Source: Gemmatimonadota bacterium (GTDB taxonomy: Bacteria > Gemmatimonadota > Gemmatimonadetes > Gemmatimonadales > Gemmatimonadaceae). From it: a DNA stretch of 64,000 bases. Shown here piece by piece: positions 1 to 64,000 of this stretch (position 1 is the first letter of the stretch; the number at the start of each line of letters is the position of its first letter). Below the pieces are notes generated by a model, which ran no database searches, was not told the DNA's origin, and saw nothing but the letters and a program-made list of their open reading frames with translations. Where the stretch lies: positions 1-64,000 of the forward strand of contig JAQBPX010000004.1 of the NCBI GenBank assembly GCA_028287305.1, in the 5' to 3' direction. Position numbers and translations under genes: made by a program.

Positions 1-2469
1 GATGACCGTGAACTTGTACCCGGACTCGTTGACGTCGGGCGGCAGCACCTCGATCCCGAGCTCCCGCGCCTCGTTGATGTACTTCACCACGGAGTCCGCG
101 TCGCCGATCTGCGACGACAGGAGCGCCGCCATGAACTCCGCCGGCCAGTGGGTCTTGAGCCACGCGGTGTGGTACGAGATGATCGAGTACGCGACCGAGT
201 GCGACTTGTTGAAGCCGTAGCGGCCGAAGGTCTCGATCTGTCCCGCCAGCTCGCCGATGATCTTCGCGTCGAAGCCGCGCGCGATGGCCTTCGACGAGAA
301 CTTGCCGAGCTCGGCGCGGATGAGCTCCGCGTCCTTCTTGCCCACCGCCTTGCGCAGCACGTCCGCCTCGGCCAGCGACACGCCCGCCAGCAGCTGGGCG
401 ATTCGCATCACCTGCTCCTGGTAGGTGATCACGCCGTAGGTCTGGCCGAGCACGGCCTCGAGCTCGGGGAGCGCGTACTTCACCGGCTCCTCGCCGCGCT
501 TGCGACGGATGTAGACCAGGTGCATCCCGCTGTCGAGCGGGCCCGGTCGCATCAGCGCGTTGCTCGCCACGAGGTCGTCGAAGCGGTCGCAGCGCATCTG
601 TCGCAGCAGGTCGGTGCCCAGCCCGGATTCGAACTGGAACACGCCGGCGGTGCGGCCGTTGCGCAGCAGCTTGTACGTCTCCTCGTCATCCAGCGGGATG
701 TTGTCGAGGTCCGGCGCGCTGCCGTGGCGCGCCGTGATCGCCTGCAGCGCGTCGTGGATGACGGTGAGGGTAGTGAGGCCCAGGAAGTCCATCTTGAGCA
801 TGCCTGCCTTCTCCAGGCAGTTCATGTCGTACTGGCTCACGATCACCGACTCGTCGTCGCCCGAGCCGGAGCCCTTGGACGACTGCGTGCACACCGGGAT
901 GTACTCGTCCACCGGGCCCGGCGCGATCACCACGCCGGCCGCGTGCACGCCCGTATGGCGCGAGAGCCCTTCGAGCGCGATCGCGTAGTCGAGCAGCTGC
1001 CGGTAGCGATCCTCGCCCTCGTAGAGCTTCCTGACGTCGGAGATCTGCGCGACCGCTTCCTTTACGGTCATGCTGAAGTTCGGCGCGTTCGGCACCAGCT
1101 TCGCGAGCGCGTCCGTCTCCGCCGGCGTGAAGCCCAGCGTGCGGCCCACGTCCTTGATCGCGGCGCGCGACTTCATGGTGCCGAACGTCACGATCTGGCA
1201 GACGGATTCCTTGCCGTACTTCTGCCGCACGTACTCGATCACCTCGCCGCGCCGCTCGAAGCAGAAGTCCACGTCCACGTCGGGCATGGAGATGCGCTCC
1301 GGATTCAGGAAGCGCTCGAACAGCAGGTCGAACTTCAGCGGGCAGACGTTGGTGATGCCGAGCGCGTAGGCCACGAGCGAGCCGGCCGCCGAGCCTCGCC
1401 CCGGTCCCACGGGAATGCCGCGATCGCGCGCCGCCTTGATGAAGTCCGCGACGATCAGGAAGTAGCCCGCGTAGCCCGTGCTGTGGATCACGCCCAGCTC
1501 GTAGTCGAGGCGCTGCTGCTGCTCGTCGCTCAGCTGCTCGCCGTAGCGCATGTGCGCGCCGGCCGTGGCCAGCCGCGAGAGCAGCTCATTCTCGCTCGGC
1601 ACCTCTGGCGGCAGCGGGAAGGCGGGGACGTGATACGTCTTGGAGAAGGAGACGTCCACCTCGCTCGCGATCTTGAGCGTGTTTTCGAGGACGTCCGGCC
1701 GCTCCTGGAAGCGCGCCTTGATCTCGGGCGCGCTCTTGAAGTAGAGCCCGCGGTCGTACTGCATGCGGTTCTGGTCGCTGCGATCCTTGCCCAGGCCGAT
1801 GCAGAGCAGGATGTCGTGCGCGTCGTGGTCTTCCTTTCGCAGGAAGTGCGCGTCGTTCGTCGCGATCACGGGCAGCGTCATCTCTTCCGCCAGGCGGAAG
1901 ATGTTCGTGTTCAGCGACGACTGGCCCTCGGAGTCGTGCGCCTGCACCTCGAGGTAGTAGCGATCGCGGAACACCTCGGCGTACCAGGCGGCGGCCTCGC
2001 GCGCCGCGTCCATGCGTCCCGCCTCGAGGTTCACCGCGACTTCCCCGGCCAGGCACGCCGAGGAGACGATGATGCCCTCGCTGTACTTCTCGAGCAGCTC
2101 GCGGTCCACGCGCGGCTTGCTGTAGAAGCCCTCCGTGTAGGCGAGCGAGGAAAGCTTCACCAGGTTGCGATAGCCGATCGCGTCGCGCGCGAGGAGCACC
2201 AGGTGGTAGTATGGCTTGGCGCCCGGCGAGGGACGCGCGCGCAGCCGGCGATCCCCCGGCGCGACGTACGCCTCCATGCCGATGATCGGCTTGAGCTTCG
2301 CCTTCTTCGCCTTCTCCTGGAAATCCCAGGCCGCGTGAAGGTTGCCGTGATCGGTGATCGCCAGGGCCGGCTGCTCGAGCTCCTGGGCGCGCCGGATCAG
2401 GTCGTCGATCCGGTTGGCGCCGTCGAGCAGCGAGTACTCGGAGTGGCAATGGAGGTGAACGAAGGACAT
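1..2469 (-). CDS. dnaE: DNA polymerase III subunit alpha (DnaE), C-terminus cut off
   Basis: Replicative DNA polymerase, class C catalytic subunit. The 823 codons present begin MSFVHLHCHSEYSLLDG, the start of the PHP domain with its metal-binding HxH. The catalytic motif PDVDVDF (Asp397, Asp399) lies where E. coli DnaE has D401/D403, preceded by the GPGRGSAAGS nucleotide-binding loop. The last residues in the window (PDVNESGYKFTVI) correspond to the end of the fingers region, so roughly the last 300-350 residues, including the clamp- and tau-binding parts, lie beyond the left edge. The start is the ATG at 2469; a promoter whose -10 sits 7 nt upstream suggests that the mRNA begins at or next to this ATG. 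The gene is divergent from the PorV-like gene at 2557. Confidence 0.97.
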   Translation of the reverse strand, partial: MSFVHLHCHSEYSLLDGANRIDDLIRRAQELEQPALAITDHGNLHAAWDFQEKAKKAKLKPIIGMEAYVAPGDRRLRARPSPGAKPYYHLVLLARDAIGYRNLVKLSSLAYTEGFYSKPRVDRELLEKYSEGIIVSSACLAGEVAVNLEAGRMDAAREAAAWYAEVFRDRYYLEVQAHDSEGQSSLNTNIFRLAEEMTLPVIATNDAHFLRKEDHDAHDILLCIGLGKDRSDQNRMQYDRGLYFKSAPEIKARFQERPDVLENTLKIASEVDVSFSKTYHVPAFPLPPEVPSENELLSRLATAGAHMRYGEQLSDEQQQRLDYELGVIHSTGYAGYFLIVADFIKAARDRGIPVGPGRGSAAGSLVAYALGITNVCPLKFDLLFERFLNPERISMPDVDVDFCFERRGEVIEYVRQKYGKESVCQIVTFGTMKSRAAIKDVGRTLGFTPAETDALAKLVPNAPNFSMTVKEAVAQISDVRKLYEGEDRYRQLLDYAIALEGLSRHTGVHAAGVVIAPGPVDEYIPVCTQSSKGSGSGDDESVIVSQYDMNCLEKAGMLKMDFLGLTTLTVIHDALQAITARHGSAPDLDNIPLDDEETYKLLRNGRTAGVFQFESGLGTDLLRQMRCDRFDDLVASNALMRPGPLDSGMHLVYIRRKRGEEPVKYALPELEAVLGQTYGVITYQEQVMRIAQLLAGVSLAEADVLRKAVGKKDAELIRAELGKFSSKAIARGFDAKIIGELAGQIETFGRYGFNKSHSVAYSIISYHTAWLKTHWPAEFMAALLSSQIGDADSVVKYINEARELGIEVLPPDVNESGYKFTVI

Positions 2470-2476
2470 CTTGGTG

Positions 2477-2505
2477 AAGATAGCGGCAGGCCCCCCTCCC
2501 GTCAA
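2477..2505 (-). promoter_or_regulatory. dnaE promoter, leaderless type
   Basis: Read on the minus strand: TTGACG, a 17 nt spacer, TATCTT, then only 7 nt to the dnaE ATG. There is no room for a ribosome binding site, so the transcript probably starts at the initiation codon. The match to the sigma-70 consensus is seen; leaderless initiation is inferred. Confidence 0.6.
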
Positions 2506-2556
2506 AGCTGCGGACGCTCCCAATAATTGCGCCAAGACATTGTCCTGCATAGACTT

Positions 2557-3495
2557 ATGACGCCAGCAGCGCGACTGATGTTTGCGGCCGCGATCGCCGC
2601 GGGCATCGGATCCGGACCGGCGCGCGCCGCAGGGCAGGGCGCGCCCGGTGTGGTGCTGCGACTGCCGGCCGGCACGGCGCAAATGGCCGAGGCGGGCAGC
2701 GGGGCACTCGCGCGAGGTGGTGAGGGGTTGTTTGTGAATCCCGCGCAGGCCGCGTACGAAACCGGCGCCAGCGCCAGCCTGCAGCGATGGCTGGAGCACT
2801 CGACGCTCGGCAGCCTCTCGGCGTCGATCCCCATGGGGGATGGCCGGCTGGCCGGCGCGGCGCGCGTGCTCGATTTTGGATCCATAGATGAAGTGGTCCC
2901 CGACGCCTCGACAGGTGGGCGCGATGGGCGGAGCACCGGAGACCGGCTCTCCGCCCGGGAGGTCGCCTGGACCGGCGGCTACGCGATGGCCATCCGATCC
3001 TTTGCGGTGGGCGCGAGCGTCACGTACGTGCAGCAGTCGGTGGCCGACCTCAATGCGAGCGGCGTGACGAGCGACGCGGGCGTCGCGTGGCGCGGGCCGC
3101 GCGACTGGAGGGTGTCGGTCGCTGCGCAGCAGCTCGGCGGGCGACTCTCGGGCGACCTGCGCTCGCAGCCATTTGCGAGTGCGCTGCGAGCGAGCGTGCA
3201 GGCGCCGGCGTTCACGCGGGATCGCGTGACGCTCGATGCGGCGGTCGAGATGCTCGCCGAGGAGCGCCAGCCCGGATCGGCGACGCTGGCGCTCGAGGCG
3301 CGCTGGCGGTCGCCGAGCGCGCTCACGCTGGTGGCGCGCGGCGGCGCGAGGGCGGGTGCGTCGACGGCGCTGCAGCAGCCGTACGCGGCGGGGCTGGCGC
3401 TCGAGTCGCCCATGCTCGGCGTGGAGTGGGCGGTGCAGCCGCTGCGTGACGGCCTCGGCTTCTCGCACCGGCTGGGACTGCGGTGGTCGCGATGA
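2557..3495 (+). CDS. PorV/PorQ-like outer-membrane protein
   Basis: 312 aa predicted outer-membrane protein. The ATG at 2557 is chosen over an in-frame TTG at 2527 because it opens directly into a Sec signal peptide (hydrophobic stretch AARLMFAAAIAAGIGSG, cleavage near ARA-AGQ). The mature part has the pattern of PorV/UPF0164 proteins: an early segment with GEGLFVNPA, then alternating amphipathic strands ending in aromatic or hydrophobic residues, and a final strand LGLRWSR. No catalytic motif is visible. Its stop overlaps the next gene's start by 4 nt (ATGA), so it is probably co-translated with the peptidase fusion downstream. Assignment rests on overall pattern, so the family is less certain than the location. 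Confidence 0.6.
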   Translation: MTPAARLMFAAAIAAGIGSGPARAAGQGAPGVVLRLPAGTAQMAEAGSGALARGGEGLFVNPAQAAYETGASASLQRWLEHSTLGSLSASIPMGDGRLAGAARVLDFGSIDEVVPDASTGGRDGRSTGDRLSAREVAWTGGYAMAIRSFAVGASVTYVQQSVADLNASGVTSDAGVAWRGPRDWRVSVAAQQLGGRLSGDLRSQPFASALRASVQAPAFTRDRVTLDAAVEMLAEERQPGSATLALEARWRSPSALTLVARGGARAGASTALQQPYAAGLALESPMLGVEWAVQPLRDGLGFSHRLGLRWSR

Positions 3496-5432
3496 CTCGC
3501 GCGCGTGCGTGGACGTTCGTGAAGCGCGCGCTGCAGCTGCTGGTGCTGCTCCTCGCGTGCTACCTGTTGCTCACTCCCACCGGGCATTACCTGCTGCGCG
3601 GCGCGTGGGAGGAGGGAAAGATCCTGGCGCACCGGAAGTCCATCGAGGCGATCGTGGCCGAGCCGGCGACGAAGCCCGCGGTGCGCGCGAAGCTGTCGAT
3701 GGTGCTGGCGGCGCGCGCCTTCGCGAAGGACAGCCTGCACCTCGATACGCGCAAGAGCTTCACGCAGTTCACGCAGCTCGAGCACGACACGCTCACGCTG
3801 CTGCTCTCCGGTGCGTACCGCGACCGCCTGCTGCCGAAGACGTGGTGGTTCCCCGTGGTGGGGCGCGTGCCGTACAAGGGGTACTTCGACTTTGCCGCGG
3901 CGAAGAAGGCGGCGGCGGAGCTCGACCACCAGGAGTACGACGTCCAGCTCCGCCCCGTCTCGGCGTTCAGCACGCTCGGCTTCTTCAACGACCCGCTGCT
4001 CTCGACCACGCTGCGCGCCGACTCCATGGACCTGTCGGACACGGTGATCCACGAGCTGCTGCACAACACCTTCTACGCGAGCGGGCAGACGGCGTTCAAT
4101 GAGTCGTTCGCGAACTTCGTGGGCGCGCGGGGCGCGGCGGCGTTCTTCCGGTCGCGGGGATCCGAGAAGGCCGCGGCGGAAGTCGAGGCTCGCTGGGCCG
4201 ACCAGAAGGTGCTCGCGACGTTCTGGCGCGCGCTCTACGTGTCGGTGGATTCGGCGTTCAAGGCGCATCCCGACAGCAAGCGCGATCGCCTGGTCGCGCG
4301 CGACACGTTGTTTGCGCGCGCCAGGCAGGAGCTGGTGTGGCACGTGGGGCCACAGCTGCGCACCATCGGCCCGCGCTCGCTCGAGCGCGCGGTGATCAAC
4401 AACGCCACGATCATGGCGCGGCGCCTCTACCTCACCGACGTCCAGCTGTTCGACGACGTGTGGGAGCGCGAGGGACGCGACCTGAACAGGGCGAAGTCGC
4501 GCATCATCGCGCTGGCGAAGGGCGACACGAAGGATCCGTATGGCGCGCTGCACCGCTTCGTGGATGCGCTGCCGCCCGGAGAGGGGAAGCTTGCGGTGGA
4601 TGGCGGGCGCATCTGGTACAAGGTGACGAAGGGGGGGAGCGGCGTTCCGCTCATCCTGCTGCACGGTGGTCCGGGCGTGTCGAGCTTCTACCTCAAGCCG
4701 TACGAGGACTTGAAGGACGACCGCACCGTGGTGCGCTACGACCAGCTGGGCTCGGGCAAGTCCGATGGACTCACCGACACCACGCGCATGACGATCGCGC
4801 ATTACGTGGAGGAGCTCGAGGCGCTGCGCGCGCACCTGGGGCTCGACAAGGTGGCGCTGCTGGGGCACTCGTGGGGTTCGATCATGGCCGTGGAGTACTA
4901 CCAGAGGTATCCCCAGCACGTGGCGGCCATGGTGCTGCAGGGCGTGGCGCTCGACATACCCGCGTGGACGCGCAACACGCGCAAGCTGGTGGCCACGCTG
5001 TCGGACAGTTCGAGGCGCGCGATCGCCTTGCACGAGGCCGATCGCAACTACGATGCGCCGAGCTTCCTCGCGGCGAGCGACGAGTACTTCGGGAAGTACG
5101 TGTCGCGCCATCCCGTGGCGGCCGACGGTGACAGCATCGTGCACAGCATGAACCAGAAGCTCTACCTGTACATGGAAGGGCCGACCGAGTTCACGATCAC
5201 CGGCACCACCAAGGACTACGACGCCACGCCGTTCCTGCACACCATCAAGGTGCCCACGCTCTACACCGTGGGTGAGTTCGACGAAGCCGACGTCGCCACC
5301 ACGCGGCGACTGGCGAGGTTCACGCCGGGAGCGCAGTTCGCGGAGATCATGGGGGCGGCGCACCTCAGCATGTGGGATGCGAGGGCAGAGAACCTGCGCG
5401 TGGTGAGGGAGTTCCTGAGAAGGGTCAGGTAG
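3492..5432 (+). CDS. Fused membrane-anchored zinc aminopeptidase-like / proline iminopeptidase
   Basis: 646 aa with two enzyme modules. Residues ~8-28 form one membrane segment (ALQLLVLLLACYLLL). Residues ~30-350 resemble the COG4324/PF10023 'predicted aminopeptidase' family: HELLH (His187, Glu188, His191) followed by NESFANF (Glu204) are the expected zinc ligands and catalytic Glu. Residues ~360-646 are an S33 alpha/beta hydrolase of the proline iminopeptidase type: oxyanion motif HGGPG, YDQLGSGKSD, nucleophile elbow GHSWGS (Ser460), then the acid in VGEFDEAD and the His in AAHLSMWD. Start is the ATG at 3492, overlapping the upstream stop; a GTG at 3483 is possible. There is no frameshift between the modules, so this is a real fusion. 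Likely role: trimming N-terminal residues from peptides at the inner membrane (inference). Confidence 0.85.
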   Translation: MTRARAWTFVKRALQLLVLLLACYLLLTPTGHYLLRGAWEEGKILAHRKSIEAIVAEPATKPAVRAKLSMVLAARAFAKDSLHLDTRKSFTQFTQLEHDTLTLLLSGAYRDRLLPKTWWFPVVGRVPYKGYFDFAAAKKAAAELDHQEYDVQLRPVSAFSTLGFFNDPLLSTTLRADSMDLSDTVIHELLHNTFYASGQTAFNESFANFVGARGAAAFFRSRGSEKAAAEVEARWADQKVLATFWRALYVSVDSAFKAHPDSKRDRLVARDTLFARARQELVWHVGPQLRTIGPRSLERAVINNATIMARRLYLTDVQLFDDVWEREGRDLNRAKSRIIALAKGDTKDPYGALHRFVDALPPGEGKLAVDGGRIWYKVTKGGSGVPLILLHGGPGVSSFYLKPYEDLKDDRTVVRYDQLGSGKSDGLTDTTRMTIAHYVEELEALRAHLGLDKVALLGHSWGSIMAVEYYQRYPQHVAAMVLQGVALDIPAWTRNTRKLVATLSDSSRRAIALHEADRNYDAPSFLAASDEYFGKYVSRHPVAADGDSIVHSMNQKLYLYMEGPTEFTITGTTKDYDATPFLHTIKVPTLYTVGEFDEADVATTRRLARFTPGAQFAEIMGAAHLSMWDARAENLRVVREFLRRVR

Positions 5433-5609
5433 CCTTGCCGTCGTCCTGAGCGACAGCGAGGGAGCTGCCGTTGTCGCCCGGGCCCCTCTACTCATCCGGC
5501 AGGTCTGTGGTCTGTGGTCTGTGGCTTCAGACAATGACACGGTACGCGGGCGCTGCGCGCCCGCTCGCAGGGCGACTGCAGCTGAGCGAAGCTCAGGGCG
5601 ACTGAGACC
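5433..5609. repeat. Repeat-rich convergent junction
   Basis: The stretch between two convergent genes has no coding sign. It holds a fragment of a short dispersed repeat (GTCCTGAGCGACAGCGAGG near 5450), three tandem GGTCTGT units (5502-5524) that recur identically inside pdhC at 15433-15455, a GC hairpin (arms 5546-5552 and 5558-5564), and a small hairpin (CTGAG/CTCAG, 5582-5596) flanked by two direct copies of CAGGGCGACTG. It probably works as a two-way transcription end. Confidence 0.6.
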
Positions 5610-7697
5610 CTACCCCCCAAACCGCTTCTTCATCATCGCCCGCAGGTCGATGGCGGGGAGCATCGGATCCACCGCGGGTGCGGGCGCGGCGACCGGATCC
5701 TCGCCCATCGTGACGCGCTGCATCTTCTCGCGCACGCCGCGATCGAGGAATCGCGAGAGCTGGTCCATGGAGTAGTCACTGCTGCGGCGCGACGAGTACA
5801 CGTTCAGCGGATACGTGCAATAGAGGTGATTCCGCGCGCGCGTCATCGCGACGTACATCAGCCGGCGCTCCTCCTCCAGCTGCGCCTCGTCGTCGATGCA
5901 GCGCGCCGACGGGAACCAGCCGTCCACGCACCAGATGAGGAACACGGCGTCCCACTCCTTGCCCTTGGCGGAGTGCGCGGTGGAGAGCACCAGGCAGTCG
6001 TCCTCGCTGTCGCCCCCGCCCGAGAGGTCCTGCGTGTTCTGTGGCGGCTCGAGCGCCAGCGCCGCGAGGAACGCCGAGCGACTGGGGTAGCCCGCGGCGA
6101 TCGTGCGCAGCTGGTCGAGGTCGGCCAGCCGGGCGTCGGGGCGGTCGTAGCGCTCCTTGAGCAATCCGTCATACAGGTCGCGGATGATGCCGATCTCCTC
6201 GGCGATCCCCTTCTCCTGCGCGGTCGTCTCGCCGGCGCGCCGGCGACGCAGCGCGCGCAGCATGCCCGAGAGCTTCGCGTGCGCGTCGCGGGCGCGGGGC
6301 GGGGGCGCGTAGTGCGTGAACGCGTCCGGGTCCCAGCCGCGCTCCTGCATGTTGGCCATGATCTGCCGGGCGGTGACGTCGCCGATGCCGGGCATCATCA
6401 TGAAGATGCGGTACCAGCTCACTTCGTCGCGCGGGTTCTCGATCACGCGCAGGAACGCCAGCACGTCCTTGACGTGACTCGCCTCGAGGAACTTGAGCCC
6501 GCCCCACTTCTCGAAGGGGATCTTGCGATTCACCAGTTCGATCTCGAGGTCGGCCGACATGTAGCCGGCGCGGAAGAGCACGGCCATCTCCTTCAATGGA
6601 GTGCCCTCCTCGTGGAGGGCGAGGATGCGGTCCACGATGAAGCGCGTCTGCTGCGACTCGTCGCGCGCCGTCACGAGCCAGGGCATCTCGCCCCCGGTGC
6701 GCTCCGTCCAGAGGTTCTTGGTGAAGCGCTGCTCGGCGCGCGAGATGAGCGTGTTGGTGGTGTCGAGGATCGGCTGCGTCGAGCGGTAGTTGCGCTCGAG
6801 CGTGACGAGCGTGACGCCCGGGAACTGCCTGGGGAAGTCGAGGATGTTCCGGAAGTTGGCGCCGCGGAAGGAGTAGATCCCCTGCGCGTCGTCGCCGACC
6901 ACCGTCAGGTTGCGGTGCCCGCTGCACATCGCCTGGAGGATGCGCGACTGCAGGATGTTGGTGTCCTGGTACTCGTCCACCAGCACGTGGTCGTAGAGCG
7001 CGCGGATCTGGCTGGCGAGCGACTCGCTCGACTCGAGCATGAGCAGCCAGTAGAGGAGCAGGTCGTCGTAGTCGAGCAGGTTCCGCTCCTGCTTGCGGCT
7101 CGTGTAGTCGGCGAAGAGGCGGCCGATCTCCTGCTGCCAGTCGAGGAACTGCGGGTATTCCGCGTGGAGGAGGTCGTCCACGGGGATCTCGGTGTTCACG
7201 TGCCGACTATAGATGTGGTGCAGCGTCTCCTTCTTCGGGAAGCGCTTCTCCTTCGAGCCGAATCCCAGCGCGCCGCGGGAGAGCTGCATGAGGTCCTCGG
7301 CGTCGCCCTGGTCGAGGATGGAGAAATCCTTCGGCAGGCCTGCGGAGGGGCCGAACTGGCGCAGCAGGCGGTGGCCGCTGGAGTGGAAGGTGCCGCCGTG
7401 GACGCGGGCGGTGGCCGACCCCACCAGGCGCTCGGCGCGCGACAGCATCTCGCCCGCGGCGCGGCGGGTGAAGGTGAGGACGAGGATGCGCTCGGGGGGC
7501 GTGCCGGTGTCGATGAGGTGCGCCACGCGGTAGACGAGCGTGCGCGTCTTGCCGGTGCCGGCGCCGGCGATCACGAGGAGGGGCCCGCCGGGGTGGATGG
7601 CCGCGCGGAGCTGCTCGGGGTTGAGGTCGGTGGAGAGGTCGCGCGTTCCCCCCTCGACGGTGCGTGGCTTGGGGATGTAGAGGCGGGTGTCGGTCAC
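5610..7697 (-). CDS. UvrD/PcrA-family ATP-dependent DNA helicase
   Basis: 695 aa superfamily 1A helicase (3'-5' translocase). Motifs in order: Q-motif region DLNPEQLRAA; Walker A GAGTGKT (45-51); Ia VLTFTRRAAGEM; II VLVDEYQDTN; III VVGDDAQGIYSFRGA; IV LERNYRST; V LSTAHSAKGKEWDAVFL; VI RRLMYVAMTRAR. All catalytic residues are present. It is a little shorter than typical UvrD (about 720-730 aa) and has no RecB-type nuclease domain, so it fits a UvrD/PcrA/Rep-like repair or replication helicase rather than AddA or RecB. GTG start at 7697; a -10 box lies 6 nt upstream, again suggesting a leaderless mRNA. Neighbours give no functional clue. Confidence 0.93.
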   Translation of the reverse strand: MTDTRLYIPKPRTVEGGTRDLSTDLNPEQLRAAIHPGGPLLVIAGAGTGKTRTLVYRVAHLIDTGTPPERILVLTFTRRAAGEMLSRAERLVGSATARVHGGTFHSSGHRLLRQFGPSAGLPKDFSILDQGDAEDLMQLSRGALGFGSKEKRFPKKETLHHIYSRHVNTEIPVDDLLHAEYPQFLDWQQEIGRLFADYTSRKQERNLLDYDDLLLYWLLMLESSESLASQIRALYDHVLVDEYQDTNILQSRILQAMCSGHRNLTVVGDDAQGIYSFRGANFRNILDFPRQFPGVTLVTLERNYRSTQPILDTTNTLISRAEQRFTKNLWTERTGGEMPWLVTARDESQQTRFIVDRILALHEEGTPLKEMAVLFRAGYMSADLEIELVNRKIPFEKWGGLKFLEASHVKDVLAFLRVIENPRDEVSWYRIFMMMPGIGDVTARQIMANMQERGWDPDAFTHYAPPPRARDAHAKLSGMLRALRRRRAGETTAQEKGIAEEIGIIRDLYDGLLKERYDRPDARLADLDQLRTIAAGYPSRSAFLAALALEPPQNTQDLSGGGDSEDDCLVLSTAHSAKGKEWDAVFLIWCVDGWFPSARCIDDEAQLEEERRLMYVAMTRARNHLYCTYPLNVYSSRRSSDYSMDQLSRFLDRGVREKMQRVTMGEDPVAAPAPAVDPMLPAIDLRAMMKKRFGG

Positions 7698-7703
7698 TCG
7701 CGC

Positions 7704-7733
7704 AATGTACAGATCGGGGGATGTTCGGGTCAG
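7704..7733 (-). promoter_or_regulatory. UvrD-type helicase promoter, leaderless type
   Basis: On the minus strand: CTGACC, 18 nt, TACATT, then 6 nt to the GTG start codon. The -10 element is good and the -35 moderate. The spacing leaves no leader for a ribosome binding site. Confidence 0.45.
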
Positions 7734-8195
7734 GGCCAGCGAGTGACCGGGGAGGGCGTTACCCGGTACGGGCCTGTGCGTCCTGATAGCGTTTGGTGGA
7801 CGGTGTGTTCGCGAGAGCGAGCACGACTGTACAGGAAGTAAACACTTTGTCGTATTGTGACCGTTCTCACTGGCCGCGAGTCATTGGCGGTGCTACACTG
7901 TCTGGCGGTCGACAACTGAAAGTCTGGAGGTGCGGGCGGTGACGCCAGGTAGACCCTGATTGGAGGGGTTTTGCCTTGACGGTGTTGCCCGTGGTCCCTA
8001 GGTTCTGCATTCTGGCACTGGAACACCTGTTCCAGCGCTAGCTGTGTTTGTAGCGAATAGTTGTTGTTGAATGAGGGGAGTGTCGCCACCGCTCCCCGAG
8101 CGATCCGGGAAATACCCGGCGCCGGTCGACTGGAAGTGGCAGTGCGTTTCCGCGGTTAGTTGCAGTTCCCACCCTTCATCTACCCTGGGGGTAAG
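7734..8195 (+). promoter_or_regulatory. Long upstream/leader region of the surface lipoprotein gene
   Basis: About 460 nt without a convincing gene. The best promoter for the downstream gene is TTGACG (7976-7981), 17 nt, TAGGTT (7999-8004), which would give a ~185 nt leader. In that leader a small hairpin (ATCCGGG/CCCGG around 8104-8118) is visible, and a GGGG Shine-Dalgarno run ends 5 nt before the ATG at 8196. The composition is less GC-rich than the flanking genes. No known riboswitch motif was recognised. Confidence 0.4.
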
Positions 8196-10928
8196 ATGGA
8201 TTCCGTAACTCGTAAGATTGTTGCGAGTGTCATTGTTCTCGCTGGCCTCGCGGCCTGCGGCGACAAGGTCACCACGCAGCCTGGTACGACCACGACCGTC
8301 ACGCAGACGGGCACCACGACGACGACGCCGCCCGGCACCACCGTGCAGTCCGTCACGGTCACCCCGGCGAACGTCTCGCTGAACATTGGCCAGACGCAGC
8401 CGATCGTTGCCGTCGTGAACGCTGATGCTGGCGTCACCGACCGCACCGTCACCTGGACCTCGAACAACCCGACGGTCGCCACGGTCTCCGCGACCGGCAC
8501 CGTGACGGCCGTTGCTTCCGGTACCGCCGTGATCTCGGCCGCCGCCAAGGCGGATCCGACCAAGATCGGCACCTCGACCATCCTCGTCGGCGCCGTCGTT
8601 CAGCCGACCATCCAGCTCGGCCAGGTCAACCAGCTCGGCGCTCCGGCGATTCTCGGCAACATCGCGAATCAGCTCGACGTCGTCCTGAACGTTGAGCCGG
8701 GCAACCAGACGATCAAGACCGTCGACCTGATCCTCAACTGCGGCGCCGGCGACCAGATCGTCGCGACGCAGACGATCTCCGCCGACAAGACCGGCATCGA
8801 TGCCGAGGCCGCTTCGGCCCCCGTCACGCTGTCGTTCAACACCGCGCAGCTCAAGGCTGATGGCACGCCGCTGTTCCTCAACGGCAACTGCACGCTGAAG
8901 AGCCAGCTGACCACCGCGACCGGCACCAAGATTCTCTCGCAGAACTCCGTGCAGATCACGCTGAACAACGTCAGCAAGTACACCTACAGCTACACGACGT
9001 CCGCCACGCCCGCCGTCTCGGCGCTGGATGGCCTCGTCCGTCAGGGCGGCAACACCACCCTGTCGCTGACCGGCGTGAACTACGCCACGAGCGGCGCGCT
9101 TGCGTCGATCACGGTCACCTGGCTGGGTCGCACGACGACTGCGACGCCGGGCACCGGCACGCAGACGTTCTCGATCTCGTTCCCGAATGACTCGACCAAG
9201 ACCCCGGGCTACGGCGTCTGCACCACGAACTGCACGGGCACGTACCAGTACGCCACGGCTGGCGTTGCTGAAGCGGCCCCGGTCGTCACCGCGTCGATCG
9301 ACGCGAATGGCAACCAGTCGTTCGCCGGCACCGCCAGCACGTCGAACCCGGCGCTTCGCCTGGACAACGTCTCCCCGGCAGTGCTGACCTCGGCGATCAT
9401 CAACTCGGCCGCCGGCTCGAACAACTACGTCAACGGCGCCTACGTTCAGCAGGCCGCTGGCAAGATCGTCATCGCCGCTGGTGCGGGCGACAACGCCTTC
9501 GCCAACAGCCAGCTGACGGTCAAGATCGGCTACGCTGCACCGGCCGCCTTCACGGCGCTCGTCGGCGGCACGGGCGTTGGCCCGGTCTGCTCGACCACCG
9601 GCCTGACCATGGTCGACCAGGTCAACCAGATCCCGAACTCGACGGCCAACAACGCCTACCAGGCTCGTGTGTTCGTCTCGGATCCGATCGGTAACGTCCG
9701 CTGCGCCGACCTGTCGGTCAGCAACGGTGGCACTCCTGCCGGTAACTTCTTCGGCATCGATCGCATCAACCCGATCAGCGCCATCGCGTCGCCGGCTGCC
9801 AACACCGCCGTCGCCGTGGGCACGAACTACGTCTTCACCTTCCAGGACACGATCTCGGGCTTCAACCCGGCCGCCCCGGTTCGCGTGACGCTGGTTCGTA
9901 ACTTCACGACCAACTTCGGAGCCTCCGGCACGCCGGCTGACTGCGTCAAGGGCGCGATTGTCTCCGGCGCTTGCACGCCGGTTTCGAATGGTGCTACGCT
10001 GAACGTCAATGGCGGCACGGGCGTCGAGGGCTACTACACGGTCACTGAGTTCGCTCAGGATCAGGCCACCAATGTCTCGACCACCAACACCCGCACCAAC
10101 CTGTACGACGTGACCGCTCCGGCTGTCGGCGCGCTCTCCATGTCGCCGTCGCCGGCTCCGCTGGCTTCGTCGAGCGTCGGCCTCGTTGGTTCGACGACGG
10201 TCTCCGGCACGGCCACGGACAACGTGGACCTCGCCTCGGCCGCCGGCACGCTGGACTACGCCACGACCACGTACGCGGCGAAGTTCTCCCAGGGCTCCGT
10301 CTCGATCGGCAACTCGCCGACGTTCGATTCGAACGTCTCGACTTCCGCTCCGGCGTCGCTCGCCTACAGCAACATCTACCGTCGCCTCCAGAGCACCGAC
10401 GCCAACGGCCTCATCGCCGCTGGTGGCGCTGTCCCGAATGCGAACGTGACCGCGACGGATGCGGCCGGTAACGTCTCCACTGCATCGAACCTGCCGATCG
10501 CGGTCTCCGCGACCGGCGCTGCCGATGTCAACGTTGGCGATTCGCTCCTCGTGAAGAACAGCACGACGCCGGTTTCCAAGACCGGCACCAACAGCACCAC
10601 GCTCACCGCCGAGGTTCACACGGCGACGGTGGCCGGTGCCAACCAGCCCTTCACGCAGGTGAACTTCTACGTGACGAATGCCGCCGGCACCCAGCTCACG
10701 CTGATCGGCAGCCAGTCGCTGGCCGGCGTGACGGATGACAACTCGGTTGTCCCGACGGGCCGCCGTATCTGGTCGTACACGCTGTCGGGCGTGACTGGGG
10801 CGCAGCTCGGCCTCAGCTCCGGTTCGACGACGGGTACGACCCGCAACATCTACGTCATCGGCATCACGTCCGCCGGTAACGCGGTCCTGAACTCGGGCCA
10901 GGTTGTGCAGGTGACGGTCGGCGCGTAA
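8196..10928 (+). CDS. Large surface lipoprotein with BIG2/Ig-like domains
   Basis: 910 aa. Lipoprotein signal peptide with lipobox LAAC (Cys22), then a Thr-rich tether and a bacterial Ig-like (BIG2) domain at about residues 45-125 (VQSVTVTPANVSLNIGQTQ ... TVTWTSNNPTVATV ... GTAVISA). The rest is Thr/Ala/Asn/Gly-rich beta-type sequence with several further Ig-like repeats (for example DNVDLASAAGTLDY and ATDAAGNVSTASNLPI), typical of a long surface stalk. ATG at 8196 is preferred over an in-frame TTG at 8160 because it follows GGGG and starts the lipoprotein signal. Codon choice differs from neighbours, with more GGT, GCT and GTT, which suggests strong expression. It ends at a strong terminator. 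Function is probably adhesion or cell-surface structure; no enzyme motif is seen. Confidence 0.85.
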   Translation: MDSVTRKIVASVIVLAGLAACGDKVTTQPGTTTTVTQTGTTTTTPPGTTVQSVTVTPANVSLNIGQTQPIVAVVNADAGVTDRTVTWTSNNPTVATVSATGTVTAVASGTAVISAAAKADPTKIGTSTILVGAVVQPTIQLGQVNQLGAPAILGNIANQLDVVLNVEPGNQTIKTVDLILNCGAGDQIVATQTISADKTGIDAEAASAPVTLSFNTAQLKADGTPLFLNGNCTLKSQLTTATGTKILSQNSVQITLNNVSKYTYSYTTSATPAVSALDGLVRQGGNTTLSLTGVNYATSGALASITVTWLGRTTTATPGTGTQTFSISFPNDSTKTPGYGVCTTNCTGTYQYATAGVAEAAPVVTASIDANGNQSFAGTASTSNPALRLDNVSPAVLTSAIINSAAGSNNYVNGAYVQQAAGKIVIAAGAGDNAFANSQLTVKIGYAAPAAFTALVGGTGVGPVCSTTGLTMVDQVNQIPNSTANNAYQARVFVSDPIGNVRCADLSVSNGGTPAGNFFGIDRINPISAIASPAANTAVAVGTNYVFTFQDTISGFNPAAPVRVTLVRNFTTNFGASGTPADCVKGAIVSGACTPVSNGATLNVNGGTGVEGYYTVTEFAQDQATNVSTTNTRTNLYDVTAPAVGALSMSPSPAPLASSSVGLVGSTTVSGTATDNVDLASAAGTLDYATTTYAAKFSQGSVSIGNSPTFDSNVSTSAPASLAYSNIYRRLQSTDANGLIAAGGAVPNANVTATDAAGNVSTASNLPIAVSATGAADVNVGDSLLVKNSTTPVSKTGTNSTTLTAEVHTATVAGANQPFTQVNFYVTNAAGTQLTLIGSQSLAGVTDDNSVVPTGRRIWSYTLSGVTGAQLGLSSGSTTGTTRNIYVIGITSAGNAVLNSGQVVQVTVGA

Positions 10929-10960
10929 GCGCTTGACCTGATCCACCGCTTCAAACAGGA

Positions 10961-11087
10961 GGGTCCCGGCGAAAGCCGGGGCCCTTTTGTCATACCGCTG
11001 CCTTCGGCAGCGGCATGACAAAAGGGCCGGCTCTATTGGAAACGAGAAAACGGCGGCGTGCCTTTGGGCACGCCGCCGTTTTCTCGT
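10961..11087. terminator. Triple hairpin terminator between convergent genes
   Basis: Three hairpins lie in series. (1) A classical terminator: GGGTCCCGGC, GAAA loop, GCCGGGGCCC, then TTTT (10961-10988). (2) A 49-nt near-palindrome, 10980-11028, with arms GGCCCTTTTGTCAT and ATGACAAAAGGGCC around a CCGCTGCC-TTC-GGCAGCGG core. (3) ACGAGAAAACGGCGGCGTGCC, mirrored around TTT (11042-11087). Hairpins 1-2 serve the plus-strand lipoprotein gene and 3 the minus-strand gene. Confidence 0.85.
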
Positions 11088-11110
11088 CTGTTCCGCGCCT
11101 CAGCCCTGCG

Positions 11111-11635
11111 TCACGGCTTCTTCGTCGCCGGCGTGGTGGACTTGGGCAGCAGCCCCTTGTCCTCGAGCTCCTTCTGGAGCGCCGAGTCACCCTTCGAGCG
11201 CATCAGGGAGTCGCGCCTGGCCGCTTCCTTCTTTCCGGCCTCGGTGCGCGGCTTGAGCGGAATCTTGTTCGCGGTGGAGACGCTGTCCCAGTAGTCCCAG
11301 CCCTTGCCGACCACCTTGTTGTCGATGGTCACGATGGGGGAAAGCTTGTCCCACGACAGCGTGTCCTTCGCGGCGGGCTGCAGCTTCTCGCCCGACGGGA
11401 GGTAGTAGAGCACGTCCCAGCTCTTTCCGCCGATCAGGAACTGGTCGCGGCGGTAGATGCTCGGGAAGGCGTCGGGCGAGCCCGTGTTCTTCGCGTCCAC
11501 CGCCATGATGGAGAGCAGGGAATCCTTGGTGATGCCGGTGTCTACCGACGCGAGCTTCTTGTCCTTGCAGGCGAGCACGCCGACGGCCAGGCTGGCCGCC
11601 GTCGCAATGCGCCGGACTGACGATGTACGGGTCAT
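11111..11635 (-). CDS. Small putative lipoprotein of unknown function
   Basis: 174 aa. N-terminus MTRTSSVRRIATAASLAVG followed by VLAC gives a lipobox with Cys23, so it is probably anchored to a membrane on the outer side. The body has short hydrophilic segments, several Trp/Tyr (KSWDVLYYLPSGEK, GKGWDYWDSVS), and a Lys/Pro/Thr-rich tail. No domain was recognised. It lies 11 nt downstream of the lipB stop on the opposite side of its own start, so lipB could be its partner only by proximity; it is transcribed in the same direction as lipB would be read after it. Confidence 0.6.
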   Translation of the reverse strand: MTRTSSVRRIATAASLAVGVLACKDKKLASVDTGITKDSLLSIMAVDAKNTGSPDAFPSIYRRDQFLIGGKSWDVLYYLPSGEKLQPAAKDTLSWDKLSPIVTIDNKVVGKGWDYWDSVSTANKIPLKPRTEAGKKEAARRDSLMRSKGDSALQKELEDKGLLPKSTTPATKKP

Positions 11636-11646
11636 GGTTGGGTGGT

Positions 11647-12339
11647 TCAGGGTGATGGAAGGTGAACCCCTAAAGCTAATGAATCCACGTGCACCGGCTC
11701 GAGACCGAACACCTCGCCGAAGGCAGCGATTACCGCGGACGCAGCCCGCGCGGGGTCAGCGGGCTCGTGCAGCTCGCTGGCCACCGACGTCATGGAGACC
11801 TCGGCGATGCCGCAGGGCACCATCAGGTCGAACCAGCTGAGGTCGGTGTTCACGTTGAGGGCAAAGCCGTGCCAGGTGACCCAGTCGCGCGCATGCACGC
11901 CAATCGACGCGATCTTGCGGCTCGCATCACCCACCCAGACGCCCGTGAGGCCCGCGCTGCGGCCCGCTGGGATGCCAAGGGTACCCAGAGCCCTGATCAG
12001 CGCTTCCTCGACCTGTCGGAGGAACCAGTGCAGGTCCTGCCGGTGCCGCTTGAGGTCGATGATGGGGTATCCGACCATCTGGCCGGGGCCGTGGAAGGTA
12101 ACGTCTCCCCCCCGCTCGACCTCGTGGAGCTCGACCCCGCGCGCCGAGAGCAGCTCGGCGGACGCGAGCAGGTTGCCGGCCTTGGTGGAGCGGCCGAGCG
12201 TGACGACGGGGGGGTGCTCGACGAGGAGCAGCACGTCCTCGGGGATCTCGCCGGTGATGCGGGCCTTCGCCACTGCGCGCTGGTAATCCAGCGCGGCGAG
12301 GTAGGGCATGACCCCCAGGTCAGCGACGAGCAGCTTCAT
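11647..12339 (-). CDS. lipB: Octanoyltransferase LipB
   Basis: 230 aa. Moves octanoyl from acyl carrier protein to the lipoyl-domain lysine, the first step of lipoate synthesis. Diagnostic features: RGGDVTFHGPGQMVGYPI (77-94), catalytic Lys142 in RKIASIGVH and Cys176 in VPCGI, matching E. coli K135/C169; length is usual. It sits just upstream of a lipoate-using gene block (lpdA/pdhC/pdhB/pdhA/lipA), separated by a dienelactone hydrolase gene on the other strand. The ATG at 12339 is only 6 nt from a TATCTT box (12346-12351), so its mRNA is probably leaderless. Confidence 0.96.
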   Translation of the reverse strand: MKLLVADLGVMPYLAALDYQRAVAKARITGEIPEDVLLLVEHPPVVTLGRSTKAGNLLASAELLSARGVELHEVERGGDVTFHGPGQMVGYPIIDLKRHRQDLHWFLRQVEEALIRALGTLGIPAGRSAGLTGVWVGDASRKIASIGVHARDWVTWHGFALNVNTDLSWFDLMVPCGIAEVSMTSVASELHEPADPARAASAVIAAFGEVFGLEPVHVDSLALGVHLPSP

Positions 12340-12345
12340 GCGGGA

Positions 12346-12351
12346 AAGATA
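12346..12351 (-). promoter_or_regulatory. lipB -10 box, leaderless type
   Basis: TATCTT read on the minus strand, 6 nt before the lipB ATG, in the 29 nt gap between two divergent starts. No good -35 is visible. On the plus strand the same gap carries TATTTT (12361-12366) just before the hydrolase start. Confidence 0.4.
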
Positions 12352-12368
12352 TCGCGCTGGTATTTTCG

Positions 12369-13112
12369 ATGATGCGAACCGTCGATGTTCGGACCGCGGA
12401 CGGTACCTGCCCGGTGGAGGTGTTCTCGCTTGGGGGCGGGGGCCAATGGCCGGGCGTGATCGTGTTCATGGACATCTTCGGCGTGAGGCCGGCGATGCGC
12501 GAGATCGCGCAGCGTGTGTGCGACGCGGGCTACGTCGTGCTGCTCCCCGACCTGTACTACCGGAGTGGGGCCACGCCACCGGTGCCTGCTGAGTTTTTCA
12601 GCGATCGCGCGCTGCAGGCGGAATGGTCGAAGACCGTCGGCCCGACGCTGAGTGCCGCGACCGTGATGCGCGACGTGCCTGCGCTGCTAGGGCTCCTCGA
12701 TTCGCTCCCCGAGGTTCAGGGGACGAAGGTCGGCATCACCGGCTACTGCAGGGGCGGACAGCTGTCACTCGTGGCGGCGGGCACCTTTCCCGACCGCGTT
12801 GCGGCAGCGGCGTCGTACCACGGTGCAGGCCTGGTGACCGATGCGCCCGACAGCCCGCATCGCCTCGCGCCGAACATGAAGGCGCGCGTGTACGTGGGCG
12901 GCGCGATCGAGGATGGGGGATTCACCGACGCGCACAAGGCTGCGCTCGAGAAGGCGCTCACCGATGCGGGCGTGGACCACCTGATCGAGACGTACCAGGC
13001 GCATCACGGGTGGGTGCCGAGCGACACGCCGGCGCATGATCCGGCGGCGGCGGAGAGGCATTTCGGGACGTTGCTGGCGTTGCTGGCGGCACTGCCAAAA
13101 GCAAAATCCTGA
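12369..13112 (+). CDS. Dienelactone hydrolase family protein
   Basis: 247 aa alpha/beta hydrolase of the dienelactone hydrolase (carboxymethylenebutenolidase) family. The nucleophile is the cysteine in GYCRGG (Cys127), as in true dienelactone hydrolases; the catalytic His lies in YQAHHGW near the C-terminus and the acid in the loop around YVGGAIEDGG. Two adjacent ATGs exist (12369 and 12372). TATTTT at 12361-12366 is 5 nt before the second, so initiation may again be leaderless. Substrate cannot be told from the sequence; no aromatic degradation genes are near, so a general lactone or ester hydrolase role is as likely. Confidence 0.85.
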   Translation: MMRTVDVRTADGTCPVEVFSLGGGGQWPGVIVFMDIFGVRPAMREIAQRVCDAGYVVLLPDLYYRSGATPPVPAEFFSDRALQAEWSKTVGPTLSAATVMRDVPALLGLLDSLPEVQGTKVGITGYCRGGQLSLVAAGTFPDRVAAAASYHGAGLVTDAPDSPHRLAPNMKARVYVGGAIEDGGFTDAHKAALEKALTDAGVDHLIETYQAHHGWVPSDTPAHDPAAAERHFGTLLALLAALPKAKS

Positions 13113-13258
13113 GACACGGATCTCACTGACGCGCTGCGCGCGTACACGGGTACTGCCTGCAAAGACAAAGGTCCCGCTCGGAAGCCGAGAAGGACCCTTT
13201 TGATTGTCACTACCGCCGTACCCGTGTGCCGCCGAAGGCGGCCCGTGAAATCCGTGTC
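13113..13258. repeat. Nested inverted repeat enclosing a terminator
   Basis: At a convergent junction. Outer arms GACACGGAT (13113-13121) and ATCCGTGTC (13250-13258); middle arms ACACGGGTA (13144-13152) and TACCCGTGT (13219-13227); inner hairpin AAAGGTCC ... GGACCCTTTT (13167-13201) with a CTCGG/CCGAG mini-stem. The inner hairpin plus T-run looks like a terminator, and the outer arms could fold it into one cruciform. Confidence 0.75.
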
Positions 13259-13293
13259 GAAAGCAGTTCGGCTGTGGCGGAAAACATCTGCAA

Positions 13294-13324
13294 CGGCAGA
13301 TCCTTCGCTTTGCTCAGGATGACA
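13294..13324. repeat. Dispersed short repeat
   Basis: The stretch GCAGATCCTTCGCTTTGCTCAGGATGAC is, on the other strand, the GTCATCCTGAGC...GAAGGATCTGC unit common in intergenic DNA of several GC-rich phyla (often mis-translated as HPEQSEGS). A partial copy lies near 5450. It ends just before the lpdA stop. Confidence 0.6.
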
Positions 13325-13326
13325 CC

Positions 13327-14730
13327 CTACGCGTGCACCACGCGCCCCATCGAATCCAGCGCGGCCTCGGCGATCGCTTCCGAGAGCGTGGGATGAGCGT
13401 GAATGGCCAGCTCCACTTCTTCGACCGTGAACTCGTTCGTGCGCGCGAGCACCAACTCGTGGATCATCTCGGTGGCGTGCGCTCCGACGATGTGGGCGCC
13501 GAGGATCTCTCCGTACTTCGCGTCGCGGATGATCTTCACGAAGCCGTCGGTCTCGCCGCTGGTGCGGGCGCGGCCGTTCGCGCTGAAGGGGAACTTGCCC
13601 ACCTTGTAGTCGAGCTTCTTCTCCTTGCACGCCTGCTCGGTGAGGCCGATCGAGGCGACCTCGGGATGACAGTAGGTGGCGTTCGGGATGTTGCCGTAGT
13701 CCATCAGGTGCGCATGCTTGCCGGCGAGCAGCTCGGCCAGCACCATCCCCTCACGCTCGCCCTTGTGCGCGAGCATCGGCGGGCCGGCCACGTCACCGAT
13801 GGCGTAGATGCCCTTCACCGACGTCTCCATCTTCTCGTTGATCTTCACGAAGCCGCGCTCGGTGAGCTGCACGCCGAGCTCCTTGAGGCCGATCTCCTCG
13901 ATGTTCGGCGCGCGACCGGCCGCGACCAGGATGACGTCCACCTGCAGCGTCTCCTTCTTGCCGTTCTCCTCCACGTCGAGCGACGCACCCGTTTTCGTCG
14001 CCTTCACGTTGGAAAGCTTGGCCGACGTGTGGACGATGATCTTCCGCTTCTTGAATGCGCGCTCGACTTCCTTGCTGCAGTCGATGTCCTCGAGGGGGAG
14101 GATGTTCGGCAGCACCTCGATGAGGTGCACCTCGCTGCCGAACGCGTTGTAGACGTCGGCGAACTCGCAGCCCACAGCGCCCGCTCCGACGATCGCGATC
14201 TTCCTGGGCGTCTTGTCGAGGATGAGTGCCTCATCGCTCGAGATGATGGTCGTCTTGTTCAGCTCGAGGCCCGCCTGCGGCAAGCCCTTCACGCGCGAGC
14301 CGGTGCAGACGACCACGGCCTTCTTGGCCTCATGCTTTTCGTCCTTGCCGTCTGCTCCCTTGACGCTCACCGCGTTCTTCGCGGTGATGCGGCCGGTGCC
14401 CTTGATCCAGGTGATCTTGTTCTTCTTGAAGAGGAACTCGACGCCCTTGGAGTTCTGCGTGCTCACGGCGCGCGACCGCTTCACGGCCACGCCGATGTCG
14501 AGCTTCACCTCGCCGACATTCACGCCGTAGTCGGCAGCATGCGACACCTTGTTCGCGACGTAGGCGCTCTCGAGGAGCGCCTTGGCGGGGATGCAGCCCC
14601 AGAGGACGCAGGTGCCGCCGAGCCCTTCACGCTCCACCACGCCCACGGTCATGCCGAGCTGTGCGCAGCGGATCGCGCCCACGTAACCGGCGGGGCCGCC
14701 GCCGAGGAAGATCACGTCGAAGCTTGCCAT
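13327..14730 (-). CDS. lpdA: Dihydrolipoyl dehydrogenase (E3)
   Basis: 467 aa flavoprotein disulfide reductase that reoxidises dihydrolipoamide for pyruvate dehydrogenase and probably for glycine cleavage. FAD-binding GGGPAGYVGAIRCAQLG at the N-terminus; redox-active disulfide in GGTCVLWGCIPAKALL; NAD-binding GAGAVGCEFADVY; second FAD motif YAIGDVAGPPMLAH; C-terminal interface with the active-site His-Glu pair in AHPTLSEAI. It starts 2 nt after the pdhC stop and is the last gene of lipA-pdhA-pdhB-pdhC-lpdA. The CVLWGC loop differs from the common CLNVGC but keeps the cysteine spacing. Confidence 0.96.
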   Translation of the reverse strand: MASFDVIFLGGGPAGYVGAIRCAQLGMTVGVVEREGLGGTCVLWGCIPAKALLESAYVANKVSHAADYGVNVGEVKLDIGVAVKRSRAVSTQNSKGVEFLFKKNKITWIKGTGRITAKNAVSVKGADGKDEKHEAKKAVVVCTGSRVKGLPQAGLELNKTTIISSDEALILDKTPRKIAIVGAGAVGCEFADVYNAFGSEVHLIEVLPNILPLEDIDCSKEVERAFKKRKIIVHTSAKLSNVKATKTGASLDVEENGKKETLQVDVILVAAGRAPNIEEIGLKELGVQLTERGFVKINEKMETSVKGIYAIGDVAGPPMLAHKGEREGMVLAELLAGKHAHLMDYGNIPNATYCHPEVASIGLTEQACKEKKLDYKVGKFPFSANGRARTSGETDGFVKIIRDAKYGEILGAHIVGAHATEMIHELVLARTNEFTVEEVELAIHAHPTLSEAIAEAALDSMGRVVHA

Positions 14731-14732
14731 TA

Positions 14733-16013
14733 TCAGTAGACCAGCATGAGGGGGTTTTCGATCAGCCTTCTCAGGGTCACCAGGAACTTCGCGCCCACGG
14801 CGCCGTCGATGGCGCGGTGATCGCAGCTCATCGTCACGCGCAGGCGCTTCCGCACGACCTGCTCGCCCTTCTCGATCACGACCTTGTCCTCCACCGCGCC
14901 GATCGCGAGGATCGCCGTCTCGGGGGGATTGATGATCGCGGTGAATTGCTCGATGCCGAACATGCCGAGGTTGCTCACCGAGAAGGTGCTGCCTGTGTAC
15001 TGCTCGGACTTGAGCTTGCGGCTGCGCGCCAGCCCGGCCAGCTCCTTCGCCTCGGCGGAGATCTGGCTCATGCGCTTGGTGTCGGCGTCGAAGATGACGG
15101 GGACGATCAGGCCATCATCGGTTGCCACCGCCATTCCGAGGTGCACGCGGTTGTGCTGGCGGATCTTGTCGCCGAGCCAGTGGGCGTTGACTTCGGGGTG
15201 CTGCGAGAGGGCGGTGGCGACTGCCTTCAGGATGATGTCGTTGAAGGAGACCTTGAACTCCGGGCCAAGGTCGGCCATGGCCATGCGGAGTTGGGCGGCG
15301 TTTTCGAGGTCGAACTCGGCGGTGAGGTAGAATGTCGGGATGGGGCCGATAGATTCGCTGAGGCGCTTGGCTATCGTCTTCCGGATCTGGGTCAGGGGAA
15401 GGTCTTGGTAATCTCCTTCGCGCGTTGACGGAGGTCTGTGGTCTGTGGTCTGTGGCCCTGACTTTTGTCCGGCGGCCATGGCCGCCTCGATGTCGCGCTT
15501 GATGATCCGGCCCGCAGGGCCGGAGCCCGAGACTCCACTCAGATTGAGACCGTTGTCGGCCGCCATCTTTCGTGCGACGGGAGAGCTGCGAGCGGCGGAG
15601 CCGCTCGCGGGGGGCTGAGGAGCTGAGGGGCTGGGGGACTGCGGAACTGCGGGCTTTTCGGTTGGCGGTTCGGTCGCGGGCTCGGGCGACTTCGCGGATG
15701 CAGCGGCCGGTGCAGGAGCAGCGGATGCGGTGGCAGCTGCAGCTGCTCCACCCACCAGCTCATCAATGTTCTCGTCAGCCGTGCCGATCACGCCCACCAG
15801 CGTGCCTACCGGCTTCGCGTCGCCCTCGTTCACCAGGCGCTTTCTCAGGATACCGTCGCCTCTCGCGACGAGCTCCATGATCGCCTTGTCCGTCTCCACC
15901 TCGGCCAGCGGGTCGCCGGACTTCACGGCGTCGCCCTCGTTCTTCAGCCACTTCACCAGGCGCCCCTCTTCCATCGTGGGGGAGAGCGCCTCCATGAAAA
16001 TCTTCGTCGCCAT
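14733..16013 (-). CDS. pdhC: Pyruvate dehydrogenase E2, dihydrolipoamide acetyltransferase
   Basis: 426 aa core subunit of the pyruvate dehydrogenase complex. One N-terminal lipoyl domain (1-78; lipoyl Lys43 in VETDKAIMEL), an Ala/Pro linker, an E1/E3-binding domain (~144-181, SSPVARKMAADNGLNLSGV...GRIIKRDI), a second linker, and the acetyltransferase domain (~205-426) with the catalytic SCDHRAIDG. ATG at 16013 is 11 nt after pdhB; the reading frame stays open upstream but that part is only the shadow of pdhB. Oddity: both linkers are written in short G-rich DNA units that also occur in intergenic repeats of this window (residues ~121-135 and ~187-196). Confidence 0.96.
   Translation of the reverse strand: MATKIFMEALSPTMEEGRLVKWLKNEGDAVKSGDPLAEVETDKAIMELVARGDGILRKRLVNEGDAKPVGTLVGVIGTADENIDELVGGAAAAATASAAPAPAAASAKSPEPATEPPTEKPAVPQSPSPSAPQPPASGSAARSSPVARKMAADNGLNLSGVSGSGPAGRIIKRDIEAAMAAGQKSGPQTTDHRPPSTREGDYQDLPLTQIRKTIAKRLSESIGPIPTFYLTAEFDLENAAQLRMAMADLGPEFKVSFNDIILKAVATALSQHPEVNAHWLGDKIRQHNRVHLGMAVATDDGLIVPVIFDADTKRMSQISAEAKELAGLARSRKLKSEQYTGSTFSVSNLGMFGIEQFTAIINPPETAILAIGAVEDKVVIEKGEQVVRKRLRVTMSCDHRAIDGAVGAKFLVTLRRLIENPLMLVY
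15433..15455. repeat. GGTCTGT tandem repeat inside pdhC
   Basis: Three tandem GGTCTGT units, identical over 23 nt to 5502-5524 in an intergenic spacer. Here they encode part of the second E2 linker (PQTTDHRPP). Confidence 0.85.
15612..15653. repeat. G-rich repeat inside pdhC
   Basis: Units of the type GGCTGAGGAGCTGAGG followed by GGGACTGCGGAACTGCGGG. Very similar units make up the inverted repeats at 40222-40285 and the spacer at 38219-38250. Here they encode residues PAVPQSPSPSAPQPP of the first E2 linker. Confidence 0.75.
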
Positions 16014-16024
16014 GATGTGCGGCC

Positions 16025-17005
16025 CTAGTCGATGTACATGACTTTCTTGACGGCCGCGATCGTCTTGGGGACGTCGGGCTTGGCGTGCCGCTCGAGGTTC
16101 TTCGCGTACGGCATGGGGACGTCGGCCTGGTGCACGCGAATGACGGGTGCGTCGAGGTAGTCGAAGCAGTCGCGCTGCACGTAGTCCACCACCTGCGCGC
16201 CGATGCCGCAGAGCTCCCACCCTTCCTCGAGCACCACGCAGCGGTTCGTCTTCATCACGCTGGCCTTGATCGCCTCCACGTCCATGGGACGCACGGTGCG
16301 CAGGTCCACCACGTCGATGTTGATCCCTTCCTTCGCCAGCTCGTCGGCGGCCTTCATCGCGACCAGCACCATCTTGCCGTTCGTGACGATGGTCGCGTGA
16401 TCGCCCTCGCGCTTGAGGTCGGCCACGCCGATCGGGATCAGGTACTCTTCCTCGGGCACCTCGCCCTTGTTGTTGTAGAGCATCTCGCCCTCGAGGAAGC
16501 AGATCGGGTTGTCGTCCCGAATCGCGCTCTTGAGGAGGCCCTTGGCGTCGTACGGCGTGCCCGGCGTAACCACCTTGATGCCCGGAATGTGCGCCAGCCA
16601 CGACTCGAACGCCTGCGAGTGCTGGGCCGAGAGCTGCAGCGCGGCGCCGTTGGGCCCGCGAAAGACCATCGGCACGTTGTACTGGCCCCCGGTCATGTAG
16701 AGCATCTTGGCGGCGGCATTGAGCACCTGGTCCAGCGCGAGCACGGCGAAGTTCCAGGTCATGAACTCGATCACGGGACGCAGCCCAACCATCGCCGCGC
16801 CAACGCCCACGCCGGCGAAGCCGAGCTCCGTGATCGGCGTGTCGACGACGCGCATCTCGCCGAACTCCTGCAGCAGTCCCTTCGACACCTTGTAGGCGCC
16901 CTGATAGACGGCGACTTCCTCGCCCATGATGAAGACGCGGTCGTCGCGCTGCATCTCTTCGCGCAGCGCCTGGTTGAGCGCGTCCCGGTAGGTAATGATC
17001 GGCAT
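16025..17005 (-). CDS. pdhB: Pyruvate dehydrogenase E1 component, beta subunit
   Basis: 326 aa. Forms the alpha2beta2 E1 that decarboxylates pyruvate with thiamine diphosphate. Typical sequence: MPIITYRDALNQALREEMQRDDRVFIMGEEV, with the Glu that activates the thiamine ring in the FIMGEEV segment, then TPITELGFAGVGVGAA and FRGPNGAALQLSAQHSQ, and the C-terminal transketolase domain with LVAMKAADELAKEGI. Length is usual (about 325). It lies 9 nt after pdhA and 11 nt before pdhC in one operon. No anomaly is seen. Confidence 0.96.
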   Translation of the reverse strand: MPIITYRDALNQALREEMQRDDRVFIMGEEVAVYQGAYKVSKGLLQEFGEMRVVDTPITELGFAGVGVGAAMVGLRPVIEFMTWNFAVLALDQVLNAAAKMLYMTGGQYNVPMVFRGPNGAALQLSAQHSQAFESWLAHIPGIKVVTPGTPYDAKGLLKSAIRDDNPICFLEGEMLYNNKGEVPEEEYLIPIGVADLKREGDHATIVTNGKMVLVAMKAADELAKEGINIDVVDLRTVRPMDVEAIKASVMKTNRCVVLEEGWELCGIGAQVVDYVQRDCFDYLDAPVIRVHQADVPMPYAKNLERHAKPDVPKTIAAVKKVMYID

Positions 17006-17014
17006 TGGGATGGC

Positions 17015-18031
<1,017 letters not shown>

Positions 18032-18040
18032 GATTGGGTG

Positions 18041-18949
18041 CTAGACGCCGGCCGCCTGGACCTGCTCCCAGGCGTGGTAGCTGGAGCGCACGAGCGGGCC
18101 GGATTCCACGTGGCGGAAGCCGAGCTCCATGCCGCGCTCGTAGAGCCAGCGGAACTCCTCGGGCGTCACGTAGCGATCGAGGTGATGGTGGTCGCTGGAG
18201 GGCTTGAGGTACTGCCCGAGCGTGAGGATGTCGACGTCGACGGCGCGGAGGTGGTGCATGACCTCCACGACTTCCTCGTTGGTCTCGCCCATGCCGAGGA
18301 TGATGCCGGTCTTGGTGGGGATGTGCGGCGCGGCTTTCTTCGCGTACGTGAAGATGTTCATCACGCGCTCGTAGCGCCCGCCGGGGCGGCACTTCTTGTA
18401 GAGGCGCGGGACCGTCTCGGTGTTGTGGTTGTAGATGTCGGGGCCGGCTTCGAGCACCGCCGAGATGGAGTCCTCGTTGCCCTGGAAGTCGGGGACGAGC
18501 ACCTCGACGGAGGTCCCCGGGCTCATCGCCTTGATCTGGCGGATGGTCTCGGCGAACGCCCACGCCCCGAAGTCGGGGAGGTCGTCGCGGTCCACCGAGG
18601 TGAGGACTACGTGGCGGAGGTTGAGCTTGGCGGCCGCCTCACCGACGCGCTCGGGCTCGGAGGGGTCGAAGATCGGGGGGCGTCCGTGGGCGACGGCGCA
18701 GTAGGCGCAGTTGCGGGTGCAGACGGAGCCGAGGATCATGAAAGTGGCGGTGCCGTGGTCCCAGCACTCGCCGATGTTGGGGCAGCGGGCTTCCTCACAG
18801 ACCGTGTGCAGGTCGAGGGAGCGCATGAGCTGCTTGAGCTCGAGATAGTTGGCCCCGCCAGGCGCCTTGACCTTCAACCAGGACGGCTTCCGGTCGGGGA
18901 GGGGCTCCGAGCGGTGACGTCCCATGATCTGATAGAGGGCATCGGTCAT
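18041..18949 (-). CDS. lipA: Lipoyl synthase LipA
   Basis: 302 aa radical-SAM enzyme that inserts two sulfurs into octanoyl groups on lipoyl domains. Auxiliary cluster motif CEEARCPNIGEC (about 51-62), radical-SAM cluster motif CTRNCAYC, and the C-terminal RSSYHA serine that ligates the auxiliary cluster are all present. It is the first gene of the operon lipA-pdhA-pdhB-pdhC-lpdA, so the cofactor enzyme is made with its main client. TAGATT lies 10 nt upstream of the ATG, so any leader would be very short. Confidence 0.97.
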   Translation of the reverse strand: MTDALYQIMGRHRSEPLPDRKPSWLKVKAPGGANYLELKQLMRSLDLHTVCEEARCPNIGECWDHGTATFMILGSVCTRNCAYCAVAHGRPPIFDPSEPERVGEAAAKLNLRHVVLTSVDRDDLPDFGAWAFAETIRQIKAMSPGTSVEVLVPDFQGNEDSISAVLEAGPDIYNHNTETVPRLYKKCRPGGRYERVMNIFTYAKKAAPHIPTKTGIILGMGETNEEVVEVMHHLRAVDVDILTLGQYLKPSSDHHHLDRYVTPEEFRWLYERGMELGFRHVESGPLVRSSYHAWEQVQAAGV

Positions 18950-19112
18950 GAGAGCGGGTAATCTATTGGGGGGGCGGGGGATGGGTAGCGCTGATAACTC
19001 CCTATTGAAATCTAGCCAGTTAGCGGGTTGCTGGTTGGGGCCGGGGACTGCTGAAACCGTGGTGCGACCCCTATCGTATGGCCTTCAGACACTGTGATTG
19101 GAGAACGACGCC

Positions 19113-19337
19113 ATGCTACGCACCATTTTCATGATCGGGCTGTTCGCGATGCTCGGGCTGTTCGCGCTGAAGCTCGTGTTCGGGCTGTTCGGCGCGCTGT
19201 TCGGGCTGCTCTTCGTGCTGCTGGGCGTGGCGATCAAGATCGCGCTGGTGGGCGGGGTGATTTATGTGGGGCTTCTGGTTGTTTCGCCCAGCACTGCTCG
19301 GCGGTTGCGGGGGAAGTGGTCGGGGGATGTGATGTAG
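19113..19337 (+). CDS. Small glycine/leucine-rich membrane protein
   Basis: 74 aa. Starts at ATG 19113 behind GGAG (19100-19103); an in-frame TTG at 19098 would put the ribosome site inside the gene. Almost the whole length (residues 3-55) is hydrophobic with a repeated LFGLLF-type pattern, making one or two membrane helices, followed by a basic tail (TARRLRGKWSG). No family was recognised. It stands alone, facing the 19521 gene across a large palindrome. Confidence 0.6.
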   Translation: MLRTIFMIGLFAMLGLFALKLVFGLFGALFGLLFVLLGVAIKIALVGGVIYVGLLVVSPSTARRLRGKWSGDVM

Positions 19338-19349
19338 TCCTGGCTCGCC

Positions 19350-19529
19350 GGGGCCGAACGACATTTTGCCGCGGACGACCGCGGACTTACGCGGACGAAC
19401 TGCTTACTGATTGAAACAGCACACCCCTCGGGTTCGAACCCGAGGGGTGTGCTGTTTCAAGATGAGTTGCCGTTGCAGTTCGTCCGCGGTGGTCCGCGGT
19501 AGTCCGCGGCAAAATGTCGTTCAGGCCCC
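19350..19529. repeat. Large nested inverted repeat with a 50-nt perfect palindrome
   Basis: Outer arms 19350-19403 and 19475-19529 are imperfect inverted copies built from GCGGAC units and the stretch GAACGACATTTTGCCGCGG. Inside, 19411-19460 is a perfect 50-nt palindrome (TTGAAACAGCACACCCC... mirrored) centred on GGTTCGAACC. It lies between convergent genes, and the right outer arm overlaps the last codons of the minus-strand gene. Confidence 0.9.
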
Positions 19530-20483
19530 GGCGCTTCGATCCAGCTCGCCGAGCACCGCCCAGGCCAGCATCGGGATCATGATCTCATGGTGCCCCGTGA
19601 TCTCGTAGCCCTTGCCACTCTGCATCGTGGGCCGCTGCACCACGTTCATGCGCGGGCGGTAGTGGCGCTGCATGTCGAAGTCGCAGGTGGTGAAGTCCTG
19701 CGGCTTGCCGGCGTTCAGGTTGCGCGCGATGGTGAGCGCCTTGAGGAACACCTCGGGCATGATCACCGCGCTGCCGCAGTTGATGGCGACGCCGCCCCTG
19801 TCGAGCGTCTCGAGCGACTTCGCGAGGATCCGGAAGTCGCGATGGCTCGTGTCGCCGATCGCGGCGCCGCTCGCCGCCGGGTGCTGGTGGATGATCTCGG
19901 CGCCCAGCGCGGCGTGCACGGTGGCCGGCACGCCCAGGCGGAGCGCGGCGAGCAGCACGCTGAGCTCCGGGTTGGCGAGATGCTGCTCGGCGTCGAGCGC
20001 GCGCGCCACGCTCATTCCCATCCCGAGCTTCGCGCGCATGCCGGCGATGAATGCGTCGTTCATGCCGCGGCCCGTCTCCTCCGACATGCCGAAGGTGCCG
20101 TCCTTGAGTCCTGCGGCGACGTCTTCAGACGTGCCGCCGAAGCGCGCGATCTCGTAGTCGTGAATCGCCGCCGATCCGTTCATCGCGAGGTGCGTGACCA
20201 CCTTCCGCTCCATGAGCTCGATGATGAGCGGGGCGAGCCCCGTCTTCACGATGTGGCCGCCGAGCATCAGCACCACGCCGCGCTCGGCGCGTGCGGCGGC
20301 GACGATGGCAGCCACCACCTTCCGGAAGTGATCCGCGACGAGCACGTGGGGGAGCGACGCAAGAAAGCCGGCGAACGAGAGGTCGCCGGCGGGTGGGTGC
20401 GCAAACTCGGCGGCGCTCACCTTGTTGGGTCGGCGCGCCACCGGGATCGTCCGGATGGCCGAAAGGTCGGCCTCGTCGTTCAT
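19521..20483 (-). CDS. Deoxyhypusine-synthase-like protein
   Basis: 320 aa. Recognisable segments: GGHIVKTGLAPLIIELMERKVVTHLAMNGSAAIHDYEIA, FGGTSEDVAAGLKDGTFGM, and INCGSAVIMPEVFLKALTIA near the C-terminus. The middle segments recall the NAD-binding Rossmann-type core of the deoxyhypusine/homospermidine synthase family, in which bacterial members of unclear substrate occur. The GGGxxKHH active-site lysine motif of true deoxyhypusine synthase is not visible, so it should not be assumed to modify a translation factor. Its ATG overlaps the upstream DUF3108 stop (ATGA), so it is the third gene of a glycosyltransferase/DUF3108 operon. Family call is moderate; function unknown. Confidence 0.45.
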   Translation of the reverse strand: MNDEADLSAIRTIPVARRPNKVSAAEFAHPPAGDLSFAGFLASLPHVLVADHFRKVVAAIVAAARAERGVVLMLGGHIVKTGLAPLIIELMERKVVTHLAMNGSAAIHDYEIARFGGTSEDVAAGLKDGTFGMSEETGRGMNDAFIAGMRAKLGMGMSVARALDAEQHLANPELSVLLAALRLGVPATVHAALGAEIIHQHPAASGAAIGDTSHRDFRILAKSLETLDRGGVAINCGSAVIMPEVFLKALTIARNLNAGKPQDFTTCDFDMQRHYRPRMNVVQRPTMQSGKGYEITGHHEIMIPMLAWAVLGELDRSAGA

Positions 20484-21274
20484 GGCGTGAGGGGCGTGGC
20501 TGGGCGGTAGGACTTCAGGAACAGCGAGATGGAGATCTTGGCGAACTTCGACTTCATCTGCAGCATCACGCGCTGGGCGTCGTCGGAGAGCCAGACCTCG
20601 GCCTGGCCATTCTCGGAGAAGATCCCCTTGGCCTTGATGATGGGGCGCACGACGATCGCGTCGAACGTCCCGGCGGGCACCTTCACGCGCTCCCTGCGCA
20701 GCACCTGGATCTTGACCGGGTTGCGATCGGGCTTGAAGTAGCGGGGGAATTCGTACGTCTTCCCGACCTCGAGCGGAAGGGTGCGCACGAAGAACATGAA
20801 CGAGCCGTCGTCGAGCGGGTTGGCCACGGAGGGCTCTTCCGGCTTGCCGTCCTCGCTGAAGGTGGCGCGCTCGGGAAAGATCTCGAAGTTGCGCTCGCGG
20901 TCGCGCGAGCCCTCGTTCAGGTCCTGCCGGTGGCGGAGCGACGAGAGCGTGTGGGTGTCGATCCAGCTCTCGAGGCGGTCGTCCACCTTGAAGAAGAAGG
21001 GGCCGCCCTTCACGCGGAAGATGGTGCGATAGGCCTCGTGGCCGCGCACCTGGTCGAGGGCGGCGACCTCCATGGTGCCGCTGCCCATCGTGACCGGCCC
21101 GAACTTGACCTCGTACTCCGCGCGCTCGCCCACGCCATAGGGAACCTTGGCGCGCGGCACGGTCGCCTGCAGCGTTGCCAGCTGCGTCGCCTGCTGCGAC
21201 GACATGGCCGCGGGCGACGTGAGCAGCAGCATGGCCGCCGCGAAGGGGGCCAGGGCGAAGCGGCGCGACAGCAT
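20480..21274 (-). CDS. DUF3108 family secreted protein
   Basis: 264 aa. Sec signal peptide (FALAPFAAAMLLLTSPAAMS), then the DUF3108 pattern: GERAEYEVKFGPVTMGSGTMEV at the start of the mature part, ...TIFRVKGGPFFFKVDDRLESWIDT, KVPAGTFDAIVVRPIIKAKGIFSENGQAEVWLSDDAQR. DUF3108 proteins are periplasmic beta-rich proteins of unknown role, often near envelope genes. ATG 21274 is chosen because it opens the signal peptide; the frame is open 201 nt further up but inside the glycosyltransferase gene. 5 nt after that gene's stop and overlapping the next gene by 4 nt. Confidence 0.85.
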   Translation of the reverse strand: MLSRRFALAPFAAAMLLLTSPAAMSSQQATQLATLQATVPRAKVPYGVGERAEYEVKFGPVTMGSGTMEVAALDQVRGHEAYRTIFRVKGGPFFFKVDDRLESWIDTHTLSSLRHRQDLNEGSRDRERNFEIFPERATFSEDGKPEEPSVANPLDDGSFMFFVRTLPLEVGKTYEFPRYFKPDRNPVKIQVLRRERVKVPAGTFDAIVVRPIIKAKGIFSENGQAEVWLSDDAQRVMLQMKSKFAKISISLFLKSYRPATPLTP

Positions 21275-21279
21275 GCGCG

Positions 21280-22038
21280 TCACGCCGTTACGGGCCGCTG
21301 CGCGCGCTGCTCGGCGCGCGTGTCGCGGCCGAAGCGGAAGATGCGCATGGCGTCGTTCCAGGGACGCACGCGCGAGTCGCGCGGGCGCAGGTCGTAGCGC
21401 GGCTCCAGCTCGAGCGTCTCGATCCGGCGCGCGAGGGGCGCGGCCTTGAGTAGCAGCCCCGCGTTGGCGGACCACCCCTCGCCACTCACGAGCGGTTTGT
21501 CGCCCGCGGCCTTGAGCAGGTCGCGCACGAGCGACACGCGGTAGAGGCGCAGCGAGCCGAAGGGATCCTTGACGCCGGGCACCGAGGCGAACGGCTTGAG
21601 GATCCAGGGCGCCACCCGACTGAGGCGCTTCACCGCGACCGGCAGCGAGGAGGCGCTCGCGGGTCGCTCGGCGATCACCAGGTCTGCACCGCCCTCGAAG
21701 CGCTTCGCGATTTCGGGGATGTGCTCGGGCTGGTCGGTGAAGTCGCCCTGCAGCGTGAGGATGGCGTCGCGTCGCGGATACCTGGTGCGTCGCGCGGCCT
21801 CGCGCAGCAGCGTGTCGAGCGCTGCCGCGTAGCCCACGTGCTTGGGCCCGCCGAGGATGGTGAGGGGCAGCACCTTGGTGTAGGGCGCGAGCGTCTCGGC
21901 GGTGGAGTCGGTGCTGCCGTCGTCATAGACGAGGATCTCGTACTCGCGCGGCGACTCCTGGAGCACCTTGCGGATGCGCCAGAGCAGCAGCCCAATGGTG
22001 GGCGCCTCGTCGTGCGAGGGAATGCAGATGTACAGCAC
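21280..22038 (-). CDS. Glycosyltransferase family 2
   Basis: 252 aa GT-A glycosyltransferase. Starts VLYICIPSHDEAPTIG; nucleotide-sugar pocket EILVYDDGSTDSTAE; the DxD-equivalent region is LTLQGDFTDQPEHIPE; acceptor part DPFGSLRLYRVS. No membrane segment, so it acts on the cytoplasmic side. GTG 22038 is preferred because the family normally starts within a few residues of the first beta strand; an ATG at 22131 would add 31 residues without similarity. First gene of the operon with DUF3108 and the deoxyhypusine-synthase-like gene. It is like the dolichyl-phosphate-mannose-synthase group but the substrate is unknown. Confidence 0.85.
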   Translation of the reverse strand: MLYICIPSHDEAPTIGLLLWRIRKVLQESPREYEILVYDDGSTDSTAETLAPYTKVLPLTILGGPKHVGYAAALDTLLREAARRTRYPRRDAILTLQGDFTDQPEHIPEIAKRFEGGADLVIAERPASASSLPVAVKRLSRVAPWILKPFASVPGVKDPFGSLRLYRVSLVRDLLKAAGDKPLVSGEGWSANAGLLLKAAPLARRIETLELEPRYDLRPRDSRVRPWNDAMRIFRFGRDTRAEQRAQRPVTA

Positions 22039-22227
22039 CTGGGGGCCTCGAAAGTCCTCGTGGGAGCGCCTGCGCGGCGCGGTAGCGAAAACTAGGCGCG
22101 CCCGACCAGCGAGCGCCACTCTGGAATACACCCAGCTGGAGGCTTGGTTCGCCTCGTTGCGTGAGTTCCTGCGGGGGACCAGCTTCCATCCGGCCGCACG
22201 GAGCCGTTCTCAACTGCAAGGAATTCG

Positions 22228-23790
22228 ATGTCATCTCGCGCGATTCGAGGGTGGTCACTGGCGCTGGTCGTCGCCGGGTGCCGCTCGGCGTCCATTCCTC
22301 CCTCCACCGAGCCGCCAGCGCCCGTGGCGGCGATTTCCGGGACGCTCGGCGCGATCACTCCCGACGAGCTGCGACGCGACCTGACGGCGTTCGCCGACGA
22401 TTCCATGCGAGGGCGCGAGACGGGCACGCCCGAGGCGGAAAAGGCGGCGGCGTTCATCGCCGAGCGCGCGCGGGAACTGGGGCTCGAGCCGGCCGGTGAC
22501 AGCATGTACCTGCAGCGCGTGCCGCTGGTCCGCGAGCGGATCGGGCCGAACACGCGCTTCGAGGTGCGAGGGGGCGACGGGCCCGTGTCGCTGGCAGTGG
22601 GCCGAGAGGTGGTGCCGTTCCTGAACCTGGGCGAGGGCGTGCCGCTGCCACGGCTGTCGGCGGACGGCGACGTGGTGTTCGTGGGCTACGGGATCTCGAC
22701 CAGCGCGCTGAAGCGGGACGACTTCACCGGCATCGACATGTCGGGCAAGGTGGTGGTGATGCTGCATGGCGCGCCGGCGAACGCGGACTCGGCGCAGCGC
22801 GCGCAGCTCGAGTCGCAGGCGGAGATCGGCGGGCGCATCAGCCGGCTGCTGAGCCGAGGGCCGGCGGCGATCATCCTGCTGATGACGCCGGCGACGAAGA
22901 AGACCTTCGACGAGTTCGCGCCGGAGCTGATGCGCACCGTGGTGCCGGCGGGTGGAGGCGTGCGATCGCGCACGCTGCCGCTGGTGATGATCGGGATGGC
23001 GGTGGCGGGGTCGCCGCTGCTGCCGCGCGGATATCCGTCCGATGACCGCGCGCAGGCGCTGGGGCGGCGGTTCATCGGTCGCGTCGAGCTGCTGCGGGAG
23101 CCCTTCGTGGCGCACAACGTGGTGGCGGTGCTGCGCGGGACGGACCGCGCGCTGTCGCGCACCTATGTGGCGTTTGGCGCGCACTACGACCACATCGGCG
23201 TGCAGTCGGGGATGTCGCCGGACTCGATCGCGAACGGCGCGGACGACGACGGGTCGGGCACCGTGGCGCTGATGGCGGTCGCGCGCGCGATGCGCAGTGC
23301 GCCGCCCAGGCGCTCGGCGCTGTTCGTGTGGCACGTGGGCGAGGAGAAGGGGCTGCTGGGCTCCGCGTACTTCACGGACCATCCGACGGTGCCCATCGAC
23401 TCGATCGTGGCGCAGGTGAACGCGGACATGATCGGGCGAAACGCGCCGCGCGACCTGTACATCGTGGGGCCCAGGGCCGCGCCGAATGGGCAGAGCCGCG
23501 TACTCGGGGCGATCGTGGACTCGGTGAACGCCGCACTCGCGCAACCGTTCACGTTCAATCGCGAGTGGGACTCGCCCACGCACCCCGAGCAGATCTACTT
23601 CCGCAGCGACCACTACAACTATGCGCGGAAGGGGATCCCGATCGTGTACTTCACGAGCGGGCTGCACGACGACTACCACAAGGTGAGCGACGAGGTGCAG
23701 AAGATCGACTTCGTGAAGCTTGGATTTGTCTCGGAGTTGATCGCGAAGGTTGGAGTGGCGCTGGGGAATCGGGGGACGAGGCCGCGGTAA
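22228..23790 (+). CDS. M28 family zinc peptidase, lipoprotein
   Basis: 520 aa. Signal with lipobox-like VAGC (Cys18), so probably a membrane-anchored extracytoplasmic aminopeptidase. A protease-associated (PA) type insert spans ~110-290. The co-catalytic zinc site is complete: AHYDHIG (His/Asp), GADDDGSG (bridging Asp), GEEKGLLGS (catalytic Glu-Glu), NADMIGR (Asp) and LHDDYHKVSD (His). ATG at 22228 follows AAGGAATTCG. With the peptidase fusion at 3492 and the peptide importers at 27-34 kb it fits a peptide-scavenging life style. Confidence 0.92.
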   Translation: MSSRAIRGWSLALVVAGCRSASIPPSTEPPAPVAAISGTLGAITPDELRRDLTAFADDSMRGRETGTPEAEKAAAFIAERARELGLEPAGDSMYLQRVPLVRERIGPNTRFEVRGGDGPVSLAVGREVVPFLNLGEGVPLPRLSADGDVVFVGYGISTSALKRDDFTGIDMSGKVVVMLHGAPANADSAQRAQLESQAEIGGRISRLLSRGPAAIILLMTPATKKTFDEFAPELMRTVVPAGGGVRSRTLPLVMIGMAVAGSPLLPRGYPSDDRAQALGRRFIGRVELLREPFVAHNVVAVLRGTDRALSRTYVAFGAHYDHIGVQSGMSPDSIANGADDDGSGTVALMAVARAMRSAPPRRSALFVWHVGEEKGLLGSAYFTDHPTVPIDSIVAQVNADMIGRNAPRDLYIVGPRAAPNGQSRVLGAIVDSVNAALAQPFTFNREWDSPTHPEQIYFRSDHYNYARKGIPIVYFTSGLHDDYHKVSDEVQKIDFVKLGFVSELIAKVGVALGNRGTRPR

Positions 23791-23810
23791 TCCTTCGCAT
23801 CGGCCACGAA

Positions 23811-23929
23811 AACTGCTCGAACAGGACAACTGCGGATAACTGCTGGACTGGTGCGGACAGGGCAAAAGCCTTGATTGGTTCTCCGCCCGTGTCCAGCAGT
23901 TCTCCTGCAGTTGTCCTGATCAGGCAGTT
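23811..23929. repeat. Imperfect inverted repeat / terminator-like spacer
   Basis: Left arm 23811-23848 (AACTGCTCGAACAGGACAAC...) and right arm 23891-23929 are inverted copies that differ at a few positions; a CCTTTTT run follows (from about 23931). Inner stem GGACAGGGC/GCCCGTGTCC. The stretch 23791-24049 between two plus-strand genes holds this and nothing coding. Same architecture as the repeats at 13113, 19350, 38253 and 40222. Confidence 0.75.
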
Positions 23930-24049
23930 GCCTTTTTCTGTCAGCAGAGTGGGGCGTGGAGTGCCAAGGTTGGAACCATCGCGTGTGCGGCGCGTCTGAT
24001 GAAATGAGCACTGCGTTGGCCTGGCCCACCCCAAAGGGAGGCACCGACG

Positions 24050-24781
24050 ATGATCCTCGCATCCACGCACCAGCACCTCACGCGCGGCGACGCGCAGCTG
24101 CTCATCCGGCTGCTGGCGCGCGACGCGGCGAACGAGCGCGAGCAGCTCGAGGACCGGCTGCGCGAGGGGGGGATCGACGGCCTGCTGGACGACGAGCGGC
24201 TGCCCTCCCTGCTGATGCGCCATGCGCACGGAGGGGGCGCGTCGCTCGAGCTGTTCTTCTACGTGATGGTGCGGCATGCGCTGCTGCGGGTGGGGGTCAC
24301 GGATCGCGCACTCGCGGATTACGTCACGGCCGTGCTGGTGCACTTCGGTGCTCGCGGCCGCGCGACGCGCATCGACGAGGCCGACGACCAGGTGTACGAT
24401 GCGCTCGCGGGGCTGCTCGGCGACGTGAATGACCGCGACGCGAAGCGCGCGTTCCTGGTGCGCGCGCACCTTGGCAACTACGCGCTCTGGCTGTCGGGGA
24501 TGTATCCCGACCTGATCGAGCACCGTCGCTGGCGTCGTGGCGGGCCGGACATCGACTACTACGACGAGATGGGGCGTCGCGGGTTCCTCCTGGCGAGCGA
24601 CCACCAGATGGCATCGCAGAATGGGGTGGCTGAGCTGTACGCTGCCGCCGCGGCGCGTTTCACCCTGCTGCGGGCCGCGCTGAACGAGGTCAGCGACACG
24701 CTGCTCTTTCCGCACGTCACCTCGCCCGAGCGGTTGATGCGCCAGGTACGGACCTCGTTCGGGGTGCTGCGCGCAGGGTAG
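24050..24781 (+). CDS. Conserved-looking hypothetical protein
   Basis: 243 aa, no signal peptide or membrane segment, predicted mostly alpha-helical (long runs such as DAQLLIRLLARDAANEREQLEDRLR and LYAAAAARFTLLRAALNEVSDTLLF). A conspicuous tract HAHGGGASLELFFYVMVRHALLRVGV lies at about 58-83. A good GGGAGGC ribosome site precedes the ATG at 24050. It is followed by the coiled-coil gene 77 nt on. I do not recognise a family; the high-quality ribosome site and codon pattern make it a real gene. Confidence 0.65.
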   Translation: MILASTHQHLTRGDAQLLIRLLARDAANEREQLEDRLREGGIDGLLDDERLPSLLMRHAHGGGASLELFFYVMVRHALLRVGVTDRALADYVTAVLVHFGARGRATRIDEADDQVYDALAGLLGDVNDRDAKRAFLVRAHLGNYALWLSGMYPDLIEHRRWRRGGPDIDYYDEMGRRGFLLASDHQMASQNGVAELYAAAAARFTLLRAALNEVSDTLLFPHVTSPERLMRQVRTSFGVLRAG

Positions 24782-24858
24782 CGGCCCGCGCCGTTCGCCC
24801 TAGCTTTCGAGACCCGCCACGGCGACACCGGTCGCCCTCCCCATTCGCAGGGCAGGAC

Positions 24859-25413
24859 GTGTTCGAAAGCATTCGCCGATCGCTCAATGAGCTGCTCGAG
24901 CGCGCCACTCCTCCCGAGGAGCGGCGCGCGGCGTTGAGCCGCATGAAGGAGACGCTGGTGCAGGCCCGGCTGGGCGTGGACGACCTCCGTGTCGGCGTCG
25001 AGAAGGCGCGCGCCCAGCTCGAGCGCGAGCGCGCGGAGCTGGAGACGGTGCGCCGCCGGAAGGGGCTCGCCGCGCAGATCAACGACGCCGAGACGGTGCA
25101 GGTGGCCGAGCGCTTCGAGGCGCTGCACGCCGAGCGGGCCGAGGTGCTCGAGCAGAAGGTGGCGACCCAGGAGCGCGAGGTCGCGATCGGCGAGCGTGAA
25201 CTGGAAGAGATGACGCGCGAGCTGAAGCAGGCGATGCACGCGCCCGGTCCGATGCCGCGCGCCGCCGCCCCCGACCCGCTGGATGATGGCAGCGCCAACG
25301 TGCAGCAGGAGATCGCCGGTCTCGCGCGCGAGCGCGCGCGGGCGGATCGCGAGGCGGATGCCGACCGCCGGCTCGAGGAGCTCAAGCGACGCATGACCAA
25401 GGGCCCGGAGTGA
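24859..25413 (+). CDS. PspA-like coiled-coil protein
   Basis: 184 aa. Nearly all predicted coiled coil: long Glu/Arg/Ala heptads from ~20 to ~125 (VEKARAQLERERAELETVRRRKG, EQKVATQEREVAIGERELEE), a short Pro/Gly-rich hinge (~126-143), and a second charged helix to the end. The pattern recalls PspA/Vipp1-type membrane-associated proteins but is shorter and lacks a clear amphipathic N-terminal helix, so this is only a resemblance. GTG start. The stop overlaps the Omp85-like gene's GTG (GTGA), so the two are translationally coupled. Confidence 0.65.
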   Translation: MFESIRRSLNELLERATPPEERRAALSRMKETLVQARLGVDDLRVGVEKARAQLERERAELETVRRRKGLAAQINDAETVQVAERFEALHAERAEVLEQKVATQEREVAIGERELEEMTRELKQAMHAPGPMPRAAAPDPLDDGSANVQQEIAGLARERARADREADADRRLEELKRRMTKGPE

Positions 25414-27146
25414 GGGTTGCGGGCTGCGTCGCGCTGTTGTGTGCGGCGCGGCTGGCCGGAGCGCAGGCCGTGCCCGCACCGACCCCGGCACGCACTGGAC
25501 CCAAGCCGACCCGCGGGCTCTGTGACGGCGAAGAGATCAGGGAGATCGTCGTCTACGCATCGGCCCCCACGGTGGCGGGGGTGCGGAAGATCCCGGTGCT
25601 GCGCGACGTGGTCCAGACGGTGCACACTACCACGCAGGCGAAGGTCGTGCTCGGCTTCCTGCAGTTTCACGAGGGCGAGAAGTGCACGGAACTCAAGCGC
25701 GCGGAGTCGGAGCGCATCCTGCGCGCGCAGCCGTTCATTGCCGACGCACGCGTGGCTGCGCTGCCGCTGCCCGACGGCGGCGTGCGCGTGGAGGTGTACA
25801 CCAGCGACGAGGTGTCGCTGTTGCTCGGAATGCGCGGGGGATCGAAGTCGCCCTTCCTCACGGGGCTGCGGCTCGGCAACTCGAACCTGCAGGGCAACGC
25901 GATCCGCGCCGAGGCGAACTGGCGCCATGACGGGCTGCTGCGCGAGGGCGTAGGCGCTCGCGTCGAGGACCACCTGTTCCTCGGCCGGCCCAACATCCTG
26001 GCGGCCAACATCACGCGCGACCCGCTGGGGGGCGCGCGCCAGCTGTCGTTCACCCGGCCGTTCTTCACGGACCTGCAGCGCGTCGCGTGGCGCGCGATGG
26101 CGGCTGCGTCGAACGACTACCCCACGTTCGACGAATGGAATGGCGACACGCATGCGGTGCGCATGCAGCGCGACTTCCTGGACATGGGCGCGCTGGCTCG
26201 CGTGGGCACCCCGGGCCAGCTCGCGCTGTTCGGGTTGTCCGTCACGCGCGACGATGAGCGGCCGTACGCAGACCCGCTGATCATCGATGATGACGGCGTG
26301 CACGTGGACACCAATCCGCTGCTGCGTGGACGCTACCTGACGCATCGCAGCGCGCGCCTGAATACGCTGCTCGGCTGGCGGCGAATCGCGTTCGCGCGCG
26401 TGTCGGGCTTCGATGGCCTCACGGCCACGCAGGACATCCCGGTGGGGTTGCAGGTTGGCGGTCTGGTGGGGCACAGCCTGAAGGGACTCGGCGCCGACGA
26501 GGCAGACCAGCTGGCTGCGGCCGACCTGTACTCGGGTCGCGTCTGGGCGCACAGTGCGTTGCGCATCCAACTGCAGGGTGAGGCGCGGCACACCAGCGAG
26601 ACGGATGCGTGGGACGACATCCTCACCAGCGGTCGCGTCGCGCACTACATGCAGCCGTCGCCGGGGCACCTGATGCTCGCGTCGCTCGACTGGGCAGCCG
26701 GGTGGAGGCAGCGCTCTCCCTTTCGCCTGGCGCTCGGCGGCGGCGAAGGAGGCCTTCGCGGCTTCGACGACGCGCGCACCATCGGTGGGCAGCGCGCGGT
26801 GATGCGCGTGGAGGACCGTTACGCAGCGCCCAACCTGTTCGGGCTGGGCGACCTGGGGCTCGCGACGTTCGTGGACGCAGGGCGCGTGTGGGCGAGCGAC
26901 GTGCCGTTCGGGCGCACGTCGCCGGTGCGCGCATCCGCCGGAGTGAGCGTGCTCGCGGCGGTACCGAGCAAGTCGGGAAAGACGTGGCGGCTGGACATCG
27001 CGCTCCCCATCAATCCGGAGAATGCGCGACGTCTCGAGTTCCGCTTCTCGTCGCTGGACCGGACGACGTTCTTCTGGCGAGAGCCGGGCGACGTCGCGGG
27101 GATGAGGCCCCGGACGGTGCCCAGCTCTCTGTTCAGCTGGCCCTAG
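25410..27146 (+). CDS. Omp85/BamA-like outer-membrane barrel protein
   Basis: 578 aa. Signal peptide (VALLCAARLAGAQA), a single POTRA-like segment (~40-130, ending ADARVAALPLPDGGVRVEVYT), then a C-terminal beta barrel with the Omp85-type pattern: LGGGEGGLRGFDDARTIGGQRAVMRVEDRYA, which includes the VRGF-like lid-loop motif as LRGF. The C-terminal strand region FEFRFSSLDRTTFFW fits a barrel end. With only one POTRA-like unit it is probably not BamA itself but a BamA-like or surface-antigen relative. Coupled to the coiled-coil gene. Confidence 0.7.
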   Translation: MRVAGCVALLCAARLAGAQAVPAPTPARTGPKPTRGLCDGEEIREIVVYASAPTVAGVRKIPVLRDVVQTVHTTTQAKVVLGFLQFHEGEKCTELKRAESERILRAQPFIADARVAALPLPDGGVRVEVYTSDEVSLLLGMRGGSKSPFLTGLRLGNSNLQGNAIRAEANWRHDGLLREGVGARVEDHLFLGRPNILAANITRDPLGGARQLSFTRPFFTDLQRVAWRAMAAASNDYPTFDEWNGDTHAVRMQRDFLDMGALARVGTPGQLALFGLSVTRDDERPYADPLIIDDDGVHVDTNPLLRGRYLTHRSARLNTLLGWRRIAFARVSGFDGLTATQDIPVGLQVGGLVGHSLKGLGADEADQLAAADLYSGRVWAHSALRIQLQGEARHTSETDAWDDILTSGRVAHYMQPSPGHLMLASLDWAAGWRQRSPFRLALGGGEGGLRGFDDARTIGGQRAVMRVEDRYAAPNLFGLGDLGLATFVDAGRVWASDVPFGRTSPVRASAGVSVLAAVPSKSGKTWRLDIALPINPENARRLEFRFSSLDRTTFFWREPGDVAGMRPRTVPSSLFSWP

Positions 27147-27215
27147 TCCTGGACAGCAACGACGGCTGGGAAGTTCGGCTGTCGGCTGGGGTAGGGCGTG
27201 AGACGGCGGAACAGC

Positions 27216-28754
27216 TTACTGCTCGTTCGCAGGGACCTCGGCCATCATCCTCTTGATCGGAATGGCAAGAAGGCCAAGGATCACTGCCGAGACGACCAGG
27301 GCGATGCTCGTGTAGCTGAAGACCTTGGGCATCTGCTCCAGCTTGTTCGGGTCCACGTTGCCGCCTACCAGGCCCGCGATCACATTGCCCACTGAGCTCG
27401 CCAGGAACCAGATGCCCATCATCTGGCCGACGTACTTCTTCGGCGAGAGCTTGGTCATGGACGAGAGCCCGACGGGGCTGAGGCAGAGCTCACCGCACGT
27501 CTGGAAGAAGTAGCTGGCCACCAGCCACCACGGCGCGACCTTGAGCACGCCGTTGCTCGCGACCACCGCATTCGCCGCCGGCAGCATGAGGCCGAAGCCC
27601 ACCGCGGCCAGCAGCAGTCCGAGCGCGAACTTGGAGGGGCTCGAGAGCTGGCGACCCGTCCGGCCCATGCGCAGCCAGATGGCGGCGAACACCGGCGCCA
27701 TGATGATGATGAACAGCGAGTTGATCGACTGGAACCAGGTCGCGGGCATCTGCCAGCCGCCGATGTCGCGGTTAGTGAAGTCCCTCGCGAAGAGGTTGAG
27801 CGACGTCGGCGCCTGCTCGAAGGCCGCCCAGAAGATCGCGGCGAACACGAACAGCGCCATGATCACGGCGACGCGCTTCTTCTCGTTGCCGGTGAGCCCG
27901 CCGGCGAAGAACAGGTAGCCGAAGTACAGGACGGCGATGCTCACGAGCACCACGGTCATCTTCTTCGCGATCGCCTGCGCGTCGAGCGCGATCATACCCA
28001 TCGCACCGGCAATCACGACGAGCGCAAAGAGTCCCAGCCCGATTGCGAGATACAGCTTTGCCCGGCTGCGCTCGCCCTCGTCCTTCACGTTGACTACCGT
28101 GCCGATCGAGCCGAGTGTCTTCGGGGCGCGCAGCCAGAAGGTGACGAGGCCGAGGAACATGCCCACTCCGGCCACGCCGAAGCCGAGTCCCCACCCCACG
28201 CGCTCACCGAGGATGCCGGTGATGATCTGTCCGAGGAAGGCGCCCGTGTTGATGCCCATGTAGAACACGGAGAAGCCCGCGTCACGGCGCGCGCCGCCTT
28301 CCGGGTAGAGCTCACCGACCGTCGCCGAGATGTTCGGCTTGAGCAGGCCGGTGCCCATCACGATCAGGATCAGGCCGAGGAAGAAGGGAACCTTGCTGTG
28401 CGCGAACGACGAGAGCCCGATCGAGAGGTGGCCCGCGGTGATGAGCACCGCGCCCCACAGCACGGCGCGTCGCAGCCCCAGGATGCGGTCGGCCACCCAG
28501 CCGCCCGGCAGCGAGGCGAGGTAGACACTCGCGGCATAGATGCCGACGATCGCCGACGCCTGCGCCCGTGGAAATCCGAAACCGCCCTCGGCCAGTGCCG
28601 CCGACATGAAGAGGACGAGGAGCGGACGGATTCCGTAGTAGGAGAACCGTTCCCACATCTCGGTGAGGAACAGCGTCGAGAGGCCGCGTGGATGCCCGAA
28701 GAAGCTTCGGTCGTCCAGCAGGCTGGCGTTCGACGTCTCTGGCGCGTTGGCCAT
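27216..28754 (-). CDS. POT family proton-coupled peptide transporter
   Basis: 512 aa, about 14 membrane segments, major facilitator fold. The POT signature is clear: TEMWERFSYYGIRPLLVLFM (ExxERFxYYG) in helix 1, FYMGINTGAFLGQIITG (PTR2 signature) near residue 165, and GELCLSPVGLS in the second half. It takes up di- and tripeptides with protons. It starts 27 nt after the last ABC gene on the same strand, so it looks like the end of the peptide-uptake operon, giving two energetically different routes. Confidence 0.93.
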   Translation of the reverse strand: MANAPETSNASLLDDRSFFGHPRGLSTLFLTEMWERFSYYGIRPLLVLFMSAALAEGGFGFPRAQASAIVGIYAASVYLASLPGGWVADRILGLRRAVLWGAVLITAGHLSIGLSSFAHSKVPFFLGLILIVMGTGLLKPNISATVGELYPEGGARRDAGFSVFYMGINTGAFLGQIITGILGERVGWGLGFGVAGVGMFLGLVTFWLRAPKTLGSIGTVVNVKDEGERSRAKLYLAIGLGLFALVVIAGAMGMIALDAQAIAKKMTVVLVSIAVLYFGYLFFAGGLTGNEKKRVAVIMALFVFAAIFWAAFEQAPTSLNLFARDFTNRDIGGWQMPATWFQSINSLFIIIMAPVFAAIWLRMGRTGRQLSSPSKFALGLLLAAVGFGLMLPAANAVVASNGVLKVAPWWLVASYFFQTCGELCLSPVGLSSMTKLSPKKYVGQMMGIWFLASSVGNVIAGLVGGNVDPNKLEQMPKVFSYTSIALVVSAVILGLLAIPIKRMMAEVPANEQ

Positions 28755-28781
28755 GTGTTGGGGAACTCGGGTGGGCGCGGC

Positions 28782-29839
28782 TCAGCCGCGCATCGGAATG
28801 ACGGGAAGGTATCGCGAGGGTTGCTTGGTGCCGCCGACCGCCTGTTGCGCTTCCCACGTGACCGTGGTCGGCAGCTGCTTGATACACGCGACCACGTGGC
28901 CGGGTGCCTTCTCCTCGAGGGGCGGAACGATCCGCGCGCAGGCCTCGTCCTTCTGCGGGTGGTGACAGCGAGGATGAAACACGCATCCACTCGGCGGGTT
29001 GGCCGGCGAGGGCACGTCTCCGGTGAGGACGATCCGCTGGCGCTGTGCGTCAGGATTCGGCACCGGTACCGCGGAGAGCAGCGCCTGGGTGTACGGCATG
29101 AGCGGCTCGCGGTAGAGGTCCTCCGCCTTCGCCATCTCCACGATGCGGCCGAGGTACATCACCGCCACGCGATGCGCGATGTGCTCCACCACCGAGAGGT
29201 CGTGCGCAATGAACAGGTAGGCCAGGCCGCGATCGCGCTGGAGGTCCTGCAGCAGGTTCACGACCTGCGCCTGGACGGAGACGTCGAGGGCCGAGACGGG
29301 TTCGTCGCAGACGAGGAACTTCGGTTCCACCGCCAGTGCGCGCGCGATGCCGATGCGCTGCCGCTGCCCGCCGGAGAATTCGTGCGGATACCGTCCGGCG
29401 TATTCCGCGCGGAGGCCCACTTCGTCGAGCAACTGCATCACGCGCGTGTCGGCAGCGGCGCCCTCGGCCAGGCGGTGGATCGTGAGCCCCTCGCGCACGA
29501 TCTGCCCAACGGTCATGCGCGGGTTGAGCGACGAGAATGGATCCTGAAAGACGATCTGCATCTGCCGGCGAAGGCGCCGCAGGTCGCGCGCGCTGAGCGC
29601 GAGCACATCCTGCCCGTCGAACAGCACCTGGCCGCCGGTCGGCTCGATGAGCCGGAGCACGGCGCGGCCGGTGGTCGTCTTGCCGCAGCCCGATTCACCC
29701 ACCAGGCCGAGTGTCTCACCGGCGAATACGTCGAAGGAGACGCAGTTCACGGCGCGCACGGCGCTCTTCGCGCGGCCGAGGAATCCACCGCCGCGCACGA
29801 AGTCCTTGCTCAGGTCGCGGACGGAGAGGAGCGGCGTGG

Positions 29840-29843
<4 letters not shown>
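28782..29843 (-). CDS. oppF: Oligopeptide ABC transporter, ATP-binding protein (OppF/DppF type)
   Basis: 353 aa. Complete ABC ATPase: Walker [11 protein letters not shown]-loop [13 protein letters not shown], signature [15 protein letters not shown], Walker [14 protein letters not shown]-loop IAHDLS. The C-terminal oligopeptide extension has [16 protein letters not shown], the Cys-rich site usual in the peptide importers. GTG 29843 overlaps the oppD stop (GTGA); the frame is open further up but only as a shadow. One of the two ATPases of the cluster. Confidence 0.93.
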
Positions 29844-30848
<1,005 letters not shown>

Positions 30849-30856
<8 letters not shown>

Positions 30857-31751
30857 CGACTATCGGTTGCGGGGTGATGCCGGGTCGGGATCCGGTGCCC
30901 ATCGGCGACCGCACAAGGTTCCTCGGATCGAGGGCATCCCGCAAGCCGTCACCGAGCACGTTGAACGCCAGTGCCGTGACCACGATGGCGATCCCGGGAA
31001 AGAAGGCCACCCACCAGGCGTGGGCGAAGCTGTCGGCGCCGTCGCGGAAGATGCGTCCCCAGCTGGCGGCCGGCTCGCGCGCGCCCACGCCCAGGTACGC
31101 GAGTCCGGCTTCCAGCACCACCACGTTGGCCACGCCGAGCGTGGCCGAGACGATCACCGGGCCCAGCACGTTGGGCCACACGTGATGGAAGACCAGCCGC
31201 GAGGCCGAGGCGCCCAGGCCGCGCGCGGCGAGCACGTACTCGCGATCGCGCGCGGCCATCACCTCGGCGCGCACCAGCCGGGAGACGCCGAACCAGCCGG
31301 TGAGCCCGAGCAGGAGGATGAGCACGCCCAGCGGCACGGGCGTGAAGAGCGCGAGCATGGCGACGAGGAGCAGCACGCGCGGAATCGCGAGCAGCGCATC
31401 GAGCAGGCGCATCAGGGCGGCGTCGACCCAGCCACCGTTCCAGCCCGCGACTGTACCATACAGCAGGCCGACGGTGGTCGAGAGCAGCACGGAGAGCAGC
31501 GCGACGCTGAGCGAGAGTCGCGCGCCGTGGATCACGCGCGAGAGCAGGTCACGCGAGAAGCGGTCGGTGCCCAGGGGATGCGCCAGCGAAGGCGGTCGGC
31601 TGGCCAGGTGCACGATGTCGAGCTGCTCGTTGGGGGCCCAGTGCACCACGAGTGGGCCGAGCAGCGCGAGGAGCGCAAGCGCGGCGATCACGCCGAGCGC
31701 AATGCGCGACTCGCGCGGGAGCCGCGCCAGCAGGGAGCGTTCAGCGCGCAC
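30849..31751 (-). CDS. oppC: Oligopeptide ABC transporter permease (OppC/DppC type)
   Basis: 300 aa. N-terminal helix ([20 protein letters not shown]), the short periplasmic segment [28 protein letters not shown] typical of DppC, about six helices, and the EAA loop [29 protein letters not shown] 31751 is preferred: it overlaps oppB's stop by 11 nt and begins where OppC proteins begin. The upstream 82 codons of open frame are a shadow of oppB. Confidence 0.9.
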
Positions 31752-32709
31752 GCAGGCGCGGATCGACCACCGCGTACAGGAGGTCAGCGAGCAGGCTGCC
31801 GACCACGACCAGCGCGCCACCGACCACCACGCTCGCGGTGACGAGGGCTGCGTCGCGTGCCCCGATGGCGTTGGCGGTGAGGAGGCCCATGCCGGGCCAT
31901 GCGAACACCGCCTCCACGAACACGGCGCCGCCGAGGAGGGCGGGCAGCGAGATGCCGAGCAGCGTGATGGTGGGAAGGAGCGCGTTGCGCAGCGCATGAC
32001 GCGAGACCACCGCGCGCTCGGGAACGCCCTTCGCGCGAGCGGTGCGGATGAAGTCGAGCGGAAGCACGTCGAGCAGCGCCGCGCGCTGGTAGCGCGCGTA
32101 CCCCGCCATGGTCGCGAAGGTGAGCGTGAGCAGCGGCAGCACCAGGTGACGTGCGCGGTCGGCGATGCGGCCGCCGGTGCCGAGGTAGTCGTGCATCACG
32201 GGGTCCACGATTCCGCCGGCGGGGAAGATCGGGATCCAGTATGCGAAGGCGAGGAGCACCACGAGCGCCAGCCAGAAGTCGGGCACCGAGTAGAGCAGCA
32301 TGAGTGCGCCGCCCAGCGAACGATCGCGCAGCGATCCTGCGGAGCGCACCTGCGCCAGCGCCACGAGAATGGCGCCGCCCATGCTGAGCAGCAGCGAGAG
32401 GCCGGCGAGGAGCAGCGTGCGGGGAACGGCCAGCGCGAGCGCTTCGCTCACGGGGCGCTGCAGCGACACCGACCAGCCGAAGTTGCCGCGCGCCACGTTG
32501 CCGATGTAGCGCAGGTACTGCTCGCCCACGGGGCGATCGAGCCCGTAGCTGTGTCGCAGCTGGTCGCGAACGGCGGGCGGCATGCGCGCGCTCTCGAAGC
32601 CCATCGCATCGCCGGGGGCCAGGTGCACCAGGAAGAAGGCGAGCGTCGCCACGACCAGGAGGACGATCGCGCCCTGCACCAGCCGGCCGGCGATCCGCTG
32701 GGCGAGCAC
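31741..32709 (-). CDS. oppB: Oligopeptide ABC transporter permease (OppB/DppB type)
   Basis: 322 aa, six membrane segments. N-terminus LAQRIAGRLVQGAIVLLVVATLAFFLVHLAPGD is the usual OppB start, followed by DQLRHSYGLDRPVGEQYLRY, and the EAA loop IRTARAKGVPERAVVSRHALRNALLP. GTG start at 32709, 4 nt after the binding-protein stop. Confidence 0.93.
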   Translation of the reverse strand: MLAQRIAGRLVQGAIVLLVVATLAFFLVHLAPGDAMGFESARMPPAVRDQLRHSYGLDRPVGEQYLRYIGNVARGNFGWSVSLQRPVSEALALAVPRTLLLAGLSLLLSMGGAILVALAQVRSAGSLRDRSLGGALMLLYSVPDFWLALVVLLAFAYWIPIFPAGGIVDPVMHDYLGTGGRIADRARHLVLPLLTLTFATMAGYARYQRAALLDVLPLDFIRTARAKGVPERAVVSRHALRNALLPTITLLGISLPALLGGAVFVEAVFAWPGMGLLTANAIGARDAALVTASVVVGGALVVVGSLLADLLYAVVDPRLRAR

Positions 32710-32713
32710 CGCG

Positions 32714-34411
32714 CTAGCGCTTGGCGGCCGCGACTCCGATGCGGTCGCGGTCGATCCTCGCGTCGGAGGGAATGGACCAGTCGGCGAGGTTCGCCCAGTA
32801 GAGATCGGCGCGCATGTTCACGGGCTTGAGCCGCTTGTGAGCGGCGGCCACGGTGAGCACGTCGTAGAGCCAGATGGCGGGCGCGTCGTCGGCCAGCAGC
32901 TGGAATGCGCGGTGCGCGCGCGCCGATCGCTCCGCGGGGGTGAGCGCGGACAGCACCGAGTCGAGGGCGACGTCGAAGGGCTTGCTGGCGTAGCTGAGAT
33001 AGTTCTGCCCACCCTTCGTGAGCCCCTCGCTGCTCCACGCCTGCCGCGCGCCGGCGGGGCTCGGGTCGGTGGCGTAGGCGTTGAGGATCGTGTCGAAGTC
33101 GCGTGCTTCCTGTCGCGCGAAGAACTGCGGGAACTGCAGGGCGTCGATGTCCACCTTCGCGCCCACCTTGCGCAGCTGCTCCTGCAGCAGCACCGCGTAG
33201 CTCATGCGGGGGCGCGACGAGTTCGGCACCATGATCGAGAAGGCGAGCGCGCGCCCGCTGCGGGAGCGCATGCCATCGGCGCCAGCCTTCCAGCCGGCGG
33301 AGTCGAGCAGCGCCTTCGCGGCGGTCGTGTCGTAGGCGGGGAGGCGGAGCGTGGTGTCGGCCACCGAGAGCGAACGTGGGAAGGGACCGAACGCCGACTG
33401 GCCGAGCGAGCCGAAGACGTTCGTGAGCATCCCCTTGCGGTCCACCGCCATCGAGAGCGCACGGCGCACGGCGCGGTCGCCGAAGAGGGGATGCGGACCG
33501 TCCCGCGACTTGTTGCGCAGGTTGAAGCCGAGGAATGCGTACTGCAGGCCGGGGTAGGGCACGGCGCGCGCGGTGGCGGAGGAATCCACGCGAGCGATCG
33601 CGTCGGCAGGCACTGCTTCCCAGAAGTCCGACTGGCCGGCGAGGACCTGCGTGAGTCCCGTCTGTGGATCGGGGACGAGGTTCCAGATCACGCGGTCGAG
33701 CTTCGCGCGGCCGCGAAAGTTCGTGGTGTCGGCGACGATCTCGATGCGCGTGTTCGGCTCCCACGCAACGAAGCGGAAGCGCCCCGTGCCGATCGGCTTG
33801 CGGCTCGCCTCGGCGGTGCGCAGCCCGTCGCGGGGAATGGCGGCGAACACGTGCGACGGGAGGATGTGCATCTGGTAGACGGCGTCGTAGAACAGCTCGG
33901 GCGAGCGACGCTTGAACCAGAAGACCGGCGTGAGCGAGTCGCGCACCGTGACCGAGTCGATGCTCGTGATCAGCGAGGCGATGTTGGACCCGACCTTGGG
34001 GTCTCGGTTCACGTCGAAGGTGAACTTCACGTCGGCCGCCCGGAGCGGCTGTCCGTCGTGCCACCGCGCGCGGTCGTCGAGCGAGAAGGCGAGCGAGAGC
34101 GAGTCCTTGCCCCACGCCCACGACTTCGCGAGGCGCGGCCGGAAGCCGACGTCGCCCACGGTGTTCAGGTCGTTGCCGATCTCCGCGAGATGGTCGTAGA
34201 CCTGGTCCACCACCTGGCGGCCCGTGGCAGTGGAGACGAGGGGCGGAAAGAGGATGTCCGCGTCACCGCCGGTCGCGAGCACGAGCGTGCCGCCGTTGTC
34301 CCCCGTGACCGAGGTCGCGGTCGTGGTCGTCGCCGCGCCCTTGCCATCGCCGCCGGAGCAGGCAGCGAGTGCAAGGGCGATCAGGGTCGGGAGGGACAGG
34401 CGGAGGCGCAT
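32714..34411 (-). CDS. oppA: Peptide ABC transporter substrate-binding lipoprotein (family 5)
   Basis: 565 aa. Lipobox LAAC (Cys18) after MRLRLSLPTLIALA. SBP_bac_5 fold: the conserved stretch DGQPLRAADVKFTFDVNRDPKVGS (residues ~95-120), MAVDRKGML, and the C-terminal lobe with WANLADWS. Binds peptides outside the inner membrane and hands them to OppBC. ATG 34411 is chosen because it starts the lipoprotein signal; an upstream ATG would add 13 residues. First gene of oppABCDF-POT. Confidence 0.92.
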   Translation of the reverse strand: MRLRLSLPTLIALALAACSGGDGKGAATTTTATSVTGDNGGTLVLATGGDADILFPPLVSTATGRQVVDQVYDHLAEIGNDLNTVGDVGFRPRLAKSWAWGKDSLSLAFSLDDRARWHDGQPLRAADVKFTFDVNRDPKVGSNIASLITSIDSVTVRDSLTPVFWFKRRSPELFYDAVYQMHILPSHVFAAIPRDGLRTAEASRKPIGTGRFRFVAWEPNTRIEIVADTTNFRGRAKLDRVIWNLVPDPQTGLTQVLAGQSDFWEAVPADAIARVDSSATARAVPYPGLQYAFLGFNLRNKSRDGPHPLFGDRAVRRALSMAVDRKGMLTNVFGSLGQSAFGPFPRSLSVADTTLRLPAYDTTAAKALLDSAGWKAGADGMRSRSGRALAFSIMVPNSSRPRMSYAVLLQEQLRKVGAKVDIDALQFPQFFARQEARDFDTILNAYATDPSPAGARQAWSSEGLTKGGQNYLSYASKPFDVALDSVLSALTPAERSARAHRAFQLLADDAPAIWLYDVLTVAAAHKRLKPVNMRADLYWANLADWSIPSDARIDRDRIGVAAAKR

Positions 34412-34493
34412 GATGGGCGGGTGAGGGAAGGCGGGCGTCGCCGAAGGCAACGATGGGGGGCTATCGCGTTGAGGTCAAGCGAGATGGGCCGGT

Positions 34494-35255
34494 TCAGCGG
34501 CGCCAGGTCCAGTCGTCGCCGGCGTAGTGCGCGGTCCAGCGCTCGATTCCGTCGCGAAGCTCGTCGCTGCGGGGAAGCGCCGACGTCTCGCCCTCGTGTG
34601 CGGCCGAAGCGAACAGGGCGGCAGCGAGCTCGGATGCGGAAGGGGGCGAGGCGAGGGCATCCGAGAGCGAGGCCGCAGCGGGCGGCTGGGCGATTTGCGC
34701 GCGCATCAGGGCAGCAATGAGCGGCTGGTCATCGGCGAGCAGGATGCTCCCGTGCTGGAGCACGGCGCCGCCATGACGCCACTGCGCGCTGCCGACGAGC
34801 TTGCGACCGTGGAGCACGATCTCGCCGCTGGTGGGCTCCTGGAAGCATGGCGCCAGGCTGGGTGCGGGCGCGCGAGTGCGCGGTGCAGAGAGCTCGGCGG
34901 GCACGCCGAAGGAGTGCAGGGCGCGGAGCAGCAGTTCGTTGATGCGCTGATAGAGCGCGCGCAGCGGCTCGCCGGTGAGCGGGGCAGTCACGCTGTACGT
35001 GACCTCGCGCCCGTGGAGCAGGGCACGTCCGCCCGTGGGGCGGCGGACGATGCCGACGTTGCGCGCCGCGAGCTGGCCGAGGTCGTACTCGTCGCGCGCC
35101 GGCTGGTTGCGCCCGAGGGAGAGCGTGGGCCGGTCCCACTCATAGACGCGCAGCGTCGCCTCGCCCGTGCGCGCCGCGCGCTCGAGCAGGGCATGGTCCC
35201 AGCCCATGTTGCGGGCGCCGGGGTGGGGCGGGGTGTGGACGAGGCGCCAGTGCAC
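34494..35255 (-). CDS. LipM/LplA-like octanoyl or lipoate transferase
   Basis: 253 aa of the biotin/lipoate protein ligase fold. Signature [19 protein letters not shown] (~71-89), then [25 protein letters not shown] with Cys137 and Lys152. A cysteine in this position with PCF is the mark of LipM-type transferases (octanoyl-ACP to GcvH), while true LplA uses ATP and lacks it, so LipM is preferred. It is divergent from gcvP (start-to-start 80 nt) and near gcvH, whose product is a LipM target. The genome also has lipB at 11647. Not biochemically certain. Confidence 0.8.
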
Positions 35256-35322
35256 GGTTCAAGATCGGCAGGGGTGGGCCCGACGCGCAATTTGGCCGAC
35301 GGACTTTTCGTGGGCGCCCGGC

Positions 35323-35328
35323 TACCTT
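35323..35328 (+). promoter_or_regulatory. gcvP -10 box, leaderless type
   Basis: TACCTT followed by 6 nt and the gcvP ATG at 35335. There is no Shine-Dalgarno. No convincing -35 was found at 17-18 nt. Confidence 0.4.
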
Positions 35329-35334
35329 TCCTGC

Positions 35335-38208
35335 ATGACGACGACTGCCAACTCCGCCCCCGCGGCGGCCACGGACAGCTTCGTTCCCCGGCATATTGGG
35401 CCGAATTCGGCCGATATCGCGGCGATGCTCGCGCTGCTGGGATACGACACGCTGGACGCCCTGATCGACGCGACCGTGCCGGAGAATATCCGGCTCCGTC
35501 GCCCCCTCGCGATCCCCACCGGTCTCAGCGAGTTCGAGGCGCTGCGCGCGCTTCGCGCCACCGCGAGCCGCAACAAGGTGTTCCGATCCTACATCGGGAT
35601 GGGCTACAACGACTGCATCACGCCACCCGTGATCCAGCGGAACATCCTGGAGAACCCGGGCTGGTACACGGCATACACGCCGTACCAGGCGGAGATCGCG
35701 CAGGGGCGACTGGAGGCGCTGCTGAATTTCCAGACGATGGTCATGGACCTCACGGGGCTCGAGATCGCGAACGCGTCGCTGCTCGACGAGGGCACGGCGG
35801 CCGCCGAGGCGATGAACCTGGCGCATGGCACGAAGGGGAGCGATTCGCGCGACACCTTCTTCGTGGCGAGCGACTGCCATCCGCAGACGATCGACGTGGT
35901 GAAGACGCGAGCGACCGCGCGCGGCGTGAAGGTGGTGGTCGGCGACTGGCGCGGCTTCGAGCTCGGAGAGCGCGCGTTCGGCGTGCTGGTGCAGTATCCG
36001 GCGACGGACGGCGCGGTGGTGGACTATCGCGAGCTGGTGGAGCGCGCGCATGCGGCGGGCGTGATGGTGATCGTGGCGGCCGACCTGCTGAGCCTCGCGT
36101 TGCTCACGCCGCCGGGCGAGTGGGGCGCCGACGCATGCGTGGGCAACACGCAGCGCTTCGGCGTGCCGATGGGCTTCGGTGGCCCACATGCGGCGTTCTT
36201 CGCCACGAAGGACGAGTTCAAGCGCCAGCTGCCCGGTCGCATCATCGGCGTGAGCCGCGATGCCGACGGCAAGCCGGCGCTGCGCATGGCGCTGCAGACG
36301 CGCGAGCAGCACATCCGTCGCGAGAAGGCGACGAGCAACGTCTGCACGGCGCAGGTGCTGCTCGCCGTGATGGCGGGGATGTACGCCGTGTGGCATGGTC
36401 CGGACGGCATTCGCGCGATCGCCGAGCGAGTGCATCGCATGGCGGGACTGCTCGCGAGCGGAGCGCGCAGCGCGGGGCACAGCGTGAAGCACGAGTCGTT
36501 CTTCGACACCGTGCGGATCGAGCTTGCGGGCGTGAGCGCGGCGGAGCTGGTGAAGAAGGCCGAGGCGCGCGAGATCAACATTCGCGTGCTCGGCGACGCA
36601 TCCGTCGCGATCGCGCTCGACGAGACCGTGCGCGAGTCGGACGTGGCGGAGCTGGTGTCGCTGCTGGGTGGGAAGGTGGGTGCCGTGGGAACGGACGTTG
36701 AAATCGGCGCGGCGTTCAGGCGCACGTCGCCGTACCTCACGCATCCCGTGTTCAACACGCACCGCTCCGAGACGGAGATGCTGCGCTACATGCGCCACCT
36801 CGAGTCGAAGGACCTGTCGCTCACGCACTCGATGATCCCGCTCGGCTCGTGCACCATGAAGCTGAACGCCACCGCGGAGATGTTCCCGGTGACGTGGCCG
36901 GAGTTCTGCAAGCTCCACCCGTTCGCGCCGGCGGCGCAAACGGAGGGCTATCGCGAGATGTTCGCGAAGCTGGAGAAGTCGCTGGCGGAGATCACGGGCT
37001 TCGCGGCGGTATCGCTGCAGCCGAATGCCGGGTCGCAGGGTGAGTACGCGGGGTTGCTGGTGATTCGCGCGTATCATGAGGCGAAGGGCGACACGCACCG
37101 CGACGTCTGCCTCATTCCGCAGAGCGCGCACGGGACGAATCCCGCAAGCGCGGTGATGGCGGGGATGAAGGTGGTGGTCGTGAAGAGCACCGAGAAGGGC
37201 GAGATCGACATGGCCGACCTGCGGGCGAAGGCCGACCAGCATGCGGCGAACCTCGCGGCGCTGATGGTGACCTACCCGAGCACGCATGGCGTGTTCGAGG
37301 AGAGCATCAAGGACGTCTGCTCGATCGTGCACGAGCGCGGCGGGCGCGTGTACCTGGACGGCGCGAACATGAACGCGATGGTGGGACTCGCGCGGCCGGG
37401 CGACATCGGCGCCGACGTCTGCCACCTGAACCTGCACAAGACGTTCTGCATTCCGCACGGCGGCGGCGGTCCGGGGATGGGCCCGATCGGCGTGGTGGCG
37501 GACCTCGCGCCACACCTTCCCGGACATCCCGTGGTGTCGCTGGGCGAGGGACGCTCAGGCGCAGTGAGCGCGGCGCCGTGGGGCAGCGCGGACATCCTCT
37601 CCATCTCGATGATGTACATCGACATGATGGGCGGCGATGGGCTGACGCTCGCGACCAAGGTGGCGATCCTCAACGCGAACTACATCGCGAAGCGACTGGA
37701 GCCGCACTACCCCGTGCTGTATCGCGGCAAGGGCGGCCTGGTGGCGCACGAGTGCATCGTGGACCCACGCGGGCTCAAGGCGACCAGCGGCGTGGAGGTG
37801 GAGGACATCGCGAAGCGGCTGATGGACTATGGCTTCCACGCGCCGACCGTCTCGTTCCCCGTGGCAGGGACGCTGATGATCGAGCCCACGGAGAGCGAGT
37901 CGAAGGGGGAGCTGGACCGGTTCTGCGAGGCGCTGATCGCGATCCGGCAGGAGATCAGCGAGATCGAGAACGGCACGAGCGACCGCGCCGACAATCCGCT
38001 CAAGCATGCGCCGCACCCGGTGCAGCGCGTGATCAGCGATTCATGGGACCACGCCTATTCGCGAGAGCAGGCGGCGTTCCCGGCGCCGTGGACACGCGAG
38101 CGGAAGTTCTGGCCCACGGTGGGACGCGTGGAGAGTGCGTACGGGGACCGGAACCTGGTGTGTTCGTGCCTGCCTACGGATGCGTATGCGGAGGCGGTAG
38201 CTGAGTGA
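35335..38208 (+). CDS. gcvP: Glycine dehydrogenase (decarboxylating), GcvP, P-protein of glycine cleavage
   Basis: 957 aa, the single-chain form. Releases CO2 from glycine and passes aminomethyl to lipoyl-GcvH. N-terminus [21 protein letters not shown] is standard; the first half contains the [22 protein letters not shown] region, the second half the PLP-lysine in [22 protein letters not shown] (about residue 701) and the C-terminal SNGxNPY-type end ...[18 protein letters not shown] at 35335 is 6 nt after a TACCTT box; the frame is open farther up but only across the divergent gene. gcvT is not in the window. Confidence 0.97.
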
Positions 38209-38218
38209 AGTGGTGAGG

Positions 38219-38440
38219 CGGGAACTGCGGGAGCTGCGGGAGCTGCGGCGGTGGCCCGCAGGCCCGCAGGCCCGCAGGCCCGCAGGCTACGACACTGAGC
38301 ACGTATGCGGCGGCCTGCGGCCGCCGCTTCGTCATCCGTTCCATGTTGACTGAAAACCAATGACAAAGGCGGGCGGCCCAGGGCGCCCGCCTTCCTTGTC
38401 AGTGCTAGAGCCTACGGGCCTGCGGGCCTGCGGGCCTGCC
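38219..38440. repeat. G-rich repeat and nested inverted repeat between gcvP and gcvH
   Basis: First come GGGAGCTGCGGGAGCTGCGG units (38229-38250). Then left arm, tandem GCAGGCCC units, 38253-38295, and right arm 38401-38440 (GGGCCTGC units). Inside are a GCGGCGG/CCGCCGC hairpin (38308-38328) and a terminator-like AAGGCGGGCG-GCCCAG-GGCGCCCGCCTT within TGACAA/TTGTCA (38360-38401). Convergent junction; no coding signal in 237 nt. Confidence 0.8.
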
Positions 38441-38445
38441 GTTCT

Positions 38446-38835
38446 CTACTGCCCGAGGTGCTTCTCGTATTCCCCGGCGCCGAGCAACTCGTCCCGCTCG
38501 GCAACGTTCTTCAGGCGCACCTTGATCATCCAGCCTTCGCCGTAGGGGTCGCTGTTCACGAGCGCCGGCTCCTTGTCCAGGCGGTCGTTGATCGCGACGA
38601 TCTCGCCGCTCACTGGGATGAACAGCTCCGACACGGCCTTCACGGCCTCCACGGTGCCGAACACGTCGTGCTTGCCGAAGCTCGCACCGACCTTCGGCAG
38701 CTCGATGTACACGATGTCGCCGAGCTCGCCCTGCGCGTAATCGGTGATGCCGATCGCGACGACGTCGGCGTCGCCCGTGGGCTTCACGAACTCGTGGTCT
38801 TCGGTGTAGAGCAGGTCCTGGGGGATGTTCGCCAC
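38446..38835 (-). CDS. gcvH: Glycine cleavage system H protein
   Basis: 129 aa. Lipoyl carrier of glycine cleavage; lipoyl lysine in VEAVKAVSEL. Typical ends: YTEDHEFVK at the start and YGEGWMIKVRLKNVAERDEL at the end. GTG start at 38835. Not adjacent to gcvP in the usual gcvTHP order but opposite it across a repeat. Transcribed after coaE in the same direction, with its own promoter in between and an inverted repeat across the start point. Confidence 0.96.
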   Translation of the reverse strand: MANIPQDLLYTEDHEFVKPTGDADVVAIGITDYAQGELGDIVYIELPKVGASFGKHDVFGTVEAVKAVSELFIPVSGEIVAINDRLDKEPALVNSDPYGEGWMIKVRLKNVAERDELLGAGEYEKHLGQ

Positions 38836-38839
38836 GAGT

Positions 38840-38872
38840 GACTCCGCGTAATGGGTCGTTGTGCGCGGAGTC
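38840..38872. promoter_or_regulatory. Inverted repeat at the gcvH promoter (candidate operator)
   Basis: Perfect 9-nt arms GACTCCGCG (38840-38848) and CGCGGAGTC (38864-38872), 15 nt apart. The repeat overlaps the -10 box of the promoter below and covers the likely start point and leader. It could bind a dimeric regulator or fold in the RNA. Confidence 0.5.
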
Positions 38873-38898
38873 TAACGGCCCGGGAAACGCGGCGTCAA
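38869..38898 (-). promoter_or_regulatory. gcvH promoter
   Basis: Minus strand: TTGACG (38893-38898), 18 nt, TAGACT (38869-38874). Leader about 30 nt to the GTG. Sits in the gap between coaE and gcvH. Confidence 0.55.
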
Positions 38899-38911
38899 GC
38901 GAGCGCCGGAA

Positions 38912-39553
38912 TCAGACGACCGCTGGCGCTCGCATGCCCATCGCGGGACGCATCTCCGCCTCGCGCACGAGGCCGCCCCAGGCGGCCTGCACCTGCTGGT
39001 CGAGCTCGGCCAGCGTGCCCGAGTTGTCGATCACCATGTCGGCGCGCGCGCGCTTGAGCTCCGCCGGCATCTGCGCGGCGATCATGTCCATCGCCTCCGT
39101 CTCGCGGAGGCCGCGGTCGCTCACCAGCCGCTCGAGGCGCAGCGGGCGCGGCGCGTCCACCAGGATGATGCGGTCGAAGCGGTCGATCAGCTTCTTCTCG
39201 AAGAGGAGCGGGATGTCGCAGATCACCACCCGGTCGCCGCGGGCACGGGCCTCGGCGACCAGGTCCTCGCGCCGGCGCTCGACCTCCGGATGCACGATCG
39301 CGTTGAGCGCCTCCAGCTGCACGGAGTCGCCGAACACCACGCGCCGCAGCGCCGCACGGTCGAGCTGGCCATCGGCGGAGAGGATGGACGTCCCCCAGCG
39401 CTCCACGATCTGGTGGAAGGCGTCCGTGCCCTTCTCCACGGCCCGCCGCGCGAGGACGTCGGCGTCGATGATGGTGGCGCCGCGCTGCGACAGCAGCTGG
39501 GCCACGGTCGACTTGCCGGCGGCGATGTTCCCGGTGAGGCCAACGAGGAGCAT
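38912..39553 (-). CDS. coaE: Dephospho-CoA kinase
   Basis: 213 aa. Last step of coenzyme A synthesis (3' phosphorylation of the ribose). P-loop GNIAAGKST (8-16), DADVLARRAVEKG, the Lys/Arg-rich lid PLRLERLVSDRGLRETEAMDMIAAQMP, and HPEVERRREDLVAEA. ATG at 39553; the frame is open 219 nt further up across the start region of folE, but no homology is expected there. Upstream of gcvH in the same direction. Confidence 0.95.
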   Translation of the reverse strand: MLLVGLTGNIAAGKSTVAQLLSQRGATIIDADVLARRAVEKGTDAFHQIVERWGTSILSADGQLDRAALRRVVFGDSVQLEALNAIVHPEVERRREDLVAEARARGDRVVICDIPLLFEKKLIDRFDRIILVDAPRPLRLERLVSDRGLRETEAMDMIAAQMPAELKRARADMVIDNSGTLAELDQQVQAAWGGLVREAEMRPAMGMRAPAVV

Positions 39554-39622
39554 GTTCGAGAGGTGCGGAGCGTGAACGAGCGTGGACCGACCGTACCAAT
39601 GGCGATGGCGCGCGGACCAACG

Positions 39623-39628
39623 TAGGAT
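39623..39628 (+). promoter_or_regulatory. folE (first copy) -10 box, leaderless type
   Basis: TAGGAT then 6 nt to the ATG at 39635. No ribosome binding site upstream. Confidence 0.4.
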
Positions 39629-39634
39629 ACCCGG

Positions 39635-40201
39635 ATGGACAGCGCAACATATGCCAGGCTCGTGCGGGAGCAGCTCGCCCTCATGGGGGAGGATCCGCAG
39701 CGAGAGGGGCTCCGCAGCACCCCCGAACGCGTGGCGAAGGCCGCCAGCTTCCTCACCAGCGGCTACGGGCAAACGGCCGAATCAGTGGTCGGCGATGCCC
39801 TGTTCGCGGCCGAGGGGCACGAGCACATGGTGCTCGTGCGCGACATCGAGCTGTATTCGCTCTGCGAGCACCACCTGCTGCCCTTCTTCGGCAAGGCGCA
39901 CATCGCCTACATCCCCGGCGACAAGATCGTGGGGCTCTCGAAGCTGCCGCGCATCGTCGAGGTGTTCGCGCGCCGCCTTCAGGTGCAGGAGCGGCTCACC
40001 GAGCAGATCGCCGATGCCGTGGACCGCGTGCTCGCGCCGCACGGCGTGGGCGTGGTGATCGAGGCGGTGCACCTCTGCATGATGATGCGCGGCGTGGAGA
40101 AGCAGAACTCCAAGACCATCACGAGCGCGCTGCGCGGCGGATTCCGCGATGATGCCCGCACGCGCGAGGAGTTCCTGACGCTGGTGCATGGGCCGCGGTG
40201 A
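39635..40201 (+). CDS. folE: GTP cyclohydrolase I, copy 1
   Basis: 188 aa. Makes dihydroneopterin triphosphate for folate. Zinc ligands Cys77, His80 ([11 protein letters not shown]) and Cys148 (HLCMMMRG); the catalytic region also has the [10 protein letters not shown] and [12 protein letters not shown] segments. ATG 39635 after a TAGGAT box. Stands alone, convergent with tdk. A second copy at 52780 has about 86% identical residues over the shared ~178 positions, by eye. Confidence 0.96.
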
Positions 40202-40221
40202 GACGGGGGCTGAGGACGTCG

Positions 40222-40285
40222 GGGGCTGAGGAGCTGGGGAACTGCAGCGATGCGGATGTCCCCAGCCCCCCAGCTCCTCAGCCCC
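40222..40285. repeat. Inverted repeat, folE-tdk convergent junction
   Basis: Left arm GGGGCTGAGGAGCTGGGGA (40222-40240), right arm TCCCCAGCCCCCCAGCTCCTCAGCCCC (40259-40285). The units recur in the first linker of pdhC. The right arm overlaps the last codons and stop of tdk (TGA at 40278-40280). Confidence 0.85.
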
Positions 40286-40907
40286 TCAGCGCCTGCAGTT
40301 GCAGCTGATCCTCATCCTTCCGCGGCACCGAGTGACAACCGCGGCAGCGCGCTTCGTATGACTCCTGGCCGCCGACCATGATCGTGGGCGAGTCGTAGCG
40401 CGCGGGACGGCCCTCGATCAATCGCTGGTTGCGGCTCGCGGGATTGCCGCAGAGCACGCAGATCGCGTGCAGCTTGTCCACCACCTCGGCCACCGCGAGC
40501 AGCTGCGGCATGGGCCCGAAGGGCTCACCCCGGAAGTCCGTGTCGGTGCCCGCCAGGATCACGCGCACCCCGCGTCCCGCCAGCATCGTCGCAAGGTCCA
40601 CGATGCCCGCGTCGAGGAACTGCGCCTCGTCCACGCCCACCACCTGCGTGTCCGGCAGCAGCGCGTGCGAGATCTGCTCCGCGGTGTCCACGGGCACCGC
40701 CTCGATGGTGCGCCCGTCGTGGCTCGCGACCAGGTGGTTGCCCGCGTAGCGCGCGTCCAGGTGCGACTTGAAGACCTGCACGCGGCGCTTCGCGATCAGT
40801 GAGCGGCGCACGCGGCGCATGAGCTCCTCGCTCTTGCCGCTGAACATCACGCCACTCACCACCTCGATCCATCCGCTCCGGCTCGGCGTATGGAACTCTC
40901 CGATCAT
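40278..40907 (-). CDS. tdk: Thymidine kinase
   Basis: 209 aa TK1-type enzyme (thymidine salvage). P-loop GVMFSGKS (19-26), [10 protein letters not shown] (Mg/base), nucleotide lasso near [15 protein letters not shown], zinc-ribbon CVLCG and [13 protein letters not shown]. The end runs into the G-rich repeat (QLQALRG). ATG 40907 overlaps the last base of the degenerate DEAD-box gene's stop. Adjacent to that gene, no functional link known. Confidence 0.95.
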
Positions 40908-42520
40908 CAGTCCTCCCGGCGGGGACGCGGGGGACGCGAACCGCCATCGCGCGAGAAGCCACCGCGGCTCCCGCCACCGGCGCCACCGCGCGGCCCACCC
41001 TTGCCACCACCGAACGGCTTGTCACTGCGCGGGCCACGGTCGGGGCGGTCGCCACGCGGTGCACGCGGCCCACGATCCGGGCGGTCACCGCGCGAAGCGC
41101 CACGGTCCGGTCGCTCAGGGCGGTCGCGACCCTGGTCGAGGCGCGCCACCACGCGGCGTCCGCGGATCGAGATGCCATTCACCTTGCCCGCCACTTCCTC
41201 GGCCACGTCGGAGGCGACGTCCACCAGGGTGTGGCTCTCGCGAATCTCCACCCGTCCGATCTTGGTGCTCGGAATCCCACCCTCGTTCGCGATGGCTCCG
41301 ACCAGGTCGCCCGGGCGCACTTCGTCGCGCGAGCCGATGCTGAGGAAGATCTTCGACATCCCCTGGTCCGGCGCCGCGCCGGCGCCGCCGACGCGAGCCG
41401 CAAGGCCTGCGCTCGCCGCCGTCACGCTGCGCTTCGCGTCTTCCAGCATCTTGAGCGCCGCGGCAGCGATCTCGAGCGCGTCATGCGAGTCGAGCAACGG
41501 CTCGAGCGCCAGCACCTCCCGCGACAGTCCACCGTGCGCAAGCGTCTCGCGCAGCGAATCGAGCAGCGCGGCTTCGGTCCGGCGCGCCCTGGTGCTCGCG
41601 TCGGTCAGGCTGAGCGGCGTGACCGGGGCAGCGCCCAGCACGCGCAATGCCGGCACCTGGCGCGGCTGGACGAGTGCCACCACGCGTGTGCCGCGAGCGC
41701 CGGCGATCGCCTGCAGCTGGGCAACCGTGGAGGGCAGGTCGTAGAGCACCACCAGCGACACCTGCGCGGGAGCGTCGGCGCCGCTCGTCACGCTTCCGGT
41801 GGCGCCGTGTCCGAGCGCGCGCAGGGTGTCGCGCACCTCCGACTGCGTGAGCTCGGTGCGCGCGTAGACGAACCCGGTCTCGGGGTCGAGCTGGTCCAGC
41901 AGGCGCCGCAGCGCCGCGGCACGACCGCCGCCCGAGGTGGAGACGACCTCCACCGGAACGGTGGGCGCGCCTTCCGGCTCGACCCCCAGCCCCTCGCGAC
42001 GCGCGCGACGGGCATAGCGTTCCACGAGCGCCTCGACCTCGGGCGTCAGCACGCTCGTCACGATGATGCGGGCGCCTTCCTTGGGCATCTCCGTCATCAC
42101 CTGCTCCAGGGACTCGCTGCCGCCGCGATCCACCATCTCGTCGGCCCATGCGAGCACCACGGACTTCACGCCGTCGAGCTTGAGGGCCGCCTCGCGCATC
42201 AGCGAGAGCAGGTCGTCCGGGGCGCCGATCACCACGTGGGCAGCGCCCGCCTTCAGGCGCCGGCTGGCGCGCTTGGCAGTCGTCACACCCAGCACGCCCA
42301 GCTCGCGGTCGCCCGCAATCCGGCCGGCCTGCACGGCGATGGCTTCGGCGGCGTCCGCATCGCTGGTGATCACCACCAGCTGCGTTTCGGCCCTGCCGGC
42401 ATCGATCCGTTCGATCGCCGAGTCGAGGAATTGGGGGGCTGCGCTCCAGTCACGGGGCAGCACGTACAGCACGTTTTGTCCACGGGTAATGCCCGCGGGC
42501 TCCTTCGATTCCTGTTCCAC
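40907..42520 (-). CDS. Degenerate DEAD-box-like protein with DbpA RNA-binding domain and Arg/Gly-rich tail
   Basis: 537 aa. The order of domains is that of a DEAD-box RNA helicase: RecA-like lobe 1 (~15-175), lobe 2 (~185-300), spacer, DbpA-type RNA-binding domain (388-461, [23 protein letters not shown]...), then an RGD/DRPDRG/GGG tail (462-537). But the catalytic motifs are lost: no Walker A, motif II reads LAWADEM (124-129) in place of DEAD, motif [10 protein letters not shown] in place of SAT, and the arginine-finger motif VI is [10 protein letters not shown]. Motif Ib survives as GAPDDLL. The protein should bind RNA but not hydrolyse ATP. GTG start with GAGGA 8 nt up. Confidence 0.75.
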
Positions 42521-42608
42521 AGGAGATCCTCGACTCGGGTTGTCAAAGTCCCCGGCACCGCCGGCGACCGTTCAAGATAGTGTGCTCGCGGGTGCCCGGA
42601 AGGCGCTG

Positions 42609-42725
42609 TATCTTGGTTGCGGGACGAGCTTGGCTCGCAACGGCTGGATACGCGGCGCGATGAAGTGACGACGGGCTGGCGCGCGACTCGCCAGACCTTC
42701 CGCGTCCCGACCCCAGGAGGTTTTC
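42609..42725 (+). promoter_or_regulatory. Leader region of the HerA/NurA operon
   Basis: Contains an extended -10 TGTATCTT (TATCTT at 42609-42614; -35 weak), then two hairpins: GTTGC/GAGC-TTG-GCTC/GCAAC (42616-42641) and CTGGCG-CGCGACT-CGCCAG (42676-42694), and a consensus Shine-Dalgarno AGGAGG (42715-42720) 5 nt before the GTG at 42726. The rest of the 205-nt gap looks non-coding. Confidence 0.45.
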
Positions 42726-43232
42726 GTGCAGATCGCCGTGCAGCTCGAGCCGCCCACCGGCATCCCGCCCGTGGTGGAATACCGCTGGGATGCGGACACC
42801 GACATCCTCACCGCCCACTTCCGCAACGTGCCGACCGGCGCGGGCCTGTCCGGCACCGTGGAGCTCGAGGGCGCCGACGGATCGTGGCTGGTCCTCGACG
42901 TCAACGCCGGCCGCATCCAGGGCGTGGAGGTGGCAGTCTGGCCGGACGTCCGCAAGCTCAGGACCCTCGTTCCACCGGCACACGTGGAGGACGCGAACAT
43001 CGTGGTGCCCGCGCGGCGCTCCCAGCCGAACGTCGCGTCGCTGGAAGTGGAAATTCCGCTGGTGGCGGAGTCCGATGAGGCGGAACGCGTGATACACTTC
43101 AGGCTGGGCGCCGAGCGGGCCATGAAAACGGTGCGCCTCGGCCAGGACCTCCTGCTGGACCTCGACGCGCACAGCCGCATCGCCGGCGTCTGGTTCCTGA
43201 ACGTTCCTCCCTTTCCAGTCGAGCCGTCGTGA
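42726..43232 (+). CDS. Protein with two DUF2283-like repeats
   Basis: 168 aa. Two halves with the same pattern: VVEYRWDADTDILTAHF ... WLVLDVNAGRIQGVEV (20-73), then AERVIHFRLG ... QDLLLDLDAHSRIAGVWFL (~117-161). The pattern (hydrophobic, D.D.L, ... D..GRI.G.E.) matches DUF2283-type small beta proteins of unknown role. First gene of the eight-gene operon, with consensus AGGAGG. Its last codons overlap the RAM gene's GTG (GTGA). Confidence 0.65.
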   Translation: MQIAVQLEPPTGIPPVVEYRWDADTDILTAHFRNVPTGAGLSGTVELEGADGSWLVLDVNAGRIQGVEVAVWPDVRKLRTLVPPAHVEDANIVVPARRSQPNVASLEVEIPLVAESDEAERVIHFRLGAERAMKTVRLGQDLLLDLDAHSRIAGVWFLNVPPFPVEPS

Positions 43233-43507
43233 TCACGACCATCGTACTCATCCGCGTGGAACCCAGCCTGATCCCGAAGGCGGCGCACATGCTCGCCGGG
43301 GCGGAGGGGGTGGCCGAGGTGTACTCCGTCTCCGGGGACTGGGACCTGGTGGCCATCGTGCGCGTGCCGGAGTACGACGACATCGCGCACGTCGTCACCG
43401 AGATCTTTCCCACGGTGCCGGGGATCCAGCGCACGCAGACGCTCACCGCCTTCCGCGCCTACTCGAAGGGTGACCTGCAGCAGGCGTGGGATATCGGGGT
43501 CGAGTGA
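43229..43507 (+). CDS. Stand-alone Lrp/AsnC RAM (ligand-binding) domain protein
   Basis: 92 aa. The sequence MITTIVLIRVEPS ... VAEVYSVSGDWDLVAIVRVP ... IQRTQTLTAFRAY is the C-terminal RAM domain of Lrp/AsnC regulators without the DNA-binding domain. Such proteins form rings and sense amino acids or bind partners. Overlaps the gene before (GTGA) and after (GTGA). Confidence 0.85.
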   Translation: MITTIVLIRVEPSLIPKAAHMLAGAEGVAEVYSVSGDWDLVAIVRVPEYDDIAHVVTEIFPTVPGIQRTQTLTAFRAYSKGDLQQAWDIGVE

Positions 43508-44484
43508 GCGAACAGCTGGACCATTCCTTTCGCGGCGCGCAGCGGGCGCTGGCCGCCGCGCTCCCGCCCGGCGCGATGCTCGACCGAGGCGGAGCGCTGG
43601 AGCTGGCGGCGCTCAACCCGAGTGAGGCCCCGCGCCTGATCGCCGCGACGCTGGTCGAGGGCGGGAGCATGCGCCGTCACCAGGTGGGCGAGCCCGTCGC
43701 GCAGTTCGCCGCGTTCCTCGACGGCACGCAAGTGAGTCGTGTCATGACCTACCGCGATGCGGTGCCCGTGGTGCACGGCACGGTGGCCGCCGTGGTCCGT
43801 GAGCGGCGCGACCGCCGCATGGGCACATGGGGTCGTCCCATCGTGCGACATCGCCTGTACGTGCCGCGTGCGCTCGTGCCCGCTGCATTCTGGGAGCGCC
43901 TGGAGTCCACCGGCCTCGAGATCTCCGACACGAGCGACGCGGCCGATGGTAGTGGCACGCCGCACCCCTTCGCGCTGCGCGACGCAGCGATCCATCGCGT
44001 GCAGAAGGACCGCGAGCGCGCAGAGCACGAGCTGGCCGAGCAGTGGTGCGGCAGCGAATCGCGCCCGCTGTTCGTGGACGGCGGCATCAGCGGGTCGGCG
44101 GTGGCACAGTCGAGCTGCGCGGTGGGCGTGGTGAAGAGCCACCGCACGCTGTACGTGGAAGGCGCGGACCTGGTCACCGTCCTCGCGCTCGGCGAGGGCG
44201 AGCGGTCGAGCGTGCTGCGCATCACCTCGCCGCGTCGCACCACCGTGGCGAGCTGGTACCTGCGCCTGCGCGACGCGAGCGGCCGCGACCCGCTGTGGGG
44301 GCTGGTGCGCGTGGAGATGAAGGCGGAGGATGACGCGAGCGCCGGCGAGGTGGGGCATCGCGCCGACGAGATCTCGCGCTGGATCCTGGCGGAGACCAGC
44401 CCGGTGTCGCTCCCCGACGCGCGCTGGGACAAGATGGTCTACGGCATTCGTGATTGTGAGGAATTCCTGAAGGTGATTCAATGA
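43504..44484 (+). CDS. nurA: NurA-family 5'-3' nuclease
   Basis: 326 aa. NurA is the nuclease that works with the HerA translocase to resect DNA ends. Metal-site Asp in FLDGTQ (Asp73) and FVDGGISGS (Asp192), followed by VGVVKSHRTLYV (Lys211), which are NurA landmarks; the end, DEISRWILAETSPVSLPDARWD, also fits. GTG 43504 overlaps the RAM stop; the ATG of herA overlaps its own stop (ATGA). Position next to herA confirms the call more than the sequence alone. Confidence 0.85.
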   Translation: MSEQLDHSFRGAQRALAAALPPGAMLDRGGALELAALNPSEAPRLIAATLVEGGSMRRHQVGEPVAQFAAFLDGTQVSRVMTYRDAVPVVHGTVAAVVRERRDRRMGTWGRPIVRHRLYVPRALVPAAFWERLESTGLEISDTSDAADGSGTPHPFALRDAAIHRVQKDRERAEHELAEQWCGSESRPLFVDGGISGSAVAQSSCAVGVVKSHRTLYVEGADLVTVLALGEGERSSVLRITSPRRTTVASWYLRLRDASGRDPLWGLVRVEMKAEDDASAGEVGHRADEISRWILAETSPVSLPDARWDKMVYGIRDCEEFLKVIQ

Positions 44485-46421
44485 TGGGTCGCGTAGTCGC
44501 CACCGAGCGCAAGCCGAACACTCCGCACGAGTTCCACTTCTGGACGGCGCTCGACTCGCCGGTGGGCATCGGCACGATCGTGCGCGTGGAGGGTTCGACG
44601 GCAGTGGGCGGCCAGGTGCCGCGCATCTACGGCGTGGTGGTGGAGGGCTTCAGCTACACCGACCTGCAGTCGCCGCTGCACGACGTGATGGGCCACGATG
44701 GCGCGCCCGGCAATCACGCGATGTCTTCAACGGAGCGGGCGGAGATCCGGCTCTACACGGCGCACGTGCTGCGGCAGATTCCCGAGGAGCCGCTGCAGCC
44801 CGTGCCGATGGGATCGGTGTTCCTGGCCGACGACGCCGACGTCGCGGTCGCGCTTCGCATGGATGGCTACCTGCGCGAGGGAGAGAGCACGGGGATCCCG
44901 ATCGGGATCTACCGCGCCGGCGGCACCGAGGCGGCGATCCATCTCGACGCGGACTTCCTGCTCGGCCCCGAGGCGGCGCACCTGAACATCACGGGCGTGT
45001 CGGGACTCGCGACCAAGACGAGCGCGGTGGAGTGGGTGATGCAGTCGATCTTCACGCACTTCCCGGCGAGCAAGGGGTCGGTGGCTGCGTTGTGCTTCAA
45101 CGTGAAGGGGCCAGACCTCTGCTTCCTGGACAAGCCCGGCATCCTGGATCACGCAGATCGGGCCATATACGAAAAGTGCGGCGTGCCCGCCGGGCCGTTC
45201 GAGAACGTCCAGTACTACGCCCCCTACAAGAGCGACGGCTTCTCGCTGAACACGCTCCGCTCGAACGAGGCGCTCCTCGACAACGTGACGCCGCTCACCT
45301 GGGGGCTGCGCGAGGTGCTGCAGTACGCGGAGGTGCTGCTCAACAAGGACGACGTGGACGCGAAGGCGGACGCGATGATCGACTTCATCAAGGAGAACGT
45401 GCTCGACCGGCCGTTCTCCGACCCGATGCTCGAGCGCACGCACACGGTGACCAGCTTCGCCGACCTCGAGCAATGGTTCCGCGACGTGCTGCGCGCGCTG
45501 GAGAAGAAGGACGACCAGAGCTGGCGCACCCACCACGTGGCCACCATCCGCAAGGTGCGCAATCGCCTCTCCAACATCTCGACGCGCTGCAAGGGCCTCG
45601 TGGCCGACGATGGCGCCGTGAGCGACCTCCCCTTCGGCACCTTCCAGGACCGAACGGTGTATGTGGTGGACATCGCCTCGGTGGAGGAGGATGCGCAGGA
45701 CCTGATCTTCGCGCGCGTGGTCACGAGGCTTCGCGAGCACCTGGAGCGCCGGGACCTCGGCGTGAACCACGTGGTGGTGTTTGTGGACGAGCTGAACAAG
45801 TACGCGCCCTCCGACGGCGCGGACACCTACGTGCGCAAGATGCTCCTCGACCTCGCGGAGCGAGGCCGCTACCTGGGGCTCGTGCTGTTCAGCGCGCAGC
45901 AGTTTCGCTCGCAGGTACACCGCCGCGTGGTGGGCAACTCGGGCACCTCGCTCTTCGGCCGGATGGATGCTGACGAACTGGCGACCCCGGGCTACGCCGT
46001 GCTCAGCCCCGCCACGCGCACCAAGCTTTCGACGCTGGAGAAGGGACAGTTGATGGTTCGCCACCCGCACTTCACGCAGCCCATCTTCGTGCGCTTCCCG
46101 CGCCCCGCGATCATGCGCGGGCGCGACGGCGCGGAGCTGTATCCGCAGGCAACCGACGTGACCCTCGAGCACGCGGTGACGCGCTCGCTGCGCGCGCTGG
46201 ACCCCAGCGTCACGCTGGCGTGGGTGCAGGACACGATCATCATGCACGAGCCGGAGGCCGTGCTCAAGGCGCGCAATGCCACCGTGCGTGCGCGTCCCGA
46301 TGACGTGCGCGCGTTCTTTCGCAGCCAGTTCCGTCCCACCGTATCGGGCAAGGCTGCACAGCGACCCGCCGCGCCGGCGGTGCTGCGCACCACGCCCGCC
46401 GACGACCCGTACGGCTTCTGA
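44481..46421 (+). CDS. herA: HerA-family DNA translocase ATPase
   Basis: 646 aa. FtsK/HerA superfamily. N-terminal HAS-like barrel (~15-150, WTALDSPVGIGTIVRVEG). Walker A is the non-standard GVSGLATKTS (172-181, Lys179) that typifies bacterial HerA proteins. Walker B VVVFVDELNKYAP (Asp436, Glu437), sensor SAQQFRSQV, then GNSGTSLFGRMDADEL. C-terminal tail ends PADDPYGF. No membrane segments. Hexameric motor expected to feed DNA to NurA. Translationally coupled on both sides (ATGA, TGATG). Confidence 0.9.
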   Translation: MMGRVVATERKPNTPHEFHFWTALDSPVGIGTIVRVEGSTAVGGQVPRIYGVVVEGFSYTDLQSPLHDVMGHDGAPGNHAMSSTERAEIRLYTAHVLRQIPEEPLQPVPMGSVFLADDADVAVALRMDGYLREGESTGIPIGIYRAGGTEAAIHLDADFLLGPEAAHLNITGVSGLATKTSAVEWVMQSIFTHFPASKGSVAALCFNVKGPDLCFLDKPGILDHADRAIYEKCGVPAGPFENVQYYAPYKSDGFSLNTLRSNEALLDNVTPLTWGLREVLQYAEVLLNKDDVDAKADAMIDFIKENVLDRPFSDPMLERTHTVTSFADLEQWFRDVLRALEKKDDQSWRTHHVATIRKVRNRLSNISTRCKGLVADDGAVSDLPFGTFQDRTVYVVDIASVEEDAQDLIFARVVTRLREHLERRDLGVNHVVVFVDELNKYAPSDGADTYVRKMLLDLAERGRYLGLVLFSAQQFRSQVHRRVVGNSGTSLFGRMDADELATPGYAVLSPATRTKLSTLEKGQLMVRHPHFTQPIFVRFPRPAIMRGRDGAELYPQATDVTLEHAVTRSLRALDPSVTLAWVQDTIIMHEPEAVLKARNATVRARPDDVRAFFRSQFRPTVSGKAAQRPAAPAVLRTTPADDPYGF

Positions 46422-47275
46422 TGCACGCTCGCGTCGCCTTGCTGCTGTTGACCTGCACGGCGCTCGCCCTCGGCGACGCGACCGTGGCGCGCGCGCAGGA
46501 CGTCGCGTCGCCGGGCAGGGCCGTGCTGCTCCAGCTGCGGCCGAAAGCGGGTGACACGCTGCGCTCGCGCCTCGAGCAGCAGAGTGAGCTCACCGGCACG
46601 AGGCGCACGGCGAGCGGCGACGCCACCAGCTCGGTGACGACCACCATGCGCATGTGGGCGCACGCGATCGTGGAGCGGGCGCTCGCGAGCGGAACGCGGC
46701 TTCGCAACGTGACCGACTCGGTGAGCGTGTCGACCACCGACCCGCACGCGAAGTCGGTGTCCGAGCAGGCGCACAAGATGCTGGTGGACCGCGAGATGGT
46801 GGTGCACGTCAATCCCGACGGCACCATGGGCATGGCCGACGAGGCGTCCGAGAGCAAGGGCGACGTGGGCGACCTGATCTCGACGATGCCCGCGTCATTC
46901 CCGAAGACGCCGGTGCGCGTGGGGGACAGCTGGACGCGCGAGATGCCATTGCCCACGGGCGGCCAGTTCCTGACCCCGGTCGGCGGGATGCTCAAGGCGA
47001 GCTTTCGACTGGACTCGCTCACGCACGGCGGCGACCTCGCGTGGGTGTCCATGAAGGGCACCCTGAGCGTGCCGGCGGATGCCGCCTCCGGCCAGAAGAT
47101 GCAGGGAGGGGTGACGGGCTCGATGCTGGTGGACCGGGTGCGGGGATGGCTCACCGAGTCCCACTTCACCATCCTGGTGAAGACCTCCCTGGTGCCGCAG
47201 GGCTCGGCCTCGACCGCCGGGATGCACTTCCAGATGCGCATCACGCAGAGACTGAGGGTGCAGGCCAGGCGTTAG
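46421..47275 (+). CDS. Secreted DUF6263-like protein
   Basis: 284 aa. Signal peptide (VALLLLTCTALALGDATVARA). Mature part begins VLLQLRPKAGDTLRSRL, the pattern of DUF6263 proteins, and is beta-rich: FPKTPVRVGDSWTREMPLP, VSMKGTLSVP. Its ATG overlaps the herA stop by one base. A secreted protein between herA and sbcD is odd; it may simply be a hitch-hiker. Family call is moderate. Confidence 0.6.
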   Translation: MHARVALLLLTCTALALGDATVARAQDVASPGRAVLLQLRPKAGDTLRSRLEQQSELTGTRRTASGDATSSVTTTMRMWAHAIVERALASGTRLRNVTDSVSVSTTDPHAKSVSEQAHKMLVDREMVVHVNPDGTMGMADEASESKGDVGDLISTMPASFPKTPVRVGDSWTREMPLPTGGQFLTPVGGMLKASFRLDSLTHGGDLAWVSMKGTLSVPADAASGQKMQGGVTGSMLVDRVRGWLTESHFTILVKTSLVPQGSASTAGMHFQMRITQRLRVQARR

Positions 47276-47284
47276 ATTCGAGGG

Positions 47285-48472
47285 GTGCGCCTCGTCCATC
47301 TTTCGGACCTGCATCTCGGGTTCCGCCAGTACCAGCGCCTGACCCCCGCCGGCATCAACCAGCGGGAGGCCGACGTGGCGCGCTCGTTCCAGCGCGCGGT
47401 GGACATGACCATCGCGCTGCGGCCGGACCTGGTGCTCGTGGCCGGCGACGTGTTCCACAACGTGCGCCCCACCAATCCCGCCATCCTCCACGCCTTCCAC
47501 CAGTTCGCGCGACTCACGCGCGAGCTGCCCGAGGCGATCGTGGTGGTGGTCGCCGGCAATCACGACACGCCGCGCGCGCTCGAGACCGGGTGCATCCTGC
47601 GGCTGTTCTCGCCGCTCGGCGTGCAGGTCGTGGACATGGAGCCGCAGCGCCTCGCCTTCCCCGAGCGCGAGCTGTCCATCCTCTGCGTGCCGGACATTCC
47701 AGGCAACCGCCCGGCGCTCGTGCCAGACCCGGACGTGAAGCACAACATTCTCCTCCTCCACGGCGAGGTGGAGGGGATGCTGCCGGCGCACGCGCAGTCG
47801 GTGGACCGCGCCGCGCTCGAGATTCCGCTGGAGGAGCTCGGCGCGGCGCGCTGGAGCTACGTGGCGCTTGGACACTACCACGTGTACCGCCAGGTCGCGC
47901 CGAATGCGTTCTACTCGGGATCGATCGACTACACGAGCGCGAACGCGTGGGGCGAGCTGTACGAGCAGAAGGAGGCAGGCCTCGAGGGGAAGGGCATCAT
48001 CGAGCACGACCTCGTCACCGGATACCATCGCTTCCATCCGCTGGCCCCGAGTCGCGTGCTCGCGGACCTGCCCCCCGTCTCGGCGAAGGGGCTGACCACT
48101 GACGAGGTGGACGCGGCCGTGCGACACGCGGTCGAGTCGTTTCCGGGCGGCATCGAGGACAAGGTGGTGCGGCTGATCGTGCGTGACATTCCCCGGCACG
48201 TCGCGCGCGAGCTGGACCACAAGGCGCTGCGGGAATATCGCAAGCGCGCGCTGCATTTCTACCTCGACACGCGAAAGCCGGAGGCGGTGCCACGCACCGG
48301 CGATGGTGCGCCGGGTCGGCGACCCTCGCTGCTCGAGATCGTGCGCGAGCAGTTGCAGGCGCGCCCGCTGCCGGCCGATCTCGATCGCGCGCGGCTCGTG
48401 TCGCTCGGCCTCGAATACCTGGCGCAGGCGGAACAGGGCGCGAGCATTCCATCGGCGGCGGCGCTGGAATAG
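47285..48472 (+). CDS. sbcD: SbcD/Mre11 nuclease
   Basis: 395 aa. Calcineurin-like Mre11/SbcD fold. Metal motifs: SDLHLG (Asp8, His10), AGDVFHN (Asp55), GNHDTP (Asn92-His93-Asp94), LLHGEVEG, ALGHYHVYR. 3'-5' dsDNA exonuclease and endonuclease; partner of SbcC. GTG start. The next gene starts 2 nt after its stop. C-terminal capping domain and a Rad50-binding tail follow the nuclease. Confidence 0.94.
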   Translation: MRLVHLSDLHLGFRQYQRLTPAGINQREADVARSFQRAVDMTIALRPDLVLVAGDVFHNVRPTNPAILHAFHQFARLTRELPEAIVVVVAGNHDTPRALETGCILRLFSPLGVQVVDMEPQRLAFPERELSILCVPDIPGNRPALVPDPDVKHNILLLHGEVEGMLPAHAQSVDRAALEIPLEELGAARWSYVALGHYHVYRQVAPNAFYSGSIDYTSANAWGELYEQKEAGLEGKGIIEHDLVTGYHRFHPLAPSRVLADLPPVSAKGLTTDEVDAAVRHAVESFPGGIEDKVVRLIVRDIPRHVARELDHKALREYRKRALHFYLDTRKPEAVPRTGDGAPGRRPSLLEIVREQLQARPLPADLDRARLVSLGLEYLAQAEQGASIPSAAALE

Positions 48473-48474
48473 GC

Positions 48475-50922
48475 GTGCGCATCAACAGCCTGCACCTCCA
48501 GAACTTCCGCCAGCACGTGGATACCCGCGTCGAGTTCGACACGGGGCTCACCGGCATCATCGGCTCGAACGGCTCCGGCAAGACCACGCTGCTGGAGGGC
48601 ATCGCGTGGGCGCTGTACGGCATGCCGGCCGCGCGCGGAACGCGTGAGTCCATTCGCTCGATTCGCGCCGGCGCGCGCGCGCAGGTGCGGGTCGAGCTCG
48701 ACTTCGAGCTCGGCGGACATCGCTATCGCGTGGTGCGCGGCCTCACGAGCGCGGAGCTCTACCTCGACGGCGCGCAGCAGCCGATCGCGAACAGCATCAC
48801 TGGCGTCACGGACCTGCTCCGCCGTCGGCTCGGCATGAGCCACGAGGAGTTCTTCAACACGTACTTCACGGGGCAGAAGGAGCTCAGCGTGATGGCGGCC
48901 ATGGGGCCGTCGGAGCGGGCGCAGTTCCTCTCGCGCGTGCTGGGGTACGAGCGGTTGCGCACGGCGCAGGCGCTCGTGCGCGACCAGCGCCGCATCATCG
49001 CCGCCGAGGCGGTGGGGCTGCGCAACGGGATGCCGGATCCGGAAAGCATCGAGCGCATGTCGTCGGAAGCGGCCGCCCGGCTCGCGCTCGCGCGGGAACA
49101 CGCCGGCGATGCCGCGCGTCGCACCGCCGATGCACAGCGCGAGCTCGCCGACGTCACCCCCCGGTGGGCCGCGTCGCAGCAGGAGCGCGAGCAGGTGCAG
49201 GAGATCCTCGGCGAGCTGCGCGTCGCCGAGGGGGAGGAGGCGGTGCATGCGCGCGAAGTCCAGCGCCTGGAGCGTGAACTGGCGGAGATGAGCGGCGCGC
49301 GCGAGGCGCTGCTCACGCTCAGCGCCGAGATCGCGCCGCTGACCGACATGCGCCTGCAGGTGCACTCACTCGACGTGCTCTGTCGCGAGGAAGGGCGACG
49401 ACAGGCGCTGCTCGAGGGCCAGCGCTCCATAGCCGAGGAGCTCGCGAAGATGTACGAGCGCCTGGGCCGGCTGGAGCAGGCGCCCGAGCTGGTGGTCGAG
49501 GCGGGGGCGGAGCTGGATCGTCGGCGGGGCGAGCTCGCGGTGCTGGAGGGGGACCTGGACGAGCGCCGCACCGCGTGGGTGCGCGATCGCCAGGAAGCGG
49601 AGACCAAGCTGCTGTCGCTGCGCGAGCTGTACGGCGAGATCAGGGTACAGCGCGAGCGCCTGGTACAGCTCGGCGAGGAAGGCATCTGCCCCACCTGCCA
49701 GCGCCCACTCGGCACGCACTTTCGCGTGGTGCTCGACATGATCGACGAGCAGCTGGATGCCGCGAAGGTTGACGGCAACTACTACAAGTCGCGGACCGAG
49801 CAGCTGGAGCATGCGCCGGAGGAGGTGAGGGGGCTCGACGAAGGGCGCCGTTCGGCGATGGACGACGTCGCGAAGCTCGAGCGGCGGCTGGTGAAGGTGC
49901 AGGTGGCGATGCAGGAGCTGGGACAGCTGGCGAAGGATGCCGACGTCAAGCTGCAGCGCGCGCAGCAGATCCAGCGCGACCTGGATGCGATTCCCGGCGG
50001 CTACGATGCCACGCGCCACGAGGCCCTGCAGGCGGAGATCGCGCGCCTCGCCCCGCTCGAGGTGCGCGCGCAGCGGCTGGCCATGCAGGCCGAGCGGGAA
50101 CCGCAGGTGCGGGCCTCGCTCGAGCGCGCGTCTGGCGAGCAGTCGCGCGTGAGCACGCGCGCGGCCGAGCTGCGCGCCAGGCGCGAGGCGATCGCGTTCA
50201 GCGAGGAGCGGTACACCATGCTGCGAGCCGCGCACGAGCGGGCGTCGGCGGCGCTGCGGGCGGCGGAGCTGGCGGGCGTCGCGGCAGAGGGCGACGCGAC
50301 CAACGCGCGCCAGGCGCAGGAGTCGGCGCTGGCGGCGCGGAAGGAGCTGGCCCGCTCGCAGGCGCGGCTCGACGCGCTCACGGCGGACAAGCGGCTGCAC
50401 GATGAGCTGGATCGTGCATATTCGGACATGCGCACGGACCTCAACCAGCAGCTGCGCCCCGAGATCTCCGAGATCGCCTCGCGCTTTCTCGCCGACCTCA
50501 CGGACGGCCGCTACTCGGAGCTGGAGCTCGACGAGGCGTACAACATCCTCGTGCTGGAGGAGGGGATCCCGAAGCCGGTGATCTCGGGCGGCGAGGAGGA
50601 CCTCGCGAACCTGGTGCTGCGCCTCGCGATCTCGCAGATGATCGCCGAGCGCGCCGGGCAGTCGTTCTCGCTGCTGATCCTCGATGAGGTGTTCGGGTCG
50701 CTGGACGAGTCGCGCCGCCACAACGTGGTGGAGCTGCTGCGCCGCCTGCATGACCGCTTCGAGCAGGTGATCGTGATCACGCACATCGAGTCGGTGCGCG
50801 AGGGACTGGACCGCGTGCTCACCGTGCGCTTCGACGACGAAAACGGCGCCAGTCGGGTTGCGCACGAGGAGCCGAGGGCACTCGGCGTGGGCGACCTGGT
50901 GCTGGCGGCGGAGGCGGGCTGA
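48475..50922 (+). CDS. sbcC: SbcC/Rad50 ATPase with zinc hook
   Basis: 815 aa. N-terminal Walker A GSNGSGKTT (30-38, Lys36), long coiled coils (~170-390 and ~430-640), zinc hook CPTC (Cys405, Cys408) exactly in the middle (EEGICPTCQRPLG), C-terminal signature VISGGEEDLANLVLRLA, Walker B LLILDEVFGSLDES. Shorter than E. coli SbcC (1048) and close to archaeal Rad50 (about 880). With SbcD it forms the end-binding Mre11-Rad50 complex. Its stop overlaps the GNAT ATG (TGATG). Confidence 0.95.
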   Translation: MRINSLHLQNFRQHVDTRVEFDTGLTGIIGSNGSGKTTLLEGIAWALYGMPAARGTRESIRSIRAGARAQVRVELDFELGGHRYRVVRGLTSAELYLDGAQQPIANSITGVTDLLRRRLGMSHEEFFNTYFTGQKELSVMAAMGPSERAQFLSRVLGYERLRTAQALVRDQRRIIAAEAVGLRNGMPDPESIERMSSEAAARLALAREHAGDAARRTADAQRELADVTPRWAASQQEREQVQEILGELRVAEGEEAVHAREVQRLERELAEMSGAREALLTLSAEIAPLTDMRLQVHSLDVLCREEGRRQALLEGQRSIAEELAKMYERLGRLEQAPELVVEAGAELDRRRGELAVLEGDLDERRTAWVRDRQEAETKLLSLRELYGEIRVQRERLVQLGEEGICPTCQRPLGTHFRVVLDMIDEQLDAAKVDGNYYKSRTEQLEHAPEEVRGLDEGRRSAMDDVAKLERRLVKVQVAMQELGQLAKDADVKLQRAQQIQRDLDAIPGGYDATRHEALQAEIARLAPLEVRAQRLAMQAEREPQVRASLERASGEQSRVSTRAAELRARREAIAFSEERYTMLRAAHERASAALRAAELAGVAAEGDATNARQAQESALAARKELARSQARLDALTADKRLHDELDRAYSDMRTDLNQQLRPEISEIASRFLADLTDGRYSELELDEAYNILVLEEGIPKPVISGGEEDLANLVLRLAISQMIAERAGQSFSLLILDEVFGSLDESRRHNVVELLRRLHDRFEQVIVITHIESVREGLDRVLTVRFDDENGASRVAHEEPRALGVGDLVLAAEAG

Positions 50923-51896
50923 TGGCCACGAGCCGAAGCTGGCGCCCGCCGCGCGTGATCGTGGGACCGCAGCTGGCGCGGACCGAGGACATCGCGCCGC
51001 TCAATCATGTCTTCAGCGACGCGTTCACCGAGCGCTATCGCCGGGACGGGATGGTGGGCGTGCGCGTGCCCTTCCTCAACCCATCGGTGTGGCGCTATGC
51101 GATCGAGGATGCGGCGGGCGGCGCGATGCTCTGGCGTGACGACCGCGGTGACATCGTGGCGTTCAACATGGTGCACCTCTCCGGCTCCGAAGGGTGGATG
51201 GGGCCACTGGCGGTCCGCACGGAGGAGCAGGGAAGTGGCACCGGCAAGGCGGTGGTGATCAGCGGGATCGACTGGCTGAAGGAGCAGGGCGCGCGCGTGA
51301 TCGGGCTCGAGACCATGCCGCGCACCATGGACAACATCGGCTTCTACTCCGGACTGGGGTTCGTGCCCAACAGGCTGACGCTCACGGTGACGCTGGATGC
51401 GGCGTTCGCCGACCGCCCCGCGGCGCTGCTGTCGCGCTGCTCGCACTTCGAAAAGGAAGAGGCGCTGGCCGACTGTCGCGCGCTGCTGCAGGTGCTGGCC
51501 CCTGGATACGACTACACGCGCGAGATCCAGCTGACCGACGAGTTGTCCATCGGGGACACGCTGCTGCTGCGACAGGGGGACGCACTGGTGGGATTCGCAC
51601 TGTGTCATACAGTGCCGCTGGTCGAGGGGCGCTCGCGCGAGGAGCTGCGCGTGTTGAAGCTGGTGCTGTCGGACGCCGCGCATCTCGACGGGATGCTGGG
51701 CGCGCTGCGGGACTTTGCGCGGCGGGGCGGCACGCGGCGGATCTCGATGCGCGTGCAGGGCGACTACACGGATGTGTACGCGCGGATGGTGAAGCTCGGC
51801 GGGCGCGTGCGGTGGACGGACCTGCGGATGGCGCTTGGGGGATTCGAGGAAGCGCGACCAGCGTCAGGCGTGGTGCTTTCCAACTGGGAGATCTGA
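50922..51896 (+). CDS. GNAT family acetyltransferase, two-domain
   Basis: 324 aa. N-terminal GNAT domain (~15-170) with motif A as VRTEEQGSGTGKAVV (acetyl-CoA pyrophosphate loop), and MDNIGFYSGLGFVPN; a second, degenerate GNAT-like half (~175-320). Substrate unknown. Last gene of the herA/nurA operon, overlapping sbcC by one base, so co-expressed. No active-site residue can be assigned with certainty. Confidence 0.8.
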   Translation: MATSRSWRPPRVIVGPQLARTEDIAPLNHVFSDAFTERYRRDGMVGVRVPFLNPSVWRYAIEDAAGGAMLWRDDRGDIVAFNMVHLSGSEGWMGPLAVRTEEQGSGTGKAVVISGIDWLKEQGARVIGLETMPRTMDNIGFYSGLGFVPNRLTLTVTLDAAFADRPAALLSRCSHFEKEEALADCRALLQVLAPGYDYTREIQLTDELSIGDTLLLRQGDALVGFALCHTVPLVEGRSREELRVLKLVLSDAAHLDGMLGALRDFARRGGTRRISMRVQGDYTDVYARMVKLGGRVRWTDLRMALGGFEEARPASGVVLSNWEI

Positions 51897-51917
51897 GTGC
51901 GGCAGTGATTCACTGCA

Positions 51918-52076
51918 TCACTTGACCGGCTTGTCCCCCCGCACGACGATCCGGTAGATCAGCAGGAAGACGCCGCCCGTGAGCAGCAGGTGGATCCACC
52001 CCGGGCCATTGAACGCCAGCGCGCCAATTGCCCAGATCACCAGCATCGCGACAGCCGCAACGATTCCGAGGTCCAT
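51918..52076 (-). CDS. DUF5670 (lmo0937-like) small membrane protein
   Basis: 52 aa: MDLGIVAAVAMLVIWAIGAL then AFNGPGWIHLLLTGGVFLLI and a basic end RIVVRGDKPVK. Two membrane helices with a short polar turn and the G-IH-LL pattern typical of DUF5670/lmo0937 membrane peptides; members are often stress-linked, role unknown. ATG at 52076 behind GGAGCGGGA. On the strand opposite the operon's end, with its promoter region shared with the RNA at 52129. Confidence 0.75.
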   Translation of the reverse strand: MDLGIVAAVAMLVIWAIGALAFNGPGWIHLLLTGGVFLLIYRIVVRGDKPVK

Positions 52077-52093
52077 TCCCGCTCCGGTTCAGT

Positions 52094-52122
52094 TTGCATG
52101 ACCCGCGCAAGGAATGTACATT
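52094..52122 (+). promoter_or_regulatory. Promoter of the candidate 6S-like RNA
   Basis: TTGCAT (52094-52099), 17 nt, TACATT (52117-52122): a near-consensus sigma-70 promoter. The -10 lies in the perfect palindrome AATGTACATT (52113-52122), so the same bases also offer a -10 for the minus-strand DUF5670 gene. Confidence 0.65.
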
Positions 52123-52128
52123 GCTTGA

Positions 52129-52330
52129 GCGCAGGATCGCAGGAATGAAGAGCCCGTTTTTGAGCCGATAAGTCCTTTCGGTGGGTTCGACATACTGGGC
52201 CGACGTCATGCCCCCAGTGCGGGGGAAGGCGGAAGACCCGGTGAGGGCCTCAGCATTCTGACTGGGCTTCATAAAACCCTCTTCGTTCCACTACCTCGAG
52301 CCCCGTGGGTAACCGCGGGGCTCGTCGTTT
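52129..52330 (+). ncRNA. ssrS: Candidate 6S-like RNA
   Basis: About 200 nt between a good promoter and a factor-independent terminator, with no reading frame. Closing stem: GGAATGAAGAG (52142-52152) pairs with CTCTTCGTTCC (52279-52289), followed by GTTTTTGAGCC pairing with GGCTTCATAAAAC. Beyond is a largely single-stranded region whose 3' strand carries a small hairpin TCAG-CATT-CTGA, and an apical hairpin CCCCC-AGTGC-GGGGG. A single long rod with a central bubble and a 3'-side mini-hairpin is the 6S architecture; GAGCCGATA is also found in proteobacterial 6S RNAs. No covariance evidence. Another structured RNA is possible. Confidence 0.5.
52297..52330 (+). terminator. Terminator of the candidate RNA
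   Basis: CGAGCCCCG (52297-52305), loop of 10 nt, CGGGGCTCG (52316-52324), then TCGTTT. Lies 58 nt before the PTPS ATG. Confidence 0.75.
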
Positions 52331-52388
52331 CCGCCCCACGGAACCCGGCAGCGAGCAGGAGCGTTCGCTTCCACATGCGAGGCCTCCG

Positions 52389-52802
52389 ATGCCCATCGTG
52401 ACGGTGACGCGCCGCCTCCACTTCAATGCGGCGCACCGCGTCCACAATCCCGCCCTCTCCGACGAGGAGAACCTGCGGCTGTTCGGGAAGTGCAACAACC
52501 CGAACTGGCACGGCCACAACTACATGCTCGACGTCTCCGTCACCGGGCCGGTCAGCGACCGCACCGGTTACGTGATCGACCTCGGAGTGCTCAAGCGCAT
52601 CGTGCAGGAACAGGTGATCGAGCAGGCCGACCACCGGAACTTCAACATCGACGTCGCGTTCATGCACGATGTCATCCCGACCAGCGAGAACATCGTGGTC
52701 CAGTGCTGGCGCGTGCTGCAACCGGCCATCGCGCCGGCAACGCTCTCGCGCCTGGTCCTTTGGGAGACGCCGAACAATTATGTCGAATACTCGGGCGAAT
52801 AA
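52389..52802 (+). CDS. 6-pyruvoyl-tetrahydropterin synthase family protein
   Basis: 137 aa. Zinc site His16 (FNAAHR), His41 and His43; catalytic Cys35 in CNNPNWHGH. The spacing is C-x5-H-G-H, as in eukaryotic-type PTPS (tetrahydrobiopterin), whereas QueD (queuosine) usually has C-x3-H-G-H. The next two genes (folE copy 2, SDR) support a biopterin role. ATG 52389 behind GAGG. Its last 23 nt overlap folE. QueD is the alternative. Confidence 0.85.
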
Positions 52803-53454
52803 CGCCGTCACGCCGCTGCACCCGGGGCGCCTCGAACAGCTCGAGCGCCACGATCACGCCCTCGACCCGGCTGGTGATGCCGCCGGCACGCAGGCGCGCT
52901 ACGCCGCGGCCGTCCGCGAGCAGCTCGCGCTCATCGGCGAGGATCCCATGCGCGAGGGACTGCGCAACACGCCGGACCGCGCCGCCAAGGCCGCCAGCTT
53001 CCTCACCAGCGGCTACGGGCTCACGGCCGAGGGCGTGGTCGGCGACGCCCTGTTCGCCGCCGAGGGCCACGAGCACATGGTGGTGGTGCGCGACATCGAG
53101 CTCTACTCGCTCTGCGAGCACCACCTGCTGCCGTTCTTCGGCAAGGTGCACATCGCGTATATCCCGGGCGAACGGATCGTGGGCCTCTCGAAGCTGCCCC
53201 GCATCGTGGAGGTGTTCGCCCGCCGCCTGCAAGTGCAGGAGCGGCTCACCGAGGAGATCGCCGGCGCGGTGGAGCGCGTGCTCGCGCCGCGCGGCGTGGG
53301 CGTGGTGATCGAGGCCGTGCACCTCTGCATGATGATGCGCGGCGTGGAGAAGCAGAACTCCAAGACGATCACGAGCGCGCTCAAGGGACAGTTCCGCGAC
53401 TGCCCGATGACGCGCAACGAGTTCCTGCGACTCGTGCACTCGGCGCGCGACTGA
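52780..53454 (+). CDS. folE: GTP cyclohydrolase I, copy 2
   Basis: 224 aa. Same enzyme as the 39635 gene with ~36 extra N-terminal residues. Zinc ligands Cys112, His115, Cys183. ATG at 52780 inside the PTPS gene; the frame is open further up but only as overlap. It supplies dihydroneopterin triphosphate to PTPS. The close identity to copy 1 (by eye ~86%) suggests recent duplication or gene conversion. Confidence 0.94.
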
Positions 53455-54173
53455 TGACGGGCGCCCTCGCTGGCCGGAGCGCGGTGATCACCGGCGCCTC
53501 GCGAGGCATCGGCCTCGCCATCGCCCAGGGGCTGGCCCTGGCTGGCGCCCGCGTGGTGCTCGTGGCGCGCACCGACGCCGACCTGCAACTCGCCTGCGGC
53601 GAGATCGGGGAGCAGGCGTCGTGCATTCCCTGCGACATGTCCGACGGCGCCGCCGTACAGGCGCTCGCGCTGGAGCTCCAGCGGCGCCTCTCCGGCGCAC
53701 CGGACATCATGGTGAACAACGCCGGGCAGTTCGAGCTCGCGGCCGTGGAGGAGACGAGCACGCACGACTTCGCACGCATGCTCGACGTGAACCTCGTGGC
53801 GCCCTTCATCCTGCTGCGCGCGCTGCTGCCGGCCATGCACGCGCGCGGCGGCGGCCATGTGGTGAACATCGGTTCCATTGCCGACCGGCACACCTACCCG
53901 GGCAATGGCGCATATGCGGCGAGCAAGTTCGGCCTGCGCGCGCTGCACGAGGTGCTGCGCGCGGAGCTGGCCGGCAGCGGCGTGCGCGCCACGCTGGTCT
54001 CGCCCGGTCCGGTGGACACCGCGCTCTGGGACGAGGTGGACCCGGACACGCGCCCCGGCTTCACGCCGCGCGCCATGATGCTCTCCGCGACCGCGGTGGC
54101 CGACGCGGTGCTGTATGCGGTCTCGCAGCCGCCGGCGGTGAACGTGGACGAGCTTCGCCTCACGCGCGCCTAG
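53454..54173 (+). CDS. SDR oxidoreductase, sepiapterin-reductase-like
   Basis: 239 aa classical short-chain dehydrogenase. TGASRGIG (NAD(P)-binding), NNAG, and YAASK (Tyr-x-x-x-Lys) with the upstream Ser in IGSIAD. Overlaps folE by one base (TGATG). In the context PTPS-folE-SDR it would be the last step, reducing 6-pyruvoyl-tetrahydropterin to tetrahydrobiopterin. Sequence alone only proves an SDR; the function comes from context. Confidence 0.8.
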   Translation: MTGALAGRSAVITGASRGIGLAIAQGLALAGARVVLVARTDADLQLACGEIGEQASCIPCDMSDGAAVQALALELQRRLSGAPDIMVNNAGQFELAAVEETSTHDFARMLDVNLVAPFILLRALLPAMHARGGGHVVNIGSIADRHTYPGNGAYAASKFGLRALHEVLRAELAGSGVRATLVSPGPVDTALWDEVDPDTRPGFTPRAMMLSATAVADAVLYAVSQPPAVNVDELRLTRA

Positions 54174-54186
54174 TCGCCTCGCACGG

Positions 54187-54858
54187 ATGCACATCGAGCT
54201 GGTGGACCTGCTGCGCTGCCCGAACGGCGCGCATGAGCCAACGTGGCTCGTGGCGTCAGCCTCCGAGATGCGTGAGCGCGACCTGGTTCGCGGAACGCTG
54301 GGGTGTCCCCTCTGCGCGCGGGAGTTCGACGTGCGAGAGGGGGAAGCGGACTTTCGCCAGGCGGCCGACGAAGCGCCGGCCGCGGGGGAGCGCGACCATC
54401 GTGACGTGGCCGGCATTCCAGGCGGCCCTCACGACGCCATGCGCCTCGCGGCATTCCTGGAGCTGGGCCAGCCCGGCGGGTACGTGCTGCTCGACGGCGC
54501 GCGGGCCGGCGATGCGCGTGAACTACTGTCGATCGCGGACGTTCACGTGATCGCGGTGAACCCGCCGCCAGGCGTCACCGACGGCGATGGCGTCTCGGTG
54601 CTGCGAGTTGGTGACGTGCTGCCCATCGCCGCGGGGAGCCTTCGCGGCGCCGCGCTCGATCGCGCGGTGCACGCGGGGTTCGCAACGCAATGCGCGCGCG
54701 CGCTGCAGCAGGGCGCGCGCATGGTGCTCGACGCAAGCTCGCCAGCTCCCGCGGGCATGCGGGAGCTGGCGAGTGATGAGGTGCTGCGGGTGCTGGAGAA
54801 GGAGGCCGCGAGCTCGGCGCCGATCGCGCTCGCTCGCGGCCCGCAGCGTCAGCGCTGA
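54187..54858 (+). CDS. Trm112-like zinc-ribbon protein
   Basis: 223 aa. N-terminus MHIELVDLLRCPNGAH ... GTLGCPLCAREFDVREGEADF looks like a Trm112-type ribbon with Cys11, Cys40, Cys43 (a fourth ligand is not obvious; His16 may serve). The rest (~75-200) has a Rossmann-like feel (GGYVLLDGARAGDARELL, DVHVIAVNPP) and may be a decayed methyltransferase-like fold with no SAM motif. 13 nt after the SDR, so possibly in the same transcript. Function unknown. Confidence 0.55.
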   Translation: MHIELVDLLRCPNGAHEPTWLVASASEMRERDLVRGTLGCPLCAREFDVREGEADFRQAADEAPAAGERDHRDVAGIPGGPHDAMRLAAFLELGQPGGYVLLDGARAGDARELLSIADVHVIAVNPPPGVTDGDGVSVLRVGDVLPIAAGSLRGAALDRAVHAGFATQCARALQQGARMVLDASSPAPAGMRELASDEVLRVLEKEAASSAPIALARGPQRQR

Positions 54859-55535
54859 CTGACCGGCGGCTTCACCGAGTCGGCGCGAGCCCTGGTGGTA
54901 TCCATCGGCACGCGCTTCTTCGACGGAACGACCTTGGGCTTCGGGCACCACCAGCGCGGTGTGCACCAGCGCTCCTGCACCACCGCCGGCCCGTTCACTT
55001 CCACCGTGCCGTCGCTGTTGTACGAGGGAGGCTTGATCTTGACGGCCGGTCCAATCGCCGTGCTGTCGTCCAGGAAGCCGGCCGCCTGCGCGGCATCGAG
55101 GCGATACCAGACCGAGCTCGGCAGGTGCGGGTTGCCGCCCACCGGAGCGAACACGAGCGTGTTCCCCGCGGCGCTTGCGTCGAGCGTCATGGACGAGCCG
55201 GCCGTGAGGCCTGCGACGCTGGTCGACCCGGTCTGGGAGATGAGCGTCACCGCTCCGGTCTCCTCCGACACCGTGGCGGTGCCATGCACCGTCTCGCTGG
55301 GACGGCCGCGCCAGTTGGTCGTGAGCGTGAACGCACCCGGCTGCAGCGCGAGGTCCACGCGCTTCGCGCCGATGAACGCCGTGGAATCGGGCTCGTGCAG
55401 CACCCAGTCACCCCAGACCGCGGTGACCTTCGGCTCCTTGTGGTACGAGCCGTTCAGGTTTCCCATCGTCTTCTTGAGCATCCCGCAACCGGCCAGCAGG
55501 CCGGTAAGCAGGAGCGCAGTGGCAGTGCGACGCAT
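54849..55535 (-). CDS. Lipoprotein of unknown function
   Basis: 228 aa. Signal peptide with lipobox LLAGC (Cys18) after MRRTATALLLTGLLAG. Beta-rich body (VWGDWVLHEPDSTAFIGAKRVDLALQPGAFTLTTNWRG), a Trp/Cys pair (RWCTPRWWCPKPK), and a Lys/Pro/Thr tail. No domain recognised. Convergent with the Trm112-like gene, overlapping its last 10 nt. Confidence 0.7.
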   Translation of the reverse strand: MRRTATALLLTGLLAGCGMLKKTMGNLNGSYHKEPKVTAVWGDWVLHEPDSTAFIGAKRVDLALQPGAFTLTTNWRGRPSETVHGTATVSEETGAVTLISQTGSTSVAGLTAGSSMTLDASAAGNTLVFAPVGGNPHLPSSVWYRLDAAQAAGFLDDSTAIGPAVKIKPPSYNSDGTVEVNGPAVVQERWCTPRWWCPKPKVVPSKKRVPMDTTRARADSVKPPVSQR

Positions 55536-55612
55536 CGTCCATCCCCGTTGTTGTGTTCGCCAGCCTGCGGCGTAGGTGTCCGGGGAGTGGAGTGCAGGGG
55601 CCGTGCCCGCCG

Positions 55613-57451
55613 TCAGGCCGGTACGGCTTCCTCGTCCTCCAGGTACTGCCGGTCGATCTCGGCCTTGTAGGTCTTGTCGATCACCCGGCGCTTCACCTTG
55701 AGCGTGGCGGTGAGCTCGCCGCGCTCCACGGAGAAGTCGTGCTCCAGCAGCACGATCTTCTTCGGCTGCTCGTAGCGCGGCAGCCCATCGGTGCGGGAGT
55801 GGATCTCCTTCTCCATCTTCGCATGCACGATCGGCTGCGTGAGGAGCTGCGCGCGATCGTCATACGTGAGGCTCTTGATCTTCGCCCACTTCTCCAGCTG
55901 GTCCCAGTTGGGCACCACGAGCACGATCGGATACTTGCGCTTGTCCCCGATCATCACCGCCTGGCTCACGTACTTGTTCGTCTTGATCTCGTTCTCGATC
56001 GGCTGCGGCGCGATGTTCTTGCCGCCCGCCGTCACGATGATGTCCTTCTTGCGATCGGTGATCCGCAGGAAGCCATCCTCCAGCTGCCCGATGTCGCCGG
56101 TGTGGAACCAGCGATTCTCATCGATCGCTTCGGCCGTAGCATCGGCACGGTTGTAATAGCCGTGCATGACGTGGGGCCCCCGCGTGAGGATCTCACCGTC
56201 CGGCGCGATGGTCACCTCCACGCCGCTGATCGCCTTGCCCACCGTGCCGATCCGGAATGCATCCGGCGTGTTCACGCAGATCACCGGGCTCGTCTCGGTG
56301 AGGCCGTAGCCCTCCAGGATCACCAGCCCGGCCGCGTAGAAGAACTTGTTGATCTCCGGTGCGAGCGGCGCGCCGCCCGACACGAAGTACCGCAGCCGCC
56401 CGCCCGTGCGCACCTGCAGCTTGGAGAACACCAGCTTCTGCGCGATGCGATACTGCACGGCCAGCAGCCCCGCGGGCTCCGTGCCCGCCAGCTTCTGCGT
56501 GGCCCAGCGGTCCGCCACCGCCCGCGCCCAGAAGAAGATCCGCTTCTTCACCGCTCCCCCCGAGAGGGCGTTGTCGAGCACGCGCGCGTACATCTTCTCG
56601 TAGAGGCGCGGCACCGAGAGCACTAGCGTGGGCCGCACCTCGACCAGGTTCTGCGGCACCGTGTCGATCGACTCCGCGTACGCGATCGACGTCCCCGTGT
56701 GCCACATGAGGTAGTGGCCCGCCATCCGCTCGAAGATGTGCGACAGCGGCAGGAAGCTGAGGCACGTGTCGTGGCCCGCGAAGGGCACCGCGAGCACCGA
56801 CGCCATCACGTTCGAGTAGATGTTGTCGTGCGACAGCATCACGCCCTTCGGCTTGCCCGTGGTGCCCGAGGTGTAGATCAGCGTCGCCAGGTCGTCCGGC
56901 TTCACCAGCTTCGCGGCTTCCCGCCACGCCTGCTCGGTGGCCGCGCTCTCGCCCTCGGCGCCGAGCGCCTCGAGCTCGGCGATCGTGAGGTCCACGCCGG
57001 GGTCCTTCGCATCGGCGAAGGTGATCACCGTCTTCAGTGCAGGACACTCGCTCCGCACCGCGGCGACCTTCGCCGCCTGCGCCGCGTTCGACACGAACAT
57101 GGCGACGGCGCCGGAATCGTTCACCAGGTAGGCGATGTTCTCCGGCGTCTCGTTGGGATACACGGGGACGTCCGCGAGCTGCGCGCTCAGGCAGGCGAAG
57201 TCCGCAATCGCCCACTCGGGACGGTTCTCGCTGAGGATGGCGACCCGGTCACCCGCCTTCACTCCCTGTCGCTGCAGCCCGCGCGCCACGCGCTTCACGC
57301 GCGCGAACACGGTGCGATGGGAGATCGGCTCGTAGCGCCCGTTCACGCGCACCTGCAGCGCGGCGGGACCGTCGTGCGTCGCCACCGCGTCGAAGAAGAG
57401 CTGCGTGAGCGTGCCCGGCGTGGAGTTGCGTGGTCCACCAGTGGCGATCAT
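55613..57451 (-). CDS. Long-chain fatty-acid-CoA ligase (AMP-binding)
   Basis: 612 aa. ANL-superfamily motifs: P-loop YTSGTTGKPKGV (A3), GYGLTETSPVI (A5), TGDIGQLEDGFLRITDRKKDIIVTAGGKNIAP (A7/A8, A10 region). The N-terminal 'LDVPVYPNETPENIAYLVNDS' part and overall length match FadD15-type acyl-CoA synthetases. Activates long-chain fatty acids for oxidation or lipid synthesis. RBS GGAGGG before the ATG. Last gene of the TPR-ParA-lipoprotein-ligase operon (13 nt after the lipoprotein). Confidence 0.93.
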   Translation of the reverse strand: MIATGGPRNSTPGTLTQLFFDAVATHDGPAALQVRVNGRYEPISHRTVFARVKRVARGLQRQGVKAGDRVAILSENRPEWAIADFACLSAQLADVPVYPNETPENIAYLVNDSGAVAMFVSNAAQAAKVAAVRSECPALKTVITFADAKDPGVDLTIAELEALGAEGESAATEQAWREAAKLVKPDDLATLIYTSGTTGKPKGVMLSHDNIYSNVMASVLAVPFAGHDTCLSFLPLSHIFERMAGHYLMWHTGTSIAYAESIDTVPQNLVEVRPTLVLSVPRLYEKMYARVLDNALSGGAVKKRIFFWARAVADRWATQKLAGTEPAGLLAVQYRIAQKLVFSKLQVRTGGRLRYFVSGGAPLAPEINKFFYAAGLVILEGYGLTETSPVICVNTPDAFRIGTVGKAISGVEVTIAPDGEILTRGPHVMHGYYNRADATAEAIDENRWFHTGDIGQLEDGFLRITDRKKDIIVTAGGKNIAPQPIENEIKTNKYVSQAVMIGDKRKYPIVLVVPNWDQLEKWAKIKSLTYDDRAQLLTQPIVHAKMEKEIHSRTDGLPRYEQPKKIVLLEHDFSVERGELTATLKVKRRVIDKTYKAEIDRQYLEDEEAVPA

Positions 57452-57464
57452 GCCGACCCTCCGT

Positions 57465-58262
57465 TCAGGGAATGCGCGCGGCGGCCTTCGGCGTGAAGGG
57501 GATCACCACGTCGTACGGGGAGCCTGGCAGCGCCACCCCCTTGTATTGTGCAGTCACGCGCACGATGACGCTATCCGCCACTCGCGGGTCGAGCAGCCGG
57601 ATGGCCTTCACCTGCACCCGGCGCGACGCCACCCCGGCCGTGGTCGTGCTGTCGATGGGCGACGCGTGCCCCGCTTCATCCACGATCGTGGCCGAGGGAA
57701 GGGACGCGGACTCCCCGGCGGGCTGCCGCACGATGGTGTACTTCACCACCCACGACTTCACCCCGGCCACCGTGGCGCCCTTGTGCAGCACCGTGGCGAG
57801 GATCGCCTCGGAAAAGCTCGACGCGCTGGCCGAGTCGAGCAGGCTCGGCGAGATCGCGGCGGTTCGCACCGCGCCGCGCGCGAGGCTGTCCGGGCTCTCG
57901 ACCACGTCCACACTCGCGGCCGCGGTCTGCAGCGCGCCGACCTGCGCGTACACGCGCGCCGCGCCCGTGCGAAGCTTCACCCCATAGAGCAGGTTGCCGT
58001 CCAGGCGAATGCCCGTGTCGGGCGTGACGAACGTCGCCGTGACGGTCGTGACCGCATTGCCCTGCACGTCGTAGGCGACGATCGAGAGGGGCGCGGGCTG
58101 CCCCACGCTGTCGCGCAGCACGTCACCAATCACCACGCTCGGCCACGCGGGGATGAGCGACGACACCGAGAGGATCCCGCCGGCCGGGTCCGCGATCTGG
58201 CCGCACGCGATCGCGGTGGCGGCCAGGGCGACGGTCGCGAGCAGGCGATGCTTCACCCGCAC
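57465..58262 (-). CDS. Putative Ig-like lipoprotein
   Basis: 265 aa. Signal with AIAC (Cys20). Beta-sandwich type sequence with VTTVTATFVTPDTGIRLDGNLL in the middle; repeats of Val/Thr/Ala strands. Resembles Ig-like surface lipoproteins in this window but no domain is sure. GTG start 2 nt after the ParA stop. Confidence 0.6.
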   Translation of the reverse strand: MRVKHRLLATVALAATAIACGQIADPAGGILSVSSLIPAWPSVVIGDVLRDSVGQPAPLSIVAYDVQGNAVTTVTATFVTPDTGIRLDGNLLYGVKLRTGAARVYAQVGALQTAAASVDVVESPDSLARGAVRTAAISPSLLDSASASSFSEAILATVLHKGATVAGVKSWVVKYTIVRQPAGESASLPSATIVDEAGHASPIDSTTTAGVASRRVQVKAIRLLDPRVADSVIVRVTAQYKGVALPGSPYDVVIPFTPKAAARIP

Positions 58263-58264
58263 CG

Positions 58265-59026
58265 TCAGCGATCCCGCTTCGTGAGCAGCTCGGCCAGGCG
58301 CATGTAGGCCTTCGCGGCCGCGTCATCGGGCGACCTCACGACAACCGGCTGCCCAGCGGCAAAGGCCTCGATGGTCGCTTCGGTGCGCGGGATGACGACA
58401 TCGAGCAGCAGCGGGGCTGGGAGCTGCGCGCGAATCGTGTCGGCCACGCGCTTCGACATCGCGCTCGTGTCGTCGTACATGGTGAGCACGAAGCCCTCGA
58501 GCGTGGGTGCCACGCCGTCACGCGCCGCCTCGCGAATGCCACGCAGGATCTGCGAGCTTGTCTGGAGCGCGAGCGGCTCCGCCTGCAGCGGCACGAGGAC
58601 GCTGTCGCACTCGGACAGCACGCGTCGCGTCACGCCGCCGAGACCGGGGGGCGTGTCCACGACCACGGTGTAGCCGTGCGCGGCCGCGAGGCCGAACATC
58701 TCCCGCACCGCCGGCGATTGTGCGAACGCGGTGTGGTAGGCGCCGTGGTCGGCGCTCTCCGTCACGGCGCCCGCGAGCAGCACGTGCAGTCGCGCGAAGG
58801 GCGTGGGGCGAACGGCGTTCCCGAACTGCCGGGTGGCGTTGAGCAGCTCGGCAATGCCGGCGCGCGCCTGCGCGCCCCTGAGCCCGAGAGCGTGACGCAC
58901 GGCGCCCTGCGGGTCGGTGTCGACCAGCAGCACCTTCGCGCCATTTCGCGCGAGCGCGGCGGCGAGGTTCACCGCCGTGGTGGTCTTGCCGACTCCGCCC
59001 TTCTGGCTGACGACCGCGAGTATCAC
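58265..59026 (-). CDS. ParA-family ATPase
   Basis: 253 aa. Deviant Walker A KGGVGKTTT (9-17), PQG and DTDPQGAVRHALGL (Walker A'), VVDTPPGLGG (Walker B), and the switch LVPLQAEPLALQTSSQIL. This is the ParA/Soj/MinD type. No parB and no centromere-like repeats are seen, so cargo or protein positioning (for example McdA- or orphan-ParA-like) is as likely as chromosome segregation. GTG start overlaps the TPR stop (GTGA). Confidence 0.88.
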   Translation of the reverse strand: MILAVVSQKGGVGKTTTAVNLAAALARNGAKVLLVDTDPQGAVRHALGLRGAQARAGIAELLNATRQFGNAVRPTPFARLHVLLAGAVTESADHGAYHTAFAQSPAVREMFGLAAAHGYTVVVDTPPGLGGVTRRVLSECDSVLVPLQAEPLALQTSSQILRGIREAARDGVAPTLEGFVLTMYDDTSAMSKRVADTIRAQLPAPLLLDVVIPRTEATIEAFAAGQPVVVRSPDDAAAKAYMRLAELLTKRDR

Positions 59027-59508
59027 GTGGACTCCATGTCGCTGTCCGCGGGAATCTCGGTGGAGACTTCCGCTGCATCGCCGCCGCGCCGCAGCTCCTC
59101 GAGGGTCTGCTCCGCGTGGCGGATGAACCGCTGGTTTTCGTCGCCCGTGGGCGGCCGGAACAGGAACGCCTCGAGGTGCTCGATCGCGCCCTCCCGGTCA
59201 TCCTTCTTCAGCAACAGGAACGCCAGCCCGTAGTGCGCCCCCGAGGGATTCGGCGGGTGCAGCTCGAGGGCGCGCCGGTAGCAGCGGATGGCGTCCTCCA
59301 TGCGGTGCGTCCGGGAGAACGCGATCGCCATGTTCTGCAGGATCCGGGCGTCGTTCGGATGGTCGCGCAGCGCGAGGCGATACGACGTGAGGGCCGCGTC
59401 GTAGTCGCCCTGCCGCTCGAGCGCGAGCGCCTCATTGAGGTAGTCGAGCCGCTTGGGCTTGAGGTCGTGATCCGACTTGCCGCCGACGAGGCGGCTCCAC
59501 CAGGACAT
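59023..59508 (-). CDS. TPR repeat protein
   Basis: 161 aa. Three tetratricopeptide repeats (~26-125): LNEALALERQGDYDAALTSYRLALRDHP, ARILQNMAIAFSRTHRMEDAIRCYRRAL, SGAHYGLAFLLLKKDDREGAIEHLEAFL. No signal. Scaffold protein, translationally coupled to ParA. Confidence 0.85.
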   Translation of the reverse strand: MSWWSRLVGGKSDHDLKPKRLDYLNEALALERQGDYDAALTSYRLALRDHPNDARILQNMAIAFSRTHRMEDAIRCYRRALELHPPNPSGAHYGLAFLLLKKDDREGAIEHLEAFLFRPPTGDENQRFIRHAEQTLEELRRGGDAAEVSTEIPADSDMEST

Positions 59509-59699
59509 GCGTGCGGAAGCGGAGGAAATGGGGCGGGAAACGGCCCCCGGACGGCGCCGCCGGGGCTTCGGGCAAAGCTACGCACCGCTCACGAGGGGAG
59601 CAACGCCCGATGCAGCTGGTTGGCGAGCGCTTCCGCGTGCCGTCGCGCAGCGTGTACCTTCTCAACATCCCCGCGCCTCCACCCTGACCAGGAGACCGC

Positions 59700-60233
59700 A
59701 TGTCGCCCCGCCGATTCGACGTCGAGCCCACTCGCGGCCTGTTCGAGGTGGACTGGCCCCTGTTCGGCGAGCTCTCCCGGGCCCTGGCCCTGCGGGTGGC
59801 TCGCGCCTACGACCCCGAGATCGTGATCGGGATCGCCACGGCAGGCGTGGTGCCGGGGGCGGTGATCGCCGCGATCCTGGACCGGGAGTTCCACTCCATC
59901 GTGGTCAGCCGGCGCTTTCGCTCGGACAAGGTGCGCGAGCGCCCGTCGGTGTTCGGCGAGGTGCCCGCGGTGGTGCTCGACCGGCGCGTGCTGGTGGTGG
60001 ACGAGACCTGCGACTCGGGCGACACGATCCGGCTGGCGGTCGCGGCGATTTTTGGGGCGGGAGCTCGCGAAGTCCGCACGGCAGTGGCGTTCCGCACGGG
60101 CCCCTACGAGCCGGACTTCCACGGGCTGGCCACCGAGAGCATGATCGTGCTCCCGTGGGATCGCGAGGTGCTGATGGGGAGTGAGCTGGTGATCAACCCG
60201 ATGTACGCGGACGCGCTGAAAAACGCGCCATAG
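59700..60233 (+). CDS. Phosphoribosyltransferase family protein
   Basis: 177 aa. PRPP-binding motif VLVVDETCDSGDTIRLA (~99-115) is clear. Looks like the COG2236/Gpt-type group (xanthine/hypoxanthine salvage or orphan). RBS AGGAG before the ATG. Stands alone, divergent from TPR-ParA. Confidence 0.8.
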   Translation: MSPRRFDVEPTRGLFEVDWPLFGELSRALALRVARAYDPEIVIGIATAGVVPGAVIAAILDREFHSIVVSRRFRSDKVRERPSVFGEVPAVVLDRRVLVVDETCDSGDTIRLAVAAIFGAGAREVRTAVAFRTGPYEPDFHGLATESMIVLPWDREVLMGSELVINPMYADALKNAP

Positions 60234-60237
60234 CGCC

Positions 60238-60819
60238 CTACGCCATCGCCGCGGCCGCCTCATCGTACGTGCGCCCGCTGCCCATCTCGTCATAGAGCCG
60301 CTGCAGCGTCTCGCCGCTGCCAGCCAGGAAGCGGCAGCGCTCCGCGCCCATCGAGCGGCACTCGACTTCCATCACGGCCACCTGCGACCCGGCCATGCGG
60401 CCCAGGAAGTCGGCGAGCATGCCCGTCGTCAGGTGACAGCCGGGGAACTCCATCGCACTCTGCGGATCCGCCTCCGCCCAATCGGAGGAGTCGAGGAGCA
60501 GGATCCCGGAATGCAGGGCGCCGAGCGTCACCGTGCCCCAGCCGCTGTCGGCGAAGAACTCGCTCGCGCGCAGCGCGAACTGGCTCTGCGGGATCTGCTC
60601 CGGGCTGCCCAGCCCGTGCACCGCGCACCAGCGCGCGAATGCATCGAACAGCGCGCCGCCCCCCGCGTACCCCGCTTCCTGCAGCCACGCCGCGGCGCCA
60701 GGGCCCGCCTCGCGAAAGAGCGACGCGCGCAGCGAGGTGAGCGCGTCGCGCGTGAGCGCCACCATCCCGCTCGCCGGAAGGTCGAGCGCGTGCGGGGAGG
60801 ATGCGGAGGGTGAAGTCAT
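60238..60819 (-). CDS. V4R-domain protein
   Basis: 193 aa. C-terminal V4R (4-vinyl reductase) domain with VAVMEVECRSMGAERCRFLAGS, the usual cysteine-bearing small-molecule-binding motif. N-terminal part ~50 residues is helical. ATG 60819 is preferred over 60900: it follows CGGAGCC and the upstream codons are the tandem repeat at the ligA end. Possibly a regulator or binding protein; last gene of the GGDEF-GAF-ligA-V4R group. Confidence 0.75.
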   Translation of the reverse strand: MTSPSASSPHALDLPASGMVALTRDALTSLRASLFREAGPGAAAWLQEAGYAGGGALFDAFARWCAVHGLGSPEQIPQSQFALRASEFFADSGWGTVTLGALHSGILLLDSSDWAEADPQSAMEFPGCHLTTGMLADFLGRMAGSQVAVMEVECRSMGAERCRFLAGSGETLQRLYDEMGSGRTYDEAAAAMA

Positions 60820-60844
60820 GTTGGCTCCGTTCGTTGGCCTGGCG

Positions 60845-63699
<2,855 letters not shown>

Positions 63700-64000
63700 C
63701 GTCCGCCTCGACCGAGATGTGGGCGTTGAACTCGTCGCTGTCGAACCGGACGACCTTGTTGCGGCCGGTTTCCTTGGCCACGTACAGGGCGTCGTCCGCC
63801 GACTTCATGAGGGCGTCACAGCTCGTGATGCGGGGGTGGGGCCAGCCTGCGACGCCGAACGACGCCGTGCGCTGCAGGGAGCCGCCCTCGAAGGTGAATG
63901 TACGGCTTTCGATGTGTTTTCGCACCCTCTCGGCGAAGGTGACGGCGGCGTCCAGCACCGTGCCGGGCAGGAGCAGCATGAACTCCTCGCCGCCGTAACG

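Follow-up and report, generated by a model that had tools for sequence, protein, structure and literature searches.

A PF10023 putative aminopeptidase fused to a proline-iminopeptidase-type hydrolase in a single Gemmatimonadota genome

The window, a 64,000-nucleotide stretch of DNA from a Gemmatimonadota bacterium near Gemmatimonadaceae, carries a gene of 646 codons (3492-5432, + strand) that encodes an N-terminal membrane anchor, a PF10023 putative aminopeptidase domain and a proline-iminopeptidase-type alpha/beta hydrolase domain. This is a new architecture built from two known families and occurring in a single genome. It is likely that a lineage-specific fusion produced an anchored chain whose two catalytic domains would lie outside the cytoplasm and serve peptide trimming and the removal of N-terminal proline.

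Domains and membrane anchor of the fusion protein

The gene forms one frame from ATG to TAG with no internal stop. The G+C contents of the three codon positions were coding-like and similar in the two halves, at 0.65/0.46/0.94 in the PF10023 half and 0.62/0.44/0.91 in the hydrolase half. A preliminary description of this DNA had proposed that two unrelated peptidase-type domains lie in a single N-terminally anchored chain, and the one frame with two strong domain matches agrees with this; the positions it gave for HELLH (187-191) and S460 were also correct. Judging from the intact catalytic residues described below, each domain may be an active peptidase. A structure prediction for four sequences (that of the window and L061-L063) gave a mean pLDDT of 40.5 and a pTM of 0.28, values too low for the model to be relied on.

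The first domain (residues 33-345; 3588-4526, +) matched PF10023 with an E value of 9.2e-82 and a score of 275 bits against a gathering cut-off of 25, covering profile positions 2-314 of 322. It contains the zinc-binding motif HELLH (residues 187-191; 4050-4064, +) and, within FNESF, E204 (4101-4103, +), the presumed third zinc ligand. In an alignment with the PF10023 domains of relatives, H187, E188, H191 and E204 were all present in 94/94 distinct sequences, so that the loss of zinc ligands in homologues, a possibility raised in the preliminary description, does not apply. All 40 columns with a conservation of 97% or more among the relatives are also kept in the fusion. The domain had originally been called COG4324-like, a name under which we found no paper; the family according to Pfam is PF10023 (Aminopep, formerly DUF2265). 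A table in PMC3650047 includes DUF2265/PF10023 among zincin-like families and names the leukotriene A4 hydrolase catalytic domain beside it. The literature found under PF10023 or DUF2265 comprised a computational survey and no assay, and "aminopeptidase" is a prediction for this family. Likewise, a 26-sequence profile searched against the PDB revealed no solved structure for PF10023, and its best match, a histidine kinase fragment at E 0.19, was judged to be due to chance.

The second domain (residues 363-643; 4578-5420, +) matched the proline-iminopeptidase-family hydrolase model TIGR01250 (E 3.7e-68; 230 bits, curated cut-off 168), and the hydrolase half also matched Pfam Abhydrolase_1 (E 1e-28). 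TIGR01250 is a broad subfamily model, and the specific proline iminopeptidase models scored below their equivalog cut-offs (NF045948, 203/500 bits; NF045945, 157/400; TIGR01249, 69/260). Since these stricter enzyme models were not reached, the specificity for proline is uncertain. Among solved structures, the nearest relatives were 1mt3/1mtz (E 3.5e-43), both entries for a proline iminopeptidase, which we take to be a Thermoplasma enzyme. The nucleophile S460 in GHSWG (4869-4871, +), the triad acid D597 (5280-5285, +, together with E598) and the triad histidine H624 (5361-5363, +) align to S105, D244 and H271 of 1mt3, presumably its catalytic triad. In addition, E566 (5187-5189, +) and E598 align to E213 and E245 of 1mt3, two residues that we assume bind the free N-terminus of the substrate. 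Among 42 distinct aligned relatives, nearly all from Gemmatimonadota, H391, E566, D597 and H624 occurred in 42/42 and S460 and E598 in 41/42. The fusion keeps 30/31 columns conserved in at least 97% of these sequences, the exception being K380, which is Gly in the relatives. The fusion has in common with TIGR01250 and 1mt3 the whole domain, the catalytic triad and the two glutamates, whereas it differs in the joining of this domain to the C-terminus of a zincin, through which it would be anchored in the membrane.

The most hydrophobic 19-residue stretch of the protein comprises residues 9-27 (3516-3572, +), with a mean Kyte-Doolittle value of 2.0, and no stretch past residue 40 exceeds 1.6. 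Basic residues precede this segment and sit at its start. This arrangement, in which the only hydrophobic segment is N-terminal and begins with basic residues, is that of a type II membrane protein, and the segment is a predicted anchor. A lipobox Cys, the mark of a lipoprotein, is lacking at the end of the signal: position 32 is His in the fusion, and the alignment placed a lipobox-like Cys there in 23/94 PF10023 relatives, in contexts such as TPTGCYLSR, and Arg in 39/94. C23 of the fusion, a residue within the hydrophobic core, shows no conservation among the relatives. The PF10023 family thus appears to have both lipoprotein-like and helix-anchored members, with the fusion seemingly of the helix-anchored type, and the charge distribution suggests that its C-terminus lies outside the cytoplasm.

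The junction and its genomic setting

Comparison with relatives placed the junction, ALHRFVDALPP (4545-4577, +), at about the end of PF10023 proteins and about the domain start of stand-alone hydrolases. The PF10023 matches of relatives mostly end at residues 340-366, and the hydrolase matches begin at about 356-362. Native PF10023 proteins stop shortly past a KDPFGALREWV-like sequence, and stand-alone hydrolase domains open with LPAGEAYLA, LGPGEAMLA or similar. At the join, the fusion reads KDPYGALHRFVDA-LPPGEG, where LPPGEG resembles these openings; the sequence across the join is 'KDPYGALHRFVDALPPGEGKLA'. As the end motif of PF10023 and the start motif of the hydrolase meet here, the join lies at a natural protein end and the start of a mature domain, with little or no linker.

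Family searches identified dnaE (DNA polymerase III alpha; 1-2469, −, cut by the window edge) as the conserved left flank and a UvrD/PcrA-type helicase gene (5610-7697, −) as the conserved right flank. Thirteen PF10023 loci from relatives had longer flanks. In 10 of them dnaE was found no more than about 3.5 kb away on the corresponding side; the helicase was the immediate neighbour of PF10023 in 10 and lay about 5.6 kb away in one further locus. No hydrolase was detected in any of the 13 by tblastn (E 1e-6). At the fusion locus, the hydrolase coding sequence separates the PF10023 domain from the helicase gene, and the presence of both flanks indicates that the hydrolase was gained in place.

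The start of the fusion gene overlaps (ATGA) a gene for a PorQ/PorV-like protein (2527-3495, +), which matched the PorQ model with E 1.4e-10, below the cut-off. Translational coupling of the two genes is possible. A similar gene upstream of PF10023 was seen only in L062 and L063 among the 13 loci. Beyond the helicase, a 922 aa frame with a lipoprotein-like start occupies 8160-10928, and similar frames are found beyond the helicase in several relatives.

Rarity and origin of the fusion

Matches to the fusion were found across the family, order and class to which the source genome belongs. No second fusion was found among 179 family genomes, and among the matches listed both halves were covered only in the source genome; the best single match in any other family genome had an E value of 2e-143, versus 0 in the source genome. 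When the hydrolase half was searched against 395 Gemmatimonadota genomes, 42 matches (E ≤ 1e-60) were obtained in 39 genomes, including the source genome, and profiles of both domains found the two in one frame only in the window among all 42 places. Similarly, among 117 PF10023 loci, a count that includes duplicates and three copies of the window, more than 60 residues followed the domain only in the window. The other PF10023 copies whose frames were examined resemble the fusion in their near-full match to the model, the HExxH with a downstream NE and the N-terminal anchor, but stop within 60 residues past the domain, whereas the fusion runs on into the hydrolase. The claim that the architecture is rare is therefore well founded for the genomes searched (179 of the family; 395 and 249 of the phylum), in which the source genome stands alone. 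A frameshift splitting the domains in other strains, also envisaged in the preliminary description, is not the case; in relatives each domain is encoded by its own gene, and the two genes lie at different loci.

PF10023 itself was present in 227/249 sampled genomes of the phylum. It is nearly always a single copy per Gemmatimonadota genome and, in the loci read, usually lies beside dnaE and the UvrD/PcrA-type helicase. Long PF10023 frames, of up to 2013 aa in the family and up to 1400 aa in the phylum, were suspected to be further fusions. In the 20 that were fetched, which exclude the longest (family frame G065), the extra length precedes the domain and the tail past it is at most 55 aa. Among plasmids and phages, no record had one place covering 80% of the query. 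The best 40 of 379 plasmid records match the hydrolase half, and one record (Bernardetia) matches PF10023. A Sinorhizobium plasmid match starting at query residue 289 (H10), considered as a fusion, proved to be a 312 aa frame with the hydrolase alone. Three phage records matched partially, in the hydrolase only, and the viral contigs scanned contained no relative. Literature searches found nothing on Gemmatimonadetes with proline iminopeptidase or on fusions of two peptidase domains, and those on proline iminopeptidase/lipoprotein/periplasm and on tricorn-type enzymes found nothing evidently on point.

The stand-alone hydrolases are a patchy Gemmatimonadota family of lipoprotein-type proline-iminopeptidase hydrolases with a family-mixed phylogeny (L065-L093 and L112-L123). 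A strict lipobox rule assigned a lipoprotein-type signal to 28 of 40 distinct stand-alone proteins, and inspection by eye to 37, two of the others looking like ordinary secreted signals and one being ambiguous. These hydrolases (for example L101:5148-6134, 63% identical) and the fusion have the TIGR01250 domain and probably the compartment in common; they differ in that the stand-alone proteins have their own lipoprotein signal and a separate gene, whereas the hydrolase of the fusion would be anchored via the zincin. The stand-alone proteins are mostly lipoproteins, so the fusion appears to exchange the export anchor for a different one. No shared neighbourhood was evident in gene calls around eight of the stand-alone hydrolases.

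In the origin that we favour, an ancestral gene for a membrane-anchored PF10023 zincin, located between dnaE and the UvrD/PcrA-type helicase gene, would have been extended, at the native C-terminus of its product, by the mature catalytic domain of a hydrolase of the proline-iminopeptidase type; in relatives this exported hydrolase is a separate lipoprotein. The product would be a single chain held by its N-terminal helix, in the topology predicted above. The confinement of the fusion to one genome, and the 39 contigs of its assembly, raise the alternative that two genes were stitched together in a draft genome. However, the genes flanking the locus, dnaE to the left and the helicase to the right, match those in relatives; an artefact would therefore need two independent misjoins, exactly in frame and at the native domain boundary. 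Together with the similar codon-position G+C of the halves, this makes such an artefact very improbable. As for the source of the hydrolase domain, we give about even chances to the horizontal transfer of a lipoprotein gene into the lineage, as opposed to the rearrangement of a vertically inherited copy. The source genome has no second close copy, the best having 28% identity, and in a tree the hydrolase domain of the fusion clusters (support 97/88) with a hydrolase belonging to a different family of the order, the surrounding group being a mixture of families; both observations favour transfer. On the other hand, the tree is deep and partly unresolved (12/40 inner branches), and patchy loss could yield the same picture. 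The mixing of families in the tree would fit either transfer or repeated loss.

Possible function

Read most economically, the lineage-specific fusion would be a peptide-processing enzyme that is exported and tethered to the membrane, with the zincin and the proline-clearing exopeptidase sharing one compartment. The zincin domain would probably trim or cut small periplasmic peptides, and the hydrolase domain would probably take off a proline, or some other residue, whose presence at the N-terminus blocks further trimming. It is plausible that the two domains trim proline-containing peptides jointly. The stronger version, a tethered two-step exopeptidase in which the zincin trims peptides, stops at proline are cleared by the proline-specific domain, and proline-rich peptides are consequently degraded in the periplasm without release between steps, seems unlikely. 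A serious rival, to which we give a somewhat less than even chance, is a genuine fusion whose domains share a tether without cooperating, the hydrolase keeping an old, possibly non-peptidase job such as ester or amide hydrolysis with its anchor exchanged. The breadth of the TIGR01250 subfamily is compatible with this rival, as are the lack of an evident shared neighbourhood around the eight stand-alone hydrolases inspected and their occurrence in a patchy minority of genomes (39/395 at E ≤ 1e-60). Against it, the residues aligned to those of 1mt3 that we presume to contact the N-terminus of the substrate are kept in all or all but one of the relatives (E566 and E598, respectively, as counted above).

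The fusion partner provides a functional hint, as it suggests an exported peptide-trimming role for the near-universal PF10023. Although the wider importance of a single-genome event is limited, the fusion illustrates how joining to another protein can give a lipoprotein domain a new anchor, apparently without a change of compartment. A separate observation on anchoring comes from one family, whose PF10023 proteins (N-termini of L012-L059) carry either a lipobox-like Cys or Arg/His at the same position, apparently reflecting a switch between lipid and helix anchoring.

Follow-up and report, generated by a model that had tools for sequence, protein, structure and literature searches.

The conserved structured non-coding RNA that we describe here, ~150 nt at positions 52141-52291 of the forward strand of the 64,000-nt stretch of DNA analyzed (the window), is very probably the 6S RNA (ssrS) gene of the source Gemmatimonadota bacterium. 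On the basis of sequence comparisons, we put the probability that it is a divergent yet genuine member of that family at about 0.95. 6S RNAs are small bacterial RNAs that mimic an open promoter and thereby trap RNA polymerase. The transcript probably extends from ~52129 to 52330 (Table 1). The family to which the RNA belongs is a known one, and what is new is its phylum-wide lineage and its conserved linkage to pterin genes. In the literature that was searched, 6S RNA and Gemmatimonadetes/Gemmatimona- were not found together, and an earlier prediction in the phylum is possible. The original prediction for this DNA was of a 6S-like RNA, an identity that is borne out by homology in both directions: RF00013 finds the copies of relatives, and models of the locus RNA find E. 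coli ssrS.

Table 1. Features of the 6S RNA locus and its neighbors (window coordinates).
Feature	Position	Strand	Basis
Promoter: TTGCAT (52094-52099), 17 nt, TACATT (52117-52122); start of transcription about 52129	52094-52122	+	Sequence, recurrence in loci
6S RNA core, 151 nt, model boundaries	52141-52291	+	Model R1, 134.9 bits; model R3, 122.5 bits; RF00013, 19.3 bits; homologues in relatives
Closing stem P1, 5' arm	52142-52152	+	Pairs with 52279-52289
P2 (downstream duplex), 5' arm, UUUUUGAGCC; the body of the pRNA is predicted to be copied from it	52157-52166	+	Pairs with 52265-52275
Central bubble, 5' side; predicted pRNA start opposite U52169 (pRNA AUCGGCUC...)	52167-52182	+	Unpaired probability, alignment with E. 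coli U44
Apical stem and GC-rich terminal hairpin	52183-52250	+	Consensus helices 6-10
Central bubble, 3' side; variable, weakly paired	52252-52263	+	Mean unpaired probability about 0.4-0.6
P2, 3' arm, GGGCUUCAUAAA; alternative partner AAGUCC 52170-52175	52264-52275	+	GGGCUUC nearly invariant
Closing stem P1, 3' arm	52279-52289	+	Covariation over relatives
Intrinsic terminator: 12-bp GC hairpin 52297-52324, then TCGTTT	52297-52330	+	Sequence, recurrence in loci
Divergent 52-aa small membrane protein, DUF5670-like	51918-52076	-	PF18919, E 3e-4, just under cut-off
PTPS, 6-pyruvoyl tetrahydropterin synthase; approximate ends	52389-52802	+	PF01242, E 8e-33
folE, GTP cyclohydrolase I; start approximate	52786-53454	+	PF01227, E 3e-72

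With 52120-52340 as the blastn query, most same-family genomes gave a clear homologue (75-84% identity over roughly 75-190 nt). The first alignment, of 38 same-family homologues, gave an RNAalifold consensus of 46 pairs, 19 of them with two-sided changes, and the model made from it (R1) has a match in 257 of 298 Gemmatimonadota genomes, nearly always one per genome. Sixty genomes, mostly at the order and class levels, gave additional loci. Across 81 sequences, 91.4% of cells are paired and 41 of the 46 pairs change on both sides, counts that lean upwards because the alignment was fitted to the structure of the model. The covariation score is 0.556, compared with 0.215 in shuffles (0/500 reach the observed value) and 0.07-0.10 in slid controls, which keep 41-55% of cells paired. 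Pairing in relatives, the lack of which the original prediction had set beforehand as grounds for refutation, is therefore conserved.

Most elements of the predicted fold were confirmed. The strand 52129-52330 has a folding energy of -94.7 kcal/mol, compared with -75.8 +/- 5.0 in shuffles (z -3.8; 0/200 shuffles), as expected for the long rod that had been proposed. The closing stem, given as 11 bp, is formed by GGAAUGAAGAG with CUCUUCGUUCC, and all 11 pairs are standard. Relatives show two-sided changes at all ten of the modelled pairs, with 95.9% of cells paired, which is hard to explain except by conserved structure. Pairing in P2 is kept in 92-100% of sequences, pair by pair, and in the apical stem (helices 6-10) 83-99% of cells are paired, with two-sided changes in 18 of 20 pairs. 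The GC-rich apex is also present, where CCCCC 52211-52215 pairs with GGGGG 52221-52225. The claim of a central bubble with a 3' mini-hairpin stood in its first part, positions 52167-52170 having a mean unpaired probability of 0.87-0.88, but the CAG/CUG hairpin around 52251-52260 is absent as a conserved feature. That the RNA holds no reading frame likewise agrees with the comparison. We rejected the coding ORFs across 52141-52291, which are mechanical entries of the ORF list, and the pattern of substitution among relatives is that of an RNA.

The signals that flank the RNA had been described more favorably than their sequences warrant, yet both recur in relatives. The supposedly good promoter matches the consensus at 3/6 and 4/6 positions, which is weak, and was not reported by a simple scan. 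However, the motif TTG[AC]NN-16..18-TANN[TA]T lies upstream in 35 of 40 same-family loci, where 0.28 would be expected, and in 18/30 mostly same-order and 9/30 class loci, where the expectation is about 0.25. These expectations (about 0.2-0.3 per set) come from mononucleotide shuffles, and because the motif was picked by inspecting the same-family set, the order and class sets are the fair tests. The terminator has a poor T run at the locus and was missed by a simple scan, but at the corresponding site hairpins occur in 39/39 same-family loci, in 28/30 of the mostly same-order set, and in 28/30 class loci, with four or more T following in most (25 of the 39 same-family loci, versus 3 in shuffles). 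Promoter and terminator are thus both conserved, genomic evidence for the independent transcription unit expected of a 6S gene.

Family membership could not be read directly from Rfam. With RF00013, the check that had been suggested, the window copy scores 19.3 bits against a gathering cut-off of 46.4, and this sub-threshold score leaves it unannotated. Because RF00013 gave no match at the gathering score over the window and none over the whole source genome at E <= 10, we do not take the window score as proof. Most same-family copies also fall below the cut-off. Where RF00013 does match in relatives, the matches coincide with the locus RNA, reaching 36.9 bits in L036, and two class-level homologues are above the cut-off, L085 at 51.4 bits and L087 at 56.6 bits (L035 is below it at 40.5). 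The same two have R1 scores of 60.7 and 58.3 bits, respectively; only R1 had recruited L085, and RF00013 had found the L087 locus independently. We discarded the strongest RF00013 match in a same-family genome (L031 in G300, 62.5 bits) as an apparent contaminant of proteobacterial origin, because its neighbors on G300:C266 resemble zapA, an EVE-domain protein, and hemE (by eye from ORFs); the copy that belongs to G300 itself lies at C376. Rfam families other than 6S gave no plausible match at the locus, and we regard miRNA-family and similar matches, e.g., in L008, as low-complexity chance.

In the reverse direction, E. coli ssrS lay beyond the reach of model R1 alone, but a broader model, R2, scored it at 31.1 bits. 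A third model, R3, was made without the sequences that RF00013 had recruited (L033, L034, L035, L085, L087, L132, L134, L137, and L138), although its set retains some family members to which RF00013, too, gives low scores. In a 50-kb E. coli stretch, R3 found ssrS in register (24996-25151; gene 24983-25165) at 27.5 bits and E 2e-4, E-values from these models being rough, and found nothing else there. In the source genome, the window locus was the single match of R3, and neither that search nor the whole-genome RF00013 search gave a second 6S candidate. The E. coli and Gemmatimonadota RNAs share a rod with a closing stem, P2, a central bubble, and an apical stem, but E. coli ssrS is longer, at 183 nt, than the Gemmatimonadota core of about 150 nt.

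The features that mark the 6S family are present: a closing stem, a large central bubble, an apical stem with a loop, and a conserved predicted pRNA template with a purine start on the 5' side of the bubble, UGAGCC(A/G)A(C/U)A. The most conserved stretch of the RNA, UUGAGCC(A/G)A(C/U)A with GGGCUUCAA, makes up P2 and the start of the bubble. At the same position, E. coli 6S RNA has the template motif UGAGCCGAUA, identical to that of the window copy. E. coli U44, where the pRNA of that RNA starts, aligns with U52169, a mostly unpaired position occupied by C or U in 80 of the 81 sequences. The pRNA predicted for the window copy is AUCGGCUCAAAAACGGGCUC, and its first nine bases (AUCGGCUCA) are the same as those of the E. 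coli pRNA predicted likewise from ssrS.

A housekeeping promoter and a terminator belonging to the gene itself would start and end transcription of the RNA. By analogy with the family, the central bubble of the rod would imitate an open promoter and sequester RNA polymerase holoenzyme carrying the primary sigma factor. During outgrowth, a short pRNA would be initiated by the polymerase opposite U52169 (5'-AUCGGCUCAAAAACGGG...), and its synthesis would unwind P2 and release the polymerase. The freed 3' arm of P2 (GGGCUU) could then pair with AAGUCC in the bubble. Each pair of this alternative helix is present in 84-97% of sequences, with almost only one-sided changes, and the helix may be the equivalent of the central bubble collapse helix with which Bacillus subtilis 6S-1 and Aquifex 6S RNAs are released (PMC8876501). 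The likeness lies in a P2 3' arm for which the far 5' side of the bubble is an alternative partner; sequence and neighbors differ, and in Gemmatimonadota the collapse helix is a conserved possibility. We infer polymerase binding, pRNA synthesis, a stationary-phase role, and the collapse helix from what is established for the 6S family.

A fold of this type could also belong to an RNA like Ms1 of Actinobacteria, which has the 6S-like rod, is described as structurally related to 6S RNA, and binds polymerase (PMC9130861). An Ms1-like RNA would bind core polymerase without sigma and have no role as a pRNA template, and the fold alone cannot separate the two. However, the Gemmatimonadota RNA keeps the 6S template motif, which together with the unpaired +1 pyrimidine and the P2 duplex forms its most conserved parts. 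The model reaches E. coli ssrS, and 6S is the sole Rfam family that plausibly matches the locus, so we regard an Ms1-like identity as extremely improbable. A different possibility is raised by the genes downstream. The pterin neighborhood named in the original prediction is real and conserved across the class: PTPS follows the RNA in the same orientation in 30/40 same-family loci and in 25/30 at the class level, and folE lies downstream in 21/30 class loci. The RNA might consequently be a 5' leader riboswitch or attenuator of PTPS-folE that senses pterin, the terminator between the RNA and these genes deciding read-through. Such a leader would always lie upstream of, and co-oriented with, the gene it regulates, but here the RNA is kept although an opposite-strand membrane protein gene (cation exchanger-like by eye) directly follows it in L012, L016, L110, L112, and L115, and although an unrelated same-strand gene follows in L085. 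It is because of these genomes that we do not read the RNA as a leader. In addition, the terminator stem overlaps no conserved pairing, leaving no visible switch, and the RNA has 6S homology. Overall, this reading appears very unlikely.

A 6S RNA could still supply PTPS/folE mRNA through partial read-through of its terminator, which would extend the 6S reading without replacing it. The same-strand linkage maintained across the class and the poor T run at the locus point in this direction, and the arrangement is comparable to that of E. coli ssrS and ygfA. Termination of E. coli ssrS was reportedly studied by Chae et al. in 2011 (cited in PMC10406553) with regard to downstream ygfA expression. 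The linkage is, however, broken in several genomes, and we see combined 6S function and read-through as possible but somewhat unlikely. Functional coupling of Gemmatimonadota 6S RNA to pterin synthesis, in which limited read-through would let PTPS/folE follow the growth-phase profile of 6S RNA, is a more doubtful proposal. The folate neighbor of 6S RNA in many Proteobacteria is ygfA (PMC9130861), which in E. coli adjoins ssrS and encodes formyl-THF cyclo-ligase (PF01812). That linkage, common in several groups but not defining for 6S RNA, is replaced by PTPS/folE in Gemmatimonadota. PF01812 has no match in the source genome, and among 101 genomes of the phylum, 9 have matches and 92 have none.

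The upstream side of the locus also shows recurrent neighbors. The DUF5670-like gene lies divergently upstream of 6S in 37/40 same-family loci. Two genes at 47285-50922 (+) resemble SbcD and SbcC (nuclease and SMC-like ATPase) by eye and are followed, before 6S, by a gene for a GNAT-domain protein (50922-51896), which is upstream in 27/40 same-family loci. In L123, group II intron matches at 1001-1379 (-) adjoin the 6S homologue.

Some genomes carry divergent forms of the RNA. For example, G264 has two copies, of which the typical one precedes PTPS (L109, 117.8 bits) and the other, at a different site, is divergent and has a longer apical loop (L035, 56.8 bits; RF00013, 40.5), while only divergent forms are found in G014, G015, G030, and G211 (L132, L134, L137, and L138). 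By analogy with Bacillus, a second 6S type in Gemmatimonadota is possible.

RF00013 scores above its cut-off in 3 of 298 genomes of the phylum, one of these being the apparent contamination, compared with the 257 matched by the model of the locus RNA. Rfam thus misses 6S RNA in most Gemmatimonadota genomes, and the alignment presented here would extend RF00013. 6S RNA stands beside folate or pterin genes repeatedly, in unrelated phyla and with differing members of the pathway, and the Gemmatimonadota lineage makes the question that this raises testable. If the proposed coupling is true, it would parallel E. coli ssrS-ygfA with other genes and may hint at a general reason for the linkage between 6S RNA and folate. 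For the phylum itself, the finding provides a recognizable and testable global regulator of transcription.
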